Below, piece after piece: positions 1-64,000 of a DNA stretch of 64,000 nt. The DNA comes from Agrobacterium larrymoorei (GTDB taxonomy: Bacteria; Pseudomonadota; Alphaproteobacteria; Rhizobiales; Rhizobiaceae). The notes beneath the pieces were generated by a model that saw nothing but the letters and a program-made list of their open reading frames with translations, was not told where the DNA came from and ran no database searches. Both the position numbers and the translations under genes were made by a program. Where the stretch lies: NCBI RefSeq assembly GCF_030819275.1, contig NZ_JAUTBL010000002.1:1304501-1368500 (forward strand), given 5' to 3'. Position 1 is the stretch's first letter; the number at the start of each line of letters is the position of its first letter.

Positions 1-120
1 GGCCGCCGCCTGTCCTTGCGCCGTGCGGCGTCTGGCAACGCGTGAGAGCGATCTGCAATTCCCTGTGCATTGTTGCTATGCAGCGGGGCATTTGCGGAAA
101 ACTTTGGTAAAGAGAGTGTT

Positions 121-145
121 CGCCGCGCGATGACGCGGCGCTTTT
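121..145 (+). terminator. Intrinsic terminator of a gene left of the window
   Basis: A perfect 7-bp stem (CGCCGCG at 121-127, CGCGGCG at 134-140) is followed by CTTTTG. It reads as a plus-strand terminator for a gene ending left of or within the first bases. Bases 1-120 show no gene I can assign; frame 1 is open to a TGA at 43-45 and could be a gene tail. Confidence 0.55.
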
Positions 146-174
146 GATCATTGCAGTGCAGGGACGGGTCCAAC

Positions 175-1692
175 GTGCAGGTCGGTATCGACATGGGAAC
201 GCTTTCGGGCGGGCAGAGTGCCAAGCTCGATATTGAAGAGCTGCTCGCCACGCGCTTGCTGGTGCAGGGCAATTCCGGTTCCGGAAAGTCGCATCTGCTT
301 CGCCGTCTGCTGGAGCAATCGGCCCTCTGGGTACAGCAGGTCATCATCGATCCAGAAGGTGATTTCGTCACGCTGGCCGACAAGTTCGGTCACGTGGTGG
401 TGGATGGTGAGCGCACCGAAGCGGAGCTTGCAGGAATAGCCAACCGCATTCGCCAGCATCGTGTCTCCTGCGTCCTCACGCTCGAAGGGCTCGATATCGA
501 GCAGCAGATGCGTGCCGCAGCCGCCTTCCTCAATGGCATGTTCGATGCCGATCGCGAATACTGGTATCCGGTTCTGGTGGTTGTGGATGAGGCGCAGATG
601 TTCGCGCCCTCCGTCGGCGGCGAAGTCACCGAAGATGCCCGCAAGGCGTCGCTCGGCGCGATGACCAACCTCATGTGCCGCGGGCGTAAACGCGGGCTGG
701 CTGGCGTGATTGCCACACAGCGATTGGCAAAACTTGCCAAGAACGTGGCGGCCGAAGCCTCCAACTTCCTCATGGGCCGCACCTTCCTCGATATCGACAT
801 GGCGCGCGCCGCCGATCTTCTCGGCATGGATCGCCGTCAGGCGGAAATGTTCCGCGATCTTCAGCGCGGCAATTTTGTTGCCCTTGGACCGGCGCTGTCG
901 CGCCGTCCGCTGCCGATCGTTATCGGCCCGGTGGAAACCTCGGCGCGCTCCTCGTCGCCGAAGCTCATGCCGCTGCCGGACGCGCCGCAGGATGTGGAGG
1001 ATTTGATCTTTACGCCAGACCCGGAAGAGTTCAATCGTCCTGTTGTCCGTCGCACGCCGCCAGCACCGCGGCCGACGACTGACATTCTCGCCGAACTTTC
1101 GCGCTCGACACCAGCGGCCATCGCACCGGCCTCCGAACAACCTTCGCGTTCGAGCCAGCCGGAATTGACGCCGGAAGAGCGCGAGGAAAAGATCACGGCT
1201 GTTCTGACCGAAATCCTCGATGACCCGCAATCGGCCTATCGCACCGACGCCGTCCTCTATCAGGACTTTCTCGTTCGCGCCCGCATGCGCCGTATTCCGG
1301 GCACGCCCATGGCGCTATCGGAGTTCCGCCGCCAGATCGCGATTACGCGCTCAGGTGTGGATGTGGAGATGGCGGCAAGCGAGAATTGGCAGAAGGCGCT
1401 GGAGCTTTCCCGCAGCGTCTCGGATGACCTGCAGGGCGTCTTCCTGCTTCTGGTCAAGGCGGCTCTTGCGGAAGAGCCATGTCCTTCAGATGCGCGGATT
1501 GCGCGTGCCTACGGTACCCATTCGGCGCGCCGCGCAAGACGACTGCTCGGCTACTTCGAGGAAAAGGAACTGGTCGTGGTGCACGCGGACTTTTCCGGCA
1601 AGCGCATCGTCGCCTTCCCCGACCTTGAAGCCAAGACCGTGCCTGGCGACGCGGATGCTCCCGACGGAGATATGAGTCTGGCTGCTGAATAA
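175..1692 (+). CDS. HerA/DUF87-like ATP-binding protein
   Basis: A cytoplasmic P-loop ATPase of the HerA/FtsK-like (DUF87) kind. Walker A GNSGSGKS lies at about residues 32-39 and a Walker B strand ending VVVDEAQ at about 135-142. A following segment rich in Arg, with an ATQRLAKL motif, looks like the sensor/arginine-finger side of the fold. The last 200 residues after a Pro/Ser-rich linker (about 270-330) are of unknown function. I chose GTG 175 because AGGGAC lies about 9 nt upstream; TTG 151 and ATG 193 are alternatives. It stands alone and converges on terC with a shared terminator. The family is linked to DNA or plasmid processing, but the job of this member is not known. Confidence 0.8.
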   Translation: MQVGIDMGTLSGGQSAKLDIEELLATRLLVQGNSGSGKSHLLRRLLEQSALWVQQVIIDPEGDFVTLADKFGHVVVDGERTEAELAGIANRIRQHRVSCVLTLEGLDIEQQMRAAAAFLNGMFDADREYWYPVLVVVDEAQMFAPSVGGEVTEDARKASLGAMTNLMCRGRKRGLAGVIATQRLAKLAKNVAAEASNFLMGRTFLDIDMARAADLLGMDRRQAEMFRDLQRGNFVALGPALSRRPLPIVIGPVETSARSSSPKLMPLPDAPQDVEDLIFTPDPEEFNRPVVRRTPPAPRPTTDILAELSRSTPAAIAPASEQPSRSSQPELTPEEREEKITAVLTEILDDPQSAYRTDAVLYQDFLVRARMRRIPGTPMALSEFRRQIAITRSGVDVEMAASENWQKALELSRSVSDDLQGVFLLLVKAALAEEPCPSDARIARAYGTHSARRARRLLGYFEEKELVVVHADFSGKRIVAFPDLEAKTVPGDADAPDGDMSLAAE

Positions 1693-1732
1693 AGCCGTCG
1701 AAACGCCAAGCTATCAAACAGCCCATAGAAAA

Positions 1733-1752
1733 AAGGCGGGTCGCCCCGCCTT
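1733..1752 (-). terminator. Shared terminator of the ATPase gene and terC
   Basis: AAGGCGGG (1733-1740) pairs with CCCGCCTT (1745-1752) around a TCGC loop. On the minus strand the stem is followed by a T-run (complement of the A-run before 1735), so it terminates terC; it may also stop plus-strand transcription. Confidence 0.8.
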
Positions 1753-1775
1753 AAAAGTCTTGGAGACAAAGCCCT

Positions 1776-2765
1776 TTAGACTTCGTCGATGACCTTCTTG
1801 TCATTTCTCGTGGCAAACAGCGAGCCGACAATACCCGTCAAAAGGATCGCAACGGTGATGCCGAGCGAGATGGACGGCGGGATCTTTGCGATGCCCAGCA
1901 TGTCCGCTAGGAAGATCTTCGAGCCGACGAAGACCAGAACCGCAGCCAGCGCATATTTGAGATATGCGAAGCGGTGGATCAGGGCGGCAAGCGCGAAGTA
2001 GAGGGCGCGCAGACCCAGGATCGCGAAGATGTTCGACGTGTAGACGATGAACGGATCGGTGGTGATCGCGAAGATCGCAGGGATCGAGTCGACCGCAAAG
2101 ATCAGGTCGGCGATTTCGACCATGATGAGCGCCAGGAAGAGCGGCGTCACGAAGGTCTTCAACCGGCCGGTCTTCGGGTCGGGCTGCTTGACGAAGAACC
2201 GCTCCTCATGAAGCCTATCGGTGACGGGCAGGCGGGTGCGCAGGAATTTCAGGATAGGGTTCTTGCCGATATCCTGCTCCTCATGATCTGCCGAGAACAG
2301 CATCTTGATGCCGGTAAACACTAGGAAGGCGGCGAAGAGATAGAGAACCCAGTGGAAGTTTTCGACGATCGCGGCACCGGCGGCAATCATGATACCGCGC
2401 AGCACGATCACCCCGAGAATACCCCAGAGCAGCACGCGGTGCTGGTACTGGCGCGGGATCGAGAAGTAGGAAAAAATCATGGCGATGATGAAGATGTTGT
2501 CCATCGCCAGGCTTTTTTCCACCACGAAGCCCGTCACATATTCCATGGCTGGCTGCTGACCGGACTGAAACCAGATCCAGCCGCCGAAGGCCAGGCCGAT
2601 GGCGATGTAGAAGCCCGACATCATCAGGCTTTCCTTGATGCCGATCTCCTTGGAGTTTTTATGCAGAACGCCAAGATCGAGCGCCAGGAGGCCTAAAACG
2701 AGAGTGATGAAAATGCCCCACATCCATGTGGGGGTACCGAGAAAATCCGTAAACAGAAAGTCCAT
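1776..2765 (-). CDS. terC: TerC/Alx-family integral membrane protein
   Basis: A 329-residue polytopic inner-membrane protein of the TerC/Alx family (LysE superfamily), with eight or nine hydrophobic segments. Family signatures are visible: acidic residues inside membrane helices (LLALDLGVLH near residue 30, VVEKSLAMDN near 85, EIADLIFAVDSIPA near 220). Members such as E. coli Alx and B. subtilis MeeF/MeeY are linked to manganese or other metal export, often with secreted metalloenzymes. The ATG has AAAGG 8 nt upstream, and this SD lies inside a hairpin (2770-2792). The gene stands alone, divergent from rpsD. Confidence 0.9.
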   Translation of the reverse strand: MDFLFTDFLGTPTWMWGIFITLVLGLLALDLGVLHKNSKEIGIKESLMMSGFYIAIGLAFGGWIWFQSGQQPAMEYVTGFVVEKSLAMDNIFIIAMIFSYFSIPRQYQHRVLLWGILGVIVLRGIMIAAGAAIVENFHWVLYLFAAFLVFTGIKMLFSADHEEQDIGKNPILKFLRTRLPVTDRLHEERFFVKQPDPKTGRLKTFVTPLFLALIMVEIADLIFAVDSIPAIFAITTDPFIVYTSNIFAILGLRALYFALAALIHRFAYLKYALAAVLVFVGSKIFLADMLGIAKIPPSISLGITVAILLTGIVGSLFATRNDKKVIDEV

Positions 2766-2769
2766 CAGT

Positions 2770-2792
2770 CAACCTTTGTCCGGACGAGGTTG
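2770..2792 (-). promoter_or_regulatory. Hairpin covering the terC Shine-Dalgarno
   Basis: CAACCT (2770-2775) pairs with AGGTTG (2787-2792); the loop holds the self-complementary GTCCGGAC. On the terC mRNA the AAAGG ribosome site falls in this stem. A run of six T (minus strand) near 2818-2823 lies 25-30 nt further upstream after a weak stem. This suggests translational control; the proposal is inference. Confidence 0.4.
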
Positions 2793-3157
2793 GCTCAACA
2801 GATGGGGGAACGTGATTGAAAAAAGTCGCGCCCCATCCTTGGAGACTCGACATCGCGTATTGTCCGGTAATACGCCAGAGGGGCCCGAGTCCTGATCACC
2901 AGGATGAAATGGGAGGCGCCGCGAAGGTTTCAAGAGGGTTGCTGCGTTTTATCGTTGACATTTTTATGAAGCGCCCCTAGAAGCCGCTCCAACGCCGGGT
3001 AGCAATGCCCGGTGTGTTTCGTTGACTGCCTTGCAGTAATGAGCTGACGTTCGGCGGTCAACATCACCGACATGTCCCGTGGTTTCTCCATATCGCATGT
3101 GAGAAGCCTGTCAGAGGTTCTTCAACAGAACCTCAGAGGAGGGCGTGTTTCCTTAAT
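2793..3157. other. terC-rpsD divergent intergenic region
   Basis: About 365 bp between the terC leader and the rpsD leader. I see no convincing gene. It must hold both promoters. I looked for the yybP-ykoY (manganese) riboswitch core GGGGAGTAG upstream of terC and did not find it. Confidence 0.5.
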
Positions 3158-3177
3158 CCGATCTGACAACAGATCGG
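3158..3177 (+). promoter_or_regulatory. Inverted repeat in the rpsD leader
   Basis: CCGATCTG (3158-3165), loop ACAA, CAGATCGG (3170-3177): a perfect 8-bp stem ending 25 nt before the rpsD start. There is no T-run after it, so it is not a terminator. It could be an operator or an S4 autoregulatory hairpin; this is inference. Confidence 0.4.
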
Positions 3178-3202
3178 TATAAACTGTTGAGAAGGAAATA
3201 CG

Positions 3203-3820
3203 ATGAGCAAGCGCGAATCGTCCAAGTATAAAATTGACCGCCGCATGGGCGAAAACATCTGGGGTCGTCCGAAGTCCCCGGTTAACCGTCGCGAATACGG
3301 CCCAGGCCAGCACGGCCAGCGCCGCAAGGGCAAGATGTCCGACTTCGGCACGCAGCTGCGCGCCAAGCAGAAGCTGAAGGGTTACTACGGCGAAATCCGC
3401 GAGAAGCAGTTCCGCGCAACCTACGACGAAGCAAACCGTCGTAAGGGCGACACCTCCGAGAACCTGATCGGTCTGCTCGAGTCACGTCTGGACGCCATCG
3501 TCTACCGCGCCAAGTTCGTACCGACCGTTTTCGCGGCTCGCCAGTTCATCAACCATGGCCATGTCACGGTTAACGGCGTTCGCGTCAACATCGGCTCCTA
3601 CCGCTGCAAGGTTGGCGACGTCATCGAAGTTCGCCAGAAGTCCAAGCAGCTCGCGATCGTTCTCGAAGCTGTTCAGCTCGCAGAGCGCGACGTTCCGGAC
3701 TACATCGAAGTCGATCACAACAAGATGACCGCGACGTTTGCTCGCGTACCGGCTCTTGCTGACGTGCCTTACGCCGTCATCATGGAACCGCATCTGGTCG
3801 TCGAATTCTACTCGCGTTAA
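3203..3820 (+). CDS. rpsD: 30S ribosomal protein S4
   Basis: Protein S4 binds 16S rRNA early in assembly of the 30S subunit and sits at the mRNA entry side. The 205-residue length is normal for alphaproteobacteria. The N-terminal domain carries [21 protein letters not shown] motifs (residues about 28-45), and the S4 RNA-binding domain with [13 protein letters not shown] is at about 93-160. The ATG has AAGGA 8 nt upstream. It is monocistronic here, as in other Rhizobiaceae, and away from the alpha operon used in E. coli. It converges on gph with a strong shared terminator. Confidence 0.98.
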
Positions 3821-3838
3821 TCCGCGTTCAAGTTCAGC

Positions 3839-3869
3839 AAAAAAGCCGGTCCCTGTGGCCGGCTTTTTT
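3839..3869 (+). terminator. Bidirectional terminator between rpsD and gph
   Basis: A-run plus GCCGG (to 3849) pairs with CCGGC plus TTTTTT (3859-3869). The symmetric A/T runs make it active in both directions. Confidence 0.92.
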
Positions 3870-3940
3870 GTGCGCATTTTTTGATGAGAAAATTTCAGTC
3901 CTTGGCGCGAGGCCAAGGACTTTCACGCTCGGCCGCGCCT

Positions 3941-4657
3941 TCAGGCCGCAGCGACGCGCTGCGCCAGAAGTCTTTCGACAAGCGCCGCGTCCAGCGTGTC
4001 GTAGCGATCGATCGTCACATCCGGTCCAAGCTCCGCCATGGGAACATCGGTGTAGCCGAAGGTCACGCCGATGGAGGGGATCTTGGCATTCTTGGCCGCC
4101 AGGATATCGTTGACGCTGTCGCCGACCATCACGCTGCGGGTTACATCGCCACCGGCTTTCTCAATGGTTCCGAGAATGTGGCGCGCGTCCGGCTTGCGCC
4201 ATTCAAAGGTGTCCCCGCAGGTGATCGTCGCGAAGCGGTCCTTCAGTCCGAGTTTCTCGAGCAGAGGAAGGGCCAGATCGGATGTTTTGTTGGTGCAGAC
4301 GGCAAGGCTGAAGCCTGCGGCAGCAAGGCGATCCAGAGCGTCGGCGACACCGGGATAAGGTCTGCTCTGACCCGGCATCTCTTCTTTGTAATGCGCTATG
4401 AAGCGTTGGTGTAGCGGCTCCACGTCTTCCTGCGGCAACTCCTTGTTCCTCAGTGCAAAGGCGCGTTGGACCATGACACGAACGCCCTGGCCGACGAGAT
4501 GCGTCAGGTCGTTGAAGGTGACGGGCGCAAGGCCTGCGGCAGCGATCGTGTGGTTCAGGCTGTCGATCAGGTCGGGGGCGGTGTCGATCAGCGTGCCGTC
4601 GAGATCGAAAATAACAAGGGGTGAAGTCAAAGAGGAAACCTCGTCTGTCTGTGTCAA
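3941..4657 (-). CDS. gph: Phosphoglycolate phosphatase (HAD family)
   Basis: A 238-residue HAD hydrolase that should dephosphorylate 2-phosphoglycolate, a product of DNA repair and of RuBisCO side activity. Motif I DLDGTLIDT is at 18-26 (nucleophile Asp18, acid/base Asp20), motif II VCTNKT near 117-122, and motif III/IV KPDARHI...MVGDSVNDILAA at about 155-185. The cap inserted after motif I gives the class I C1-cap layout of Gph. Other HAD phosphatases share these motifs, so substrate is inferred from overall match. It is transcribed towards rpsD. Confidence 0.85.
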   Translation of the reverse strand: MTQTDEVSSLTSPLVIFDLDGTLIDTAPDLIDSLNHTIAAAGLAPVTFNDLTHLVGQGVRVMVQRAFALRNKELPQEDVEPLHQRFIAHYKEEMPGQSRPYPGVADALDRLAAAGFSLAVCTNKTSDLALPLLEKLGLKDRFATITCGDTFEWRKPDARHILGTIEKAGGDVTRSVMVGDSVNDILAAKNAKIPSIGVTFGYTDVPMAELGPDVTIDRYDTLDAALVERLLAQRVAAA

Positions 4658-4682
4658 TATTGCGAGAACCTACAGCATCGGC

Positions 4683-4706
4683 CCGAAAATCGTAACCGAT
4701 TTTCGG
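4683..4706. repeat. Palindromic intergenic element, rhizobial type
   Basis: CCGAAAATCG (4683-4692), loop TAAC, CGATTTTCGG (4697-4706): a perfect 10-bp palindrome in the 322-bp gph-rpiA gap. The flanks (GCATCGG... and ...GCACGGCAT) resemble a family of palindromes scattered between genes in Rhizobium/Agrobacterium. No other gene is seen in the gap, which must hold the gph and rpiA promoters. Confidence 0.55.
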
Positions 4707-4979
4707 AAAAGCACGGCATTACGTTGAAGGTCTGCGCAGAGCTTCGGCACTTGTCCTCAGCCGATCTAGTCCTGGGCAAGATCTCCTTTCGAACGAAACC
4801 CTTGAATGGTCCATTTCGAAGCAGCAAAAGGGGCTTTCGTTTGGGTTTCTAGACGTGTAAACACACGCAGTCGCAAAGAGCGGGGCCAGTCATCTGGTCC
4901 TGTCCGATGCACAACCACCAGGGCATTTTCGTGTGGACATTCACCTCACGGCCCATGAGTAAAGCGGAGTTGCAGGCGC

Positions 4980-5678
4980 ATGGATGCCCGCGAAATGAAG
5001 ATCAAGGCCGCAGAGGCTGCCCTTGCCCATGTTGAAGACGGTATGCGTCTAGGCATCGGTACAGGCTCCACGGCGGAAGAATTTGTCCGCCTGCTTGCCG
5101 AAAAAGTATCGAACGGTTTGAAAGTCCAGGGTGTCCCGACATCGGAACGCACCGCGCGTCTGTGTGTCGAGCTTGGCGTTCCGCTGAAGTCGCTGGATGA
5201 ACTGCCCGAGCTCGATCTGACGATCGATGGCGCCGACGAGGTCGATCACGGGCTTCGTCTGGTCAAAGGCGGCGGCGGTGCTCTGCTACGCGAAAAGATC
5301 GTCGCGGCTGCTTCATCGCGCATGATCGTGATTGCAGATCAGACGAAGGTGGTCGAGACGCTGGGAGCTTTTCCGCTTCCCATCGAAATCAATGCCTTCG
5401 GCCAGATCGCAACCCGCATCGCAATCGAGAAACTGGCTTCCAAAATGGGCCTTTCGGGCGAGTTGAAGCTACGTTCTTCCGAGGATGGACCGTTCAAGAC
5501 CGATGGTGGTCATCTCATTTTCGACGCATCATTTGGCCGTATTCCTGATGCAGAAGCGCTGGCACGTCAGCTGAATACGATTCCAGGGGTCGTCGAGCAC
5601 GGACTTTTCATTAATTTGGCATCGCTTGCTATCATCGCAGGGCCGGATGGCGCCCGCGTCATGCAGGCGAAAATATAA
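4980..5678 (+). CDS. rpiA: Ribose-5-phosphate isomerase A
   Basis: Interconverts ribose 5-phosphate and ribulose 5-phosphate in the non-oxidative pentose phosphate pathway. The 232-residue protein has the RpiA signatures [11 protein letters not shown] (about 25-35), TIDGADEVD (about 80-88) and [11 protein letters not shown] (about 95-105), which supply the catalytic Asp, Lys and Glu. The ATG at 4980 has GGAG 10 nt upstream. A DUF2059 gene follows 17 nt later and is probably cotranscribed. Confidence 0.95.
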
Positions 5679-5695
5679 CAGGAGCGAGAGAGTTG

Positions 5696-6292
5696 ATGGG
5701 TAAAATAGCGGGACTGGGCAAAGCTGCCGCTGCTTCGATCCTTATTTCCGGCCTCGTGTTCGGCACTGCCGCACGCGCGCAGGAGATTTCTGCAGAGCAT
5801 ATCGCTGCTGCAAAGCAGGCAATCACGGCACTGGGCGTCACCGATCGCTTCGACAACATTCTGCCGGGTCTTGCGGAGCGTCTGAAGTCCGAACTCATTC
5901 AGTCGTCGCCAAACGTCGAAGACCAGATCACCGCGACGGTCGATGCCAAGGCATTGGAACTCGCACCACGCCGTGCCGACCTGGAACGCGAAGCGGCCCT
6001 GACCTATGCGCGCGCTTTCTCGATCGATGAGCTGAAGGCCATCTCCGGCTTCTACAGCAGCGAAGCCGGCAAAAAGCTTCTCAAGGACGGACCGATTGCG
6101 ACACGCGAACTGATGAAGGCCGCCGACATCTGGGCAGCTGGCATCAACCGTGATCTCAACGCCTCCAGCATGGCAGAGCTTCAGAAGGTCGCCGGCGCTG
6201 ATCTCCAGCCCCTTCCTGCGAACGCAGCCAACATTGGCGGCGCTCCGGGAGCGACGGCTGCTCCGGCTGCGGCGCCCGCGCCAAAGCCATGA
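5696..6292 (+). CDS. Exported DUF2059-type protein
   Basis: A 198-residue protein with an N-terminal signal peptide (hydrophobic core about 9-25, cleavage after ARA) and a helical DUF2059-like region with FSIDELKAISGFYSSEAGKK at about 120-140. The C-terminus is a Pro/Ala tail. It is expected in the periplasm; the family function is not known. ATG 5696 is preferred to TTG 5693 because GGAG lies 11 nt upstream. It follows rpiA by 17 nt and ends at a clear terminator, so rpiA and this gene form one unit. Confidence 0.82.
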   Translation: MGKIAGLGKAAAASILISGLVFGTAARAQEISAEHIAAAKQAITALGVTDRFDNILPGLAERLKSELIQSSPNVEDQITATVDAKALELAPRRADLEREAALTYARAFSIDELKAISGFYSSEAGKKLLKDGPIATRELMKAADIWAAGINRDLNASSMAELQKVAGADLQPLPANAANIGGAPGATAAPAAAPAPKP

Positions 6293-6320
6293 TAGCAGGC
6301 TGATCATTCAGTATTTTTCA

Positions 6321-6350
6321 AAGCCCGGGAGAGATTCCGGGCTTTTCTTT
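6321..6350 (+). terminator. Terminator after the rpiA operon
   Basis: AAGCCCGG (6321-6328) pairs with CCGGGCTT (6337-6344), followed by TTCTTT. Confidence 0.88.
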
Positions 6351-6492
6351 TGCCGGTACGGGCACCTATATGAGCATCAAGACGATGCCTGGGTACTGCG
6401 CGTTTCTGATGCGCCGCTTTGCTTAACGGGCTGATTTTCCACGCTGCGACAGTCGATACTGTACGTCTCTCGGCCGATGACAGGGGTTTATG

Positions 6493-7881
6493 ATGACATC
6501 CTACGATTATGATCTCTTTGTTATTGGCGGCGGCTCCGGCGGTGTGCGCAGCGCCCGCGTAGCAGCGTCGCTTGGCAAGCGGGTCGGCATCGCCGAGGAA
6601 TATCGTTACGGCGGCACCTGCGTGATCAGAGGCTGCGTGCCGAAGAAGCTCTTTGTCTACGCGTCGCAATATCCTGAGCACTTCGAAGATGCCAAAGGCT
6701 TTGGCTGGAACGTCGGTGATAGCACCTTCGACTGGAAAAAGCTGATCGCCGCTAAGGACAAGGAAATCGAGCGTCTGGAAGGCCTTTACCGCAAGGGCCT
6801 GGAAAACGCCAAGGCCGATGTCTTCGATAGCCGTGCAGAGCTTGTCGACGCGCATAGCGTGAAGCTTCTCAGCACCGGACAGACCGTAACGGCAGAGCGT
6901 ATCGTGATTGCCGTCGGCGGCACGCCGAATGCCCACGTGTCACTGCCGGGCCATGAGCTGACGATCTCGTCCAACGAAGCCTTTCATTTGGAAGAATTGC
7001 CCAAGTCGATCCTGATTGCCGGCGGCGGTTACATCGCCGTCGAATTCGCTAATATCTTCCACGGCCTCGGGGTCGAAACGACGCTGATCTATCGCGGCAA
7101 GGAAATTCTGAACGGCTTCGATGGCGACATGCGCAAAGGCCTGCATGAGGCGATGGAAGCCAAGGGCATCCGCATCGTCCTTGAAGATGTGATCGAGGAC
7201 GTGAGCAAGGACGGGGCAGGCGGCTTCATGGCCCGCACCAAAAAGGGCACGTCGATCCATGTCGGCCTCGTCATGTTGGCACTTGGCCGCGATCCGAACA
7301 CCAAGGGTCTCGGGCTGGAAAAGGCTGGTGTCAAGACCAATGAGAAGGGCGCGATCATCGTCGATGAGTATTCGCGCACCAATGTCCCCCACATCTATGC
7401 GCTTGGCGACGTCACCGACCGGGTACAGCTGACCCCTGTCGCCATTCATGAGGCGATGTGCTTCATCGAGACGGAATTCAAGAACAACCCGACCAAACCA
7501 GATCACCATCTGATTGCGACGGCGGTCTTTTCTCAGCCCGAAATCGGCACGGTGGGCCTGTCGGAAGAGCAGGCGGCGTCGAAATTCGACGAGGTCGAGG
7601 TATACCGTGCGCAGTTCCGCCCGATGAAGGCGACGCTCTCCGGTCGTCAGGAAAAGACCATCATGAAGCTCCTCGTCAACGCCGCCGACCGGAAGGTCGT
7701 GGGCGCGCATATCCTCGGTCATGAGGCCGGTGAGATGGCACAACTTCTCGGCATCACGCTGAAGGCCGGTTGCACCAAGGACGACTTCGACGCCACCATG
7801 GCGGTCCATCCGACAGCGGCCGAGGAGCTGGTGACAATGTATACGCCAAGCTACCGCATCAAGAACGGGGAAAGAGTATAA
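6493..7881 (+). CDS. gor: Glutathione-disulfide reductase
   Basis: A 462-residue FAD enzyme that reduces oxidised glutathione with NADPH in the cytoplasm. It has the FAD-binding GGGSGG motif at 12-17, the redox pair GGTCVIRGCVPKK (Cys43, Cys48), the NADP-binding GGGYIAVEF motif near 175-185, YALGDV near 305 for the second FAD contact, and the C-terminal HPTAAEE with the catalytic His. ATG 6493 sits 6 nt after AGGGG; ATG 6490 is the alternative. Its last 23 bases overlap the end of the convergent lysR gene. Confidence 0.95.
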   Translation: MTSYDYDLFVIGGGSGGVRSARVAASLGKRVGIAEEYRYGGTCVIRGCVPKKLFVYASQYPEHFEDAKGFGWNVGDSTFDWKKLIAAKDKEIERLEGLYRKGLENAKADVFDSRAELVDAHSVKLLSTGQTVTAERIVIAVGGTPNAHVSLPGHELTISSNEAFHLEELPKSILIAGGGYIAVEFANIFHGLGVETTLIYRGKEILNGFDGDMRKGLHEAMEAKGIRIVLEDVIEDVSKDGAGGFMARTKKGTSIHVGLVMLALGRDPNTKGLGLEKAGVKTNEKGAIIVDEYSRTNVPHIYALGDVTDRVQLTPVAIHEAMCFIETEFKNNPTKPDHHLIATAVFSQPEIGTVGLSEEQAASKFDEVEVYRAQFRPMKATLSGRQEKTIMKLLVNAADRKVVGAHILGHEAGEMAQLLGITLKAGCTKDDFDATMAVHPTAAEELVTMYTPSYRIKNGERV

Positions 7882-8767
7882 CCGGGCTTTGACGGTCGAC
7901 AGGCTCTGCTTGCATGCCTTCGAATTGTCGCTCGTTGCGCTTTAACAATGCCGCGAGCCTGTCGATGGCGCCACGCATCTCCGGCGCATGTCGATCATCG
8001 TCGTTGACGGTGATCCACAGGTTGTGAGTGAGTTCTTCGATGACGTCGCCGTCGCGCACCACGCCGGGCAGGGCGTCGCCGATATAGGCGGGCAACACGC
8101 CTTTGCCGGCCCCGCTCTGGACCAGGCGCGGCAAAAGGGCTGGCGCATTTGTCCATGTGTGGATCATCTGTTCCCGATTGCGAAAGACCCACATCTCCGC
8201 ATCCGACGCCGCAACTTCCGTGCCGATTGAAATCCAGGGCGCGGATGCATCCTGGTGAAGTTCCTTCGACCGGTAGACGCAGTAATTGACGGTGATGGAC
8301 TTGCGCACAGCAAAGTTGCCGTGCTGTGGAGGAGCATCAAAGACCCCGATCATACCACGCCGGTAGGTGAGGTCATCGTCGGGGCCGAAGTGCTTGCAGC
8401 ATAGCCGAAAGGCGCCGTCTGGTCCTCGAATGGCGCTTGCGTTTTCTGCGATGAAACCCATCAGCCAGATGTTGGAGGAAATCGACACGATGGGTAGCGA
8501 GAAGGCGTCGCCGTGCCACTGGCTGATCTCAGCCGCGGTCCGCCGCATGTGTTGCACGCGTTCGAACAGGATCACCCCATCGGGCGCCAGCTTGTAGCCC
8601 TGCTGGCTGCGGATGAAGAGCGTGCGTCCCATCGTCCGTTCGAGAAAGAGCATCTTTCGACCAATCGTCGGTGCGCTGATACCGGTCAGGCTTGCCGCGC
8701 CTGCCAGACCACCTTCGGTCGCAACGATATGAAAGAGTTTCAGATCGTCCCAGTTCACGTCTGTCAT
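7859..8767 (-). CDS. LysR-family transcriptional regulator
   Basis: A 302-residue LysR-type regulator. The N-terminal winged helix is at about 6-65 (FHIVATEGGLAGAASLTGISAPTIGRKM...LE), with the usual SQQGYKLAPDG segment after it. The C-terminal ligand domain is weakly conserved and its ligand is unknown. Translation from ATG 8767 is supported by GGAG about 8 nt upstream; the longer open frame to 9190 has non-coding character. The target is not evident: the adjacent gor is convergent and the nearest divergent gene is aroG. Confidence 0.85.
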   Translation of the reverse strand: MTDVNWDDLKLFHIVATEGGLAGAASLTGISAPTIGRKMLFLERTMGRTLFIRSQQGYKLAPDGVILFERVQHMRRTAAEISQWHGDAFSLPIVSISSNIWLMGFIAENASAIRGPDGAFRLCCKHFGPDDDLTYRRGMIGVFDAPPQHGNFAVRKSITVNYCVYRSKELHQDASAPWISIGTEVAASDAEMWVFRNREQMIHTWTNAPALLPRLVQSGAGKGVLPAYIGDALPGVVRDGDVIEELTHNLWITVNDDDRHAPEMRGAIDRLAALLKRNERQFEGMQAEPVDRQSPVILFPRS

Positions 8768-8882
8768 GGCAAGCTCTCCGGCTGATCGGACATTTATAGC
8801 CCGATCAATGCCGCTTTGCACCGTTCGCCGCTGAAACGCGCCTTTCATTTCCGCATCTACGCCGCCCGCAACCTCTGCCTTA

Positions 8883-8905
8883 CCTCCTGTCGAGAAAACA
8901 GGAGG
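8883..8905 (+). promoter_or_regulatory. Hairpin masking a strong Shine-Dalgarno
   Basis: CCTCCTGT (8883-8890) and ACAGGAGG (8898-8905) form a perfect 8-bp stem. Its right arm contains GGAGG, 5 nt before ATG 8911. The rest of the 498-bp lysR-aroG gap (8768-9265) must also hold the lysR and aroG promoters. Confidence 0.4.
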
Positions 8906-8910
8906 AAGAT

Positions 8911-9175
8911 CATGTTGCCGGAAACCATGTTTGCGATGGAGAGATTGGCTCGTAACAACGTCGCGGAGCGGAAGAGTGGAGATGATCACCGATGGGAGAC
9001 ATGGCCATCGACACGTCTCGACCATTTCGGCTTGTTTCTCTGGCGGGTTGTGCAGCGGTTGCACAATCGCGATGGGCTGCAAAAACAACGATGTGAACCA
9101 CAAAGGCTTCAATTCAAGGATAATCCCGAATCCCAGGCGGTTTCCGCAGGTCCAAAAGCGTCGGTAATTGACTAG
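8911..9175 (+). CDS. Possible small protein, 87 aa, unrecognised
   Basis: An open frame that starts at ATG 8911 right after an optimal GGAGGA ribosome site held in a hairpin (8883-8905). The protein is basic and has no recognised domain, signal peptide or membrane helix. It lies between the divergent lysR and aroG. Codon usage is only partly like the neighbours, so it may be chance; the ribosome site is the main support. Confidence 0.28.
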
Positions 9176-9265
9176 GCAAGCTCCCTGCAAAGGTTTATAA
9201 GCCGCTCAATTTTTAAAGGTGCGGACGCCCGCGCAATTTTTCGGGCGGGGAGACAGGTGAGTAGA

Positions 9266-10642
9266 ATGGCACAGAATTGGACGCCCGGTAGCTGGAGACA
9301 GAAGCCCATCCAGCAGGTTCCACAATATCCGGACGCTGCTGCGCTTGCAGCAACGGAAGCCCAGCTTGCAAGCTATCCTCCTCTGGTTTTTGCCGGTGAA
9401 GCACGCCGCCTGAAGAAGCAGCTTGCGAGCGTTGCCGAAGGCGAAGCCTTCCTCCTGCAGGGTGGCGATTGCGCCGAAAGCTTCCTGGAGCATGGCGCAG
9501 ACAATATCCGTGACTTCTTCCGCGCCTTCCTGCAGATGGCCGTTGTCCTGACCTATGGCGCGCAGTTGCCCGTCGTCAAGGTTGGCCGCATTGCAGGCCA
9601 GTTCGCCAAGCCGCGCTCGTCCAACATCGAAGCGCAAAATGGCGTAGAACTGCCGTCTTACCGTGGTGACATCATCAACGGTATCGAGTTCAACGAAGCC
9701 TCGCGCATTCCCAACCCGGAGCGCCAGCTGGACGCCTACCGTCAGTCGGCTGCAACACTGAACCTGCTTCGCGCTTTCGCCATGGGTGGCTATGCCAATC
9801 TGGAGAACGTGCATCAGTGGATGCTCGGCTTCGTCAAGGATTCCCCGCAGGCCGATCGCTACCGCAAGCTTGCCGGTCGTATCTCCGAAACGATGGACTT
9901 CATGAAGGCGATCGGCATCAGCGCCGATAACAATCCGAGCCTCCGTGAAACGGATTTCTTCACCAGCCATGAAGCGCTGCTTCTCGGCTATGAAGAAGCA
10001 TTGACCCGCATCGACTCCACATCGGGCGATTGGTACGCGACCTCCGGCCACATGCTGTGGATCGGTGACCGCACGCGCCAGCTCGACCACGCGCATGTCG
10101 AATATTTCCGCGGCATCAAGAACCCGATCGGTTTGAAGTGCGGCCCGTCGCTCCAGCCGGACAATTTGATCCAGCTGATCGACGCGCTGAACCCCGCCAA
10201 CGAAGCAGGACGCCTGACGCTGATCTGCCGCTTTGGTCATGACAAGGTCGCCGACCATCTGCCGAAGCTGATCCGCGCCGTCGAGAAGGAAGGCCGTAAG
10301 GTCATCTGGTCATGCGACCCGATGCACGGCAACACGATCACGCTCAACCACTACAAGACGCGTCCATTCGAGCGCATTCTGTCGGAAGTGGAAAGCTTCT
10401 TCCAGATCCACCGCGCCGAAGGCACGCATCCGGGCGGCATCCACATCGAGATGACCGGCAAGGACGTGACGGAATGCACCGGTGGTGCGCGCGCCGTGAC
10501 AGCAGATTCCCTGTCCGACCGCTACCACACGCACTGCGATCCGCGCCTCAACGCCGACCAGGCTCTGGAGCTGGCGTTCCTCCTGTCCGAGCGGATGAAG
10601 AGCGGTCGCGACGAAAAGCGCCTGGCCGTCGCCAACGCTTGA
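9266..10642 (+). CDS. aroG: Class II 3-deoxy-7-phosphoheptulonate synthase
   Basis: Condenses phosphoenolpyruvate and erythrose 4-phosphate in the first step of the shikimate pathway. The 458-residue sequence is of the class II (plant/Mycobacterium-like) family, with N-terminal [19 protein letters not shown] at about 68-75, KCGPSL near 294, CRFGHDKV near 320, CDPMHGNT near 350 and GGIHIEMTG near 392; these hold the metal ligands Cys, His, Glu and Asp. ATG 9266 has AGGTGA just upstream; an in-frame GTG at 9257 is less likely. It stands alone with its own terminator. Confidence 0.95.
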
Positions 10643-10668
10643 GCGAACTAAGATTTAGAAGTGATGAG

Positions 10669-10695
10669 GCCGCTGGAGCGATCCGGCGGCTTTCT
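10669..10695 (+). terminator. Terminator after aroG
   Basis: GCCGCTGGA (10669-10677) pairs with TCCGGCGGC (10682-10690) with one G:T pair, then TTTCTTG. Confidence 0.82.
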
Positions 10696-10710
10696 TGTTT
10701 TGAGCAGGGG

Positions 10711-12441
10711 TCACTGAACCAGCACAGGCTGCATGCAGCGCAGATCCGTCACCCGCACATCCGCTTCGCCGATCTTCACACCCAGGACCAGTAAGGTATT
10801 GTAGAGCAGCTCATCAATGGGTTTTGTCGCAGCGCCCAACGTATCGGCAAGCGCTGCCTGGAGAACCGTGGGTGAGCCAATCGTCAGGAACAGCACGTTG
10901 ATATCGAGATCAAGCTTCCTCAGAAGCGAGGTGACGAGCGAAGTGGTGACATCCTTCGTCGACACCTGCTTGATCCTGCCAAGCTGGATTTCCGATTGAT
11001 AGAATGTCAGTCGGCTCTTCGTCAGATTGCCGCTGTTGATCTGCGCCATACCGTTGATCTTGACCACGGCAGAATCGACGATCGATGCTTTGGTAACACG
11101 CGGTGTGCGGCCGAAATTGTTGAATGCACTGGTGTCGACATTGCCGAGCGAAATCTCAGCAAGACCCGGCACCACATCGATATCGACCGCGCCGTTGCCG
11201 GGCGTCATGCACCGGATGTCGGCAAGCCGTGCTTCTGCGTTGGCCACTTCGACATACAGAGGGATGTGAATCTGTAGACCGAGAAGCGCCTTCAACCCAA
11301 CCACCGACGTATCGATGGCAAGGCGTGTCTGTGCCGTTCGAACGACCGTGCCGGATGCGCCGACGGCCAGTGGGGGCGTGCTGACAGGAGGTTCGCCCAC
11401 TGCCAGCGTGATCTTGGTTGCCGCAAGCCCAGGAACGGATGCGCCCGCATTGATCGCAATCTGTTGGCTTCCGTTGCCTGCAACCGCTGCCGCTGAGACC
11501 AGATCGAAGACACCCGCCGTGACCTTGAGGTTTTCGCTGTTGCCGACCATCGAGTCCAGAAACGGACCGAGGTTGACGATCTTCTCAAGAGGAAGGCTGA
11601 TACGGCTTTTGTTGGCCGTCCGTTCCAGCGTTTTGACCGCTGCCGTCACAGATGGCGACAGGCCGGTTGTGCGGCCAAGCGCGCTGAGAAACTGACTGAC
11701 GGTGACATCAGTCGCCAACACTTCCCGATAAGTGCCAGCCTGTAGACCGAGATCGACAGCAAGGACGTCGATGACCTTTAACAGATTGACGTCGGCGCTG
11801 ACGAGCGCCTGGTAATCCATCAGCTTGAGACTGACAGACGAGCCCAAGAGCCCGCTGAGGAGCGCGTTGAGGATGCCTTCATTGAGTGACGCCAGACGCG
11901 ATCCCACGGAGAAGGCCGCTATACGCTGTGCTGCCGCCGTTCCAACTGCGGAAACCTTCGGTGGCGTGGTGAAACTCGATGCGAAAAAGAGCGTTCCTCG
12001 TTCAACGATATCCACCTTCACCGCATTGAGCGGTGTGGCGTTGGCAACGAACCGCTGACCGACATCGGTAGTTGGATCGGGCACATAGCGGCCCTTGGTG
12101 ATCTCGGCATAGCCGTCCATGCCAGGTACTTCGCCGTTGATGTCGAGGGGGACTATCCCTGTATCGGTCAACACGCCCTCGGGGATCTTGACGCCGAGCT
12201 TTTTGCCGTTGAGCTTGAAGTGCTGCAACACCGCCTGTTCCGGATTGGGAGCGCCGGCAGCAGAAATGGCGGCAAGGTCGGCGGTCTGTTGAAGCTCTCG
12301 CCTTTGCAATGTCAGCGCCCCATAATCCACACCGAGGGCCAGAATGCCGGCAAAGAGTGGCGCGGTAAGCCCGGCCATGATGGCGATATTGCCGGATGTG
12401 TTTTTCCAAAATCGCGACTGCGGAAATTCTGCTTTTCTCAT
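10711..12441 (-). CDS. TadG-like pilus assembly protein
   Basis: A 576-residue protein with one N-terminal membrane helix preceded by GNIAIMAGLTAPLFAGILAL (about 16-36), the Flp/Tad TadG-like (DUF2134-type) signature, followed by a long extracytoplasmic region. TadG-like proteins are pseudopilins or assembly factors of tight-adherence pili. ATG 12441 has GGAGGGG about 10 nt upstream; a longer frame to 12540 overlaps the upstream gene. It starts 1 nt after the stop of the TadE-like gene, so the two are coupled. No Flp pilin, TadA or secretin gene is in the window. Confidence 0.75.
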   Translation of the reverse strand: MRKAEFPQSRFWKNTSGNIAIMAGLTAPLFAGILALGVDYGALTLQRRELQQTADLAAISAAGAPNPEQAVLQHFKLNGKKLGVKIPEGVLTDTGIVPLDINGEVPGMDGYAEITKGRYVPDPTTDVGQRFVANATPLNAVKVDIVERGTLFFASSFTTPPKVSAVGTAAAQRIAAFSVGSRLASLNEGILNALLSGLLGSSVSLKLMDYQALVSADVNLLKVIDVLAVDLGLQAGTYREVLATDVTVSQFLSALGRTTGLSPSVTAAVKTLERTANKSRISLPLEKIVNLGPFLDSMVGNSENLKVTAGVFDLVSAAAVAGNGSQQIAINAGASVPGLAATKITLAVGEPPVSTPPLAVGASGTVVRTAQTRLAIDTSVVGLKALLGLQIHIPLYVEVANAEARLADIRCMTPGNGAVDIDVVPGLAEISLGNVDTSAFNNFGRTPRVTKASIVDSAVVKINGMAQINSGNLTKSRLTFYQSEIQLGRIKQVSTKDVTTSLVTSLLRKLDLDINVLFLTIGSPTVLQAALADTLGAATKPIDELLYNTLLVLGVKIGEADVRVTDLRCMQPVLVQ

Positions 12442-12442
12442 G

Positions 12443-12865
12443 TCAGACCCCTCCAATCCGGATTGTCGAGAAACGCTTGATGGTCTTTTCCGGAAGGGCG
12501 TAGGAGTAGAGGCTCCAGATCGGCAGCTCAGTGGCATCATACTCGACCGTAACGGTGAACTGATTGCTATTGCTGAGATCGCTGCCGACCGTCACATGGA
12601 AATAGCGCTTGTCCATGAAGGCGTAGCTAAGGGCGCTTCTGGACACGAAGTCCCTGGCCAGCGCCTCACGTTCGTTGTTGTTCAGTCCGGCAACTGCGGT
12701 TCTGGCGGCATCCGCCGCCACCTGCTGCACGGAATAGGCGGTCATCAGGTAGATGCCGTAAGCGATCATGGTCAGTAGGACCAGCAGAAAGATGGGGGCA
12801 ATAATCGCAAATTCGACGGCAGATGAGCCTGCACGATTACGAAGCATTCTTGCCATAAGTGCCAT
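12443..12865 (-). CDS. TadE-like pseudopilin
   Basis: A 140-residue TadE-family protein. The N-terminus has RAGSSAVEFAIIAPIFLLVL (about 11-30), the conserved Gly/Ser-AxEFA start of the TadE hydrophobic helix, followed by YSVQQVAADAARTAVAG. TadE proteins are minor pseudopilins of Flp/Tad systems. The ATG has GGAGG 6 nt upstream. It is the first gene of a two-gene unit with the TadG-like gene; the AT-rich 185 bp before it holds the promoter. Confidence 0.82.
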   Translation of the reverse strand: MALMARMLRNRAGSSAVEFAIIAPIFLLVLLTMIAYGIYLMTAYSVQQVAADAARTAVAGLNNNEREALARDFVSRSALSYAFMDKRYFHVTVGSDLSNSNQFTVTVEYDATELPIWSLYSYALPEKTIKRFSTIRIGGV

Positions 12866-13049
12866 GGCATCCTCCGATACGCTTGATGCTTTATATCTTT
12901 GGAGATTCTAATGTGGCGAAGTTGTTTTTTTCTTAATGGAAAAGCTTTGGGTTGTGTGTCACTTTGGGATGGTACCAATATACCTTCACAAATGGCGAGA
13001 TGATAAGTAATACTTATCCGCAATAACTATCGAATATTTTCTAAAGTCT

Positions 13050-13880
13050 TCAGATCAGCCGCAGGCCTTTGAAGCTCACATGCCCGTCCTTGCCGATGAT
13101 GATATGATCATGCACGACAATCCCAAGCGGCTTTGCCGTATCAATGATGGTTTTCGTCATATCGATATCGGCCTTGGACGGTGTCGGGTCTCCACTGGGA
13201 TGATTGTGCACCAGGATAATGGCTGTCGAAGAGAGTTCGAGGGCGCGCCGCACCAGTTCACGCGGATAGACCGGGGTGTGGTCCACGGTGCCATGCCCCT
13301 GGACCTCGTCGGCAATCAAAACGTTGCGCTTATCCAGAAACAGGATCCTGAACTGCTCTCGCGTTTCGTAGGCCATGGCAGCATGGCAGTAATCGATGAC
13401 CGAAGACCACGAACCGAGCACCTGCTTGTTGCGGATTTCGCTTTTCAGCATCCGTTGCGAGACGGAAGCGACGAGTTTCAGATCCAGTGCCACAGCTTCT
13501 CCGACGCCACTCACTTCCTGCAGAAGCGATAGCGGCGCGCCGAGGACTCCGCCAAGGGTTCCAAAGCGGGCGATCAGCGCCTTGGCGATAGGCTTGGTAT
13601 CGCGGCGCGGAATGAGCCTGAAGAGCAAAAGCTCAAGGAGTTCGTAGTCCGCGAGCGCCACGTCGCCGATATCACGATATTTTGCCCGCAATCTTTCCCG
13701 GTGACCATGGTAGTGTGGGACCTCTACGCTGTCTTTTGTCTTCGCCTTGGTCGGGTGAGGTAAAGGTGTTATCTCGCCGGGAGCGACGAGGTCTATCGGA
13801 CTGCCAAACAGGTCGCTCGCCCGGGATGTTTCGCCAAATGCTGATGTTTTTCCGGTGTCGGGCGAGGGACCTTTGGCCAT
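13050..13880 (-). CDS. radC: RadC/UPF0758 family JAMM protein
   Basis: A 276-residue RadC-family protein. After a variable N-terminus (about 1-60) come helix-hairpin-helix-like segments ([31 protein letters not shown]) and the C-terminal JAMM/MPN domain with [16 protein letters not shown] (about 222-237), the metal-binding H-x-H-x10-D motif. The family was once linked to DNA repair, but its true activity is not settled. It lies 18 nt after map in the sfsA-map-radC unit. Confidence 0.92.
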
Positions 13881-13898
13881 CTGGCGATAACTCTCCTC

Positions 13899-14765
13899 TT
13901 AGAGCGGCGGCAGGCCGGGCCGGTGGAAGCCGCCCGGCGACAGGGTGAAGACCTCGCAGCCCGTCGCGGTGACGCCGACGGCGTGTTCATATTGCGCGGA
14001 GAGCGATCTGTCGCGAGTCACCGCCGTCCATCCATCCGAGAGAACCTTCACATGCGGCTTGCCGAGGTTGATCATCGGCTCGATGGTGAAGATCATGCCC
14101 TCACGGATTTCCGGACCATCGCTTTCCTTGCCGTAATGCAGAATGTTCGGCGTATCATGGAAAAGACGCCCGACGCCGTGGCCGCAGAAATCCGTCACGA
14201 CGGAGCAGCGCTCCGATTCCGCGTAAGCCTGGATCGCGGCACCGATGGCGCCGGTTCGCACGCCGGGTTTTACCGCAGCGATGCCGCGCATCAGGCACTC
14301 ATAGGTGACTTCGAGCAGGCGCTCGGCAGACCGCTTGATCTGTCCAACCGGATACATGCGGCTCGAATCGCCATACCAGCCGTCCAGGAGATAGGTCACG
14401 TCGATATTGACGATATCGCCTTCACGAAGCGGCTTGTCGTCAGGAATGCCGTGGCAAACAACATGGTTGATCGAGGTGCAGACGGATTTGGTATAGCCGC
14501 GATAATTGAGCGTCGCGGGCAGGGCACCATGATCGGCTCCGAATTCGAAGACGAAGCGATCGATTGCGTTGGTCGTGATTCCTGGCTTGACCATGTCGGC
14601 GAGCGCATCGAGGCAGCGCGCCGTTAGCTGACTTGCCTTGCGCATGCCCTCAAAATCTTCGGAGTTATAGAGTCGGATAACGCCCGTATTCTTCATGGGG
14701 GCCGATGCCGCATCGATATAGGTGACCATACTATCGCTTTCTGTCTTACTTTCACCTGCGTTCAT
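13899..14765 (-). CDS. map: Methionine aminopeptidase type I
   Basis: Removes the N-terminal Met from new proteins. Pita-bread fold residues are visible: CHGIPDD (substrate His), NIDVT and YGDSSRMY (metal Asp pair), [10 protein letters not shown] (metal His), FTIEPM and YEHAVGV (metal Glu pair). The first 25 residues extend beyond the usual length, so the true start may be ATG 14729; I give 14765 because its ATG overlaps the sfsA stop as ATGA, a coupling arrangement. It is the middle gene of sfsA-map-radC. Confidence 0.93.
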
Positions 14766-15481
14766 AAATCAGCAGGGTGCCAGTCGTCTATTGCAACCAT
14801 CCGGTTCGCGACAATTTCCGTCGGCGAAACCTCGCAACGGATGGCATAGGCTTCTACGCCACGCTTCATCGCGCGCTGAAACGCAACGGCGTAGACCGGA
14901 TCAAGATCGGAGCAGATGCGCATCCGATGGCAATCGGCGCGCTGGATCAGATAGAGCATGACAGCGCGATAACCGGCTTCTGACGCGTCGCCGAGTTCTT
15001 CGAGGTGTTTGGCGCCCCGCTTCGTCGCCGTGTCCGGAAACTCTGCAAGTCCGGCCTCGCGCATGAAATGCACGTTCTTGACCTCGACATAGGCATCCGG
15101 TCTTCCAGACGCCGAAAGCAGGAAATCGATGCGGGAATTGACGCCATATCGCTGCTCGCGCTTCAAGACATTGTAGCCACGTAGCGAGGGAATCCTATCC
15201 GAAAGAATAGCCTCCTCTGCCAGCCGGTTCGGCATTCCTGTGTTGATGCCAACGATCGTTCCATCCGCCTCGACCATTTCCAGCATGTGGCGATATTTAC
15301 GCGTCGGACTGTCATGCTCGGAAAGCCAAATGCGCGAACCCGGCGTCGTCAGCCCACGCATAGAACCCGTATTGGGGCATGATCCGGTGATCGCTGTTCC
15401 GTTGTCCAGAACGGCATCGAAAAGGAAGCGTTTATAACGAGAGACGAGCGTGGCGGGCACGAGGGGAGAATCAAAGCGCAT
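14762..15481 (-). CDS. sfsA: Sugar fermentation stimulation protein SfsA
   Basis: A 239-residue SfsA-family protein, with an N-terminal OB-like part ([17 protein letters not shown]) and a C-terminal nuclease-like core ([16 protein letters not shown]). Family members bind DNA or have a restriction-endonuclease-like fold; the physiological role is poorly known. The stop overlaps the start of map as ATGA, so it heads the sfsA-map-radC unit. phaC ends 27 nt upstream on the same strand, so read-through from phaC is possible. Confidence 0.93.
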
Positions 15482-15508
15482 GGCGCGAGTGTCTTCGCAT
15501 CGCCCTGG

Positions 15509-17365
15509 TCATTCAAGAACATAGGTGCCTGGCGCGTCGCAAAGCGGAGTGAGCCTGCCATCTCCCGGAATGCGCGCCCAGACCTTTTCTCCGCTCTGTG
15601 CCTCAAGCCAGTTCTGCCAATGCGGCCACCAGGATCCGGTATGAACGCTGCTTTGCTGCTGCCATTCTTCAAAATCACCGACGGGTGACGTTCCGGTCCA
15701 GTATTGATATTTGCCAGCATCGGGCGGGTTGACCACGCCTGCAATATGGCCCGAACCACCCAGCACGAACTCGACCGACCCACCGAACGGCTTTGCGCCC
15801 TCGAAGACTGATTTCGCCGGAGCTATGTGGTCGTCGCGCGTGGCAAGATCATAGATCGGGATGGTGACATCCTTTAGGTTCAGTACCTTGCCATCCGCCA
15901 CCATCCGTCCTTCGGCCAGATTGTTTTCCAGATAGCAATTGCGCAGATAGAAGGAATGCACGGCGGCTGCGACGCGGGTGGAATCAGAGTTCCAATAGAG
16001 GAGGTCAAAGGGAGGCGGCTGGGTGCCGCGCAGATAGTTGTCGACCATATAGGGCCAGATCAGATCGGATGCGCGAAGCATGTTGAAGACGCTCGCCATG
16101 ATCGCGCCATCGAGGTAACCGACCGCCTTCATATGGGCATCGAGCGCAGCAAGCTGTGGCTCGTCAATGAAGATCTTCAGATCGCCCGCATGGGTAAAGT
16201 CGGTCTGCGCCGCAAGCAGCGTGGCACTGCGGATGCGATGATCGTTCTTCTGTGCATGCAGGGCGAGGGTGGCAGCCAGAAGCGTGCCGCCGATGCAGTA
16301 GCCCACCGCATTGGCCTCCTGTTCTCCCGTCGCCTCTTCAATCGTGGCAAGCGCAAAGTCGATGCCCTCCTGAATGTAGTCGTCCCATCCTTTTTCTGCG
16401 TGACGTACATCCGGATTGACCCAGGAGATCATGAAGACGCTGTGGCCTTGGTCGACGCACCACTTGACGAAGGATTTCCGGGCGTTGAGATCGAGAATGT
16501 AAAATTTATTGATCCATGGCGGGATGATAAGAAGAGGGCGCTTGAACACCTTTTCCGTCGAGGGGGCATACTGGATGATCTCGCAAAGATCGCTTCGCGC
16601 AATCACCTTACCTGGAGAAACGGCGATGTTCTGGCCGATTACGAACTGGTTATAGTCGGTCTGGCGAAGCCTTAAATGCCCCTTACCAGCCGCCATATCT
16701 TCCGCCAACTGGGCCATTCCTTTGACGAGGTTGGCTCCACTCGTGGCAACCGTTTCGCGAAACACCTGGGGATTGGTGAAGGCAAAGTTGGCTGGAGACA
16801 TCGCCTCAGTCACCTGCCGCATATAGAAGCGTGCCTTTTCCCGGGTCCGCTCGTCCAGCCCGTCAGCCTCTGTCACCATTTTCTCCGCCCAGTCGGCGGT
16901 AGCGAAATAGACCTTCTGCAGAAAGTCGAAAAACGGGTTTGCCTGCCAGTCGTTGTCGGCGAAGCGTTTATGGCCGCTTTTGGCTCCGGCCTGTGGTTTT
17001 TTCTCTCCAGCTTTCCCTTGCTGTTCGGATAGTCGCAGGAGCGATTCTTGCCAGATATCGAAGTAGTTCGACAAAAGGTGGGTCTGCGCCTCGACGGAGC
17101 GCTGCGGCTCGGCCATCCAATATTCCGCCACATCGGACAGCGTCTGGAAGACATCGCTCATCGGGCTCGTGCTGGTGCGCGGAATCTCGCCGCGCTCTCT
17201 GGGTGCCAGCCACTCTGAAGCAGCCTTGCCGAGATTTTCCACAGCTCTGGCGATGTTCATGGCGAAGGCCTGCGGATCGCGAAGAATATAGGCATCGGCA
17301 GATTTGGGATCGAAACTGAACCCTTTGTCCTCAGGATCGTTGGGTCCGCCTCCAATGCCGGCCAT
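15509..17365 (-). CDS. phaC: Class I poly(3-hydroxyalkanoate) synthase
   Basis: Polymerises 3-hydroxyacyl-CoA into polyhydroxyalkanoate at the surface of storage granules. The 618-residue length fits class I PhaC. The lipase-like box AVGYCIGG places the catalytic Cys at 357; the catalytic Asp lies in DDHIAPAKS and the His in GGSGHIAG near the C-terminus. ATG 17365 has GGAGGAG 7 nt upstream; 32 further residues open upstream are not needed. It is divergent from a lipoprotein gene, with a 127-bp region between them. No phaAB or phasin is in the window. Confidence 0.95.
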   Translation of the reverse strand: MAGIGGGPNDPEDKGFSFDPKSADAYILRDPQAFAMNIARAVENLGKAASEWLAPRERGEIPRTSTSPMSDVFQTLSDVAEYWMAEPQRSVEAQTHLLSNYFDIWQESLLRLSEQQGKAGEKKPQAGAKSGHKRFADNDWQANPFFDFLQKVYFATADWAEKMVTEADGLDERTREKARFYMRQVTEAMSPANFAFTNPQVFRETVATSGANLVKGMAQLAEDMAAGKGHLRLRQTDYNQFVIGQNIAVSPGKVIARSDLCEIIQYAPSTEKVFKRPLLIIPPWINKFYILDLNARKSFVKWCVDQGHSVFMISWVNPDVRHAEKGWDDYIQEGIDFALATIEEATGEQEANAVGYCIGGTLLAATLALHAQKNDHRIRSATLLAAQTDFTHAGDLKIFIDEPQLAALDAHMKAVGYLDGAIMASVFNMLRASDLIWPYMVDNYLRGTQPPPFDLLYWNSDSTRVAAAVHSFYLRNCYLENNLAEGRMVADGKVLNLKDVTIPIYDLATRDDHIAPAKSVFEGAKPFGGSVEFVLGGSGHIAGVVNPPDAGKYQYWTGTSPVGDFEEWQQQSSVHTGSWWPHWQNWLEAQSGEKVWARIPGDGRLTPLCDAPGTYVLE

Positions 17366-17492
17366 ACGTTCTCCTCCGCGGCGATTTTTGTATTTGCACA
17401 TTCTGTACGAAAACGAATACAAGTTCCAGCAACACGGACGCTGGCAAATTGCGTTCGACAAGCGACAGATAGCTTACAGGTGGGGCAGGATA

Positions 17493-17888
17493 ATGGGCAA
17501 GCATTCGGGAAGCGTAAAAACAGCATCTGTGCTGTTGGTTTGCGGCTTGGTCCTTCCTCTGGCTGCCTGCACCACGCCGAAGCCTATTGTCAATCCGGCT
17601 CATATGGAGCGGCCCAAGGCGCAGATCGTCGGTCCGCAGCCGGTCAGCAGTGGCCCGTTGCAGAAGCGCGACACCGGTAATTTCCCGACCTTCGCCAAGC
17701 CTATGACGGCTGCCATGCCGCAGATGGAAGAGAACGAAGCCTCGACCATGGAGCAGAACCTGACCGCACTCGGCGCTGCCCGCCGCCGCGGCCAGATCAC
17801 TGAGGCGGAGTATAAGCGTCGCGTTGCGGAGCTTCGCGCGCTCGCAGAGCAACAGCAGCCGACGTCAACGCCCGCTGCCTCACAGTAA
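17493..17888 (+). CDS. Small lipoprotein, unknown function
   Basis: A 131-residue lipoprotein. The signal peptide ends in the lipobox LAAC (about 25-28), and the C-terminal half has a helical stretch (TMEQNLTALGAARRRGQITEAEY at about 85-107) like a SHOCT-type tail. It should sit in a membrane on the periplasmic side. ATG 17493 has AGGA 6 nt upstream. It is divergent from phaC and followed by a strong terminator. I do not recognise a named family. Confidence 0.78.
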   Translation: MGKHSGSVKTASVLLVCGLVLPLAACTTPKPIVNPAHMERPKAQIVGPQPVSSGPLQKRDTGNFPTFAKPMTAAMPQMEENEASTMEQNLTALGAARRRGQITEAEYKRRVAELRALAEQQQPTSTPAASQ

Positions 17889-17934
17889 GCGAACGAAACC
17901 GACATTCATCGTCACATCTGCACGGAGCTGAAAA

Positions 17935-17966
17935 GGGCCGCTGCATTGCCGCGGCCCCTATTTTTT
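17935..17966 (+). terminator. Terminator after the lipoprotein gene
   Basis: GGGCCGC (17935-17941) pairs with GCGGCCC (17951-17957), followed by CTATTTTTTG. It abuts the end of the convergent sulP gene. Confidence 0.9.
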
Positions 17967-17967
17967 G

Positions 17968-19455
17968 TCAATGCAGGGAAGCACTCGCCGCCAGCCGTTC
18001 TTGTCTGTCGTGAAGCGCGAACCTGTCGACCATATCGGCGCTGGCCTTGTTGAAGCCCGTGACCACAACCTCGACGCCAGCATTGCGGTACTTTAAGACG
18101 ACCTTATCCAAGGCACCGACTGCGGTGATGTCCCAGAGATGGGCGGCGGAAACATTTATGACAATCTTGTCCGCCTGCTCGGCAAAATCGAAGGCATGGA
18201 TGAAGTTCTCCGCCGAGGCAAAGAAAATCTGGCCCTCGACAGTATAGGTGACGGTCCTCGTGGTCGCATCGTTACTCCGCGTGATGCGGAAGAGCTTGGA
18301 GACCTTGCCGGCAAAAAAAATGCCAGACAGCAGGACGCCGACGATAACGCCTTTGGCGAGATCGTGCGTTGCCACCACGGTCACGACCGTTGCCAGCATG
18401 ACGACGGAGGATGATAGCGGGTTGCGTCTCAGCTCGAGGATCGAGCGCCAGGAAAAGGTTCCGATCGACACCATGATCATCACCGCGACGAGTGCTGCCA
18501 TCGGAATGATGCGAACAAGGTCGTCCAGCACAACGATGAGAAAAAGCAAAAACGCGCCAGCGACAAAGGTCGAGAGCCGCCCGCGTCCCCCGGAAGTCAC
18601 ATTGATCACCGACTGGCCGATCATCGCGCATCCGCCCATGCCGCCGATCAAGGCGGAGGCGATATTGCCGGCACCCTGGCCAACGCATTCCTGGCTCTTT
18701 TTGCTCGGCGTATCCGTCATGTCGTCGACGATTTGAGCCGTAAGGAGGGACTCAAGAAGACCGACGGCTGCGAGCGTGATGGAATAAGGGAAGATGATCT
18801 GCAGCGTCTCCCATGTCAGCGGGACTTGCGGAATCATTAGCACTGGAAAGCTCGATGGTAGTTCGCCCAGGTCGCCTACAGTGCGAAGCTCCATCCCCGT
18901 CCACCATGCGACAATGGTCAGGACGGCGATGGCAACGAGCGGTGAGGGGACCGCCTTGGTGACGTATGGAAAGAGATAGATGATGGCGAGACCCGCCGCG
19001 ATCATCACATAGGTCACTGTTGGAACGCCAATCAGTTCAGGCAACTGCGCCATGAAGATGAGGATGGCGAGCGCATTGACGAAGCCGGTAATGACCGAGC
19101 GTGAGACGAAGCGCATAACGCGTCCGACCTTCAGCCAGCCTGCCACGATCTGGATGAGACCCATCAGGATCGTTGCGGCGAAAAGATATTGAAGCCCGTG
19201 CTCTTTGACGAGCGAGACCATCACCACGGCTGTCGCAGCCGTTGCAGCGGAGATCATGCCGGGACGTCCGCCGACGAAAGCTGCGACGCAGGCAATCGCA
19301 AACGAGGCGTAGAGCCCCACTTTGGGATCGACACCGGCAATAACGGAAAAACCGATGGCTTCCGGGATGAGCGCAAGCGCGACGACGATACCGGAGAGCA
19401 CGTCTCCACGAATATTGGAGAACCACTCCTGACGGTAGTGTGAGAAAGTTTGCAT
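17968..19455 (-). CDS. SulP-family anion transporter with STAS domain
   Basis: A 495-residue inner-membrane SulP (SLC26-like) transporter. It begins with the family motif ([21 protein letters not shown] at about 16-36), has 10-12 hydrophobic segments, and ends in a STAS domain (about 405-490, [21 protein letters not shown]). Substrate could be sulfate, bicarbonate or another anion; the sequence does not decide and no carbonic anhydrase gene is adjacent. ATG 19455 lacks a strong SD; 17 residues of open frame lie upstream. Confidence 0.88.
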
Positions 19456-19811
19456 GGATGAGTTACCACAGTTGATGCAACGGGCCGAGCAGAACTCGGT
19501 CCTCAAAAGACGAAACAGGTTGCGTTGCTGTGTTGTCTGGCGGATTGGCGGCCAGAAGAGCCACCCGGATTTTCACCGGGTCCATGTGGATGAGTGTTCT
19601 ATAGTCGAGAAGTCGCTATGTCGCAACCGGCACTGTTCTGCTGAGCATCGAAGCGCCATTGATCTGTCTTAACGGATTCCTACCGGGATACGGCGCTTTT
19701 GACGCATCTTTCCAATCTGGCGATAACCGATTTTCTTAAACGAAAAGAGTATCTTATCTTCTATAACTTGTCTCCAGGGAGGCCACTTGATGGCAGACGC
19801 TGGGGAGCGTG
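19456..19811. other. Gap between sulP and the small peptide gene
   Basis: About 356 bp with no clear gene. A 6-bp stem (ACCCGG 19563-19568, CCGGGT 19576-19581) lies in the sulP leader, on the upstream side. The last 100 bases are AT-rich and could hold a promoter for the small gene at 19812. Confidence 0.4.
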
Positions 19812-19928
19812 ATGATGAAGTGCTTTTTTGTAGTTTTGATCCTGACCGGAGCGGTTTTTACACCCGCAGAGGCAAAGGCGCCCTATATGTTCGGCGCATC
19901 GCTGACGCACTTGCACTGGGACAAGTAG
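19812..19928 (+). CDS. Possible secreted peptide, 38 aa
   Basis: Starts at ATG 19812 (or 19815) just after GGGGAG. The peptide begins MMKC, has a hydrophobic run FFVVLILTGAVF and a plausible signal peptidase I site after AEA, leaving about 17 residues (KAPYMFGASLTHLHWDK). A second frame, 19790-19933, also has a good SD (GGGAGG) and encodes 47 soluble-looking residues over the same DNA; only one is likely real, and the signal-peptide frame looks more like a protein. It lies tail-to-tail with fnrN, 6 nt away. Confidence 0.4.
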   Translation: MMKCFFVVLILTGAVFTPAEAKAPYMFGASLTHLHWDK

Positions 19929-19934
19929 GTTAGC

Positions 19935-20660
19935 TCAGTCGTTGCCAGCGGCGTCGTTGAGAGCGTCGAGATCGGGTACGGTGATATGCCGGTTGTTCTC
20001 GATCCGAATGATGCCCTCTTTCTTCAGCTTGGTCATCTGACGGCTGACGGTCTCGATGGTCAGACCCAGAAAATCGGCAATGTCCGCGCGTGATAATGGC
20101 AGGTCGAAGCAAGACGCATCGCCCTTTTCAGGGTCGATATGCGTCGCTATCAGATACAGAAAACTTGCAACCTTTTCCTGTGCGGATTTACGACCAAGCG
20201 TCAGCATCCAGTCCCGCGCTTCGTCAAGTTCCTTCAATGACTGCCCGTGAAGCTTGCGCTCCATATTCGGCACTTCGCTGATCATGCGGTCCACGATGCG
20301 CCGCGGAAACAGGCAGATCTCCACATCCGTCGCGGCCTCGGCTGTCATATTGCTTTCAGCATTGAAAGGACGCCCGAGAAAATCAGGTGCGAATTGCAGG
20401 CCGACGATCTGCTGGCGACCGTCAGACATCATCTTCGACAACTTGATGACGCCACTGAGGATGTTGGCGTAGTAGGGCACGAGTTCGCCTTGCCCGAGCA
20501 ATTCATGACCGGTCTCGAACGTCTTGCGGCTGGACTGGCGGTTGATCTCCAGGAGCTGCGCTGGAGTGAGCACACCGCAAAGGCCGCCATGGCGCGCCTC
20601 GCAGGAGCGGCACACTACGGGCATCTCTGAATTGTGGATAGTTCTCCGCAGCGTGTCCAT
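19935..20660 (-). CDS. fnrN: FnrN-type oxygen-sensing Crp/Fnr regulator
   Basis: A Crp/Fnr regulator of about 241 residues from ATG 20660 (the frame is open to a TTG at 20762). Near the N-terminus are C-x2-C-x7-C (Cys17, Cys20, Cys28), and the central domain has EICLFP with a fourth Cys, the FNR set for an oxygen-labile 4Fe-4S cluster. The C-terminal helix-turn-helix (LSRADIADFLGLTIETVSRQMTKL) has the E-xx-SR recognition pattern of FNR boxes. FnrN activates microaerobic genes in rhizobia. It is divergent from hemN, with two FNR-type boxes between them, so autoregulation is likely. Confidence 0.9.
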   Translation of the reverse strand: MDTLRRTIHNSEMPVVCRSCEARHGGLCGVLTPAQLLEINRQSSRKTFETGHELLGQGELVPYYANILSGVIKLSKMMSDGRQQIVGLQFAPDFLGRPFNAESNMTAEAATDVEICLFPRRIVDRMISEVPNMERKLHGQSLKELDEARDWMLTLGRKSAQEKVASFLYLIATHIDPEKGDASCFDLPLSRADIADFLGLTIETVSRQMTKLKKEGIIRIENNRHITVPDLDALNDAAGND

Positions 20661-20779
20661 CGCATCACGTCCAAGTCGAACGGGTCCGACCGCATGTGCG
20701 ATCTCAAAAATTCCCGTTACCTCAAGCCCCAAAGCAAATGTCCCCACACCGCCTCTGATCAATTTGTTTATTAGCTAAT

Positions 20780-20793
20780 TTGATCGAAGTCAA
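20780..20793. promoter_or_regulatory. FNR/FixK box (anaerobox) 1
   Basis: TTGAT-CGAA-GTCAA, nine of ten matches to TTGATNNNNATCAA. It lies in the fnrN-hemN region, 67 nt before the hemN ATG and 120 nt before the chosen fnrN start. Confidence 0.8.
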
Positions 20794-20833
20794 AGTTGCA
20801 AACTGTCGCAGTCTGTATCCCTAAGTCGCAGAA

Positions 20834-20847
20834 TTGATACATGTCAG
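20834..20847. promoter_or_regulatory. FNR/FixK box 2, overlapping the hemN leader
   Basis: TTGAT-ACAT-GTCAG, eight of ten matches to the FNR consensus, 13 nt before the hemN ATG. Placed this close to the start it would more likely act on fnrN from a distance or repress hemN. Confidence 0.5.
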
Positions 20848-20859
20848 GACGTGATCGCT

Positions 20860-22209
20860 ATGACGGAGCATTTGTTGAAGAAATATTCCGCGGCCGTTCC
20901 CCGCTACACCAGCTATCCGACAGCGCCGCACTTCCATGAGGGCATAGGAGCTGGCGAATATTCGTCCTGGCTGCGGGCTCTTGATTCGCATAATTGCCTA
21001 TCGCTCTACATCCATATTCCCTATTGTGATCGGCTCTGTTGGTTCTGTGCCTGCCACACCAAACACACGCTCCGCTACGAGCCGATAGCCATCTATCTAA
21101 GAGCGCTCCACAAGGAAATCGAAGCAGTTGGCGGGCTTGTTGCGCGCGAGACCAAGGTGAAGGCCGTGCATTTCGGAGGCGGATCGCCAACGATGGTCAG
21201 GCCGGAAGACCTGATTGCTCTGATGGACTCACTGCGTTCGGCATTCTCTTTTTCCGATGACGTGGAAATAAGCGTGGAGATGGACCCGAATGATCTTGAT
21301 GAGGGACGTTACGATGCCCTGGCTGCAATCGGGATGACGCGGGCAAGCCTCGGCGTACAGGACTTTGATCCGAACGTGCAGAAGACAATCAACCGCATAC
21401 AGACCTTTGAGCAGACGAAATCCGTGGTCGATGCGGTGAGGGCGAGAGGCGTCCACTCCGTCAATTGCGATGTGCTCTACGGCCTCCCGTGTCAAACGCT
21501 AGAGACGATGCGCGACACCGTCGACAAGATCATCTCTCTAAACCCGGATCGCGTCGCTCTCTTTGGTTACGCGCATGTGCCATGGATGAAGAAACACCAG
21601 ACGATGATACCGCAAGAGGCGCTGCCGGATGCGATCGCGCGCTACAGGCAGATGAAGACCGCAGCAGAAATGTTAGTGGAAGCGGGCTACCAGCCGGTCG
21701 GTATCGATCACTTCGCAAAGCCTGGAGATAGCCTGGCAAGGGCTGTGAAAGAGGGAGAGCTTCGCCGTAATTTTCAAGGCTATACCGATGACGGCGCCGA
21801 CGCCCTGATAGGGCTTGGCGCATCCTCCATAGGCAAGTTTCCCCAAGGCTATGTGCAGAACACGGTTGCAACCGGCGAATATGAGCGGATGGCTGAAGCC
21901 GATGGCTTCTGCACGGCCCGTGGTATCGCGCTTTCTGTGCAGGACCGGGTGAGGGCCTTCGTGATTGAAAGGATCATGTGTGATTTTGCGCTCGATCTTT
22001 CGGCGCTCAGTGTGCTTTATGGCCCTGCCTCACTTCCGGCCGTCGAAGAGGCCCGGCAATTTGCGGAGAGTGACCGGGATGGACTTGTCCATCTTGAGGC
22101 CGGCCATTTTACTTTGACGGAGACAGGCAAGCCGTTTGCTCGCAGCATTGCCGCAACCTTTGACACCTATCTCTCCAATGGCCGGGGACGTCATTCTCTG
22201 GCCGTTTGA
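20860..22209 (+). CDS. hemN: Oxygen-independent coproporphyrinogen III oxidase
   Basis: A 449-residue radical-SAM enzyme that decarboxylates coproporphyrinogen III to protoporphyrinogen IX for heme synthesis without oxygen. The cluster motif is C-xxx-C-xx-C at Cys56, Cys60, Cys63 (PYCDRLCWFC), followed by HFGGGSPT near 110 for SAM binding and the C-terminal HemN domain. ATG 20860 has AGGA 10 nt upstream; GTG 20851 is too close to that site. The FNR box at 20780-20793 points to activation by the divergent FnrN. Confidence 0.95.
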   Translation: MTEHLLKKYSAAVPRYTSYPTAPHFHEGIGAGEYSSWLRALDSHNCLSLYIHIPYCDRLCWFCACHTKHTLRYEPIAIYLRALHKEIEAVGGLVARETKVKAVHFGGGSPTMVRPEDLIALMDSLRSAFSFSDDVEISVEMDPNDLDEGRYDALAAIGMTRASLGVQDFDPNVQKTINRIQTFEQTKSVVDAVRARGVHSVNCDVLYGLPCQTLETMRDTVDKIISLNPDRVALFGYAHVPWMKKHQTMIPQEALPDAIARYRQMKTAAEMLVEAGYQPVGIDHFAKPGDSLARAVKEGELRRNFQGYTDDGADALIGLGASSIGKFPQGYVQNTVATGEYERMAEADGFCTARGIALSVQDRVRAFVIERIMCDFALDLSALSVLYGPASLPAVEEARQFAESDRDGLVHLEAGHFTLTETGKPFARSIAATFDTYLSNGRGRHSLAV

Positions 22210-22341
22210 CTGTAGGTCGTGCGCAACACACATCGCGCAAAATGACGGATCGATCACGAAAGCATTGGCTTTTTGATGCAACTTCCCTATGTGGTGCGTC
22301 TGAAGAGACCTTTATAATTAAGAACACAAAGGATTACGGGC

Positions 22342-22620
22342 GTGACAGCTACATTCGATAAGGTTGCCGACATCATCGCTGACACCAGCGAAATCGATCG
22401 CGAAACCATTACGCCGGAAAGCCATACGATCGACGACCTCGGCATCGACAGCCTCGACTTCCTCGATATCGTTTTCGCCATCGACAAGGAATTCGGTATC
22501 AAGATCCCGCTCGAGCAGTGGACGCAGGAAGTCAACGAAGGCAAGGTTTCGACCGAAGAATACTTCGTTCTGAAGAATCTTTGCGCCAAGATCGACGAGT
22601 TGAAGGCCGCCAAGGGCTGA
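22342..22620 (+). CDS. acpXL: Acyl carrier protein AcpXL
   Basis: A 92-residue acidic acyl carrier protein dedicated to 27-hydroxyoctacosanoate of rhizobial lipid A. The phosphopantetheine site is Ser37 in GIDSLDFLD. It starts with GTG 22342, preceded by AAAGGA. It heads the acpXL-fabZXL-fabF2XL-fabF1XL-adh-lpxXL operon. A hairpin with a T-run follows it at 22686-22716, which would let acpXL be made in excess over the enzymes. Confidence 0.95.
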
Positions 22621-22685
22621 ACGTCTTCTTTTGCTTAGGCTATTTCCGTTTCACGGACCCTGCCTTGTGCTTTGAGACTATATTC

Positions 22686-22716
22686 GATCCTCGGGAGATA
22701 TGCCCGAGGATCTTTT
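22686..22716 (+). terminator. Terminator or attenuator between acpXL and fabZXL
   Basis: GATCCTCGGG (22686-22695) pairs perfectly with CCCGAGGATC (22703-22712), followed by TTTT. It lies inside the operon, so it is probably partial. Confidence 0.75.
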
Positions 22717-22771
22717 GCCCATCAGACACTGTCTCGGGGCGAAGCTAGCTGGCGCATTCCACGGACAAGAC

Positions 22772-23251
22772 ATGCTTCTCGAATATTTCCAGATGGTGGA
22801 CCGAATCGAGTCTATCGACAGATCAGCCCGCATCTTGAAGGCACGTTCGGTCGTGCCGGATAAGAGTCCCGTCTTCGAGGGCCATTTTCCGGGCATGCCG
22901 CTGGTTCCAGGGGTGTTGTTGATCGAAACCATGGCGCAGACCTCCGGCATGCTGGTTCTTGCCATGAGTGATTTTGCCGCGATGCCTTTCCTGATGTCGG
23001 TCGATAGTGCCAAGATGCGCACCTTCGTGGAGCCCAATGCCGAACTGGATATCGAAGCCTATCTCGAGCATGACGGATCCGGCTTTGCCGTCACCAAGGC
23101 AAAGATCACATCGGGCGGAAAAAAGGTCTGCGACGCACAGCTGAAGCTTCGCACCATGCCTTTTTCCGAGATTCCGCTTGCGCCGATCGTGAAGAAGCGC
23201 GCCGAGGAAGTAGGTCTGATGGCGGCCATTGCCGCTGATACCTCCGCCTGA
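22772..23251 (+). CDS. fabZXL: 3-hydroxyacyl-ACP dehydratase of the AcpXL system
   Basis: A 159-residue hot-dog-fold dehydratase of the FabZ type that removes water from the 3-hydroxyacyl chain on AcpXL during elongation to C28. The motif GHFPGMPLVPGVLLIE gives His38 and Glu52, the catalytic pair. ATG 22772 is the first codon that gives the family N-terminus; its SD is weak. Second gene of the very-long-chain cluster, followed by a 177-bp gap in which I see no gene. Confidence 0.88.
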   Translation: MLLEYFQMVDRIESIDRSARILKARSVVPDKSPVFEGHFPGMPLVPGVLLIETMAQTSGMLVLAMSDFAAMPFLMSVDSAKMRTFVEPNAELDIEAYLEHDGSGFAVTKAKITSGGKKVCDAQLKLRTMPFSEIPLAPIVKKRAEEVGLMAAIAADTSA

Positions 23252-23428
23252 TCGAAAAGCGCTTTCCTCGCGTTTAAATGCTGAAAAGTCATGCAAGGCC
23301 GAGGTCATTTTGCCTTCGCCATTGCAAAGCCGCATCGCGCGCATTATTCCGCATGGCAAGTGCGGCGTCCCTGCCGCTTATGAGGCTGGCCCGAGATTAC
23401 GTCTCGGAAAAGCGACGAAGGATCACGG

Positions 23429-24625
23429 ATGATGAAGTCTGACAATGATGTGGTGATTACCGGGGTCGGTATCGTGACCTGTCATGGTGTCGGTAAAGAT
23501 GCCCATATTGCGCTGCTTTCCAGCACCACGACGCCTGCGGCGATCGTCGAGAGGGAAAAATTTGCGCCTTATCCCATCCATCCGCTGCCTGAAATCGACT
23601 GGTCCGCGCAAATCGGGCGCAAGGATCAGCGCCAGATGGAAAACTGGCAGCGCCTCGGCGTGTTTGCCGCCGGTCTTGCGCTGGACGATGCTGGCCTGAA
23701 GGAAGACGCAGAAGCCTGCGGCACGATGGACATGATCGTCGCAGCCGGTGGCGGCGAACGCGACATCAATGTCGATACGCTGATTGTCGATGAAGGCCTC
23801 AAGCGCAATGACCGCGAAGTGATGCTCAACGAGAAACTCACGACAGAGCTTCGCCCAACGCTGTTTCTCGCGCAGCTTTCGAACCTGATGGCTGGCAATA
23901 TTTCGATCGTGCATAAGGTCACCGGCTCCTCACGTACCTTCATGGGTGAAGAGGGCGCAGGGATCTCTGCCGTTGAAACCGCTTTCTATCGCATCCGCTC
24001 AGGTGAATCGAGCCACGCGCTCGTCGGCGGTGCATTCGCGGCCGAACGTCCCGATATGACTTTGCTGTTTGAAGCCATTGGTGCGCATGCTCAAGGTGGC
24101 TGGCAGCCGCTTTGGTCGCGAACGGGAGGCGAGGGCGGTGGCATGATCACCGGCTCCGTCGGCGCCTTCCTTGTGCTTGAATCCCGCAAGCATGCACAGG
24201 CGCGTGGCGCCAAGATCTACGCCCGGATCGACGCGATCGAAGGCGATCGTGGCAACCGCGACGACAGCAAGCTGGAGAAGCGCCTGGAGCGACTGCTTGC
24301 GCCTGCCAAGGATGCGGCTGAAACCATCGTGCTTTCTGGCGCCAGCGGCTACGACGGCCTGACATCTCGCGAAAAGGATGTTCTTGAAAAAAAACTGCCA
24401 CATGCTGCCATTCGTGGCTTCGGTGGTGTCACCGGTCACGGACTCGAGGCACAGTTTCCACTGGGGCTCGCACTGGCCGCGCTTACGCTCGAAAGCGGCG
24501 CAAAAGTCCCGCCTTTTGATAGCGCGGCAGAAAAGCCGATGGCATCTGCCGCGACGGAAGCGGTCGTTACCACGGTTGGCCATGTGCGCGGCGAAGGTGT
24601 CGCCGTTCTTTCCAGAGACGCTTGA
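23429..24625 (+). CDS. fabF2XL: Ketosynthase-like protein FabF2XL, no active-site Cys
   Basis: A 398-residue beta-ketoacyl-ACP synthase homologue. Where active enzymes have TACASG, this one has VTGSSRTFMGEEGAG (164-178): no Cys. The first catalytic His motif (NxHGT) is also replaced (GASGYDG near 310), while a VTGHG motif remains. It is therefore unlikely to condense acyl chains alone and looks like a chain-length-factor partner of FabF1XL encoded 12 nt downstream. The ATG has AAGGA 7 nt upstream. Confidence 0.88.
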   Translation: MMKSDNDVVITGVGIVTCHGVGKDAHIALLSSTTTPAAIVEREKFAPYPIHPLPEIDWSAQIGRKDQRQMENWQRLGVFAAGLALDDAGLKEDAEACGTMDMIVAAGGGERDINVDTLIVDEGLKRNDREVMLNEKLTTELRPTLFLAQLSNLMAGNISIVHKVTGSSRTFMGEEGAGISAVETAFYRIRSGESSHALVGGAFAAERPDMTLLFEAIGAHAQGGWQPLWSRTGGEGGGMITGSVGAFLVLESRKHAQARGAKIYARIDAIEGDRGNRDDSKLEKRLERLLAPAKDAAETIVLSGASGYDGLTSREKDVLEKKLPHAAIRGFGGVTGHGLEAQFPLGLALAALTLESGAKVPPFDSAAEKPMASAATEAVVTTVGHVRGEGVAVLSRDA

Positions 24626-24637
24626 GGAGTTAAGACC

Positions 24638-25924
24638 ATGGCATCCAGCAATTTCAGGGATCACCTTGGCCGCCCCATTGTTGCCGTCACCGGCATGGGC
24701 ATCATCACCTCCTTGGGGCAGGGATTGACGGATAACTGGGCGGCTTTGACCTCCGGTAAATCCGGCATCCACAAGATCACACGTTTTCCGACCGACAATC
24801 TCTCCACCAAAATTTGCGGAACGGTCGACTTCATCGATATCCCGGCACCGAATTCCGTCGAACGGTCCTTTGCCTTTGCTCGCGAGACCACCATCGAAGC
24901 GTTGGCGCAGGCAGGACTATCCGGCGATTTCAACGGCCCGCTGTTTCTGGCGGCTCCGCCTATCGAGCCGGAATGGAGCGCTCGTTTCGAGCTTGCTGAC
25001 CGGTCTCCGCCTGCGGCAAAGCCGGGTGATGCCTATGATCGCTTCATGGCGGCTCTCCGTCAGCGCCCCGACCCCGCCTTTCAGGAAGCCGCTCTCTTCG
25101 GCGCGATCTCCGAGCGTCTGTCCGATCAGTTCGGCACGCGCGGTCTCCCGGTCACGCTCTCGACCGCTTGCGCCTCCGGTGCAACAGCCATTCAGCTTGG
25201 TGTCGAAGCCATTCGCCAAGGTCGCACGGATCGTGCGCTGACGGTTGCCACAGACGGTTCGGTGAGCGCCGAAGCGCTCATCCGCTTCTCGCTTCTGTCG
25301 GCCCTGTCGACACAGAACGACCCGCCGGAAAAGGCGTCCAAGCCGTTCAGCAAGGACCGCGATGGTTTCGTGATTGCCGAAGGTGCAGCGACGCTTGTTC
25401 TGGAATCGCTGGAAGCGGCGGTCGCTCGTGGTGCAAAGGTTCTCGGCATCATCAAAGGTGCCGGCGAAAAGGCAGACAGCTTTCACCGCACGCGCTCGTC
25501 GCCCGACGGCGGACCTGCGATTGCCACGATCCGTGCAGCACTTGCCGATGCCGGCTTCTCCGAAAGCGATATCGGCTATGTCAATGCGCATGGTACGTCG
25601 ACACCGGAAAATGACAAGATGGAGTACAGTTCCATGCTTGCGGTTTTCGGCGAAGGCCTGAAGTCGATCCCTGTCTCTTCCAACAAATCGATGATCGGCC
25701 ATACGCTGACGGCAGCAGGCGCAGTTGAAGCCGTCTTCTCGCTGCAAACCATGCTGACCGGCACGCTGCCACCGACCATCAACTACAACAATCCGGATCC
25801 GACGATTGCGCTGGATGTGGTGCCGAATGTGAAGCGTGATGCTCAGGTCAACGCCGTGCTGTCGAATTCCTTCGGCTTCGGTGGGCAGAATGCAAGCCTT
25901 GTTATGACACGGGAACCGGCTTAA
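24638..25924 (+). CDS. fabF1XL: Beta-ketoacyl-ACP synthase FabF1XL
   Basis: A 428-residue KAS II-type condensing enzyme for the very-long-chain acid on AcpXL. The triad is complete: Cys178 in TACASG, His in NAHGTST (about 315) and His in KSMIGHTL (about 350). It starts 12 nt after fabF2XL, and the pair probably forms a heterodimer, one catalytic and one not. The next gene starts 137 nt later. Confidence 0.92.
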   Translation: MASSNFRDHLGRPIVAVTGMGIITSLGQGLTDNWAALTSGKSGIHKITRFPTDNLSTKICGTVDFIDIPAPNSVERSFAFARETTIEALAQAGLSGDFNGPLFLAAPPIEPEWSARFELADRSPPAAKPGDAYDRFMAALRQRPDPAFQEAALFGAISERLSDQFGTRGLPVTLSTACASGATAIQLGVEAIRQGRTDRALTVATDGSVSAEALIRFSLLSALSTQNDPPEKASKPFSKDRDGFVIAEGAATLVLESLEAAVARGAKVLGIIKGAGEKADSFHRTRSSPDGGPAIATIRAALADAGFSESDIGYVNAHGTSTPENDKMEYSSMLAVFGEGLKSIPVSSNKSMIGHTLTAAGAVEAVFSLQTMLTGTLPPTINYNNPDPTIALDVVPNVKRDAQVNAVLSNSFGFGGQNASLVMTREPA

Positions 25925-26061
25925 TCCGTTCCCCAGCGCATCTACCCCAAAGGCGGTTGATGCAATTGTAAATGAAGGAGAGCCGTCTTTCTGGGTCCAT
26001 TCGGACGAGCGACGCTCTCGAACGAAAACGCTTTAACGCCTTCGGGCGAAGGACTTCTATT

Positions 26062-27090
26062 ATGCGCGCTCTTCAACTCGTCGACGACCGTAAGCTCGAG
26101 AAAGTGGATCTGCCTGAGCCGGAAGCGCCGGCACCGGGTGAGGTTACGCTGCGCGTCAAGGCGGTCGCACTGAACCACATCGACGTTTGGGGCTGGCGCG
26201 GCATGGCCTTTGCCAAGCGCAAGATGCCGCTCACGATTGGTGCCGAAGCCTCGGGCGTGGTGGAAGCGATTGGCCCGGGCGTCTCCAACGTTCTTCCGGG
26301 CGGCTTGGTCTCCATCTATGGCGCGCGTATCTGCGGTCGTTGTCATCACTGCGTTGCCGGTCGTGATAACCTCTGCGAAAATGTCGGTGGGGTTCATGGT
26401 TTCCACCTCGATGGCTTCGCCCAGGAAAAGATCAACATTCCGGCTCGCCAGCTTGTCCTCGCCCCGCCGGGCGTCGATGCCGTGGCAGCCGCGCTCGCAC
26501 CTGTAACGTTCGGCACTGTCGAGCACATGCTGTTCGACAATGCGAAGCTTCAGCCTGGTGAAACCATCCTCGTTCATGCCGGTGGTTCCGGTATCGGCAC
26601 GGCGGCTATTCAGCTGGCAAAGAAGATGGGCTGCACGGTCATCACCACGGTGGGTTCGGACGATAAGATCGAGCGCGCCAAGGCGCTGGGCGCCGATCAC
26701 GTGATTAATTATCGGGTGGATCGATTCGAAGGTGTCGTGCGCAAGCTGACCAAGAAGAAGGGTGTCGATGTCGTCTTCGAGCATGTCGGTAAGGATACCT
26801 GGGCAGGTTCCATGTTCTCGCTGAAGCGTGGCGGCCGTCTCGTCACCTGCGGCTCGACGTCGGGCGTCTCGACCGAAATCAACCTGATGATGCTCTTTCA
26901 GCAGCAACTGAAGCTGCTTGGCTCCTTTGGCTGCCGCATGCAGAACATGGCCGATGCCATGCAGAAAATGGCACGCGGGCTTGTACATCCTGTCATCGAT
27001 ACCGAAGTAACCTTCGACGATATCGACAAGGCTCTGGAACGGATGGAGACCCGTCAGGTCTTCGGTAAGATCGTTCTGCGGATGGATTGA
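26062..27090 (+). CDS. Zinc-type alcohol dehydrogenase of the lipid A cluster
   Basis: A 342-residue medium-chain dehydrogenase/reductase. It has the GroES-like N-terminal domain with IGAEASGVVEAIG (about 55-67), a structural-zinc loop (CGRCHHCVAGRDNLC, about 90-105) and a Rossmann domain with GGSGIGTAAIQLA (about 175-187). In rhizobia this member follows fabF1XL and is needed for very-long-chain acid synthesis, probably as an enoyl or keto reductase; its reaction here is inferred. ATG 26062 has AAGGA 9 nt upstream. lpxXL follows 3 nt later. Confidence 0.88.
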   Translation: MRALQLVDDRKLEKVDLPEPEAPAPGEVTLRVKAVALNHIDVWGWRGMAFAKRKMPLTIGAEASGVVEAIGPGVSNVLPGGLVSIYGARICGRCHHCVAGRDNLCENVGGVHGFHLDGFAQEKINIPARQLVLAPPGVDAVAAALAPVTFGTVEHMLFDNAKLQPGETILVHAGGSGIGTAAIQLAKKMGCTVITTVGSDDKIERAKALGADHVINYRVDRFEGVVRKLTKKKGVDVVFEHVGKDTWAGSMFSLKRGGRLVTCGSTSGVSTEINLMMLFQQQLKLLGSFGCRMQNMADAMQKMARGLVHPVIDTEVTFDDIDKALERMETRQVFGKIVLRMD

Positions 27091-27093
27091 TCA

Positions 27094-28035
27094 GTGAAGC
27101 TTTTTATAACGCGCATCGTTCTGGCGCTTGAGAACTTTCGCCAGTGGCTGAACGCGACCATCGCGTTCGGCTTTCTGAATATGCTGAAATTGTTGCCGGC
27201 TGATCCAGCCATTCACTTTGCCGATCGCATCGCGCGTAAACTTGGGCCCAAGACGCCGCGTCATAAGCTGATGCTTTTCAACCTCGCTCGCGCCTATCCG
27301 GAAAAGACCGAGGAAGAGCGTCTGGACATCGCGCTGGATAGCTGGGGAAACATGGGGCGTCTCGCCGCCGAATATGTTTTCCTTGACCGCCTGTTCGATT
27401 ACGACCCGGAGCAGACAAAGCCCGGGCGAATCGAGGTTGTCGGCATCGACAACTTTCTTGAGCTACGCGACAATCCACGTCCATTCATTGTCTTCACCGC
27501 CCATACCGGAAATTTCGAGCTTCTGCCTGTGGCAGGATCCGCCTTCGGCCTTGATGTGACGGTTCTCTTCCGTCCGCCGAACAATCCTTACGTGGCGGAG
27601 AAAATATTCAATTTCCGCAAGGAGCGCATGGGCAAGCTCGTTCCCTCGCACGCAGGCTCGTCCTTCGCGTTAGCCCGGCAGCTGGAGCGGGGGGCAGGTG
27701 TCGGCGTACTGGTGGATCAGAAGTTCCGCAAAGGTCTTCTGACCAAGTTCTTTGGACACAATGTTCAAACCAATCCGTTGCTCGCCAAGCTGGTCCGGCA
27801 GTTCGGCTGCGACGTCTATCCGGCGAGATGCATTCGCCTCCCGGACAATCGCTACCGCCTGGAAATCGAACCGAAGGTCGAGATACCGCTGAACGAGAAG
27901 GGCAGTGTCGATATCCAGAAGACCGCGCAGCTTTTGAACGACAAGGTTGAGAGCTGGGTTCGCGAGTATCCCGGTCAGTGGTTGTGGTACCACGACCGTT
28001 GGCACATCAAGGACCAGGTCAAGACGGACAATTGA
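27094..28035 (+). CDS. lpxXL: Very-long-chain acyl-AcpXL lipid A acyltransferase
   Basis: A 313-residue inner-membrane acyltransferase of the LpxL/HtrB family that moves 27-hydroxyoctacosanoate from AcpXL to lipid A. An N-terminal hydrophobic segment (about 5-33) is followed by the catalytic HTGNFE (H-x4-E, about 135-140) and the DQKF motif near 210. It starts with GTG 27094 just 3 nt after the dehydrogenase stop, so it is the translationally linked last gene of the cluster. Confidence 0.93.
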   Translation: MKLFITRIVLALENFRQWLNATIAFGFLNMLKLLPADPAIHFADRIARKLGPKTPRHKLMLFNLARAYPEKTEEERLDIALDSWGNMGRLAAEYVFLDRLFDYDPEQTKPGRIEVVGIDNFLELRDNPRPFIVFTAHTGNFELLPVAGSAFGLDVTVLFRPPNNPYVAEKIFNFRKERMGKLVPSHAGSSFALARQLERGAGVGVLVDQKFRKGLLTKFFGHNVQTNPLLAKLVRQFGCDVYPARCIRLPDNRYRLEIEPKVEIPLNEKGSVDIQKTAQLLNDKVESWVREYPGQWLWYHDRWHIKDQVKTDN

Positions 28036-28340
28036 AGTCGAGAAGCTCCTTTTCCACAACGTTGGTTTATAGATGGGGTATTGTTAAACCACACTCGATT
28101 AAGGAGGTTGACGTAACGCAATGATTTAGTCAGCCTGTTGCGAGACAAGACCGTGTTTATTCTTCCTTACTATTTCTCGGATTTGTAATAACGAAGCCGA
28201 TTGTGATATGAGTGAATGTGCTGGTGTGGTTATATTGCAACTCCTTAACTCATGCTTTACGGGCACATCGTGCAGATTGTCGCCAGTGAGCCGGGAGAGG
28301 ATTGGGCAACTGTAATGCCTGCGTCTGGGGAGTGTTTGGG
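28036..28340. other. Gap after lpxXL
   Basis: About 305 bp with no gene I can support. It is more AT-rich than its surroundings and must hold the promoter of the first PAS gene. I see no strong terminator for the lpxXL operon here. Confidence 0.4.
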
Positions 28341-29033
28341 TTGAAAAGAAAAATCGAATTGTTCTGGCAGCGTTATGCGGAGCTGAAAAGCGCAGTTATT
28401 CGCAATGAAGCGCCCAAGGTTGCCGCCCTCGATAAAGAGCTCGACACTCTGCTCGACAGTATTATCGGCAGAAAGAACGCCTCCTCTGCGGAAATTCTTG
28501 AACAGTTCCGCTTTGCCATCGACCTTCTGAATGAGGAGGCAGAGGATATCGGTTGCGTTCAGCGTAATGCCGACGTTTTGCGCAGGCTTGTCGATCGCTA
28601 TATCGGCGCTGGACTGCCGCGCGATGGAAGTGCTCCGGATGGCGATGATGCGCCTTGGAGCCCCTATATCATATTGGATGAAGACCGGCTGGAAGACCTG
28701 GACGATCGTGTCGTCGTCGTTTCCCCCGGCTACCGCATCAACTATACGAACTCCGCCAATGCTGCTTCGCTCCACTCGGATCGTAGTGAGATCATTGGCA
28801 AGCATATTGCCGAACTCGTTGGGATCCACCACTTCCAACTGGCATTCCGCGAGAAGCTCGACGCGTGCTTCAAGGGCGAGGCTGAGAAATACACCTATGC
28901 CGAAGACGCGCTCGGTCATACCGTGGTCAAGTCCTTCGAAATGTCTCCATGCTATTCACCTTCTTACAAACTCGTTGGCGCCATCGTGGTGGTCAAAGAG
29001 TTGGAAGATCGTCGCACACGCGTGGTAGCGTAA
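28341..29033 (+). CDS. PAS-domain protein, first of a tandem pair
   Basis: About 230 residues, with a helical N-terminal half (about 1-85) and one PAS domain at about 125-220 (VVVVSPGYRINYTNSANAASL...GKHIAELVG...VVKELED). There is no kinase, GGDEF, EAL or DNA-binding domain. The start is taken as TTG 28341, 9 nt after GGGGAG; an upstream TTG at 28302 is possible. It resembles the next gene in length and layout, so the pair look like diverged duplicates. Ligand and partner are unknown. Confidence 0.75.
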   Translation: MKRKIELFWQRYAELKSAVIRNEAPKVAALDKELDTLLDSIIGRKNASSAEILEQFRFAIDLLNEEAEDIGCVQRNADVLRRLVDRYIGAGLPRDGSAPDGDDAPWSPYIILDEDRLEDLDDRVVVVSPGYRINYTNSANAASLHSDRSEIIGKHIAELVGIHHFQLAFREKLDACFKGEAEKYTYAEDALGHTVVKSFEMSPCYSPSYKLVGAIVVVKELEDRRTRVVA

Positions 29034-29219
29034 GTAGGCGAATTAAGTTTTTATCTGGCGCTTCGCAGTCTAACTGCGCCTTTCATCACCCCACTACTAT
29101 AAATCGTATATTGACGAGAGCGTTACGGTGAGTACTGCTGTACCGTAATTCTGCGGCTCATTCATCGTGTGGCCGGGAAAATGTTTCCGGATTTTTCGCA
29201 CTAAGCGTGGGTAGACACT

Positions 29220-29939
29220 GTGCTCCAGGATTTTTTTCAAGCTTTTGCGATCAAAAGCCTTCAGCTGCGGCAGGCCATCAACCAAAGCGAGGATGGGCTT
29301 GTCCAGTCGTTTGACAGAGAGCTTCAAGCGATCGTCGACGACATCCTGGCTTACAAGGCGTCTAGCCGGGACGAACTCCATCGGCAATTCGAGTTTCTCT
29401 GCATGCTGGTTCGACAAGAAGCCGACGACAGGCTTGCGGTTGTGCGCAGGATCGTGACGATGTCCGGGCTGATCGACCGATATTTCCGCGATCATTCGGA
29501 TCCGTACGATGTGGATTTCTCTCCTGCAATCGCGCGGCCAGCCAAGGCCATAGCACCAGCCTATTATGAGCAGCCGCTTTTCAACGAAGCAATCCTTGAT
29601 AGTCTTGACGATAACATCATCGTCGTCACACACGATTACCGCTACCTCTATACCAATCATGCCTATGCAAAATCGAAGAACCGGGCGCGCTTGTCGCTGA
29701 TCGGCTGCCACGTCACCGAGTTCATTGGTGAAGATGGATTCTACTTGCAGGCAAAACCTGCACTCGATCGGTGCTTTGCAGGTGAGAAGGTCGGTTACAT
29801 TCATCACACTCACCGCGACGGGCAGCGATTTGCAACGCGCTGCCGGATGACGCCCCTGCGCGCCTCCACCAATCACGTCATGGGCGCAGTGGTGGTGTTG
29901 AGCGATATTGAGGAGATGGCGACACTGGAATGTGGTTGA
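29220..29939 (+). CDS. PAS-domain protein, second of a tandem pair
   Basis: A 239-residue protein with a helical N-terminal half (repeated ELQAIVDDILAYKASSRDEL-type helices, about 30-90) and a C-terminal PAS domain at about 130-232 (NIIVVTHDYRYLYTNHAYAK...GCHVTEFIGEDGF...VVVLSDIEEM). It starts with GTG 29220 and has no output domain. It lies 186 nt after its paralogue. Such stand-alone PAS proteins may sense a signal for a partner encoded elsewhere; that is inference. Confidence 0.78.
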   Translation: MLQDFFQAFAIKSLQLRQAINQSEDGLVQSFDRELQAIVDDILAYKASSRDELHRQFEFLCMLVRQEADDRLAVVRRIVTMSGLIDRYFRDHSDPYDVDFSPAIARPAKAIAPAYYEQPLFNEAILDSLDDNIIVVTHDYRYLYTNHAYAKSKNRARLSLIGCHVTEFIGEDGFYLQAKPALDRCFAGEKVGYIHHTHRDGQRFATRCRMTPLRASTNHVMGAVVVLSDIEEMATLECG

Positions 29940-29973
29940 GAGCGGGGGTCTAAGGTCTCGCTTTATGTCTTAG

Positions 29974-30837
29974 TCACACGCCGCTGAGCTTGCCGATGAT
30001 CCAGCCAAGCGAGTAGGGCGCATTGGTATCGAGAATGAGCCTTGCCGCCATGGCAAGGCAGGACATCACCAGTAGCGGGCGAATAATCTTCGCGCCATTC
30101 TTCATCGCCAATCTGGAGCCGATCTGCGCGCCAAGAAACTGCCCAAAACCCATCACAAGTCCAAGTTTCCAGAGAATTGCGCCATTCAGTGTGAATACCA
30201 GGAAGCCGCCGAAATTCGAGCCGAGGTTCAAGAGTTTCGTATGGGCGGTCGCCTTCAGCATGCCGAAGCCGGCAAGAGCGACGAATGACAGCATATAGAA
30301 GGAACCGGCTCCTGGACCGAAAATGCCATCGTAAAAACCAATCAGTGGAACCACTGTCAGACCGAAGACGAACGGCGTTATCCGGCGCTGGCTGTCAATG
30401 TCGCTGAGGTTCGGCTTGAAAGCGAAATAGATAGCGATGGCGATGAGCAGGAAAGGCATGATTGCCCTGAGAATGTCGGCCGGAACGAAGGATGCGGTGA
30501 ACGCGCCAGCCATTCCCCCGATGAGGGCCATCAACGCCATCGGAAATTGTTCTCTGAGATTGACGTGGCCTTTGCGCGCATAGGCGATGGTCGCCGAAGC
30601 GGAGCCGAACTGAGCCTGCAACTTGTTGGTCCCCAGCGCCTCCAGCGGCGGTATGCCCATGATCAACATGGCCGGCAGCACGATCAACCCTCCGCCTCCA
30701 GCAATCGAATCGACGAAGCCGGCGAAGACGGCGACAAAGAACAGTATGATGAAAAGCTGGAGAGCGACGTCTTGCACTGGGGAGGCATCCGGAGGGTTTT
30801 GCTGGCCGCTTGTGGCACCGAATGCCGCATCCCGCAA
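29974..30837 (-). CDS. TSUP-family permease (TauE/SafE)
   Basis: A 287-residue membrane protein of the TauE/SafE (TSUP) family, with eight or nine hydrophobic segments and the conserved FVDSIAGGGGLI (about 40-52) and GFYDGIFGPGAGSF (about 168-182) motifs. The family exports sulfite or organosulfonates in some bacteria; the substrate here is unknown. The frame starts at TTG 30837; an in-frame GTG about 20 codons later is an alternative start. It is divergent from the nucleoside hydrolase gene, 117 nt away. Confidence 0.88.
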   Translation of the reverse strand: MRDAAFGATSGQQNPPDASPVQDVALQLFIILFFVAVFAGFVDSIAGGGGLIVLPAMLIMGIPPLEALGTNKLQAQFGSASATIAYARKGHVNLREQFPMALMALIGGMAGAFTASFVPADILRAIMPFLLIAIAIYFAFKPNLSDIDSQRRITPFVFGLTVVPLIGFYDGIFGPGAGSFYMLSFVALAGFGMLKATAHTKLLNLGSNFGGFLVFTLNGAILWKLGLVMGFGQFLGAQIGSRLAMKNGAKIIRPLLVMSCLAMAARLILDTNAPYSLGWIIGKLSGV

Positions 30838-30954
30838 CCGCTTTTGCAGACAGGGCCAATGGAGGAATGGAAAAGATTGCGCAGCACGCCTGGCAGGTTA
30901 TTGTGCGCCGAACGCTGCATTGAAGCTGGCAGCTATATTTGAATGAGGACAGGC

Positions 30955-31914
30955 ATGCATAAAGTAATTTTCGATACGGATCCGGGCATTGACGATGCAA
31001 TGGCGTTGCTTTTTCTGCACCGTCACCCTGATATCGACCTCATCGGGGTCACCACTGTCTTTGGCAACGCGCCGATCGAGATTACGACCCGCAATGCGCA
31101 GTTCCTCAAGCAGCAATGGATGATTGACGCCCCTGTAGCGAAGGGCGCTGGCAAGACATTCGATCCCTCGCGTCCGGACGGCCATTTCCCTACCTTCATT
31201 CACGGCGATGATGGGCTTGGCAATATCGGTGTGCCTGAGACGGTTGACGTGCCGCTCGATCCGCGCACGGCCCATCATTTCATCATCGATACCGTCAAGG
31301 CCAATCCCGGTGAGGTAACGCTGATTGCCGTAGGTCGCATGACGAACCTGGCGCTTGCCCTGAAGACCGATCCCGATTTCGCTGCCCTGGTGAAAGAGGT
31401 GATCATCATGGGTGGTGCCTTCGATATCAACGGCAATGTCAGCCCCGCTGCAGAAGCGAATATTCACGGTGATCCAGAGGCGGCCGATCTTGTCTTCACC
31501 GCACCCTGGCCCGTGACCGTAATCGGTCTGGACGTCACGACGAAAACGGTCATGACCTCCGGCTTCCTGGCGGAAATGGTGAAGGAAAATGGCGCGGCTG
31601 TGCAGCTGCTGTCCGACCTCTCTCAGTTCTACATCAGTTTCTACAATATGCGCACGGGTGACGGCATGGTCGTCCATGATTCTTGCGCCTGCGTTTATCT
31701 GACGAACCCTGAACTTTTCGAAACACGAAGCGGCGCGATCCGCGTCGTGTGCGGCGGTCTTGCAGACGGTCAGACGATCCAAAAGCCGGACGGCATTACC
31801 TTCCCACCGGGCGATTGGGACGGTCATCCAAGCCAGAAGATTTGCACCAAGATCGAACCGGATCGTGTGCTTTCGGTCATTCGCTCTGCAATTGTGCGTG
31901 GTGAACGTGGCTGA
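30955..31914 (+). CDS. Inosine/uridine-preferring nucleoside hydrolase
   Basis: A 319-residue hydrolase that cleaves the N-glycosidic bond of nucleosides for purine/pyrimidine salvage. The family Asp cluster DTDPGIDDAMAL is at 7-18 (calcium-binding Asp residues), followed by VTTVFGNAPIEITTRNA near 37-53 and the calcium-site segment VHDSCAC near 240. ATG 30955 has AGGA 6 nt upstream; 12 nt upstream an in-frame ATG is possible but has no SD. It is a single-gene unit followed by a weak hairpin. Confidence 0.9.
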   Translation: MHKVIFDTDPGIDDAMALLFLHRHPDIDLIGVTTVFGNAPIEITTRNAQFLKQQWMIDAPVAKGAGKTFDPSRPDGHFPTFIHGDDGLGNIGVPETVDVPLDPRTAHHFIIDTVKANPGEVTLIAVGRMTNLALALKTDPDFAALVKEVIIMGGAFDINGNVSPAAEANIHGDPEAADLVFTAPWPVTVIGLDVTTKTVMTSGFLAEMVKENGAAVQLLSDLSQFYISFYNMRTGDGMVVHDSCACVYLTNPELFETRSGAIRVVCGGLADGQTIQKPDGITFPPGDWDGHPSQKICTKIEPDRVLSVIRSAIVRGERG

Positions 31915-31922
31915 TTGAGTTG

Positions 31923-31944
31923 AGCCGTCGGTCGAACGGCGGCT
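31923..31944 (+). terminator. Weak terminator after the nucleoside hydrolase
   Basis: AGCCGTCG (31923-31930) pairs with CGGCGGCT (31937-31944) with one G:T pair; only a short T-run follows. Confidence 0.45.
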
Positions 31945-32167
31945 TTGCCTTGCATTTTACAAGAATCTGGCGTTATGCAGGCATCAATGGCGCAAGCCGT
32001 GTGCTGCGCCATGGACTTCGCGACAAATGTTCCGGCAACGCACCGGTCACCGCAGGGCGTGGCGGGAAAACCAATTCGTGTTTTCCAACGCTTACGCTAC
32101 AATGAACAGCACAGGTCCGATTTGTTCGTGTCGGCTTATGTTTCAAACCAAAAAACGAACGCTACTG

Positions 32168-32188
32168 TGGACCGGACAATCCGGTCCA
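32168..32188 (+). promoter_or_regulatory. Hairpin in the alaC leader
   Basis: TGGACCGG (32168-32175), ACAAT, CCGGTCCA (32181-32188): a perfect 8-bp stem ending 17 nt before the start. It has no T-run of note, so it may be an operator or a leader structure. Confidence 0.4.
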
Positions 32189-32205
32189 TTTCCATGAGGA
32201 AAGAG

Positions 32206-33426
32206 ATGGAAGAGTTTCACAAGGTCAAGCGTCTGCCGCAATACGTCTTCGAACAGGTCAACCGTTTGAAAGCGAGCGCGCGAGCGGGTGGCGCGGATAT
32301 CATTGACCTTGGCATGGGCAATCCGGATCTGCCGACGCCAAAGGCGATCGTCGACAAGCTTTGCGAAGTCGTTCAGGACCCGCGCACGCATCGTTACTCG
32401 TCCTCCAAGGGCATTCCCGGGCTTCGCCGCGCCCAGGCCGCCTATTATGCACGCCGCTTTGGAGTGAAGCTGAACCCTGATACCCAGGTCGTCGCCACGC
32501 TCGGTTCCAAGGAAGGCTTCGCCAATATGGCGCAGGCGATCACCGCGCCTGGTGATGTGATCCTATGTCCGAACCCGACCTATCCGATCCATGCCTTTGG
32601 CTTCCTGATGGCGGGTGGCGTCATCCGTTCGATGAATGTCGAGCCGGATGAAACCTTCTTCGGCCCGCTTGAGCGCGCTGTGCGCCATTCGATCCCCAAG
32701 CCGCTGGCACTGATCATCAACTACCCGTCCAACCCGACCGCCCACGTGGCGTCTCTGGATTTCTACAAGGACGTGATCGCTTTTGCGAAGAAGCACGACC
32801 TGATCGTGCTGTCCGACCTTGCCTATTCGGAAATCTATTTCGACGAGAAGAATCCGCCGCCATCGGTCCTGGAAGTGCCTGGTGCCATGGATGTATCGGT
32901 GGAATTCACCTCGATGTCGAAGACCTTCTCCATGCCCGGCTGGCGCATGGGCTTTGCGGTCGGCAATGAACGCCTGATCGCTGCGCTAACGCGTGTGAAA
33001 TCGTACCTCGATTACGGCGCCTTCACGCCGATCCAGGTTGCGGCTACACATGCGCTGAATGGCGATGGCTCGGATATCGCGGAAGTGCGCAATGTCTACC
33101 GCCGCCGCCGCGACGTGATGGTCGATACGTTCGGCAAGGCGGGTTTCGAGGTTCCGCCTCCCGCTGCCACCATGTTCGCCTGGGCGAAAATCCCGGAGAA
33201 ATTCCGGCATCTCGGTTCGCTTGAATTTTCCAAGCTGTTGATCGAGAAGGCCGACATTGCGGTTGCTCCGGGTGTTGGCTTCGGTGAAATGGGTGACGAT
33301 TACGTTCGCCTCGCGCTCGTCGAGAACGAGCACAGAATTCGTCAGGCCGCGCGCAATCTCAAGCGCTTCCTGTCGACTGCAGACGATACGTTGCACAACG
33401 TCGTCTCGCTCAACGCCCACAGATAA
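32206..33426 (+). CDS. alaC: Alanine/aspartate-type aminotransferase (AlaC-like)
   Basis: A 406-residue class I/II PLP aminotransferase. Lys239 in SMSKTFSMPGWR binds PLP; NYPSNPTAHV (about 172-181), YSEIYFD (about 207-213) and the C-terminal VRLALVENEHRIRQAARN are family marks. It matches the AlaC group, which converts glutamate and pyruvate to alanine and 2-oxoglutarate; the donor preference is inferred. ATG 32206 follows GAGGAAA closely; the open frame runs on to 31945 without coding character. hom follows 66 nt later after a strong hairpin. Confidence 0.88.
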   Translation: MEEFHKVKRLPQYVFEQVNRLKASARAGGADIIDLGMGNPDLPTPKAIVDKLCEVVQDPRTHRYSSSKGIPGLRRAQAAYYARRFGVKLNPDTQVVATLGSKEGFANMAQAITAPGDVILCPNPTYPIHAFGFLMAGGVIRSMNVEPDETFFGPLERAVRHSIPKPLALIINYPSNPTAHVASLDFYKDVIAFAKKHDLIVLSDLAYSEIYFDEKNPPPSVLEVPGAMDVSVEFTSMSKTFSMPGWRMGFAVGNERLIAALTRVKSYLDYGAFTPIQVAATHALNGDGSDIAEVRNVYRRRRDVMVDTFGKAGFEVPPPAATMFAWAKIPEKFRHLGSLEFSKLLIEKADIAVAPGVGFGEMGDDYVRLALVENEHRIRQAARNLKRFLSTADDTLHNVVSLNAHR

Positions 33427-33439
33427 GGGCAACCCGCCA

Positions 33440-33465
33440 AGGTGGCCGGTTCCGGCCACCTCTTT
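33440..33465 (+). terminator. Hairpin between alaC and hom
   Basis: AGGTGGCCGG (33440-33449) pairs with CCGGCCACCT (33452-33461); then CTTTC. The stem is perfect, but the T-run is short, so termination may be partial. Confidence 0.6.
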
Positions 33466-33491
33466 CATTAAAGCAAATCAGGAATATACCC

Positions 33492-34802
33492 ATGGCAGAT
33501 TCATTGAGAATCGGCATAGCGGGACTCGGCACTGTCGGCTCTTCGCTCGTGCGCATCCTCCAGCAGAGAAGCAACGAACTTGCGATTACCTGCGGACGCG
33601 CAATTGAGATTATTGCTGTTTCCGCGCGCGACCGTTCGCGTGATCGCGGCATTGATCTCTCGGGTATGACCTGGTTCGATACGCCGGAAGACATGGCCGA
33701 AAAGGCCGATATCGATGTTTTCGTCGAACTTGTAGGCGGCGCGTCTGGTCCGGCGGAAAGAGCCGTTCGCACCGCTTTGTCGCGTGGTCTCCATGTGGTG
33801 ACTGCCAACAAGGCATTGCTTGCAAAGCACGGTGTGGAGTTGGCCGAAATCGCAGGAGAGAAGGGCGCTCTGCTCAACTTCGAAGCGGCGGTCGCCGGCG
33901 GTATTCCGATCATCAAGGCGTTACGTGAATCGCTGACCGGTAACCATGTGTCGCGCATCTACGGCATCATGAACGGCACCTGCAACTACATCCTGACCAA
34001 GATGGAGAAGGAAGGCCTCTCCTTCGAAGTCTGCCTCAAGGAAGCGCAGCGTCTCGGCTATGCGGAGGCCGACCCGGCTTTCGACATTGAGGGGAATGAT
34101 ACCGCACACAAGCTTGCGATCCTGACGACGCTTGCTTTCGGTTCCAAGATTGCCGCCGACGATATTTATCTCGAAGGCATCACCAATATCTCCATCGAGG
34201 ACATTCAGGCAGCCGCCGATCTCGGCTATCGCATCAAGCTCCTCGGCGTCGCCCAACTGACCGAATCCGGCATCGAGCAGCGGGTACACCCGACCATGGT
34301 ACCGCTTGATTCCGTGATTGCGCAGGTGGATGGCGTGACAAACGCAGTCGCAGTGGAATCGGATATCCTCGGTGAATTGCTGATGGTTGGTCCAGGCGCC
34401 GGCGGTAACGCCACAGCCTCCGCAGTGCTCGGCGATGTCGCCGATATTGCCAAGAGCCGCCCAGGCGCACAGCAGGTTCCGGTTCTTGGCCGTCCTGCCA
34501 AGTCGCTGAGCGATTATCGCCGGGCCAAGATGAAAAGCCATGAAGGTGGCTACTTCATCCGACTGACCGTGAAGGACAAGGCCGGCGTGTTCGCCTCCAT
34601 CGCCACCCGCATGGCGGAAAACAACATCTCGCTGGAATCGATCGTCCAACGTTCTCAAGTGCCGATGGAGGAGGGAGCCCAGACGATCATCCTCGTTACG
34701 CATGCGACGATGGAAGATGCCATCCGCAAGGCCGTAAAAGCGATCAAGAGCGAGAAGTATCTGGTCAGCGAACCGCAGGTCATCCGCATCGAGCGCACGT
34801 GA
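33492..34802 (+). CDS. hom: Homoserine dehydrogenase
   Basis: A 436-residue NAD(P)-dependent enzyme that reduces aspartate semialdehyde to homoserine for Thr and Met synthesis. GIAGLGTVGSSL (about 8-19) is the nucleotide site, EAAVAGGIPIIKALRE (about 132-148) and NGTCNYIL form the substrate core, and a C-terminal ACT domain (about 350-430, TVKDKAGVFASIATRMAE) should give threonine feedback. ATG 33492 has AGGA 9 nt upstream. Confidence 0.95.
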   Translation: MADSLRIGIAGLGTVGSSLVRILQQRSNELAITCGRAIEIIAVSARDRSRDRGIDLSGMTWFDTPEDMAEKADIDVFVELVGGASGPAERAVRTALSRGLHVVTANKALLAKHGVELAEIAGEKGALLNFEAAVAGGIPIIKALRESLTGNHVSRIYGIMNGTCNYILTKMEKEGLSFEVCLKEAQRLGYAEADPAFDIEGNDTAHKLAILTTLAFGSKIAADDIYLEGITNISIEDIQAAADLGYRIKLLGVAQLTESGIEQRVHPTMVPLDSVIAQVDGVTNAVAVESDILGELLMVGPGAGGNATASAVLGDVADIAKSRPGAQQVPVLGRPAKSLSDYRRAKMKSHEGGYFIRLTVKDKAGVFASIATRMAENNISLESIVQRSQVPMEEGAQTIILVTHATMEDAIRKAVKAIKSEKYLVSEPQVIRIERT

Positions 34803-34805
34803 TGC

Positions 34806-34915
34806 GATAAGCATGGTCCAAGCAAAACTGTGCAGCGGTTTTGCGACAACGACATGCGATAACAAGGACCTAAAGCGCATGAGCGATCTGAAAGATCGCG
34901 ACGCGCTTCAGCGGC
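34806..34915. repeat. RIME-like intergenic mosaic element
   Basis: Two palindromes in a row: GCAAAAC (34822-34828) with GTTTTGC (34838-34844), and a nested pair AAGCGC (34873-34878)/GCGCTT (34903-34908) around GCGATCT (34883-34889)/AGATCGC (34893-34899). The size, the two palindromes and the ACCTAAAGCGC core match the RIME1 family of rhizobial repeats. It is not a gene. Confidence 0.65.
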
Positions 34916-34966
34916 TAGAGTTTCGCTTAGGCGCGCTCAGTCGGACACATTTCTTGGTCCAAATAT

Positions 34967-34992
34967 AGCCCGGATGCTGCCGCGTCCGGGCT
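34967..34992 (+). terminator. Hairpin downstream of hom
   Basis: AGCCCGGA (34967-34974) pairs with TCCGGGCT (34985-34992). There is no good T-run, so it may be a weak terminator or another repeat. Confidence 0.35.
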
Positions 34993-35270
34993 TATGTGTT
35001 TCAGAGGATGAGCTTGTCTGCGCGATTGAAAACTAGCGAGTCGCTACTTTGTGAGGACGCTCGGCCACCTCGGTTTTGGACTCACTTCGATGTGCGTAAA
35101 GCAGCCGGGTGCTCCCACGTTGTCAGTAATCAAACAAACATCCACCCGCTGAATTTCAACCATCTACTTCGAGGGTGATGCTGATGTCGTTCTTATCTGA
35201 ACACATCAACGAGACAGTCTTGGCGAATACCTACCGCCAAGACCGATCACCGTCGCAAACGGTTACATGC
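34993..35270. other. Gap between the hairpin and a small gene
   Basis: About 278 bp. The only candidate is a 32-codon frame from ATG 35178 after GAGGG, too short and unsupported to call. I see nothing else. Confidence 0.4.
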
Positions 35271-35504
35271 TCATGACGCGTATGCGGGAGTAGAATGGCT
35301 CTTTTCCGATGGTAGTACATATCCCGCGCAGTCGCCTTCAGCGTCATCATCCGAAGCGATGCTCTGGTTGGCGAAACAATCCTGGGATGTATTGCCTCCC
35401 TCGATCAGCGCCATCTGAATGAGATAGGTGAGGAACGTGCTCTCCTTTGGCGTGGCAAGCAGGGCTGCGCGCAAATGGTCCATCACGATATTGGTGTCAC
35501 TCAT
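35271..35504 (-). CDS. Small acidic protein, 77 aa, unrecognised
   Basis: Starts at ATG 35504 with GAGGG 7 nt upstream. The first 40 residues look helical (MDHLRAALLATPKESTFLTY...LIQMALIEGG), the last 35 are acidic and Ser-rich with two Cys. No signal peptide or known family. It lies 90 nt downstream of the SARP-like regulator and may be cotranscribed with it. The good SD supports it, but length and function leave some doubt. Confidence 0.55.
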   Translation of the reverse strand: MSDTNIVMDHLRAALLATPKESTFLTYLIQMALIEGGNTSQDCFANQSIASDDDAEGDCAGYVLPSEKSHSTPAYAS

Positions 35505-35594
35505 AATCTGCCCTCATGTGTCTTAACGCACTGAATCTAGATCAGCATCGTGATTGCAGCGTGAATCAACCAAGGGTGTTAAGTGTATATGAGG

Positions 35595-37184
35595 TTACGC
35601 GGATATAGTGTCGATCAGTCTGATACGCCGCATCGTAGTGACGGGGTAATCGTCGTCCAGAAAGCGAGCCGGCGTAAAGTCCGGTTCGAGGAGCCGCAGC
35701 TGATCGATAGCGCGTTCCGCGCGCATCGTCATTCCTTCTTGTATGTAAAGCGCGATGAGGTAGCGCAAGGGCGCGCGGAATGCCGGGCGGAGGATAAGGG
35801 CTGCCTCCGCATGACCAATGGCTGCGTTATAGTCACCCACAGCCGCAGCAGACATGCAGCAAAAAAACTCGACAAAGGCGCGGTGTTCTCCGCCTCCTGT
35901 CAGTTTCAGCGCTATTGTTGCGGACCTGCGGCTTGCGCTCAGCTTGTCGAGAACGAGTTCGGCATTGGACAGGATTGCCATGTTGATTGGGTTGAGCGGA
36001 TCGAGCTGAGCGGCTCGCTCAGCGAGCTTCAGAGATCCGCGGCTAGATCCGCCACCGAGATATTCCAGGTGCGCGCCGATACTGAGTATGCCCGGGCTAT
36101 TACCATCCTGCCGCAGAGCCTCTTGGACGAGTTCGGTGGAGGTGATTTCGTCGCCCAGAAATGCTGTGCTGCGATGCTGAAACTGAGCCATGTTGCGTAA
36201 AAACGCTCGCCAAGCGACATATTGCGGGCGTGGATCGCGCTCATAGGCATAGTTCAGATGCCTGTCTGCCTCTGCGAGGCTTTGACGATCGAAGCGGAAG
36301 ATCAGGTTGCGGGCGTTGCTGGCCAAAAGTGCTGCGCAGTTTGAAATTGCGAGATCACCCTTTCGTTCACGCAATGTGATGAGAACGGTCTGCACCAGAG
36401 TTCCGCACAGATGATGCAAGGCCTCCTCGGAAGAGCTCCCGAGATTTTCCGTGCGCGAAGCATAGAGCCTGCCGGTCTCCGCATGACTGATCGTAAAGGT
36501 GATGTGGCTACGTCGTCCCATCGTTGCTGTTCGAACGGAAACGGAAAGACCAGTGACAGGCTGACGCATGATGCCCGACGATGCATGCGGGATATGCGAA
36601 AAGATCTCAAAGTCGTCCAGGTCATGAAGCGAAGCCGTCGTCAGCGCCAATATTCGCGAGTTGATGAGCTCGCTCGGCAATTGGTGGTCGGAATGGAACT
36701 GAAAAAAGATCGCGGGCTTTGGCGGTACAGACGGACGTGGAGGATCAAACGCACTGACGCGAGCCTTTTCGGCAAGTGATGATCGTATATCGCGAATCCA
36801 GTCTTCGAATTCGGGGTCGGGAATATCGATATCGGCGAAGGCGTCATGCTCATCATTCCAATCCTGCGGCGGCTCGACGAGACGATAACTGACTTTGAAG
36901 CGTGACGGGTCGAACGCGACCTTCTCGCGGTCGGCCTGTAAGATTTCTTGATAGGGCCCGAAGGCCTTGCGAATTTCGACGAGCGTCTGGCGAAGGCTGT
37001 CCGAACCCCTTTTGGCGTCGCGATCGCTCCACAATTTGTCCTGCAGCCAGACACGGCTTCTGGAATAATGCGGTGCTGTCGCCAGAAGAACGAGGAGGCC
37101 GCGAGCCTTGGCCGATCGCGGCCCTCTGTCAATGTCATCCGGATCGGTGATCCGGAATCGACCAAAGACATTCAACGACAACAT
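35595..37184 (-). CDS. SARP/HilA-like transcriptional regulator with TPR region
   Basis: About 529 residues from ATG 37184, which has GGAGGG 6 nt upstream. The N-terminal 100 residues are a winged-helix DNA-binding domain of the SARP/OmpR type (LNVFGRFRI...ARGLLVLLA...LWLSDRDAKRGSDSLRQTLVEIRKA-like pattern), followed by a middle domain of unclear fold and a C-terminal TPR region (about 345-505, with repeated A-x-L-x-P spacing). Such regulators respond to unknown signals. Neighbours are a small acidic gene and a secreted CxxCH protein, all on the same strand. Confidence 0.78.
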   Translation of the reverse strand: MLSLNVFGRFRITDPDDIDRGPRSAKARGLLVLLATAPHYSRSRVWLQDKLWSDRDAKRGSDSLRQTLVEIRKAFGPYQEILQADREKVAFDPSRFKVSYRLVEPPQDWNDEHDAFADIDIPDPEFEDWIRDIRSSLAEKARVSAFDPPRPSVPPKPAIFFQFHSDHQLPSELINSRILALTTASLHDLDDFEIFSHIPHASSGIMRQPVTGLSVSVRTATMGRRSHITFTISHAETGRLYASRTENLGSSSEEALHHLCGTLVQTVLITLRERKGDLAISNCAALLASNARNLIFRFDRQSLAEADRHLNYAYERDPRPQYVAWRAFLRNMAQFQHRSTAFLGDEITSTELVQEALRQDGNSPGILSIGAHLEYLGGGSSRGSLKLAERAAQLDPLNPINMAILSNAELVLDKLSASRRSATIALKLTGGGEHRAFVEFFCCMSAAAVGDYNAAIGHAEAALILRPAFRAPLRYLIALYIQEGMTMRAERAIDQLRLLEPDFTPARFLDDDYPVTTMRRIRLIDTISA

Positions 37185-37231
37185 AGGCGCGCCCTCCGAA
37201 GGCAAATCACGCCTATGCATATCAGGTCATG

Positions 37232-38590
37232 TTAACGTAGGAAAAGCTTTCCCGTTGGATCCTGCTCATTTTCGTCCGGCCGTACAGTGTTGGCGTCGGT
37301 GGGTGCCAACATGCGCGCTTCAGCCGGCTTGAAGGGGTAGGGCGTAACATCGGTCGTGGATGAAGCGTGATCGGGAAAATCGGTCTTCACCCAGTTACGA
37401 AACGCCGCGATCCCTTTTGAGACCTGCAGAACGTAGTCGAGCGACTGTGTGTCCTCGACCGGCGAGTTCGTTCCGATGTTGCGGAAGTACGCTGCGATGG
37501 CTGCATCATCGTATGGGTTGGCTGGCACATCAGGCAAAAGGACCGCAGCTTGGGCCGCCTCGGGAGTATTGGGTAGGACGGCGGTACCCCAATCGTTGGC
37601 GCGTTGGTGGCAGGTGATGCACGCCGAGGTCGGGTTATCAACCGGACCGTTGGCCCGACCGAAGAGGCCAAGGTTCTGGCGTGGAAGCGGGTAGAACATT
37701 GAAGCCACATCCGGATTGACCCAACTTTCCTTCGGCGTCGCCGCCTGCTCGAGATAGGCCTTCGCGTTAAGCCCTGGGTCACTTCCCCAGATGAGACCGA
37801 CAGGCACCAATCGCTCATAAGGCGTGTTGCCGGGCTGCATCGCATTGTACATGAAGGTTCCAAAGAACCAGCCGTTCGGTGACCGTTTGTCTTTGACCGA
37901 GAGGTCCAACTGGAGAAGGCGCATGGTCATCACCCCGCCGTCTTTCTGCCCGGCGACATCCCATTCTTTCGAACCCGCGAGATAAGGAACGCTGGAAGGC
38001 GTTGCGGTGGTGAACAGCATTTTCGCAGACACCGCACCCTCTGCAAATGCGAAATCGCGGGTCTTGGGGAAGGCAGGATCACCCCAGATCTGGCCAAAGC
38101 CATAGCACGCCACATCATTATAAATGCCGACCGCAAAATTGCGCTCCCAGTCCATTTGTAGCGCGTGAAGTTCCTTCGGCCGGGACCACCGCTCGGTCGT
38201 CATCCCGCGCAAGGGCTCGCGCAACATGAAGAACCACGGCGCATCACACCACTGCTCTTCCTTATTGTCCTCGATCCGCCAATCCACATCCGGTCGCGCA
38301 TTGACCTTGAGGACATAGTTCAGAATCGACTGCATGTAATCCGCGGGGTTCTTGAACGGGTCGACTGTCAACCAAGGGAGCTTGCTGTTGTCGGGTGGAG
38401 TCTTCGGAAAGTCGTAGTGAATCTGAAACTTGCGATCCGTCTCATGCCCCTTCAGCGGTAGGCTGCTGGAACAGTCAAATTTCGCTTTGGCGGCCGCTGC
38501 AAAGCTGCTATCCGCAGGCTTCGGACAGTCCGCCAACGCAGCAGAGGCGGGAAAGAGAAGGAGAGCGAGAGTAAGGAGGCTAGCTTTCAT
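37232..38590 (-). CDS. Secreted protein with one c-type heme motif
   Basis: A 452-residue protein with a clear signal peptide (about 1-20, cleaved after ALA before DC). A CITCH motif at Cys324-Cys327-His328 gives one covalent c-heme site, so it should be a periplasmic c-type protein. There are four Cys outside the motif (near 22, 40, 115 and 162), possibly disulfides. I recognise no enzyme family by eye. It precedes the SARP-like regulator on the same strand by 47 nt, so they may share a transcript. Confidence 0.72.
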   Translation of the reverse strand: MKASLLTLALLLFPASAALADCPKPADSSFAAAAKAKFDCSSSLPLKGHETDRKFQIHYDFPKTPPDNSKLPWLTVDPFKNPADYMQSILNYVLKVNARPDVDWRIEDNKEEQWCDAPWFFMLREPLRGMTTERWSRPKELHALQMDWERNFAVGIYNDVACYGFGQIWGDPAFPKTRDFAFAEGAVSAKMLFTTATPSSVPYLAGSKEWDVAGQKDGGVMTMRLLQLDLSVKDKRSPNGWFFGTFMYNAMQPGNTPYERLVPVGLIWGSDPGLNAKAYLEQAATPKESWVNPDVASMFYPLPRQNLGLFGRANGPVDNPTSACITCHQRANDWGTAVLPNTPEAAQAAVLLPDVPANPYDDAAIAAYFRNIGTNSPVEDTQSLDYVLQVSKGIAAFRNWVKTDFPDHASSTTDVTPYPFKPAEARMLAPTDANTVRPDENEQDPTGKLFLR

Positions 38591-38790
38591 CGATGAGTCT
38601 CCAACGCGAGAAGAGAAGGTCGATGTAAAGTCAAGAATCTGGGATTGTAAATACGCAACCTAGAACACGTTTTGCGAGTGTCTCGAGCGCCGCCAAACGA
38701 TAGAGCAAACATGAGAACCTCGCGTTGAAGCTACTGGCAGTGTTCTGATGAATATAGCGCTCGAGAAAAGGACGCTGCTTTCCGTTTCGC

Positions 38791-39089
38791 TCACGACTGA
38801 TCCTCCGGTGGCAGCTTCCCGTCCGAATACAGCGCCTCAAAGTCGCGCCCGCCATAAAAGATGTGACCGATGCGCACAGTATCGTGCTCGACCTTGTAGG
38901 CAATCACGGCGGTGCGCCCAACGGGGCATACCCGATGCGGGTGCAACGCTCCCTGATGCGGACCACGAAATCCCGGGCAATCGCGCGGTTTTGACTGCGG
39001 ATTGCGATGAAGTGGTAGATTTCGGCAAGATCGGCAATAGCTTCTGGGCGGTAGGTAACTTTAAGATGCTGCACGATCGAGGTCTTCAT
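38791..39089 (-). pseudogene. parE: ParE/RelE-type toxin remnant
   Basis: The frame from ATG 39089 matches the N-terminal half of ParE toxins (VTYRPEAIADLAEIYHFIAIRS...) up to LGAPP, then stops. A second frame beginning near 38900 carries the matching C-terminal half (VIAYKVEHDTVRIGHIFYGG...RDFEALYSDG) to a TGA at 38791-38793. The 16 or so residues expected between the halves (the RDDLRPGLR...-type part) are absent and the frame shifts, so the gene is broken. The partner parD remnant overlaps its start. Confidence 0.8.
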
Positions 39090-39346
39090 CAACTTTGGCC
39101 AAAGCCGCTTCTAGCGCCGCATCCGCGTCCTGACCGCTTACATCAGGGAGGATCATTGAATGAGCGGCGAATGCGTGCCCTAATGGCGTTGAGCCGTTCG
39201 GCATGTTCCTACCGCTCCCGCTGCCATACCCGCATAGCGTCGCGCACAACTTCGCTGGTGGAGGCATATTCGCCCGCATCCACGCTTTCCCGGATCATGC
39301 GAAGCATCTCCGGGGTCATCGTGATGCTAATTTTCTCGGCGGTTTG
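39061..39346 (-). pseudogene. parD: ParD-type antitoxin remnant
   Basis: The minus strand reads QTAEKISITMTPEML...SVDAGEYASTSEVVRDAMRVWQRER, the ribbon-helix-helix part of a CC2985/ParD-family antitoxin, then hits an amber stop at 39209-39211 where the family has Gln. Reading on gives EHAERLNAIRARIRRS before a TGA at 39143-39145, and the C-terminal acidic part continues in another frame to a TAA at 39061-39063. The usual N-terminal ATG is also missing. It overlaps the parE start as expected for this pair. Confidence 0.78.
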
Positions 39347-39426
39347 AATGACTCAAACCTTTCGTCGTCCCATCTTATAGATGGTAGGATAAAATCCTAC
39401 CTAGCACCAAAATGAATTTGACGTTT

Positions 39427-39714
39427 CTACTCTTGCGCGACGCGTCTTCTTACCCGTCCCACGTTGAAAGCCTTGGCATCCAGCGTGTTCTTGAGAGGCA
39501 CGGCATAGTGCTTCTCGATCATCTCCACGCTCGTTCGGCAGTCGCCACGAAGCTTCAGAGACCAGTCCTCGGCAAACTCTTTAGCAAGGGATAGGCTGTC
39601 GGTTTTGTTGCTGACCGGCCACTCCTGCCTTCAATGTAGGTGGAGCACTGCTGGAGAAAACTGTTGATGCCGGTAGACGTGAACCTCGTCACCTAAAACG
39701 GTATGTGAGGTCAT
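39427..39714 (-). pseudogene. Tyrosine integrase remnant with deleted core
   Basis: From ATG 39714 the reading gives an N-terminal integrase pattern (DEVHVYR..., then WPVSNKTDSLSLAKEFAEDW), interrupted by a TGA at 39631-39633. It then joins directly to a C-terminal tyrosine-recombinase tail (TSVEMIEKHYAVPLKNTLDA) that contains the catalytic Tyr in MIEKHY, ending with TAG at 39427-39429. The catalytic core between is missing, so it is dead. It sits 85 bp from the tRNA-Lys fragment, where an integrase of an element inserted there would be. Confidence 0.7.
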
Positions 39715-39798
39715 TTCACACTCTCAAACTGTGTGAGACATGTGAGGGCTACGCTAGCGATTTCCCGATAATTTACAACGGTAAGTGCTTGATTCCGT

Positions 39799-39845
39799 TG
39801 GTGAGAGCGCAGGGATTCGAACCCTGGACCTACTGATTAAAAGTT
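39799..39845 (-). other. attL: 3' part of tRNA-Lys(UUU)
   Basis: On the minus strand the anticodon loop CTTTTAA (39837-39843), anticodon 3' stem TCAGT, T-arm CAGGG-TTCGAAT-CCCTG (39810-39826), acceptor strand CGCTCTC (39803-39809), discriminator A and CCA (39799-39801) read as the 3' half of tRNA-Lys(UUU). The 5' half is missing: the bases next to the loop do not pair. This is the duplicated target left by an integrase that crosses over in the anticodon loop; the rebuilt full tRNA should lie at the far right end of the prophage. Confidence 0.85.
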
Positions 39846-39926
39846 ACTATTGGCCGCAACCTTATCAATGGGTTGCCGATAGGGCTTCGTGGGACTTTTG
39901 CCGATCTTTGTAGAAATCCCACGCCG

Positions 39927-39956
39927 GAAAAGATATCCACCCTGGGGGGTGGATAT
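39927..39956 (-). terminator. Terminator of the phage late/lysis operon
   Basis: ATATCCACCC (39933-39942) pairs with GGGTGGATAT (39947-39956). On the minus strand the stem is followed by CTTTTCC, so transcripts coming from the holin gene end here. Confidence 0.85.
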
Positions 39957-39969
39957 GAACTTGCGACAC

Positions 39970-40299
39970 CTAATTAGCGGGCGTTTTTCCGTTACGCCAA
40001 CGCACGATAGCCTCAAGAGCAAGGTCTGAAATCCACATTGCACTTGTTCCAGTCAGGAACGCGGCCGCGTGCATGGTGGTGATTGGATCATCCGGAAGCG
40101 GCCATCCAATCTTGTAGAAGTAGTGCAGCACTGGCGCTGTCAGGTACGAGGCGGCAAGGAGCCCACACAGAGGGGAGAGAACAACCTCCCTCCATGTGAA
40201 ACTGCGCCTGGACAGCGCTCGTAAAAGACCGCCGGCGAAACCGGCGGTCGCAACACCGAACTTGATGCCGGTGGCTTCCAGAAATTCCAAAATTGTCAT
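39970..40299 (-). CDS. Holin candidate
   Basis: A 109-residue protein from ATG 40299 with three hydrophobic segments (about 9-27, 34-57, 72-92) and a charged C-terminus, the layout of a class I holin that would open the inner membrane for the endolysin. It lies last in the lysis block after endolysin and spanins. ATG 40356 would add 19 residues but has no SD; 40299 starts 1 nt after the o-spanin stop. No direct family match is seen, so the call rests on topology and place. Confidence 0.6.
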   Translation of the reverse strand: MTILEFLEATGIKFGVATAGFAGGLLRALSRRSFTWREVVLSPLCGLLAASYLTAPVLHYFYKIGWPLPDDPITTMHAAAFLTGTSAMWISDLALEAIVRWRNGKTPAN

Positions 40300-40300
40300 G

Positions 40301-40516
40301 TCAGCCCCAACATTTTTGCCGCTGCCCGTTGCGGTCGTTTCCGATAACTCGCTCATAGCCCGGCCGATCGGCGGCGATCAGCGCCACCGTTCCGGCCGGA
40401 CTAAGGTTGTTTTTCTGGAAGCCCGCGCAGCTGGTCGCAGGCATCGATGCGCATCCCGTTGCCACGCAGGCCGATAACACACAGATCATAGTCGCTACTC
40501 TTCTGAAGACTTGCAT
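40301..40516 (-). CDS. o-spanin (Rz1-like lipoprotein), overlapping i-spanin
   Basis: A 71-residue lipoprotein with lipobox LSACVATGC (about 15-23); the lipidated Cys would be Cys23 or nearby. ATG 40516 has AAGGA 9 nt upstream. Its first 116 bases lie inside the i-spanin gene in another frame, the usual Rz/Rz1 overlap. It should sit in the outer membrane and join the i-spanin to fuse the membranes at lysis. Confidence 0.7.
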   Translation of the reverse strand: MQVFRRVATMICVLSACVATGCASMPATSCAGFQKNNLSPAGTVALIAADRPGYERVIGNDRNGQRQKCWG

Positions 40517-40697
40517 CGTCGCCCTTCCTTTCGAGCTCGGCTTTTCCGTCCTCGATCGCACGCGCCGCGATCGCACTTTCTCGCCCCTCACGCCTGGCGG
40601 CCGGCACCATGAAGAACTGTGCGCAAAGCAACGTGACAGCGACGGCCGACACGATCCCGCCCAGGGCGAATGCTGCATACTTGAGGCGATCAAGCAC
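40401..40697 (-). CDS. i-spanin (Rz-like)
   Basis: A 98-residue protein with one N-terminal membrane helix (about 8-29) followed by a charged, coiled-coil-like stretch (ARREGRESAIAARAIEDGKA, about 33-52), the i-spanin layout. Its ATG overlaps the endolysin stop by 8 bases, so it is probably coupled. Paired with the overlapping o-spanin gene. Confidence 0.65.
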   Translation of the reverse strand: MLDRLKYAAFALGGIVSAVAVTLLCAQFFMVPAARREGRESAIAARAIEDGKAELERKGDDASLQKSSDYDLCVIGLRGNGMRIDACDQLRGLPEKQP

Positions 40698-41577
40698 CGA
40701 TCTCCTCCTTCATGTCGCGGTAGACCTTCGCGATATCCCCCCGCCTTTTGATCGCATAAAAGGCGAAGCCGGCGACGATGACGATTAGAAGGGCCTGGAC
40801 GTATGGATTGGTGATGAGCGCGATCGCCGGTGCGATCAGTGTGGTAATGATCCACTGCCAGACCGTCTTGGATTTCACGAGTGGCTTGTCGAGCTTTTCC
40901 GGATCCACAGTTTCGGGCGCAATCGGCGCAGCGACGGGAACGGCCGTTGCGCCGCCCCCGTCGTCGGTCGCCTTGGGAGGCAGATCCATATCAGAGCCGA
41001 TTGCATGAATGTCCCGGACATGGCGCAACCGCGCCTCGACCGCTTCAGGGCTGACCAGTGCCTTGTTCAAACCGTCGCCGGCATAATAGCTCTGCCCACG
41101 CTTGACGTCACGATGTGCGCCATGGGTGGCAGACAGTACTGGGAAGCTTGCCCATTCCTTCGCCAGGTTGAGGCCGAAGGCGACGATCGACAGGCGACCA
41201 TCAACAAAGTCCTGATAGCCGCGCCGCAATAGGAGGTAGTAGCCCAGGCGCTTCTGCAGGCTCTCGGAAAACAGGACGTCGCCGCGAAGGGTCGGCACTT
41301 CCTTGCAGATCCCGATCAGGGTGTCGCGCATGAACTGGTACGCACCAGCCGCACTGGATGAGGTGGAGTAACCCCAGTTCTGTTTTACCCAGGCTTTGTT
41401 GCCCCAATTTTTCTGCGCATCGATCAGGTCGCCAAGCGTCATTTTCGTGATCGGCGTTCGCAACTTGCCCTGGCGGTTGCCAAAGATCGTGTCGAAGCCT
41501 TCGGGCGCTTCTTTTCCCTGGATGAAGTCCAGAAGGTTTTGTGCCGCTAGAGGCACGGTCTCGGGTAGCTTCGACAT
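40690..41577 (-). CDS. Endolysin with two C-terminal membrane helices
   Basis: A 295-residue lysozyme/transglycosylase-like protein. The N-terminal catalytic domain (about 10-165) has a Glu in IQGKEAPEGFDTIFG and the SSSAAGAYQFM motif seen in phage muramidases of the lambda-R/GH104-like group. After a Pro/Ala linker (about 200-232) come two hydrophobic helices (about 239-256 and 259-277) and a basic end. This differs from the N-terminal SAR anchor of known secreted endolysins. First gene of the lysis block; i-spanin overlaps its end. Confidence 0.75.
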   Translation of the reverse strand: MSKLPETVPLAAQNLLDFIQGKEAPEGFDTIFGNRQGKLRTPITKMTLGDLIDAQKNWGNKAWVKQNWGYSTSSSAAGAYQFMRDTLIGICKEVPTLRGDVLFSESLQKRLGYYLLLRRGYQDFVDGRLSIVAFGLNLAKEWASFPVLSATHGAHRDVKRGQSYYAGDGLNKALVSPEAVEARLRHVRDIHAIGSDMDLPPKATDDGGGATAVPVAAPIAPETVDPEKLDKPLVKSKTVWQWIITTLIAPAIALITNPYVQALLIVIVAGFAFYAIKRRGDIAKVYRDMKEEIGA

Positions 41578-41642
41578 AAAAAAGGCTCCAGTTTCTCAAC
41601 TGAAGCCGATGTTAAGCCTTCGCAGATACCGTCAAATGCTGT

Positions 41643-43676
41643 CTAGATCTTCGCTTCCCAGCTGAAGCGGAATGTCCCTGTCGAAACAAAATTGGCACCG
41701 TCAGACACATTGACGACGATATTTGTCGCATCGAAGGATTTGATCACCGCGCGGCGATGCACTGCTGGGGAGCCGCCTGCAGGCGGAACCACGGACACAT
41801 CGACGAACGTTGGCGCGGCCGACAAGCCATGAGGGATTGTGACATCGGCCCCAGACATCACCACATCAGGCGTCAGTCCGTGGTTCTGGGTGACATGGCC
41901 GAGCCGTGTTCGAATATCTTTGATGCCTCCTGTGCCAAGGCTGACCGCCTTCGTCGCGTTTCCGGATAAATCGACATCTTCGGCAACATGCAGCTCACCG
42001 GTGAAGCCATTCGGAACAACGATGCCATATCGCTGCTGCTCACTTAGAGCGGCATAGCCGTTCCCGATCCAGCCGCCCGAGATATAGACCTTCGCGGATC
42101 CTTGCACGGCGAGACCGTCATAGGTGTTGGCAGCCAGACGCCCGTTGGAAGAAATCGTGTGACCGGAAAGGCGTATATCTCGGCCGCCAAAAATTTCCCA
42201 GCCGTCAGTTCCACATCGGACTGTGGATCCGCCCTCAACGCGCAGGCTATCGACGTCGACAATCTTAACGCCACTCTCCGACCAGGAGCAAAGCGTTGGC
42301 TCCGACAGAACCACGCCACGCGCCTTGTTCACCAGAAGCGCATGCCGGTAAGGCGCATTCGAGTTGAGCATGTCCAGGAAGATGTAATCCGGGATGAACG
42401 TTCCACCGAGCCCCTGGTTGTCGTCAATCTGCACGCCGATATCCCACGTCGTGATTTGAATATCTTCGACGTATTGAGCATTGGCGCCAGAGAGGAACGC
42501 CATGGCTACACCCTTATAGCCGTAAGGATCGGCTGTGGGGTTGCCATCGTCGGTGCCCTCGAAGACGATGTTGGTCCAGTTGCAATCACCTACCTTTTGT
42601 CCGGAACCGCCGACGACGACACCAAACTCCTGACATTTCCACATGCGGATCCGATCAACCTTGTGCTGACCGCCCACCGGGGCATTGATACCGCGCTTGA
42701 AGCCGTAGATCTCGATATCTGTCAGTTTGGCAGCTGCCGCCTTGAGATCGATCGCGACATTGCAGATCTGTGTCAGCCCAGGATTGAAGTTGGTGCTTTC
42801 CAGCGAAAGTCCGTATAGCTCTGTTTTAACGCCATTGACTTCCAACAAAGTTGAGAGGCCATTCGACGCCGGCCGCAGGGTGGTGGCACGTCCGCCCGCT
42901 CCAAAAATATTTGCGTAATTCGAGTTGATCTGCAGCTTGTTTGTCCGGATCGAGCCAGAGGGAATGCGCCCGAAGCCAGGCGTGAAATGCTGGTTGATAA
43001 AGGCCTGCATCACAGCAGTGATTTCGTGGTTTCCTGACAGATCGTAATTGTTGAAATCTCGAAGGTCGCAAATATCCCTGGCCAGAAGATTGTTTCGGAA
43101 GGCAGGCAAGCCAATGACCGCCTGCGCCTCAATCTCGGTATTGGTGCCAGCCAGATTTTGGCCAATCTCGCCGAAAGGGAGATCGCCGGCGTTCATGATG
43201 GTCTGATTGGCTAGCTTGCCATTGACCCAGCCTAAAACCTTACCGGCTGCAGGAGGGGGGAGCATCTGCGGCTCCTGCCCAAAATCAGCTTTAAGACTTC
43301 GCCCCAAATCGCGAGACTGTTCCTGCTGGATAAGCCTTACTCTGTCAAACTCACTGTCCGTCAGTGAGCTTTTGAACCGTCCATCGGTAACCACCGACGA
43401 CAATCGATCTAAGATCGCTTGCCCCAGTATCAAGATAATGTCGCCAGCCTGTCGGCCAACCTCGAAGCTAATTGATCCACCCGCTCCGTATCCCGCGCCA
43501 GCAACGCTGAAGTAGCTAGGATCAATAGGGTCGTAGTTCCCAGGCGCAGTCTGCTGGAAAACTATAATATCCTCCTCCTGCTGAAAAGGGAAAGGAACAG
43601 GGAACTGCGTTTGTCCCTGGGTCGCTGTGTAGCGGCGGAAACGCTGATCTTCAGTGATTGGGAAAACAACGCTCAT
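41643..43676 (-). CDS. Phage tailspike, T7-type N-terminus and beta-helix
   Basis: A 677-residue receptor-binding protein. Residues about 1-130 (MSVVFPITEDQRFRRY...TQFPVPFPFQQEEDIIVF) match the tail-attachment head of podovirus fibres. The centre (about 200-590) is made of beta-helix rungs like pectate-lyase/endosialidase spikes (repeated V-x-I-x-x-G patterns), which suggests a polysaccharide-cleaving spike, and the C-terminus (about 595-677) is a small beta domain. Substrate is unknown. It is the last structural gene before lysis. Confidence 0.85.
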   Translation of the reverse strand: MSVVFPITEDQRFRRYTATQGQTQFPVPFPFQQEEDIIVFQQTAPGNYDPIDPSYFSVAGAGYGAGGSISFEVGRQAGDIILILGQAILDRLSSVVTDGRFKSSLTDSEFDRVRLIQQEQSRDLGRSLKADFGQEPQMLPPPAAGKVLGWVNGKLANQTIMNAGDLPFGEIGQNLAGTNTEIEAQAVIGLPAFRNNLLARDICDLRDFNNYDLSGNHEITAVMQAFINQHFTPGFGRIPSGSIRTNKLQINSNYANIFGAGGRATTLRPASNGLSTLLEVNGVKTELYGLSLESTNFNPGLTQICNVAIDLKAAAAKLTDIEIYGFKRGINAPVGGQHKVDRIRMWKCQEFGVVVGGSGQKVGDCNWTNIVFEGTDDGNPTADPYGYKGVAMAFLSGANAQYVEDIQITTWDIGVQIDDNQGLGGTFIPDYIFLDMLNSNAPYRHALLVNKARGVVLSEPTLCSWSESGVKIVDVDSLRVEGGSTVRCGTDGWEIFGGRDIRLSGHTISSNGRLAANTYDGLAVQGSAKVYISGGWIGNGYAALSEQQRYGIVVPNGFTGELHVAEDVDLSGNATKAVSLGTGGIKDIRTRLGHVTQNHGLTPDVVMSGADVTIPHGLSAAPTFVDVSVVPPAGGSPAVHRRAVIKSFDATNIVVNVSDGANFVSTGTFRFSWEAKI

Positions 43677-43726
43677 GAAATGGCCTCATGTTTCGATGAG
43701 GCCATGATTTCATGGCGTCGGTCACG

Positions 43727-46225
43727 TCAACTTGCGCCGATCGCGGCCGGCAGATTTGGCGCTCGATCGGGAAGGGTTTCACCAGGCCGCCACCAGAAGC
43801 CTTGTCCAAACTCCTTGTCGAAGAAGCGTTGACGCTGCTTGAAAGCCTTGTTTGCCTCCGGATCGGCAAGGTACTGAAGCTGATCCCAGACGATCCGCTC
43901 CCAGGCGAGCTTTGTATACCAGATAGTAGATCCCGGCGTGTTGCCCTTGGCGAACTTCACGAGCTCGCGGCCGAAATGGGTTTTCTCGCCGCTCGCCAAC
44001 TGGGCGATGTTGCCGGCTGTCAGGTTCCAGGCGTCGTTGGCGCGCTGCATCAGCGGGCCGCCGAACGTGGTCGAAAATCCGCCGCCATAGCGGTTGATGT
44101 TGGAAAACAGGAAATCGCCATAGATGCCAAGGCCGCCGCCCTGCAGGAGCGCGGCACCCCAGAATGCGCCGGTTCCCATGTCCTGCGGATCTCGGCCGGA
44201 TGCCATGGATTTCAGCTGCAGGGCCATGCCGCCGAAGAGCGTTGTCGAGACCAGCAAGGATCCTGCATAGGCTGCACCTTTGCCGACCTGGCCTCCGGTC
44301 AGCATTCCGTGGATGCGTCGGCCGTGCAGAAGAAGGAACACGGCGCCGAAGGACTTGAACTGGGCGAAGCTGCGGACCACTTCACCGATGAAGGTGCCCG
44401 GCCTGTTCTCATCGACCAGCATGATCTTTGAGCGGTTGGATCCTGACGGAATTGCATATTCCGTTTCGGACTGGATCATGGAGAGGTAACGCTCTGCCAG
44501 CCGTTCGTCCAGACGCTCGCCGATTTCGTTCGGCCGCATGATCATGGTGCCGCTGCCCATATCGTGCATTGGCAGGCCACGCATGCGGTCCCAGTCCATC
44601 GGCCGGATCCCGTATCTCGTCATGACATCGCGAAGGGCGGGGGGCAGGGCGTCGAACGTCTTGCCGGCGTTCTCGGCCGTCGTTCGCATGAAGGCCAGGC
44701 CGAAAGCGTGCCGGCCCGCCTGGCTCCATGGTGTCAGTCCGGAGAGGGTGAGAACACGATCTGCCAAGAAACCGGACCATCCGCGTCCGTCGATCGTGCC
44801 GACATAGCGCGCCTGGGCATGAAAGACGTGCATTGCCTCATCCAGGATGAGGCCAGAGGCAACGGCCTCCTTTCTGGTTTGTTTGCCCATCGCCTTGACC
44901 AGGTCGGAAAATGCTCCCTGGGCACCGATACCGACGAACTGGCGCGCCATCATCGTCGTGCCGATATCGGACACAGAAGACAGCGCAGCGGATCCGAGAA
45001 CCGACGCAGTGATGAGGCTGCGCGTTGCTGCCAGGCCTGAAGCCCATCGGCCATTGACCGGCGTTTCCAGCGTACCCCGCATGGATCCCCACAGCGCATC
45101 GATCTTCTTGTTGATGGACTGGGCGCCGTCGATCGCGCGCTCTGCCTTACCTGCGAAACGGCTAGGCCGGCCTGCAACCTTCTCCATGCCCTGCTTTTGA
45201 ACGACCTGTTTCAGCCATTCGATCGTGCCGTTCGGGTTTGGCCCCAGGACCTCCATAGCCGCGATGTCTTTCGCCATCATGTTGATGTGGCCCATCATCG
45301 CTGCGAACGCATCGCCACCACCGCCATAGTCGCGCTGATAGCGAAGCCAGCTATCGGCGTCACGAAAGACGAGGAAGCGATGTTCGGCGCGTTGGTTCGC
45401 CAGGGCGCCACGGCCTAGACTTTGACGCAGCGGCTCGCGCTTCGCCCATCCCTCTGTGGCAATGTTCGTCCAGATCCCGTCAAGGATATCGTCGATCTCG
45501 CCGGCGTCGATCGGCTGGCCCGTGAGAGGATGTTTCATCCGGGCAGTATCGAGGAGCGGTCGAATGTCCGCCTTCCACTGCTCCAGGCCAACTTTTCGAA
45601 GAGCTCGAGCGTCATGATGCTGCGGCAAGCCCCAACGCTCGAGCTTGCCGATCGCGCCGCCAGCCGCGTTGAAACGTTGGCGCAACCACTCATGGGTATC
45701 TTCCCATACCTTGGCGAATTGCTTGGAAGCCTGGTTTCCGCTGTTCTCGCCAAAAGCCTCGCGCACAACCTCGTCCAGTTGGGCCTTGTTGTGCCGGCCG
45801 ACGTCACCGAGAAGGGCAGAGCGCTTGAAGTGAGACAGAACGTCATCCATGCGCGCATGCGCCATACCAACGATCGCCTTGCGCCGGCCTTCGACGCTAT
45901 CGAAGGGTGCCGTGCCGAAGTGCTCGAGGAGATCCAGCGCAGCGGCGCCGACGTCGTGCTCGCCTCGTGGGTTCTTGTAGCTGTTGATGTCGGCCGCAAT
46001 GCGCTTGATCGAAGATAGAGACAGTTTCGCCTTGCGCTTCTGGTGAGCCGTCTCGGCCTTCAGCAATTCCGCAAGCGCTATTTTTGCCTCGGCGTCCGCA
46101 GTCACTTCACTGTTGCCGGCGAACTTCTTTCGTAGCCGGTCAAAGTCGCGAGTGAGCCGCGCGGCGTCTTCCTTCGCGATCTCGCCGCCCTCGACGGCCG
46201 TGTTCATACAATCTTTGAAACTCAT
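43727..46225 (-). CDS. Large internal virion protein
   Basis: About 832 residues from ATG 46225 (GGAGG 9 nt upstream; its ATG overlaps the previous stop as ATGA). It is largely helical, with a hydrophobic stretch near 625-690 (AAYAGSLLVSTTLFGGMAL) and a long basic N-terminus. By position between the other virion genes and the tailspike it is likely an ejection protein that enters the cell with the DNA; sequence alone does not fix the function. Confidence 0.65.
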   Translation of the reverse strand: MSFKDCMNTAVEGGEIAKEDAARLTRDFDRLRKKFAGNSEVTADAEAKIALAELLKAETAHQKRKAKLSLSSIKRIAADINSYKNPRGEHDVGAAALDLLEHFGTAPFDSVEGRRKAIVGMAHARMDDVLSHFKRSALLGDVGRHNKAQLDEVVREAFGENSGNQASKQFAKVWEDTHEWLRQRFNAAGGAIGKLERWGLPQHHDARALRKVGLEQWKADIRPLLDTARMKHPLTGQPIDAGEIDDILDGIWTNIATEGWAKREPLRQSLGRGALANQRAEHRFLVFRDADSWLRYQRDYGGGGDAFAAMMGHINMMAKDIAAMEVLGPNPNGTIEWLKQVVQKQGMEKVAGRPSRFAGKAERAIDGAQSINKKIDALWGSMRGTLETPVNGRWASGLAATRSLITASVLGSAALSSVSDIGTTMMARQFVGIGAQGAFSDLVKAMGKQTRKEAVASGLILDEAMHVFHAQARYVGTIDGRGWSGFLADRVLTLSGLTPWSQAGRHAFGLAFMRTTAENAGKTFDALPPALRDVMTRYGIRPMDWDRMRGLPMHDMGSGTMIMRPNEIGERLDERLAERYLSMIQSETEYAIPSGSNRSKIMLVDENRPGTFIGEVVRSFAQFKSFGAVFLLLHGRRIHGMLTGGQVGKGAAYAGSLLVSTTLFGGMALQLKSMASGRDPQDMGTGAFWGAALLQGGGLGIYGDFLFSNINRYGGGFSTTFGGPLMQRANDAWNLTAGNIAQLASGEKTHFGRELVKFAKGNTPGSTIWYTKLAWERIVWDQLQYLADPEANKAFKQRQRFFDKEFGQGFWWRPGETLPDRAPNLPAAIGAS

Positions 46226-46971
46226 GCGCGGCAAGCCTCCACCACTGTTGACAGCCATTCCAGGCGCTCAAGCTCTTCCTTGATCCCCTGGGGTGTGGCG
46301 GTTCTGCCATCGTCGAAGAAGGGGATTTCAAAATCATCCGGAATGCCGGCTAGATCGGCATCCGTGAAAAACGTGTCTTCAATCGCACGGCCGGGATTGT
46401 CGAGGCCGCCACGCATATCCGTGCTGTCGATCCTTTCGGGTGCAACGGGGAGCCTGGTCATTTCCTCGGCCGCGCGATCGGCGTCGATCAGCACACGGTC
46501 AAGTGCCTCCGCCGGTGCCAATCCTTCGGCATTGGAAAGCTCGGCCGCCTGCAGGATCAACTTGTCATCGACGGCCGGACCTGCACGCGCGACCAGCTCG
46601 TGAACCAGGCCATCAGCATAAGCCCGGCCGCCATCATCGACGACGCTCACACTTTCACGAGATCCCGTGTCGAGCTCGTCCAGAAGATCGCGAATGGTGC
46701 TTTGCTCCATGGCCTGGTCAGGCGTGCCATATCGATGATCGAAATAGCCGGCCTCTGCAGCTGCTCGCCGCGCCTCGTCCAGCGGCATGCCGCTATCGCG
46801 CACCAACCTTCCGACGAAACGTTCGGAAACCTTTTCTAGGCCAAGCGCCTGAAGCTCGCCCCGGAAGTCCTGGACGCCTCCGGAACGCATGAGAAATTGA
46901 GAAAGGGTGTCGGCCTTCGCGCCTTTCGTCGCCGGCGCGTCCGGTACCAGTTGATCAACGATGCGTCGCAC
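46222..46971 (-). CDS. C-terminal part of a virion protein, likely frameshift continuation
   Basis: A 249-residue frame from GTG 46971, with no SD of note before it. Going upstream, its frame reads FFEPDPDQVRRIVDQLVP, which would follow AQDNSP in the preceding gene if one base is skipped at the C5T5 run (46989-46998). So it is probably the tail of one longer protein, by a +1 frameshift or a sequencing/assembly indel; an independent GTG start overlapping the stop by 17 nt is the alternative. Its stop overlaps the start of the 43727-46225 gene. Confidence 0.55.
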   Translation of the reverse strand: MRRIVDQLVPDAPATKGAKADTLSQFLMRSGGVQDFRGELQALGLEKVSERFVGRLVRDSGMPLDEARRAAAEAGYFDHRYGTPDQAMEQSTIRDLLDELDTGSRESVSVVDDGGRAYADGLVHELVARAGPAVDDKLILQAAELSNAEGLAPAEALDRVLIDADRAAEEMTRLPVAPERIDSTDMRGGLDNPGRAIEDTFFTDADLAGIPDDFEIPFFDDGRTATPQGIKEELERLEWLSTVVEACRA

Positions 46972-48058
46972 CTGGTCGGGATCTGGCTCGAAGAAAAAGG
47001 GGGCTGTTGTCCTGGGCGGCTTTCATCGCTTGGCTGATTGCACGATCGTGCGTGTCGATCGACGCGGCGGCAGGTCGCAACTCCTCTGCAGCGCGGGCGG
47101 CCGACAGAGCATCGATCGCGCCCCGAGCTTCAGCCGGAAGCGCCTGGCGGATAGGTGCTGCAATCTCGGCCGCGCGCACCGCGTCGCCGGAAAAAGCCTC
47201 GCGGATCTCCGGGCGTGTCGAAGGCGACGCCGCAACAGCATCGGCGATCTGTTCGACCTCGCGAGGACGAAAGACCCGACCGACCGCCTCGGCGCCGGCC
47301 TGCATACCGCCGCCCAAGACGCCGGCCGTGGCTGCAGCGAACGCAACATTCTTCAGCGCTTCATTTAGCCCGTTCTCGACGCCGATCTCTTTTCGCCATG
47401 CCTGCACATGCGGCTGAAGCGCGGTTTCGATCGCGCCGTTTACGGCAGCTTCCTTTAGCGCGGCAGTGAGAATTCGTCCGCCGATCGTGCGAGCTCCGCC
47501 GGGGCCGCCGCCTGCAAACATGGTGGTGACTTGGATCGGGTCGTAACCAGCGCCGGTAAGTCCGCCGCCGATCGCCGCCATCCACTTCCCAATGCCCTCG
47601 CGGGCCGCCATGGTTTTAGCCAGGCGCTCGTCCGCGTTTTTGGCAAGCGCCTCCGCGTCCTTCTCGACCGGGACGCCGGCACGAATGACGTCGGCTCGAT
47701 CGGGATAGCGTTTTTCGAGATCTGTCAGCCATGTGTTGAAGCGATTGACCGCGTCTTGCATCTTGACGGCCGTGCGCTCGGTATCGCTGATGATCCCCCG
47801 CTGTGGGTCGAATTGGCGTTCCGGCTGTTCGCCGGCGACACTGACATTCATCGGGTTTTCGAACGTCTCGCCGGTCGCCTTGGTGATGGCGCGGATCCGC
47901 TCGTCATAGGCGCGAGTATAGGCCTCGGCGCGCGCCGTCGTGTTATCGACCAGGCGCATCTGCTCACGCGCAGCGTCCCAGATTTCGCCTAAAGATGATT
48001 GGCCGGCGGCCCATGATGCTGGCGTCGCGTCGCGCGCCTCGTTGAACCAAAAGCTCAT
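46955..48058 (-). CDS. Internal virion protein
   Basis: About 367 residues from ATG 48058, which shares an A with the stop of the preceding gene (TAATG), so translation is coupled. The middle is Gly/Ala-rich (about 160-250, GKWMAAIGGGLTGAGYD...AATAGVLGGGMQAGA), the rest helical. Near its end the reading leaves frame at the C5T5 run 46989-46998 and stops; see the next gene. The place matches T7 gp15/gp16-like ejection proteins; function is inferred. Confidence 0.6.
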   Translation of the reverse strand: MSFWFNEARDATPASWAAGQSSLGEIWDAAREQMRLVDNTTARAEAYTRAYDERIRAITKATGETFENPMNVSVAGEQPERQFDPQRGIISDTERTAVKMQDAVNRFNTWLTDLEKRYPDRADVIRAGVPVEKDAEALAKNADERLAKTMAAREGIGKWMAAIGGGLTGAGYDPIQVTTMFAGGGPGGARTIGGRILTAALKEAAVNGAIETALQPHVQAWRKEIGVENGLNEALKNVAFAAATAGVLGGGMQAGAEAVGRVFRPREVEQIADAVAASPSTRPEIREAFSGDAVRAAEIAAPIRQALPAEARGAIDALSAARAAEELRPAAASIDTHDRAISQAMKAAQDNSPLFLRARSRPGATHR

Positions 48059-50940
48059 TAGGGGATCCACGGTGTTAAATCGAGTTCTTCGTCAGCTGAC
48101 CGGGTGGTGCGGGCGACTTCCTCGAGGTTCCGAATGTTGAGCGTCCAGAACGTTCCACCTTCAGCTTTGATGTACTGAGGATCCTCGCCAAGCGGATCAT
48201 TGAGGGCGACGCGATATAGGCCATCTCCAACCGACACCAGCCTTGCCTGGCGGATCTTACTGATCGGAATATTGAAGCCGGTGCGGTTGTCGATCGGCGG
48301 CAACTTCTTCAGCTGGTCTTCGGTAAGGGTCGATAGCAGTTTGCCCGGTTTTTCCTTTTCCATGTCCGACGGGACGATGATCTTTGATCCGTTTACGTCG
48401 GCCAGTCCGCCATAGGTCTTATTGCCGATCACCCGCGCGCCGGCGGCTCGGTCCAACGCGCGGGAGTAGGCCGCCCGGGCTACAGATCCTTCCGTCTTGA
48501 GCTCGGTTGCGTCGAAACCATTTTGGTTTGCCATTCGCTCGAAAAGGATGGACGCTGTCTGGATCATCGCTGACTGTGTGCGGGGATCTGCAGAAAGAGC
48601 GCCGGCAAGCTCTCCATTCGCGTAGGTTCCCATTTCGGCCGCGCTCGGCATCTTCGAAGTCAACAGTTTTTCTCGCTTCATAGCGAGAGTGTCGGCGATA
48701 TCATTGGCGACGGAGGTATCGCCTGAAGCAAGTGAAATGCCGGCGGCATGCGCAATGACGGGCCCATCTTCGCTGAGCTCGGACAGAACGCGTGGGGCAT
48801 CTTTGCCGAAAGCCTCCTGCACTGAAATTGCGAATGCCGGCAGCATTTCCGGCTTGCGGAGAATGGCGACCGACAGAGCTTCTTTCTCTCCAGGACGGAA
48901 AACCGGCACTTGTTGCTGGTAGAGGCCTGCGACCTGGTCGCGCTGCGTCTTACGAAGGCCTAGCGTTCTCGTGAGCTCTTCGGCCGAATTGGCGTCGATC
49001 GGCTGAAGCTCGATCGCGCCACCACGCGCGGCCTGACCGAGCGGATCCGTTTCGCGTTCCTTCAGCACCTCCTGGGCGCGCTTGCGGGCGGCCTCGTAGA
49101 TTTCCAGGTCGTCAGCATAGCCGGGCTTGCCGGCCTGCGGTTTCATCAGCGTGAGGCGCTGCGAGAGATCCGCCGTGCTCTGAACCTCCATCCCGTTCGT
49201 CGCGGCATAGATCCGGTTGGCTCTGTCCTGTCCAAGGCGCCACTTTTCGACGCCTTCAGGCCCGACAACCTCCAAGACCTTCGCCGGATCAAGGCCAGAG
49301 TTCGCGGGATCCAAGCCCTTGCCGCTGGCCGCGATGCTGGCGACATCGTCCTCAATCAACGCCTCGAGCCGAACTTTTTCCGCCTTGTTGGAAGCTGTGC
49401 GCTGGTTGATCTGCTGGCGCGCGTCATTGAAAAGCGTGTTCGAGATCCCTTTGACGGTATCAAAGGGCAGGGAGGCGAGCGGGCCTTGCTGCTTTTTCCA
49501 GTCGTCCAGGAGCCCAGTCGCAAAAGCCTCCTTTTGCTCTGGCGTTGGCAAAGCATCATAGACGCCCTGGATACGGCCGCGCGCTGCAGTCTCGGCGATA
49601 TCCAACTTGTACTTTGCCGCCTGGGGAGCGGTCAGAATGCCCTGCGCCACGGCTCCATCTACGGATCGCTGAAACGCTTGCGTCTGCTCGGTAATGATGG
49701 CGTCGCCGTCCGCGTTGGCGCCAAGAACCTGCGCCTGGCGCTCGAGGTCGATCAGGCGGGAATTGTACCCGTCGCCGAAGGCCGTCAGCTGATCGGCGCG
49801 AAGCTTCTTCTCATAGTTGGCATTGATGTTGCGAACGTAAGCCTGGTTGTTGCTGACAAAGCTCTTGTCGAACATCTCCCGCATTTTTGGATCTGCCGGA
49901 AGCTCGGCAATGTACTTCTTGCGGATTTCCTCGGCCGCTGCAGCGTAGCCGGCGGGATTGTCCTCATTTTGCTGCTGTGCTGCATAGAGTTCGTTTGAAA
50001 CGCCCTCTTGCATGCGCCAACCCCAGGCAGACATTGCAGCCCGATCAAACGCCTCACCGCCCACGGTTCCATCCCGCCGAAGGGCTAGCGGAGATGAAGA
50101 AAGGGGCGGCGTAACGCTGCCTGTTTTGATGGAGGTGTCAGCCGGGGGAGCTGAAGTAGGGGCAGCCGCTGTCGCCGAAGGAGATGCGGGCGCGGAAGCC
50201 GTGGCAGGTGTCGAGGCTGCAGGGACAGGCTGACCACCTGCCAAAATCATAGCCGCCTCGCGCTTTCGCCTGCCTGGGTTGGCACTCAAGCCAGCAACGG
50301 CCGAAGACAACATTTGAAGATTGCCGGTCTTTGCCGCCGCCACAACCTCTTTCGGCAATGAGCCATAATTGTAACCGACCGACGCCAACGCAGCCTGGGC
50401 GCCTGGTGGAAGCTTGCCCCAGGTGTCGCCAAGCTGCTTTTGAACCTGAAGGCCTTCGCGTTTGGTGAGGCGATAATCGAGATCTCGCTCGGCGTCTTCG
50501 CGCGAGATCTTCATCCCCTTTGTGACCTGAACCACCTTGCCGTCGGCCGTCACGGTGGTGTCGGAGCCGTAGCCCACCCGGTGCGCGTTCACGTCCCAAT
50601 AGGGAACGTCGCGAAATCCTTCCTCCTTTCGAAGGAGCGCTTTAGCCTGTTCGTGCCATGGGCCAGTGCCGGCGACGCCGCCAGCTTCAGCAACCGCTCG
50701 ATTTTGTCGGTCGAAAGCCTCGTATGATTGCTGACCATATGAAAGGCCGGCGTCGGTTTGCTCTCGCACAGTCGCTTCTGTCGCCAGCTTTCCAAGGGTA
50801 TCGGCAAGGCTGCCGGCGACATTCGCCAGGGCCTCGGCCGCTTGGCCGGTGTTAACGGCGTAGGCCGGCGCGTCGCCGATCGCGGCGGCCATGTTAAAGC
50901 TGGCCAGCTGGCCGGGGTTGCGGGTTTGACGGTTCGCCAT
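48058..50940 (-). CDS. Virion-associated lysozyme/ejection protein
   Basis: A 960-residue protein. Residues about 95-235 form a GH24-type lysozyme domain: LLRKEEGFRDVPYWD gives Glu106/107 and Asp116, followed by GYGSDTT, then the helical region with VGYNYGSLPKE. A Pro/Ala/Thr-rich linker (about 237-275) leads to a long helical C-terminal part. As a virion lysozyme it would open the peptidoglycan when DNA enters; the rest may span the envelope. It lies 57 nt after the small Ala/Gly-rich gene. Confidence 0.82.
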   Translation of the reverse strand: MANRQTRNPGQLASFNMAAAIGDAPAYAVNTGQAAEALANVAGSLADTLGKLATEATVREQTDAGLSYGQQSYEAFDRQNRAVAEAGGVAGTGPWHEQAKALLRKEEGFRDVPYWDVNAHRVGYGSDTTVTADGKVVQVTKGMKISREDAERDLDYRLTKREGLQVQKQLGDTWGKLPPGAQAALASVGYNYGSLPKEVVAAAKTGNLQMLSSAVAGLSANPGRRKREAAMILAGGQPVPAASTPATASAPASPSATAAAPTSAPPADTSIKTGSVTPPLSSSPLALRRDGTVGGEAFDRAAMSAWGWRMQEGVSNELYAAQQQNEDNPAGYAAAAEEIRKKYIAELPADPKMREMFDKSFVSNNQAYVRNINANYEKKLRADQLTAFGDGYNSRLIDLERQAQVLGANADGDAIITEQTQAFQRSVDGAVAQGILTAPQAAKYKLDIAETAARGRIQGVYDALPTPEQKEAFATGLLDDWKKQQGPLASLPFDTVKGISNTLFNDARQQINQRTASNKAEKVRLEALIEDDVASIAASGKGLDPANSGLDPAKVLEVVGPEGVEKWRLGQDRANRIYAATNGMEVQSTADLSQRLTLMKPQAGKPGYADDLEIYEAARKRAQEVLKERETDPLGQAARGGAIELQPIDANSAEELTRTLGLRKTQRDQVAGLYQQQVPVFRPGEKEALSVAILRKPEMLPAFAISVQEAFGKDAPRVLSELSEDGPVIAHAAGISLASGDTSVANDIADTLAMKREKLLTSKMPSAAEMGTYANGELAGALSADPRTQSAMIQTASILFERMANQNGFDATELKTEGSVARAAYSRALDRAAGARVIGNKTYGGLADVNGSKIIVPSDMEKEKPGKLLSTLTEDQLKKLPPIDNRTGFNIPISKIRQARLVSVGDGLYRVALNDPLGEDPQYIKAEGGTFWTLNIRNLEEVARTTRSADEELDLTPWIP

Positions 50941-50997
50941 TCGGCCCTCCTAAAAGATGAGCCGATCTTTTCATGGAGGACGTAGTGTCAACTTCGA

Positions 50998-51597
50998 TCA
51001 GACCGTCGCTTTCGGTGGCGACGATCCCCGCTCAGCCATGCTGATGCCGTAACCAACCACATCGCCCAGGGCAGAAAGAAGAGCGCCACCCCTCTGAGAT
51101 TTGGCTTTGTCGCGAAGCCCTTGGGCACGCATGCGATAGAGCGAGCGACGAAACTCAGTGTCTTGCTGGTCGATGGAGATCTCGTTTGCCGCGCGGGTCT
51201 TGGCGTTCGCAGCGTTTTCGGCCGCGACGCCTTGCGTCAGATCGATGCCTGCAGCGGCATAGGCCACCTCATTATTGCCCAGCACTCTAGCGAGCTCGCG
51301 TGACATGCTGGTTTTCCGCTGCTCACCGGCAAGCTGCTCTTGTTTTTCCTGCAACATGGTCTGGTCCGCCATGTCGTTGCTTTCGCGAGCGGCGGCCGCC
51401 CCGGCGCCGATCGTGCCCAGAACCTTCAGCACGGTGGAAAAGCCTTGGAGCGCACCCAAGGCACCGGCACCCATTGCCGCGCCACCGCCAGCCGCCAACC
51501 CTCCAGCTGCTACGCCGCCAGCTGCGCCAGCGCCGGCGGTTGCGCCTAGGCCTAATCCTGCGAAAACTTTCCCGATCGCCGCGACGGCAAGTTGCAT
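50998..51597 (-). CDS. Ala/Gly-rich small internal virion protein
   Basis: A 199-residue protein with a Gly/Ala-rich, membrane-like N-terminal region (about 1-65) and a helical C-terminal part (about 75-180, MLQEKQEQLAGEQRKTSMSREL...). The layout resembles T7 gp14-type core proteins. It follows tail tubular B by 13 nt. Confidence 0.6.
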   Translation of the reverse strand: MQLAVAAIGKVFAGLGLGATAGAGAAGGVAAGGLAAGGGAAMGAGALGALQGFSTVLKVLGTIGAGAAAARESNDMADQTMLQEKQEQLAGEQRKTSMSRELARVLGNNEVAYAAAGIDLTQGVAAENAANAKTRAANEISIDQQDTEFRRSLYRMRAQGLRDKAKSQRGGALLSALGDVVGYGISMAERGSSPPKATV

Positions 51598-51610
51598 GGC
51601 TGCATCTCCA

Positions 51611-53998
51611 TTATAGTGCAGCCTCGACGGTAATCGCTCGCACGTTCAGTCTACCGGGTCGTAGCTGAGAGATCGTGACGAACGGTGCGTCGGCGTATCC
51701 TCTCAGGCCGGAGATCTTGATGCTTGTGGTCACGCCCTGGTCAAGCTCGGGAACATCGGCCGCGACGCCCCATCGATGGAGATCGACCTCTTTCATCGGG
51801 CCGCCATTCGTCGAGATCGCCAGGCTCGTGGTGTCCAGCACAGAAACATGAACAGTGTGGATCCGGGCTTTTCGTTTCAGGACCGTGTTGGGTCCGATTT
51901 CGCGGGGAGGCGGCAAGGTGGAAACAATCGGGGGGCGCCATGTGCCGACGGTGACATGACTGACTTTCACCGGTAGCGAGATCTGGCCGGCAATAACAGT
52001 GAAAGGACCGAACACATTGCGATCGCCGATCGCCCAGATCTGTCGGCCGTTGAACCGAGAAAGCCCAGGCACGGTTGCCTGGGGAGCGCCGAAAGTGACG
52101 TCGATCGCCTCATCCAGGAGAAGGCCGTTTTCCATCCGCTCGAGCGTTCGCGTGCCAGCATGGTCTAGGATAAACGACAATTCATTGCGACCATTACGGG
52201 CGACGGCTTTGAACAGGCCGTCTGACGACATGCGGGCAAAGGCAGTGACTTCCTGTTCCCGCAGGAGAGTGACCAGCCGGGCCTGGCCGTCCTTCCGGAT
52301 CACGCAACCCACGTTACCATCCATCGAGGCGGTCGCGCGGCGAACGGCCATATCCCGGACGTCCTCGAGGAGATGAGGGGCAAGCAACGAAATGTTGGTT
52401 GCCAGGTAGTTTCCGTCCTGGTCGGTATAGCGGAGCTCGCCCAAGGTGGAGCCGTTGGCATGGCACCAAAGCGAAGCGCCCTCATTTTCAGCAACTGGAA
52501 TGCCTCTTCGACTTCCATTGCGAGACGCTTGGACATGGTTCGGTGCTTCCGACTTTGATAGCGCTCTTTCTGCAAGCCAATATTCGGCTTGCGTGGTAAA
52601 AATCTGAAGGTTCAGTGAGGGAACGAGGGCTTCGATTTTCTCACCACCAGATATGTCCATAGGTACTAGAAACGGGCCATTTGCCTCCGTAAAGCGATTG
52701 TCGTAGTTAAAGTAGTCGGCCTGACGCGAGGCCATCCAAGCATTGGGGAGAGACCTGAAACCACCGATTATTAGTCGCTGCTGGTAAAAGCAGCCGCACT
52801 GGGGCCACCCTCTTTCTGCAGATATGACAGGTTCGCCGGGCGCTTGGCCTGGAGTTTTTTTAACCGAGACGATTGCTGCATCAGCTTTGTTGATAACGCG
52901 TCCAGAAACGGCCCATCCGTCACCTTCGTTGTTAGCGCCGGTGAACTTGATCGAAATGATGTTGGCGGATGGGATAGTAACTGTCGTGCCTAGCGCAACA
53001 TTCGGAAGGTTGTCGATCGCCGCAGCAATCGTGTTCCTTAGAACTGTCGCATTCGACGTGTAAGCGATCGAAGCCGTCTCCTGGCCTGATACGGTGATAA
53101 CGAAGATGCTGCCCCCGGAGGTAGATGGTGCTGATAGTTGATCAAGCTCGATCTGCCAGACGTCCGGTGTGGAGCTTCCGTCTCCATCCTGAAGCTTAGT
53201 TGTATTGATTTCGCCCGGGTTAGAGATCGGGCTTACGACTGTCCAGTGAGCGCTGACATTGGACGCTCCGGAGAATTCCACTCGAAACCGATTGGGCGCT
53301 GTGTTCGTGACGGAGATGCCTGCGCCAACAGAAATCACCGCTCCGATCGCACTTGCTAGCCGTGCTGCCATTGCCGCGTTGTCATCGGTATATGCGATGT
53401 TACCAGTTGCATATGCCGAGCCGGTGCCCTTCGCGATCTCAAGGCGGAACACACTTCCGGCAATCGCTGACCCGCTGCTGAGGCCAACAAATTCCAAAGT
53501 CCATTCTGCGGGAACGCCGTTGGTGTAAGTTTCGCCATAATCGTAGTTGGGAATTTCCTCATAAGGCAGATCACCAACCTGCCAGCCATTCGGCGTATAG
53601 ATGACCCGCTTCGTCTGTAATTCGGAATGAAATAGAAGCAATGTATCCAGCCTTTGCGCCGACGTTAGCTCGGACACAAATTGGCTCATCCCTTGAACGG
53701 TTATCGTTGCCTCCACAGAAGTTGCGTTCCAGACGTGACAACTTTCACCAGCCAACACCAAGTCGAAGTGGTTCCCATTCGATGCATCAAATGTAAACAA
53801 TCGATCGGCATCCGCCGGCAGATCGCCAATCAGTCGCAATCCATCTCGAAGACGAAAGCCGCCCTGGGGAGCAATGACGATGTTCTCCGCGTACTTCAGG
53901 CCGGTGGCGAAATATTTGAGCGTCGTGCGCTCCTCGAGGATCTCCGCGAGCTCGCCCGCTGTAAAGGCAGATTGCATGCGTCCAGGGCTCGAAACCAT
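51611..53998 (-). CDS. Tail tubular protein B (gp12-like)
   Basis: A 795-residue nozzle protein of the podovirus tail. The N-terminus (MQSAFTAGELAEILEERTTLKYFATGLKYAENIVIAPQGG pattern, about 8-47) is typical of the gp12-like family; the rest is beta-rich. It starts directly after the stop of tail tubular A, so the two are coupled. Confidence 0.82.
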   Translation of the reverse strand: MVSSPGRMQSAFTAGELAEILEERTTLKYFATGLKYAENIVIAPQGGFRLRDGLRLIGDLPADADRLFTFDASNGNHFDLVLAGESCHVWNATSVEATITVQGMSQFVSELTSAQRLDTLLLFHSELQTKRVIYTPNGWQVGDLPYEEIPNYDYGETYTNGVPAEWTLEFVGLSSGSAIAGSVFRLEIAKGTGSAYATGNIAYTDDNAAMAARLASAIGAVISVGAGISVTNTAPNRFRVEFSGASNVSAHWTVVSPISNPGEINTTKLQDGDGSSTPDVWQIELDQLSAPSTSGGSIFVITVSGQETASIAYTSNATVLRNTIAAAIDNLPNVALGTTVTIPSANIISIKFTGANNEGDGWAVSGRVINKADAAIVSVKKTPGQAPGEPVISAERGWPQCGCFYQQRLIIGGFRSLPNAWMASRQADYFNYDNRFTEANGPFLVPMDISGGEKIEALVPSLNLQIFTTQAEYWLAERALSKSEAPNHVQASRNGSRRGIPVAENEGASLWCHANGSTLGELRYTDQDGNYLATNISLLAPHLLEDVRDMAVRRATASMDGNVGCVIRKDGQARLVTLLREQEVTAFARMSSDGLFKAVARNGRNELSFILDHAGTRTLERMENGLLLDEAIDVTFGAPQATVPGLSRFNGRQIWAIGDRNVFGPFTVIAGQISLPVKVSHVTVGTWRPPIVSTLPPPREIGPNTVLKRKARIHTVHVSVLDTTSLAISTNGGPMKEVDLHRWGVAADVPELDQGVTTSIKISGLRGYADAPFVTISQLRPGRLNVRAITVEAAL

Positions 53999-54628
53999 TT
54001 AGGATCTCCATGCCGAATCGAGCGGATTTCTTTGCATCTGAATTTGACGCGGCGGATTGGAAAAGGCGTCTTCGGAAAGTGCGGCTCTCATCTGACCGCC
54101 GCGAAATTGCTCACTCGAAGTTCCGTAAGCCTCGACCAAGAAGTCCGAATAGGCGTTGCGGTTCGACGCGATCGCATAGGCGAGCTTGGCACCGATCGCC
54201 GTGATCGTCGCCGTTTTGAATGTGCCGGTCCACAAGTGCGGATCCGGACGAAATTTCACCATGGCGAAGAGAGGATCGGCATCAGCGTGCACTTTGCCGT
54301 TCGTCAACAGATACTCGGTAAAGCGCCGGCGTGGATCTTTCGCGTCGTCTGTGAGGTAAACAGGCAGGCCAATATAGGGCTGCGGCGTCTCGAAGACATT
54401 GGCGAAACCGCTAAGCGGTACCGCGTCGGTAAGCCGCGACAGCTGACGCATTTCGCGGGCGAAGGCAAAGCCGGACGGCTGAAGGCCCAAGTTGAAATCG
54501 ACAGTCTCATCGTAGATCAGCGACGCGCTTTGTCCGCCGCCCAGATCCTCGGTGAAACTTTGAACGGGCTCTTCACCGATGCGAGCGCACGCGGTGTTGA
54601 CGATATCGAGGGGCGTCAGCAGTGCCAT
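53999..54628 (-). CDS. Tail tubular protein A (gp11-like)
   Basis: A 209-residue gatekeeper protein of the podovirus tail from ATG 54628 (GGAG 8 nt upstream). The opening MALLTPLDIVNTACARIGEEP followed by DPRRRFTEYLLTNGKV near 100 is the gp11-like family pattern. Its stop abuts the next ATG. Confidence 0.8.
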   Translation of the reverse strand: MALLTPLDIVNTACARIGEEPVQSFTEDLGGGQSASLIYDETVDFNLGLQPSGFAFAREMRQLSRLTDAVPLSGFANVFETPQPYIGLPVYLTDDAKDPRRRFTEYLLTNGKVHADADPLFAMVKFRPDPHLWTGTFKTATITAIGAKLAYAIASNRNAYSDFLVEAYGTSSEQFRGGQMRAALSEDAFSNPPRQIQMQRNPLDSAWRS

Positions 54629-54699
54629 GAAACGAGCTCCTGAAAATGCCAAACCCTCGCCGGGGCGTGAGCCGGCGAGGGCAAGGCTACATCAAAACA

Positions 54700-54978
54700 T
54701 CAAGCGGCGACGTTTTGGGCGGCGATGGTGACGGCACCTCCAGTGTTGGCCGTGACGATGTAGTTTCGGCGCGCCGGCGCGCTCGCCAGTGCGAGCGTCA
54801 TGTCGAGGTGATCGCCGACTTTGAGAAGCTTCGCCAGGCTGTTGAAATAGCCAGCGGTCTCGACGGCCGCGCGATCGTCGTTGGTGACATACTTGTGGAC
54901 GCCAAGGTTTGCACCTGCAGCGCCGGACGGGTTGAACATGAAATCGACCGTCCGGAAGCCCTTCTTATCGAAAGCCAT
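54700..54978 (-). CDS. Small protein, probable head decoration or stabilising protein
   Basis: A 92-residue soluble protein (DFMFNPSGAAGANLGVHKYVTNDDRAA...GDHLDMTL) lying between capsid and tail tubular A, where decoration proteins often are. No known motif. AGGAGAAAG lies just before its ATG. Confidence 0.6.
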   Translation of the reverse strand: MAFDKKGFRTVDFMFNPSGAAGANLGVHKYVTNDDRAAVETAGYFNSLAKLLKVGDHLDMTLALASAPARRNYIVTANTGGAVTIAAQNVAA

Positions 54979-55036
54979 TTGCTTTCTCCTATGTTGAAGA
55001 CAAGAGAAGAGGGCGGCGCGAACGCCGCCGTCAGGA

Positions 55037-55912
55037 TCAGACGATCGCGATCGCCGAGTTGGTGGAGGTTCTGAAGCGCTTGATGCCCTTGCCCTCCTGC
55101 ATGGGGGAGGCGGCGCCCTTGGCGGTCATGTTGATGGTCCACCAGTTTTCGTAGTTGTCCCAATCGGTAATGACGCTGAGATCGGTGTTGTTGCCCCAGC
55201 CCATCGCGGTTTTGTGCCAGATAAACAGATCCTGTTTGTTGGCGCCCGGCACTGGGTAGAGATCGGCCGGATCTTCTTCGACAAAGAGGAACCAATTCAC
55301 TCCGTTCCAGAAGCGGGTGTCGGTCGCCTTCACGAAAGGAATGTCGGCGCCGACATGGTCAGACGAGTTAACCACCTTGTTCGCCAGCAGCTGGTTCCAC
55401 TGCAGGGAAGGCAGGCCGCAATATACGTTGCCATCCCACGGGACCTTGTCGTCCTGCAGATACTTGCACAGCATCATGGCATTTGCAGCGCCGAAGGCGC
55501 CGGCCGAGAAGTCGAGGTCGCCAGGTACGTTCGGAACGGCGGTTGCCATCTGCTGATAGACTTCGATGTCGGTCGCTCGACCAAGCGCATTCGCGCCGCT
55601 TTCGTAAACGACTTCCTTTTCGTCTACGCTCATACGGTCAACGTCGTATTCTTCAACGACATCGAAGGCCTTCCAGGTAGCAAGCGGCACTTCGACCTTC
55701 TTGCGCTCTCCGTTGCCCGGCTGGTTACGCTCGCGGCGTTCGACCTTTTTGGCCTTTGTCTTGCCAGCCAGCCAGAACACCGCCTTTTCGTTGTTCTCGA
55801 TGCGCATGGCCTGGGTGATGGTCGGGCGCAGACGGTTGCCCTTCTGCTGATAGATATGCATCGCGCGATTGGCGTACTGGGTCGTATTCCAGTTGGGTGC
55901 ATTTTGCGTCAT
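55037..55912 (-). CDS. Major capsid protein
   Basis: A 291-residue protein from ATG 55912 (GGAGAG about 9 nt upstream); the open frame continues 17 residues without support. It has the HK97-like capsid features expected by size and place: an N-terminal helix, a basic linker (KKVERRERN near 55-65) and a mixed alpha/beta core with a NMTAKGAASPMQEGKGIKRF-type C-terminus. It follows the scaffold gene, the usual order. Confidence 0.8.
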   Translation of the reverse strand: MTQNAPNWNTTQYANRAMHIYQQKGNRLRPTITQAMRIENNEKAVFWLAGKTKAKKVERRERNQPGNGERKKVEVPLATWKAFDVVEEYDVDRMSVDEKEVVYESGANALGRATDIEVYQQMATAVPNVPGDLDFSAGAFGAANAMMLCKYLQDDKVPWDGNVYCGLPSLQWNQLLANKVVNSSDHVGADIPFVKATDTRFWNGVNWFLFVEEDPADLYPVPGANKQDLFIWHKTAMGWGNNTDLSVITDWDNYENWWTINMTAKGAASPMQEGKGIKRFRTSTNSAIAIV

Positions 55913-55953
55913 ATGACGATCTCTCCGATGATGTCTGGGAAACACCGGGGAAG

Positions 55954-56016
55954 GAGAGGCCACGAAGGCTCGCGGGTCCGGTCAATGCCGGAGAGGCCGC
56001 GAGGCTCGCAGGTCCG
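55954..56016. repeat. Near-direct repeat between scaffold and capsid genes
   Basis: Units of 27 nt (55954-55980) and 26 nt (55991-56016) differ at three positions, in the 150-bp gap before the capsid gene. Both contain GAGAGGCC and AGGCTCGC; they could shape the capsid leader. Confidence 0.5.
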
Positions 56017-56062
56017 CCCTGTGCTGATCTTGACGATAAGCGGGCGGGCGTCCGGTCAACTT

Positions 56063-56914
56063 TTACCGGTTCGGATGCAGACGGGCATAGGCCTCGTCGT
56101 ATTGCTTGCGGAGTGTTTCGTCGAACCGTTGCGCCGGATCTTTATGGTCGCGGTTACGCGGATCGATGCGCGGATCGGAATCGAGTTTCTTCAGATCATC
56201 GGCCGATAGCTGACCCTGTTGGCCGCCTTGCCCGCTGATCCGGATACCGTTGTCAGCCAGGCGGCCGGAAAGAGCCCGAAGCAACACATTGCCGGCCGCC
56301 GTGTCGGTCATGCCGACCAGGAGCGCGTTGACGTCGTTCTTCAGACTGTCCGGAACGTCCTTCAGCTGCGCAACGAGACCGTTTGCAAAAGCCTCGTTGG
56401 CGGAAAGCGTTTCGTGTGTGCCTTTGGTGTCGAGGCCCGTGGCCGTGGAGAAGGTTTTCAGTTCCCCCGCAGGATCAAACGGTGCGGCAATGAGGCCCTG
56501 CTCGACAAGCGGAGAGTAGATGTCGGACACAAAGCCGGCAAACTGTTCCTGGCTAAGGCCGTGCTTATGGGCGGCGGTCTTCGCTGCGTCGAAATACTTG
56601 TCCTGTGACAGGTCGCCAAAGTAGGGCTTCAGGTTGTCGGCCGGCTCGAAGCTGTACATGTCCGGCTTTTCCGGCGCCGCCGGCATTTTCGACAGCTTCT
56701 CGCGCATGCCATCAAAGCGTGGTTTGAGGTCGGAATAGCCGCCAAGCAACTTGCCGAGCGTTTCATCGGCATTGGCGCCGGCGAATTCGGGGGGCAGACC
56801 GTCGGGAGCTTTCCAGCCGCCGTTGTCGCCGCCGCCTTCGGTGCTGCCGCCACCACCGCCGCCGCCTTCAGCACTCAAAAGGCGCTGCCAGCGCCGCGCA
56901 TAAATTTCAAACAT
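56063..56914 (-). CDS. Scaffolding protein
   Basis: A 283-residue acidic, helical protein with an early GGGGGGGS run (about 17-24), consistent with podovirus scaffolds that are removed during head assembly. It lies between the small Bbp19-like gene and the capsid gene, as expected. Confidence 0.75.
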   Translation of the reverse strand: MFEIYARRWQRLLSAEGGGGGGGSTEGGGDNGGWKAPDGLPPEFAGANADETLGKLLGGYSDLKPRFDGMREKLSKMPAAPEKPDMYSFEPADNLKPYFGDLSQDKYFDAAKTAAHKHGLSQEQFAGFVSDIYSPLVEQGLIAAPFDPAGELKTFSTATGLDTKGTHETLSANEAFANGLVAQLKDVPDSLKNDVNALLVGMTDTAAGNVLLRALSGRLADNGIRISGQGGQQGQLSADDLKKLDSDPRIDPRNRDHKDPAQRFDETLRKQYDEAYARLHPNR

Positions 56915-56926
56915 GTCACGCCTTCC

Positions 56927-57292
56927 TTAGATGTCACGAGGCTTGGTTGCCTCGGAATTGCCCAGGCCGATCTGGCGGGCAATCTCGTGTGCCAGGGCAT
57001 TCTGTCCCTCGCGAAATGCACCGAAAACGGCCATGGACATCGGGTCCAGGCCAAGAGAGGCGAAGAACACTGTCCGCCTCAAAGTCGAATCGAAAAGCTG
57101 CTCAAGCGCCTTTTTCCCGTCCGCGCTTCTGGCGAAGCGCGCCCAGGCCCGCGAAATCGACTTTTGATCCTCGGCGTTTTTGGCCCGCTGGATTTCCATC
57201 GCAGTTTTCACTTCAGGCTTGGCGCCTTCGAACCACTCCCATCCGCCTTTCGACGCGGAAGTGATGATGTCTTGCATCGATTGGGGGATCAT
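56927..57292 (-). CDS. Bbp19-like phage protein
   Basis: A 121-residue protein from ATG 57292, which shares an A with the portal stop (TAATG). The C-terminus (FASLGLDPMSMAVFGAFREGQNALAHEI, about 80-107) has the F-x-G-R-x-x-G-Q pattern of small proteins encoded near the portal in BPP-1-like podoviruses. Role in head assembly is assumed from place only. Confidence 0.55.
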   Translation of the reverse strand: MIPQSMQDIITSASKGGWEWFEGAKPEVKTAMEIQRAKNAEDQKSISRAWARFARSADGKKALEQLFDSTLRRTVFFASLGLDPMSMAVFGAFREGQNALAHEIARQIGLGNSEATKPRDI

Positions 57293-58830
57293 TATGTTGC
57301 TCCGGCTGTCGCAGCTGCAGCCTGAAGGGCGGCCGTCGCCTGCATCTGTTGTTCTTCCTCGTCGTCCAGCTTCTTCCGCTGGTCCTTCGTGACGATGTAT
57401 TCCGCCGGCACGCCCAGTTGCCGCCCGATATCTGAAAGCGCATCTTCCAGGCGGGCAACACGGCCTGCGCGGTCCTGAAGGATCATCAGCACCATCTGAA
57501 GCCACTGGATGATTTTCTCGATGCGCTGCGCCTCTCGGGCGATAGACAAGGGCGACTTGATCCGGACCTTCGTGATCAACTGGTCGATCGGAATTTCTGC
57601 CGCGATCAAACCGCGATTATAAGCGAGCTCCATCACTCGCTTGACTGCGGGGATCGTGACTTCCTTGATCAGCCGGCCATAGGCGCCTAGGTGATCGGAC
57701 GCCAAGCGCTTCACGCGCTCCAGGATCTCTGTTGCCGATTTCACCGCGGCGCCGTCGGGGGGCAATGACTGATCCATCATCGTCGCCTTAACGCTCAGGC
57801 GCATGTCGTTGATCACGAGATTTCCGAGATCTAGACGCGGATCCGGAAAGCGATTGAGGGAGGGGCCGCTAGGGCCGCCGTTGCGCGCCACCTTCCAGAT
57901 TGCACCGGGTGAGAGTGTGGCGAGGTCCGGATTAAAGACACCATCATCAACTGCCGTATAGATCCCGAGCATCGCGATCGCGGCGGCCTGCAGCTGTAGG
58001 CGAGCCGTGGTGTTGAGCGTCTTGATCGTCGGCATGGCGAGCATGACAGGGCCGCGACCGTAAGTTTCGCCAGGAACGCGGAAGTAGCGGGGAATGAGCC
58101 AGGGGTTGGTTCGCGACTGGCTGGAAAACAGAATGGTGTCCTGCTTGTTGCACCAAACCAGCATATGCCAGCGCCGATGTTTCCGGTCATAGACCGTATC
58201 GACGTAGACCTCGAGCTCCGCCTCCGGCTTCTCGCGGTGAAGTTCCGAAAGTTCCTTGCCGAACCTGCCTTCCTGCCAGGTGTCGAACAGCACGCGAACC
58301 GTCATCTTGCGGTCCCAGAAGACGGCGGCAATTTTGTTGTTCGGGCCTTGCTCGATCAGCAATTCCTCGATCGGAACGGAGATTGGCTCCCACAAAAGTT
58401 CCGGGTCGTCGGTCGGGTTCATGAGGATCGCGCCGGTGCCAGCGGATAGGTCCAAGGCCATCTCATGAAAAGCCATGTCCCAGTCGCCATCCTCAAAGAA
58501 CGCCCCAGCAACTTTGCTTACCGGCGCCAGCTGTTTTGCAAATTCTTCTCGCTCGGACATGTCCATGACGAGCGGCCCAGGCTCGATCTCGAAATTCTCT
58601 TGGCCGGCCGGCCAGAAATCCTGCTGAACCTTCCCCGCGAACCGGAAAGCGCTGTCGATCGCCGTGTGATCGAACACCTGGTCAACACGCTTTTCGCCCT
58701 GGCCTGTGTTGCGCGTCGATTTTCGAAACGGGATTGCGTATTGATACGCTTCGTCCAGGAGCGGCTGAATTGCGTCGCGCTCCTTTTTCGCGTGGCCGCG
58801 ACGTGCCTTCAGCTTCGAGACTTCGAACAT
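57292..58830 (-). CDS. Portal (head-tail connector) protein
   Basis: A 512-residue podovirus portal. It has the family opening (ARRGHAKKERDAIQPLLDEAYQYAIP, about 10-35), the clip/stem region with IPRYFRVPGETYGRGPVMLAMPTIKTLN (about 255-282) and an Ala/Gln-rich C-terminal tail like a barrel. It starts just after the small gene at 58830-59063 (shared bases). Confidence 0.86.
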   Translation of the reverse strand: MFEVSKLKARRGHAKKERDAIQPLLDEAYQYAIPFRKSTRNTGQGEKRVDQVFDHTAIDSAFRFAGKVQQDFWPAGQENFEIEPGPLVMDMSEREEFAKQLAPVSKVAGAFFEDGDWDMAFHEMALDLSAGTGAILMNPTDDPELLWEPISVPIEELLIEQGPNNKIAAVFWDRKMTVRVLFDTWQEGRFGKELSELHREKPEAELEVYVDTVYDRKHRRWHMLVWCNKQDTILFSSQSRTNPWLIPRYFRVPGETYGRGPVMLAMPTIKTLNTTARLQLQAAAIAMLGIYTAVDDGVFNPDLATLSPGAIWKVARNGGPSGPSLNRFPDPRLDLGNLVINDMRLSVKATMMDQSLPPDGAAVKSATEILERVKRLASDHLGAYGRLIKEVTIPAVKRVMELAYNRGLIAAEIPIDQLITKVRIKSPLSIAREAQRIEKIIQWLQMVLMILQDRAGRVARLEDALSDIGRQLGVPAEYIVTKDQRKKLDDEEEQQMQATAALQAAAATAGAT

Positions 58831-59063
58831 CAGGCGCTACCGAACTTGTCGTTTCCAGAGCCCGACAGATAGGTTTCGTTCATGTATGTCAGCATTCGAC
58901 TGCCGGTCTTGCGTCCGGTCCGTCCTGCCGACGCCTGGTCAACTTCAGCCTGTTGACGCGCGAGATCCGCAAGCGTCCGGCGCTGCTGCGCCGCCGCTTC
59001 CTGCTTCTGCAGTTCCTGCGCTTGTTTGCTCGCCTTGCTGCCCCCGCCTAACATACCGCCCAT
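58830..59063 (-). CDS. Small Gln/Ala-rich virion protein
   Basis: A 77-residue protein (MGGMLGGGSKASKQAQELQK..., with a coiled-coil-like middle and the end TYMNETYLSGSGNDKFGSA). ATG 59063 has AAGGGGA 9 nt upstream. It overlaps the end of the GNAT-like gene by 119 nt in a different frame and meets the portal start. Function unknown. Confidence 0.6.
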   Translation of the reverse strand: MGGMLGGGSKASKQAQELQKQEAAAQQRRTLADLARQQAEVDQASAGRTGRKTGSRMLTYMNETYLSGSGNDKFGSA

Positions 59064-59424
59064 AAGTCAGATCCCCTTCGCTGAAAAGCTGGAAGCCGGA
59101 TGCCGCCGCAATGCGACGCCCGGCCTCTGTGTGGCAGATCACCACGATTTCAGGGTAAGAGCGGGAAGCTAAGGTCAACCGTATGTCCCGGATCAGCCGA
59201 AGCATGAAGGGAGCGCCTTCAGGGCGAATATCGAACCAGGCCTCGGCACCCTCCTCGATCGGATAGAGACCGAAAACACCCAACAGTTTGTCGTCATCGC
59301 GCATGGCGAAGGTTTCGCCAGTGCGCCACATCTCGCGCGCAACTGCCCAGTGAATGCGGGTGGTGGCGCCACAGAGCTCCGCCACGTCGAAGAGTGTTGC
59401 GGGGCTATCTAGCCGGTAGCTCAT
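58945..59424 (-). CDS. GNAT-like virion protein
   Basis: A 159-residue protein that follows the GNAT fold (LLGVFGLYPIEEGAEAWFDIRP near 47-68, GRRIAAASGFQLFSEGD near 103-120), resembling the gp13-type acetyltransferase-like proteins of T7-like phages. The last 30 residues are Gly/Ala-rich and lie over the next gene, so they may be passively open. Its ATG overlaps the TerL stop as ATGA. Confidence 0.6.
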   Translation of the reverse strand: MSYRLDSPATLFDVAELCGATTRIHWAVAREMWRTGETFAMRDDDKLLGVFGLYPIEEGAEAWFDIRPEGAPFMLRLIRDIRLTLASRSYPEIVVICHTEAGRRIAAASGFQLFSEGDLTYGRYVRRGQQGEQTSAGTAEAGSGGAAAPDACGSRASTG

Positions 59425-61094
59425 TGCAAGCCCGCCTTATGCGGATCAAAGCCCCCCCGACCCCACGGGGAGCGAGAAGATCCCGGCGCACGTGATCGGC
59501 CGGCGTCACGCTCTTTGTCAGAAGCTGCCCGGATAATGCCGGCCCGTCCTCGGAAACCTATGATCAGATATTGCAGCGCGTCCTGGACGTCGGCCCAAGG
59601 GTGCGTTTTTTCCGGCTGCTCTTCAAATTCGGTTGAAGCATGTTCCTTGCGGCGTTTGTAACGATACTTCCCGTCAAAGCCCTCGAGGAGGAGAGGGCAC
59701 TTTTCCGGGCATATCAGGAGTTCGCTTTGCGGTTCGTGATAGCCGCGGAGTTCCGTTTTCACCGCATCCAGGCGCATGCCCAATTCATTCGAGCCATTGC
59801 CCGGAATGAGGATCGGCAGGCTCAAAATCATGGCGATCGTTTCCATCGATGTCAGCTGGCCGCCTTCCTTGTCGGCGCCATACTCGGCCGCCGGGTCACA
59901 CCAGATCCGGATCTTGGTGGCGCCGCCGTAATCCTCCCGGATCTTTCGCTCGAGGCCTTCGCCGAAGCGTGCGGCGCCGACGCCATGATCGAGATAAAGC
60001 TCGTCGATGGCGCAGATCCTTGATCCCTTGATCTGGCCGAAAACTGCAGCCGGGTTCAGGGTGTTCATCGAAATATCGATGCCGATGCCTAGGGTAAGCT
60101 TTGGCTCGAAGTAGATCCGCGATCGCGCGACGTGAATATCTCGGTTGAACTTTTCGAACACCGGCTTGCCATGCCGTGAATATCCAAACTCGTTGTCCAC
60201 CATGCGCTTGATGAAATGGTCTTCCTGGTTGCGCACGATGCGATCGTAATAGTCCGGATCCAGGTTGAAGCGGTTTTCCGCTTGGGCAGACCGGCCGGAC
60301 GGCTGGCGAAATAGGTGGCGATCCTCAGTCGGCTCCTTGATGAACTTCTTATAGACCCAGTTATCAACGGTCGGCGCGTTTAGATCGCCGATGACCTGGC
60401 GTTGACGCTGGCCGGAATAGATCGTGCGCCCGAGCTCGCGGCCAAGCTTCTCGAGCTCCGCAACCGTGAGCAAGATATTAGCCGATGGATAACGGCCGAC
60501 GCGCTGCTCGAGGTCATCAAGCGCCCCGTCTGCGTGGGTGTCCGCCTCGTTCAACCAGGCGCCGGAATATTCGCGGCCCTTCATCAGCGTTTCGATGGAG
60601 TTTTCGCCAAGGCCGGCAAATTCGGTGACGATCTCGATCCGAACGCCGTCGGTGCCCATGAAGCGCAGTGTATGGGTCACAGGCCTATCATTGCCGCCGG
60701 CCCATTTGGAGCCAGGAAAGCCCTTGGGAAACCATTGCTTCCAGCTTTCCAGAACCGTCTTTTCCGCCGATCGGAACGTGTCGCGCAGCACCACCCACCG
60801 ACACATGCGGGTGGGCTTCTTGTCTTCCGGATGCCACGCCACCGGCGCCAGGGTGGCCGCCATGATGCGTCTGAACGCGCATAGGGTGGTCTTGCCGCCA
60901 CCAAGCGGGCCCATGACGAAGGTCGTCAGATAGGAGGAGTTGAGGAAGCCCTCACCGACAGGACCAGGCGGCGTGTAATTGAAGGGATCGAAATCGCCGA
61001 CATAGTCGAGATCCGCGATCTTCTTGCGCATTTCGGCGTCAGAAAAGGTCCGGACGTCGTCGCGCGTGATGATATCGGAAATGTGCTGGCTCAT
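59421..61094 (-). CDS. terL: Terminase large subunit
   Basis: A 557-residue packaging motor that cuts and pumps phage DNA. Walker A is GPLGGGKTT (about 62-70), a Walker B-like LNEADTHADG near 180-190, and the C-terminal nuclease has DISMNTLNPAAVFG (about 333-346) and CDPAAEYGADKEGG (about 390-403) acidic clusters. ATG 61094 has GGAG 7 nt upstream. An extension to 61142 is open but unneeded. Confidence 0.88.
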   Translation of the reverse strand: MSQHISDIITRDDVRTFSDAEMRKKIADLDYVGDFDPFNYTPPGPVGEGFLNSSYLTTFVMGPLGGGKTTLCAFRRIMAATLAPVAWHPEDKKPTRMCRWVVLRDTFRSAEKTVLESWKQWFPKGFPGSKWAGGNDRPVTHTLRFMGTDGVRIEIVTEFAGLGENSIETLMKGREYSGAWLNEADTHADGALDDLEQRVGRYPSANILLTVAELEKLGRELGRTIYSGQRQRQVIGDLNAPTVDNWVYKKFIKEPTEDRHLFRQPSGRSAQAENRFNLDPDYYDRIVRNQEDHFIKRMVDNEFGYSRHGKPVFEKFNRDIHVARSRIYFEPKLTLGIGIDISMNTLNPAAVFGQIKGSRICAIDELYLDHGVGAARFGEGLERKIREDYGGATKIRIWCDPAAEYGADKEGGQLTSMETIAMILSLPILIPGNGSNELGMRLDAVKTELRGYHEPQSELLICPEKCPLLLEGFDGKYRYKRRKEHASTEFEEQPEKTHPWADVQDALQYLIIGFRGRAGIIRAASDKERDAGRSRAPGSSRSPWGRGGFDPHKAGLQ

Positions 61095-61608
61095 TGGTTG
61101 GCTCCGACGGTTGCCCCAGCTGCCGGCGCGCGCATAGCGCATGCGCGCCGGCCCCTAAGCAAGTCGGCTGAAAGCTGCAAACCGGCAGGTTTGCGGGTTG
61201 AGGCCGCCCGCTTGCCAATCCACTCCCCAAGACGAGATAGAAAATTACCCCCGACCCCCAGGAGGGCAGGGAGAGGCGCGGTGACGACGCCGACCCGGAC
61301 CCCGACCCCAAGGCGGAGGAGATCAAACGCGGCGCAAGCGCTCCAAATCGCCCCCTGAAACCGGCTTGAGGCCCATTGCGAAAAATGGGATCGGTGCGCG
61401 GGCGCTCCCCCCCAGGGGGTGGGGTGCCCCCCGCTTCGGGGGAAGGCCCCCCGGCCGGGCGCCGCTGCCAGCCATGCAGGGGGGGCATACCGGACGCGGC
61501 CTGGCGAGCGGCGCCCAGGCCGACCGTCTAAATGGTGCCGGTCCCCCTCGAGATCCGGCCAAGGCAACTGATATCCTATCAGCCAACGGAAACCGTAACG
61601 CATTGATA
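61095..61608. other. Structured GC-rich region between terS and terL
   Basis: No gene is supported in these 514 bp. It has strong inverted repeats: GCCGGCGCGC... (61122-61152) about 28 nt before terL and GCAAACC/GGTTTGC (61177-61194), then C-rich runs on the plus strand (about 61248-61311) that give G-quadruplex-prone runs on the minus strand, and long G/C homopolymers (61404-61492). It could be a packaging (cos/pac) site or a leader. Confidence 0.5.
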
Positions 61609-62202
61609 TCAATTCGCTTTCTTCATCGTGGGACTTTGAGCCGTGGGACTTTCGCCCGCGCCACCCGCTAAGTTATTGATTTCATTGGGGGTGACATCGA
61701 CCAGCGGACGGCCGACGGACAGGCCGCGTTGGGCCGCCACGCTCTGCGCCTGGGCAATCTGGTTGGTGCCGGAGTTGATGACCAGGATCGGCAATCGTTC
61801 ATCCTCGACCACCACGCGCACCGGCGCCTTGCCGTGCAGGTATGGCGCCAGGTCACGCGCACAGGCCAGCTGCTCTTTCACAATCTCGCCCAGGGACGGC
61901 ACCGCCTTGCCGGTCTTCTTGCCGATCGCCTTCAGCGTCCGCTCATGCTCGCAAAAGAAGGCCTGAATGCCCACCGGATCCGCGCTCATGAACTCCGCCT
62001 GCATCTGCAGCGGATCCTTATAGCCCTGGGCCTCGTACCAGGCGGCGAAGTCCTGCGTTTTGCGGTTCCGCGCGCCGGCCGGGCGGCCACGGCCGCGCTT
62101 CGCCGCCTTCTTCGGGTCGTGATCGGCCAGCGCGCCGGCGGCCTCGGCACGCCAATCCTGTCCCTCTGAACCATTATCGTCGAATTTATTATTCGAGCTC
62201 AT
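61609..62202 (-). CDS. Small terminase subunit candidate
   Basis: A 197-residue protein with a basic DNA-binding-like stretch near the N-terminus (KKAAKRGRGRPAGARNRKTQ, about 31-50), helical middle (about 60-130) and a disordered end. It lies upstream of TerL, the usual place of TerS. No clear family motif; the call rests on place and basic N-terminus. Confidence 0.5.
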   Translation of the reverse strand: MSSNNKFDDNGSEGQDWRAEAAGALADHDPKKAAKRGRGRPAGARNRKTQDFAAWYEAQGYKDPLQMQAEFMSADPVGIQAFFCEHERTLKAIGKKTGKAVPSLGEIVKEQLACARDLAPYLHGKAPVRVVVEDERLPILVINSGTNQIAQAQSVAAQRGLSVGRPLVDVTPNEINNLAGGAGESPTAQSPTMKKAN

Positions 62203-62222
62203 GAGCTTCCGCTGTCTTGCAA

Positions 62223-62453
62223 GTGTCTAACCTCTGTCTAATAAAATTATCCATATAAAACATATGGTTAGATATATATTTAGACAGTTAGACAGATAGA
62301 CAGCGTTATGCCTCGTATACACACGCTCACTTGCGCACATTATGAGGAGTTTTGCTGTCTAACTGTCTAACTGTCTAATGATCCTGATTATCATAATGAA
62401 ATCAGATGGTTGTGTTTCGCTGCGCGTTAGACACTCATTAGACAGTTAGACAG
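62223..62453. repeat. Iteron cluster, TTAGACAG repeats
   Basis: Eleven copies of the 8-mer TTAGACAG or its complement CTGTCTAA, with at most one mismatch each, start at 62223, 62234 (complement), 62280, 62288, 62296 (direct), 62355, 62363, 62371 (complement), 62427, 62438, 62446 (direct). Blocks alternate in orientation and lie about 46-51 bp apart; block 2 against block 3 is a 24-bp inverted repeat with one mismatch. It is most likely a binding array of a replication or control protein. Confidence 0.85.
62240..62280. other. AT-rich tract beside the iterons
   Basis: A run with very few G/C bases (AATAAAATTATCC, TATAAAACATATG, ATATATATTT) between the first and second repeat blocks, the composition of a DNA-unwinding element. 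It could also hold the promoter of the small-terminase gene, read leftward. Confidence 0.55.
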
Positions 62454-62606
62454 TTTGCGGCGAGACGACACACGCCTAGGGATACGGTACAGCAAGGCAA
62501 AAACCGTCAACCACGCCGTTTCGAGCATACCGGAGGGTCGGGGTGCGGGTTTTGCCCTGAAAATGGACGCGGAATGGCGGGCCTCTGCCGCCAATGGTTG
62601 CAGGGG

Positions 62607-64000
62607 TCATTTACTTAACCACCTCGTATACTCGTAGAGAGAAATGAAGCTGCAGCGCGCTTGGCGGCCGGCGACGGTGACGCGATTATCGAAATGGCCG
62701 GGCTTTAGCTCGAGCTTTTGCCGGACCACACGCGGGTCGCCACGCTTGAACGCGAAGCTCCAGGATCCTTGCTGCCCGTTGGAGAAAGGCGTGCCGGCGA
62801 GCGCCTTGGCGAGCACGCGGCTCTGGTTGGGTATCGCCAGGCAGTAATTCTTAGAATGATCCGGATCCTCGACAAGGCCGATATCGATCAGTGACAGCCG
62901 ATCGCGCACTTCGTTGATGCTCTCGCCGTTCTTGATCCGCTCGACTTCCTGGGCGACGGTGCGACGAGCTCCGCCGGAATAGTTCTCGATGACAGAGGTT
63001 TGGATGCTGATAAGCACCTGCTCCCAGGTCGGCGCACGTCCCTCGAGCTCCGGCACGAGATCCGCCGCGAGCCACTTGCCCCAGGGCGACAGATCCTCAT
63101 GAGGTAGACCAAGCGCTTTCAAGCCTTCGTCGCCTAGCATGGTGTGAGCGACTGCCAGAAACGTGCCGAATGTCTTCTGGCCTCGGCTGTCGTGGCCGTG
63201 CTCGCGCAATATGTTGGCGTAATCGTCCAGCTTGTACTGCAGATCTTTCCAGCTATCCGCCAGCCGGCGCAAGAGCCGGGGGCCGACGGTGTCAGCTTCA
63301 GGCAAGACAGGCGCTTTGTTGCTGCCTGGATCCAGCGGCATAAGCTGGATGATTGCGAGCCTGGTCATGGAAGCCGGGGGCAGGGGCGGCGGGTTGATGC
63401 CGGAAAAGAAGAACGTGGACTGCGCCTGGAACTCGACGCCTTTATGGTTCTGGCCGCCGCGAATACGCACGGATCCGGACGCAGCATCGCGCGCCATCTT
63501 GATCACCTTCTGCGCCTGGTCGATCCCGTCGTCGCCCTCGAGCTCGTCGATCGCGATCGGCACGCTGTCATGCCCGACCAGCTGATAGAGACCCGCCTCG
63601 GTCGCGTTGGTCGTGGACACCATCATGCGGCCAAGAATGGTCTTCAGCACGCCGTTCTTGCCGTTGAGCTCTGACTTGCCCACGCCGGCGTCGCCGACGA
63701 TCATCATTGACGGTCGCCATTCAAGGGCGCCGCCCAACATGGCGACGCCGATCGCGCCCAGGACGATGATCGGATCGACCTCCTTACGGTCCATGTTCCA
63801 GGTGCGCAGGATCTCGACGACCTTCACGGCCGGATTGTTTGCGGCCGTGATCGGCTCATGCCATGGCACCATGGCACGCGGCCGGCGCACATACAGATGA
63901 TCGTCATACTCGCCGGTTTCGAACGTCTCACCGTTGATCCACAGGCTATCGCCGCAATGCAGGATCAAGCCGCCCTTGCTGTCACGCCAGGCGCCACGGC
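62607..64000 (-). CDS. Phage helicase/primase-type ATPase, partial
   Basis: The reading frame continues past the right window edge (GAWRDSKGGLILHCGDSLW-type lead-in), so at least the N-terminus is missing. The visible 460 residues have Walker A VGDAGVGKS (about 105-113 of the visible part), a Walker B-like IAIDELEGDD and an Arg-rich motor region, like phage D5/DUF927-type replicative helicases. It ends 150 bp from the iteron cluster, which it or its partner may bind. Confidence 0.75.
   Translation of the reverse strand, partial: RGAWRDSKGGLILHCGDSLWINGETFETGEYDDHLYVRRPRAMVPWHEPITAANNPAVKVVEILRTWNMDRKEVDPIIVLGAIGVAMLGGALEWRPSMMIVGDAGVGKSELNGKNGVLKTILGRMMVSTTNATEAGLYQLVGHDSVPIAIDELEGDDGIDQAQKVIKMARDAASGSVRIRGGQNHKGVEFQAQSTFFFSGINPPPLPPASMTRLAIIQLMPLDPGSNKAPVLPEADTVGPRLLRRLADSWKDLQYKLDDYANILREHGHDSRGQKTFGTFLAVAHTMLGDEGLKALGLPHEDLSPWGKWLAADLVPELEGRAPTWEQVLISIQTSVIENYSGGARRTVAQEVERIKNGESINEVRDRLSLIDIGLVEDPDHSKNYCLAIPNQSRVLAKALAGTPFSNGQQGSWSFAFKRGDPRVVRQKLELKPGHFDNRVTVAGRQARCSFISLYEYTRWLSK

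What the first reader, a model, noticed from the sequence alone, without database searches (positions are those of the whole stretch)
62223..62453. Eleven-copy iteron array with alternating blocks beside an AT-rich tract: probable phage origin
Seen: eleven copies of TTAGACAG/CTGTCTAA in four blocks (2+3+3+3) that switch orientation block by block, spaced about 50 bp, next to an AT-rich stretch (62240-62280), just downstream of a replicative-ATPase gene and upstream of the terminase genes. Known: iterons plus AT-rich DNA mark origins of theta phages and plasmids; P4 phage has a similar repeat set around its replication gene. The perfectly even 8-bp unit without spacers and the block-wise inversion are unusual, and could allow a cruciform or looped complex. 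An operator for the leftward terminase promoter is the alternative.
Basis: partly seen in the sequence, partly recalled or inferred. Interest (0 to 1): 0.75.

Follow-up and report, generated by a model that had tools for sequence, protein, structure and literature searches.

The report
Prophage replication origin with twelve iterons
Between a phage-type helicase gene and the packaging genes lies a mirror-image set of about twelve short repeats that is most likely the place where the phage's own helicase starts DNA copying; the same layout recurs in dozens of phages and small plasmids although the repeat letters differ.

Summary
The array is real: 8 exact and 3 one-mismatch copies of TTAGACAG at 62223-62453 (0.63 exact copies expected per window), plus a degenerate twelfth at 62212. 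It is not an even 8-bp array: inner triplets repeat every 8 bp, outer ones mostly every 11 bp. Blocks read A> B< B'> A'<. It is best explained as the replication origin of the prophage (~37 kb), recognised by the C-terminal domain of the adjacent 617-aa AAA+ ATPase. Of 90 relatives scanned (15 dropped beforehand), 48 keep the inner block pair of this plan within about 1 kb downstream of the ATPase gene, with about 15 different units. Half-sites most often hold 6 repeats (52 of 96), suggesting one per subunit of a double hexamer. The centre holds an alternating purine-pyrimidine tract (42 of 48); IHF-like sites are enriched in the gaps. A packaging site bound by the terminase small subunit (TerS) is unlikely: a linear plasmid without TerS has the array, and three plasmids with 93-96% identical TerS have three different repeats. 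Kind: P4/PICI/SaPI-type helicase origins; the four-block plan looks like a new variant. No binding or replication was tested.

The parts
62427..62453 (+). Outer block A (nearest the ATPase gene): TTAGACAC 62427, TTAGACAG 62438, TTAGACAG 62446; steps 11 and 8 bp
62400..62412 (+). IHF-like site AATCAGATGGTTG in the gap between blocks A and B (8 of 9 positions of the recalled consensus WATCAANNNNTTR)
   Evidence: enrichment in relatives
62355..62378 (-). Inner block B: three exact copies, 8-bp period
62311..62347 (.). Centre between the two inner blocks, bounded by CCTC...GAGG; alternating purine-pyrimidine run CGTATACACACGC at 62314-62326
62280..62303 (+). Inner block B': TTAGACAG 62280, 62288, ATAGACAG 62296; 8-bp period
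62242..62279 (.). A+T-rich gap (84%) between B' and A', candidate unwinding element
62212..62241 (-). Outer block A' (next to terS): CTGTCTTG 62212 (degenerate), GTGTCTAA 62223, CTGTCTAA 62234; 11-bp period
   Evidence: intact third copy in close relatives
62607..64000 (-). 3' part of the initiator-type AAA+ ATPase gene; whole gene is L005:1607-3460:- (617 aa), the array starts 153 bp after its stop
   Evidence: structure
61609..62202 (-). Gene in terminase small subunit position (terS-like, 197 aa), starts 9 bp from the degenerate repeat
   Evidence: the name rests on position, not on a family match
59421..61142 (-). Terminase large subunit gene (terL)
   Evidence: tblastn to annotated TerL genes

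Best explanation
The array is the replication origin of the prophage and the binding site of its own self-loading initiator helicase, the 617-aa AAA+ ATPase encoded 153 bp away. The ATPase's C-terminal domain reads the 8-bp iteron. Each half of the origin (outer plus inner block) holds about six iterons, enough for one per subunit of a hexamer; the two inverted halves would seat two hexamers facing each other across the central alternating purine-pyrimidine tract. IHF or a similar bender in the gaps would fold each outer block onto its inner block, and the A+T-rich gap 62242-62279 would melt first. Shown here: repeats, geometry, conservation, linkage to the ATPase rather than to TerS, helicase fold. 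Inferred: binding, double hexamer, IHF, melting site, replication itself.
Confidence: 0.88

Rival explanations
1. Packaging (cos/pac) site: TerS binds the repeats and TerL cuts in the symmetric centre.
For: The array abuts terS here and often elsewhere, even when 0.8-3 kb separate it from the ATPase; two-fold symmetry with a conserved centre would suit a cutting site.
Against: paNv_CH14 has the array but no TerS (tblastn with three sister TerS: chance hits only, E 5.9 or worse) and no TerL (best E 0.61); on three sister plasmids TerS is 93-96% identical while the repeats differ and terS lies kilobases away; in Martelella prophages the repeat changes while the TerS N-terminal half stays 85-86% identical and the ATPase C-terminal part falls to 65-67%; in L111 the next gene looks NusG-like by eye; four loci with terL relatives but no ATPase hit and some upstream sequence (L028, L030, L155, L157) had at most 7, 7, 5 and 5 copies of any hexamer.
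Confidence: 0.06
2. Transcriptional operator for the leftward late (terS) promoter, bound by a repressor or activator.
For: The outer block lies just upstream of the terS start codon.
Against: Twelve sites over 240 bp in mirror symmetry, kept 3' of the ATPase on plasmids where no terS follows and at 366-704 bp from the next terS-like ORF in nine loci.
Confidence: 0.04
3. Incompatibility, copy-control or partition site rather than the initiation site itself.
For: Iterons of many plasmids control copy number (general knowledge); two plasmids of one strain, paPv13 and paPv15, carry different units.
Against: Six-plus-six symmetry, the A+T-rich gap and the position 3' of a helicase-type initiator match known origins.
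Confidence: 0.05

Closest known systems
Replication origins of PICIs, with EcCICFT073 (E. coli) as example
   Same: Origin immediately 3' of the initiator gene; iteron sets in opposite orientation; TerS gene sometimes follows (PMC6092414 passages). In the CFT073 element between roxA and phoQ, which I take to be EcCICFT073 from strain and gene order (not confirmed), the reading is > 9 > 46 < 22 > 11 > 9 > 31 < 11 < 22 > 46 < 9 <: 11 sites, mirror-symmetric, with 46-bp outer gaps
   Different: Other initiator (primase-helicase), other block order and steps; I saw no alternating purine-pyrimidine centre there (by eye); the element is a satellite, here a full-size prophage with structural genes
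SaPI Rep and SCCmec Cch/Cch2 helicases with downstream iteron origins
   Same: Best structural match is Cch; the C-terminal domain of Cch2 binds repeats 3' of its gene, and SaPI Rep is said to appear to bind as two hexamers (PMC7581432 passages; PMC9894130 passages)
   Different: Sequence similarity too low for family models: DUF927 hits 2 of 49 members and not this protein; the four-block 11/8/8/11 plan was not in the passages read
Satellite phage P4 alpha/crr/ori
   Same: crr lies directly 3' of alpha and holds inverted 8-bp type I iterons; ori has six of them
   Different: Unit TGTTCACC and two separated cis sites (crr and ori) instead of one mirrored 12-site array
SV40/MCM double-hexamer origins
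   Different: Not related as origins; recognition domain would be C-terminal here, N-terminal in T antigen (PMC7581432 passage)

Membership tests
PICI/SaPI/P4-type self-loading initiator helicase origin | Adjacent gene encodes an AAA+ helicase-type initiator | tested here: met
PICI/SaPI/P4-type self-loading initiator helicase origin | Origin lies directly 3' of the initiator gene | tested here: met
   153 bp after the stop codon here; 48 of 90 scanned relatives show the plan within about 1 kb; in 14 loci the cluster lies 0.8-3 kb away
PICI/SaPI/P4-type self-loading initiator helicase origin | Iteron sets in opposite orientation | tested here: met
PICI/SaPI/P4-type self-loading initiator helicase origin | Two iteron sets flank an A+T-rich melting region | tested here: inconclusive
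   A+T-rich gap lies between B' and A' (mean 66% A+T in relatives), while the symmetry centre is an alternating tract with 42% A+T
PICI/SaPI/P4-type self-loading initiator helicase origin | C-terminal domain of the initiator binds the iterons | not testable with these tools
PICI/SaPI/P4-type self-loading initiator helicase origin | rep plus ori replicate autonomously | not testable with these tools
   Plasmid paNv_CH14 carries the pair and no other obvious replication gene among its five annotated genes, in a gene table that may be incomplete
P4 family proper | P4-type primase C-terminal model (TIGR01613) and TGTTCACC iterons | tested here: not met
   No NCBIfam model for this protein, TIGR01613 in 10 of 49 relatives at E <= 0.01; unit differs
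cos/pac site bound by TerS | Array depends on and covaries with TerS | tested here: not met
Classical iteron plasmid origin (RepA-type initiator) | Initiator is a RepA-type protein without helicase motor | tested here: not met
   Neighbouring protein is an AAA+ helicase-like ATPase

The most novel reading that the evidence does not exclude
These origins obey one grammar that does not depend on the letters of the repeat: two mirrored half-sites of six iterons, one per subunit of a double hexamer, folded by IHF and separated by an alternating purine-pyrimidine tract, while the initiator's C-terminal domain and the repeat co-diverge into many mutually private codes (about 15 seen, plus those of the Arsenophonus plasmids) that let related replicons share a cell.
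Probability: 0.4. Interest if true: 0.8.

Novelty: new variant of a known kind. Interest (0 to 1): 0.62.

Why it matters
Helicase-type initiators that seat two hexamers are studied in SV40, MCM and SaPIs. This family offers a natural series of about 15 repeat sequences on one geometry, including sister plasmids whose helicase part is 99% identical. It makes three questions directly testable: is there one recognition site per helicase subunit, how does a C-terminal domain change its DNA code, and what is the alternating purine-pyrimidine centre for? It also gives a sequence rule for finding origins in unannotated prophages and plasmids.

Tried and rejected
Known RNA: no Rfam family at 61000-63000. 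Known families: no Pfam model at E 1e-3 for the 463-aa part of the ATPase in the window, for TerS or for TerL; no Pfam or NCBIfam model at E 0.01 for the whole ATPase. DNA search of 59000-63998 in phage records: no match; TerS protein in phage records: no match. GC skew as origin evidence: uninformative. IHF consensus scan: 8 of 9 or better in 10 and 11 of 40 A-B gaps on the two strands (null 0.64 and 0.53), weaker in B'-A' gaps (10 and 10 of 45, null 2.45 and 2.19), 0 of 48 on either strand in the centre, 0-3 in the flanks; the consensus is recalled, not from a call. De novo motif search (seven near-duplicates dropped, own array added): likelihood score 89 against 33-40 in shuffles (A-B, 35 gaps) and 79 against 29-35 (B'-A', 39 gaps). 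Global covariation of C-terminal divergence with iteron difference: not seen. Distinct units: 25 core hexamers in a fixed frame, 15 clusters if any shared 6-mer counts as the same unit, and only 6 if any shared 5-mer does, so many units are related. My first look at the eight other-genome loci found two clusters; longer stretches fetched for six of them gave three more, one of them (L168) about 5 kb downstream; L166 and L036/L167 have only 5-6 copies and L165 none before its contig ends. C-terminal domain alone: only weak structure matches, several of them winged-helix proteins by recall. TerS alignment too divergent to search with. Literature: ten paper searches; I read passages of four papers and one section of PMC6092414; two further papers were not held, so the SaPIbov1 origin paper itself was not read.

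Rows dropped before the 48-array counts: L008, L041, L042, L044, L048, L050, L018, L100, L106 (duplicates or near-duplicates) and L024, L069, L087, L109, L110, L117 (no clear array, or array far away). The 48 are related by descent, so counts are not independent events. The window's own array is not among the 48. The 90 loci include some duplicates. Three more loci with 7-8 copies far downstream (L095, L104, L115) were not counted as arrays, by judgement.

Full report
WHAT IS THERE. The window's right end lies in a prophage. A 47-bp direct repeat (window 39798-39844 and L005 15930-15976, from the run of shared 16-mers) overlaps a tRNA-Lys gene (L005 15931-16006), which gives a prophage of about 37 kb. 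Read on the minus strand, the gene order includes a 358-aa protein that by eye resembles a TOPRIM primase (not tested), the 617-aa ATPase (L005:1607-3460:-), the array, a terS-position gene, terL, head-tail connector, major head protein and tail proteins. The array holds eight exact and three one-mismatch TTAGACAG units, plus a degenerate twelfth at 62212 in 11-bp register. Chance gives 0.63 exact copies per window. In 61 other 1-kb tiles of the window the most frequent hexamer within 330 bp reached 6 in one tile, 8 in another and 3-5 in the rest, against 11 here.

GEOMETRY. Read in the direction of the ATPase gene the blocks are A> (3 units), B< (3), B'> (3), A'< (3): a mirror-symmetric array. 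The inner blocks repeat every 8 bp. The outer ones step by 11 bp, with one 8-bp step in block A.

RELATIVES. Searching with the ATPase gave 12 viral and 2 Martelella loci. In all 14 but L017 the array follows the gene within about 200 bp; in L017 some 700 bp of other sequence come first and the array stays next to terS. One prophage (L018/L019, Martelella alba) has the same four blocks built from another unit, TTGTCCCR. An alignment search gave 80 viral loci (capped list). With seven phage and plasmid records and three earlier loci, 90 were scanned. In the first 900 bp after the ATPase stop the most frequent hexamer occurs 8-14 times in 55 of 90 loci (recount), against a maximum of 4-7 in 50 shuffles of each region. 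After dropping 15 loci (listed under Tried and rejected), 48 show the inner block pair. Inner steps are 8 bp in 117 of 145 and outer steps 11 or 12 bp in 104 of 153. A position-weight count gives 25 distinct core hexamers, about 15 when register is ignored, six sites in 52 of 96 halves (5 in 24, 7 in 10, 4 in 5, 3 in 3, 8 in 2), and totals of 12 in 17 and 11 in 16 of 48 arrays. Block composition varies while the sum stays near six: 3+3, 4+2, 1+3+2, 3+1+2 and 1+2+3, by eye. In 14 loci, of which L063 is also among the 48, a cluster of 8-12 copies lies 0.8-3 kb downstream of the ATPase; its spacing was measured only in L063, and the sequence between was not annotated.

OTHER GENOMES. The class search found the ATPase in 8 of 385 genomes, the own one included. 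Of 8 ATPase loci in the 7 others, five have clusters of 9-12 copies (L033, L040, L164, L168, L169; L168 about 5 kb downstream, L040 with one irregular half). Two of these, L164 and L169, have exactly 12 sites with 8-9 and 10-12 bp steps; two loci have only 5-6 copies; one has none before the contig ends.

TWO MORE CONSERVED ELEMENTS. (1) The centre between the inner blocks carries an alternating purine-pyrimidine run: mean 18.3, against 6.2 in shuffles; 12 or longer in 42 of 48, against 1% of shuffles. The gaps and flanks are at the shuffled level. In four A+T-rich Arsenophonus plasmids the longest runs are 10-13 bp and include TA/CA steps, so alternation rather than GC content seems to be what is kept. 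(2) The gaps are enriched for the recalled IHF consensus, and a de novo motif in the A-B gap, TCAAnnncTTGa, scored 89 against 33-40 in shuffles; the B'-A' motif scored 79 against 29-35. Here the A-B gap has AATCAGATGGTTG at 62400-62412. The B'-A' gap is the most A+T-rich segment (66% on average; 84% here).

WHICH PROTEIN READS THE REPEATS. The array could belong to the ATPase or to TerS, which flank it. Evidence for the ATPase: (a) Arsenophonus nasoniae plasmids of 8-12 kb (three recorded as linear, paNv_CAN17 as circular) carry ATPase plus array. paNv_CH14 has no TerS by annotation and by tblastn, and no TerL by tblastn, yet has a full array right after the ATPase gene. (b) Four such plasmids have four different units on the same 4+2 | 2+4 plan, read by eye (one half of paPv13 has more). 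(c) paPv13 and paNv_CAN17 have 99% identical AAA+ regions and 92.8% identical TerS, but C-terminal regions of only 69% identity and different units. (d) In the Martelella set, where the unit switches from TGTCTA to TGTCCC, the C-terminal identity is 65-67%, against 84.5% for the pair with the same unit, while the AAA+ part is at 92% (95% for the same-unit pair) and the TerS N-half at 85-86% (92.5%). (e) With TerL as anchor, 31 of 41 loci show the ATPase and all 31 show the array; 20 of the 31 are contigs already found with the ATPase. Of the 10 without an ATPase hit, two (L141, L151) have the array just inside the contig start, two (L129, L133) begin within 0.6 kb of terL, and six show at most 7 copies of any hexamer. 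Against: over all pairs the C-terminal identity does not depend on iteron similarity, perhaps because the C-terminal part diverges fast anyway and my similarity measure depends on register.

MECHANISM. [quoted passage not shown] A passage of PMC9894130 states that SaPI origins have repeats in opposite orientation that direct two head-to-head hexamers. PMC6092414 reports that PICI origins lie 3' of rep, with two iteron sets flanking an A+T-rich region, and that deleting the EcCICFT073 ori lowered colony numbers. The origin region of the CFT073 element that I take to be EcCICFT073 (identity inferred from strain and gene order) has 11 TCTACC units in a mirrored layout with 46-bp outer gaps. By analogy I infer that the 617-aa ATPase assembles as two hexamers on the two six-iteron halves, that IHF-like bends bring A to B, and that melting starts in the A+T-rich gap or in the alternating centre. 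Binding, stoichiometry, IHF and melting are inference.

NOVELTY. The kind (helicase-type initiator with a downstream iteron origin) is known. The fixed four-block 11/8/8/11 plan, six sites per half, the alternating centre and the wide drift of the unit did not show in the listings of ten paper searches or in the passages read, in an open-access library that lacks most subscription journals. [quoted passage not shown] the present loci, full-size prophages and small plasmids, would extend it. Hence: new variant of a known kind.

Noticed in passing
window 39798-39844 and L005 15930-15976: 47-bp direct repeat overlapping a tRNA-Lys(ttt) gene: the likely prophage attachment sites, giving a prophage of about 37 kb.
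   Followed up: partly
L027, L158, L159, L161 (after the ATPase gene): Arsenophonus nasoniae plasmids with the same origin plan but four different repeat units; paPv13 and paPv15 come from one strain, which suggests incompatibility-driven divergence.
   Followed up: partly
L085/L089/L090 against L093/L105/L022: The same hexamer (GGTTCT/AGAACC) is used in opposite orientation relative to the block plan by initiators with different C-terminal sequences.
   Followed up: no
L005 10456-11082 and 13121-14398: Probable repressor and integrase of the prophage, judged by eye from the translations; not analysed.
   Followed up: no
window 61609-62202: The terS-position protein carries an RGRGRP motif like an AT-hook (by eye) and matches no Pfam family; four of five related proteins aligned with it have a similar GRPKG stretch.
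   Followed up: no
window 40554-40837: Eight copies of GATCGC within 330 bp, the only other hexamer cluster of that size among 61 tiles of the window.
   Followed up: no
L111, downstream of the array: The gene after the array looks NusG-like by eye instead of terS-like.
   Followed up: no
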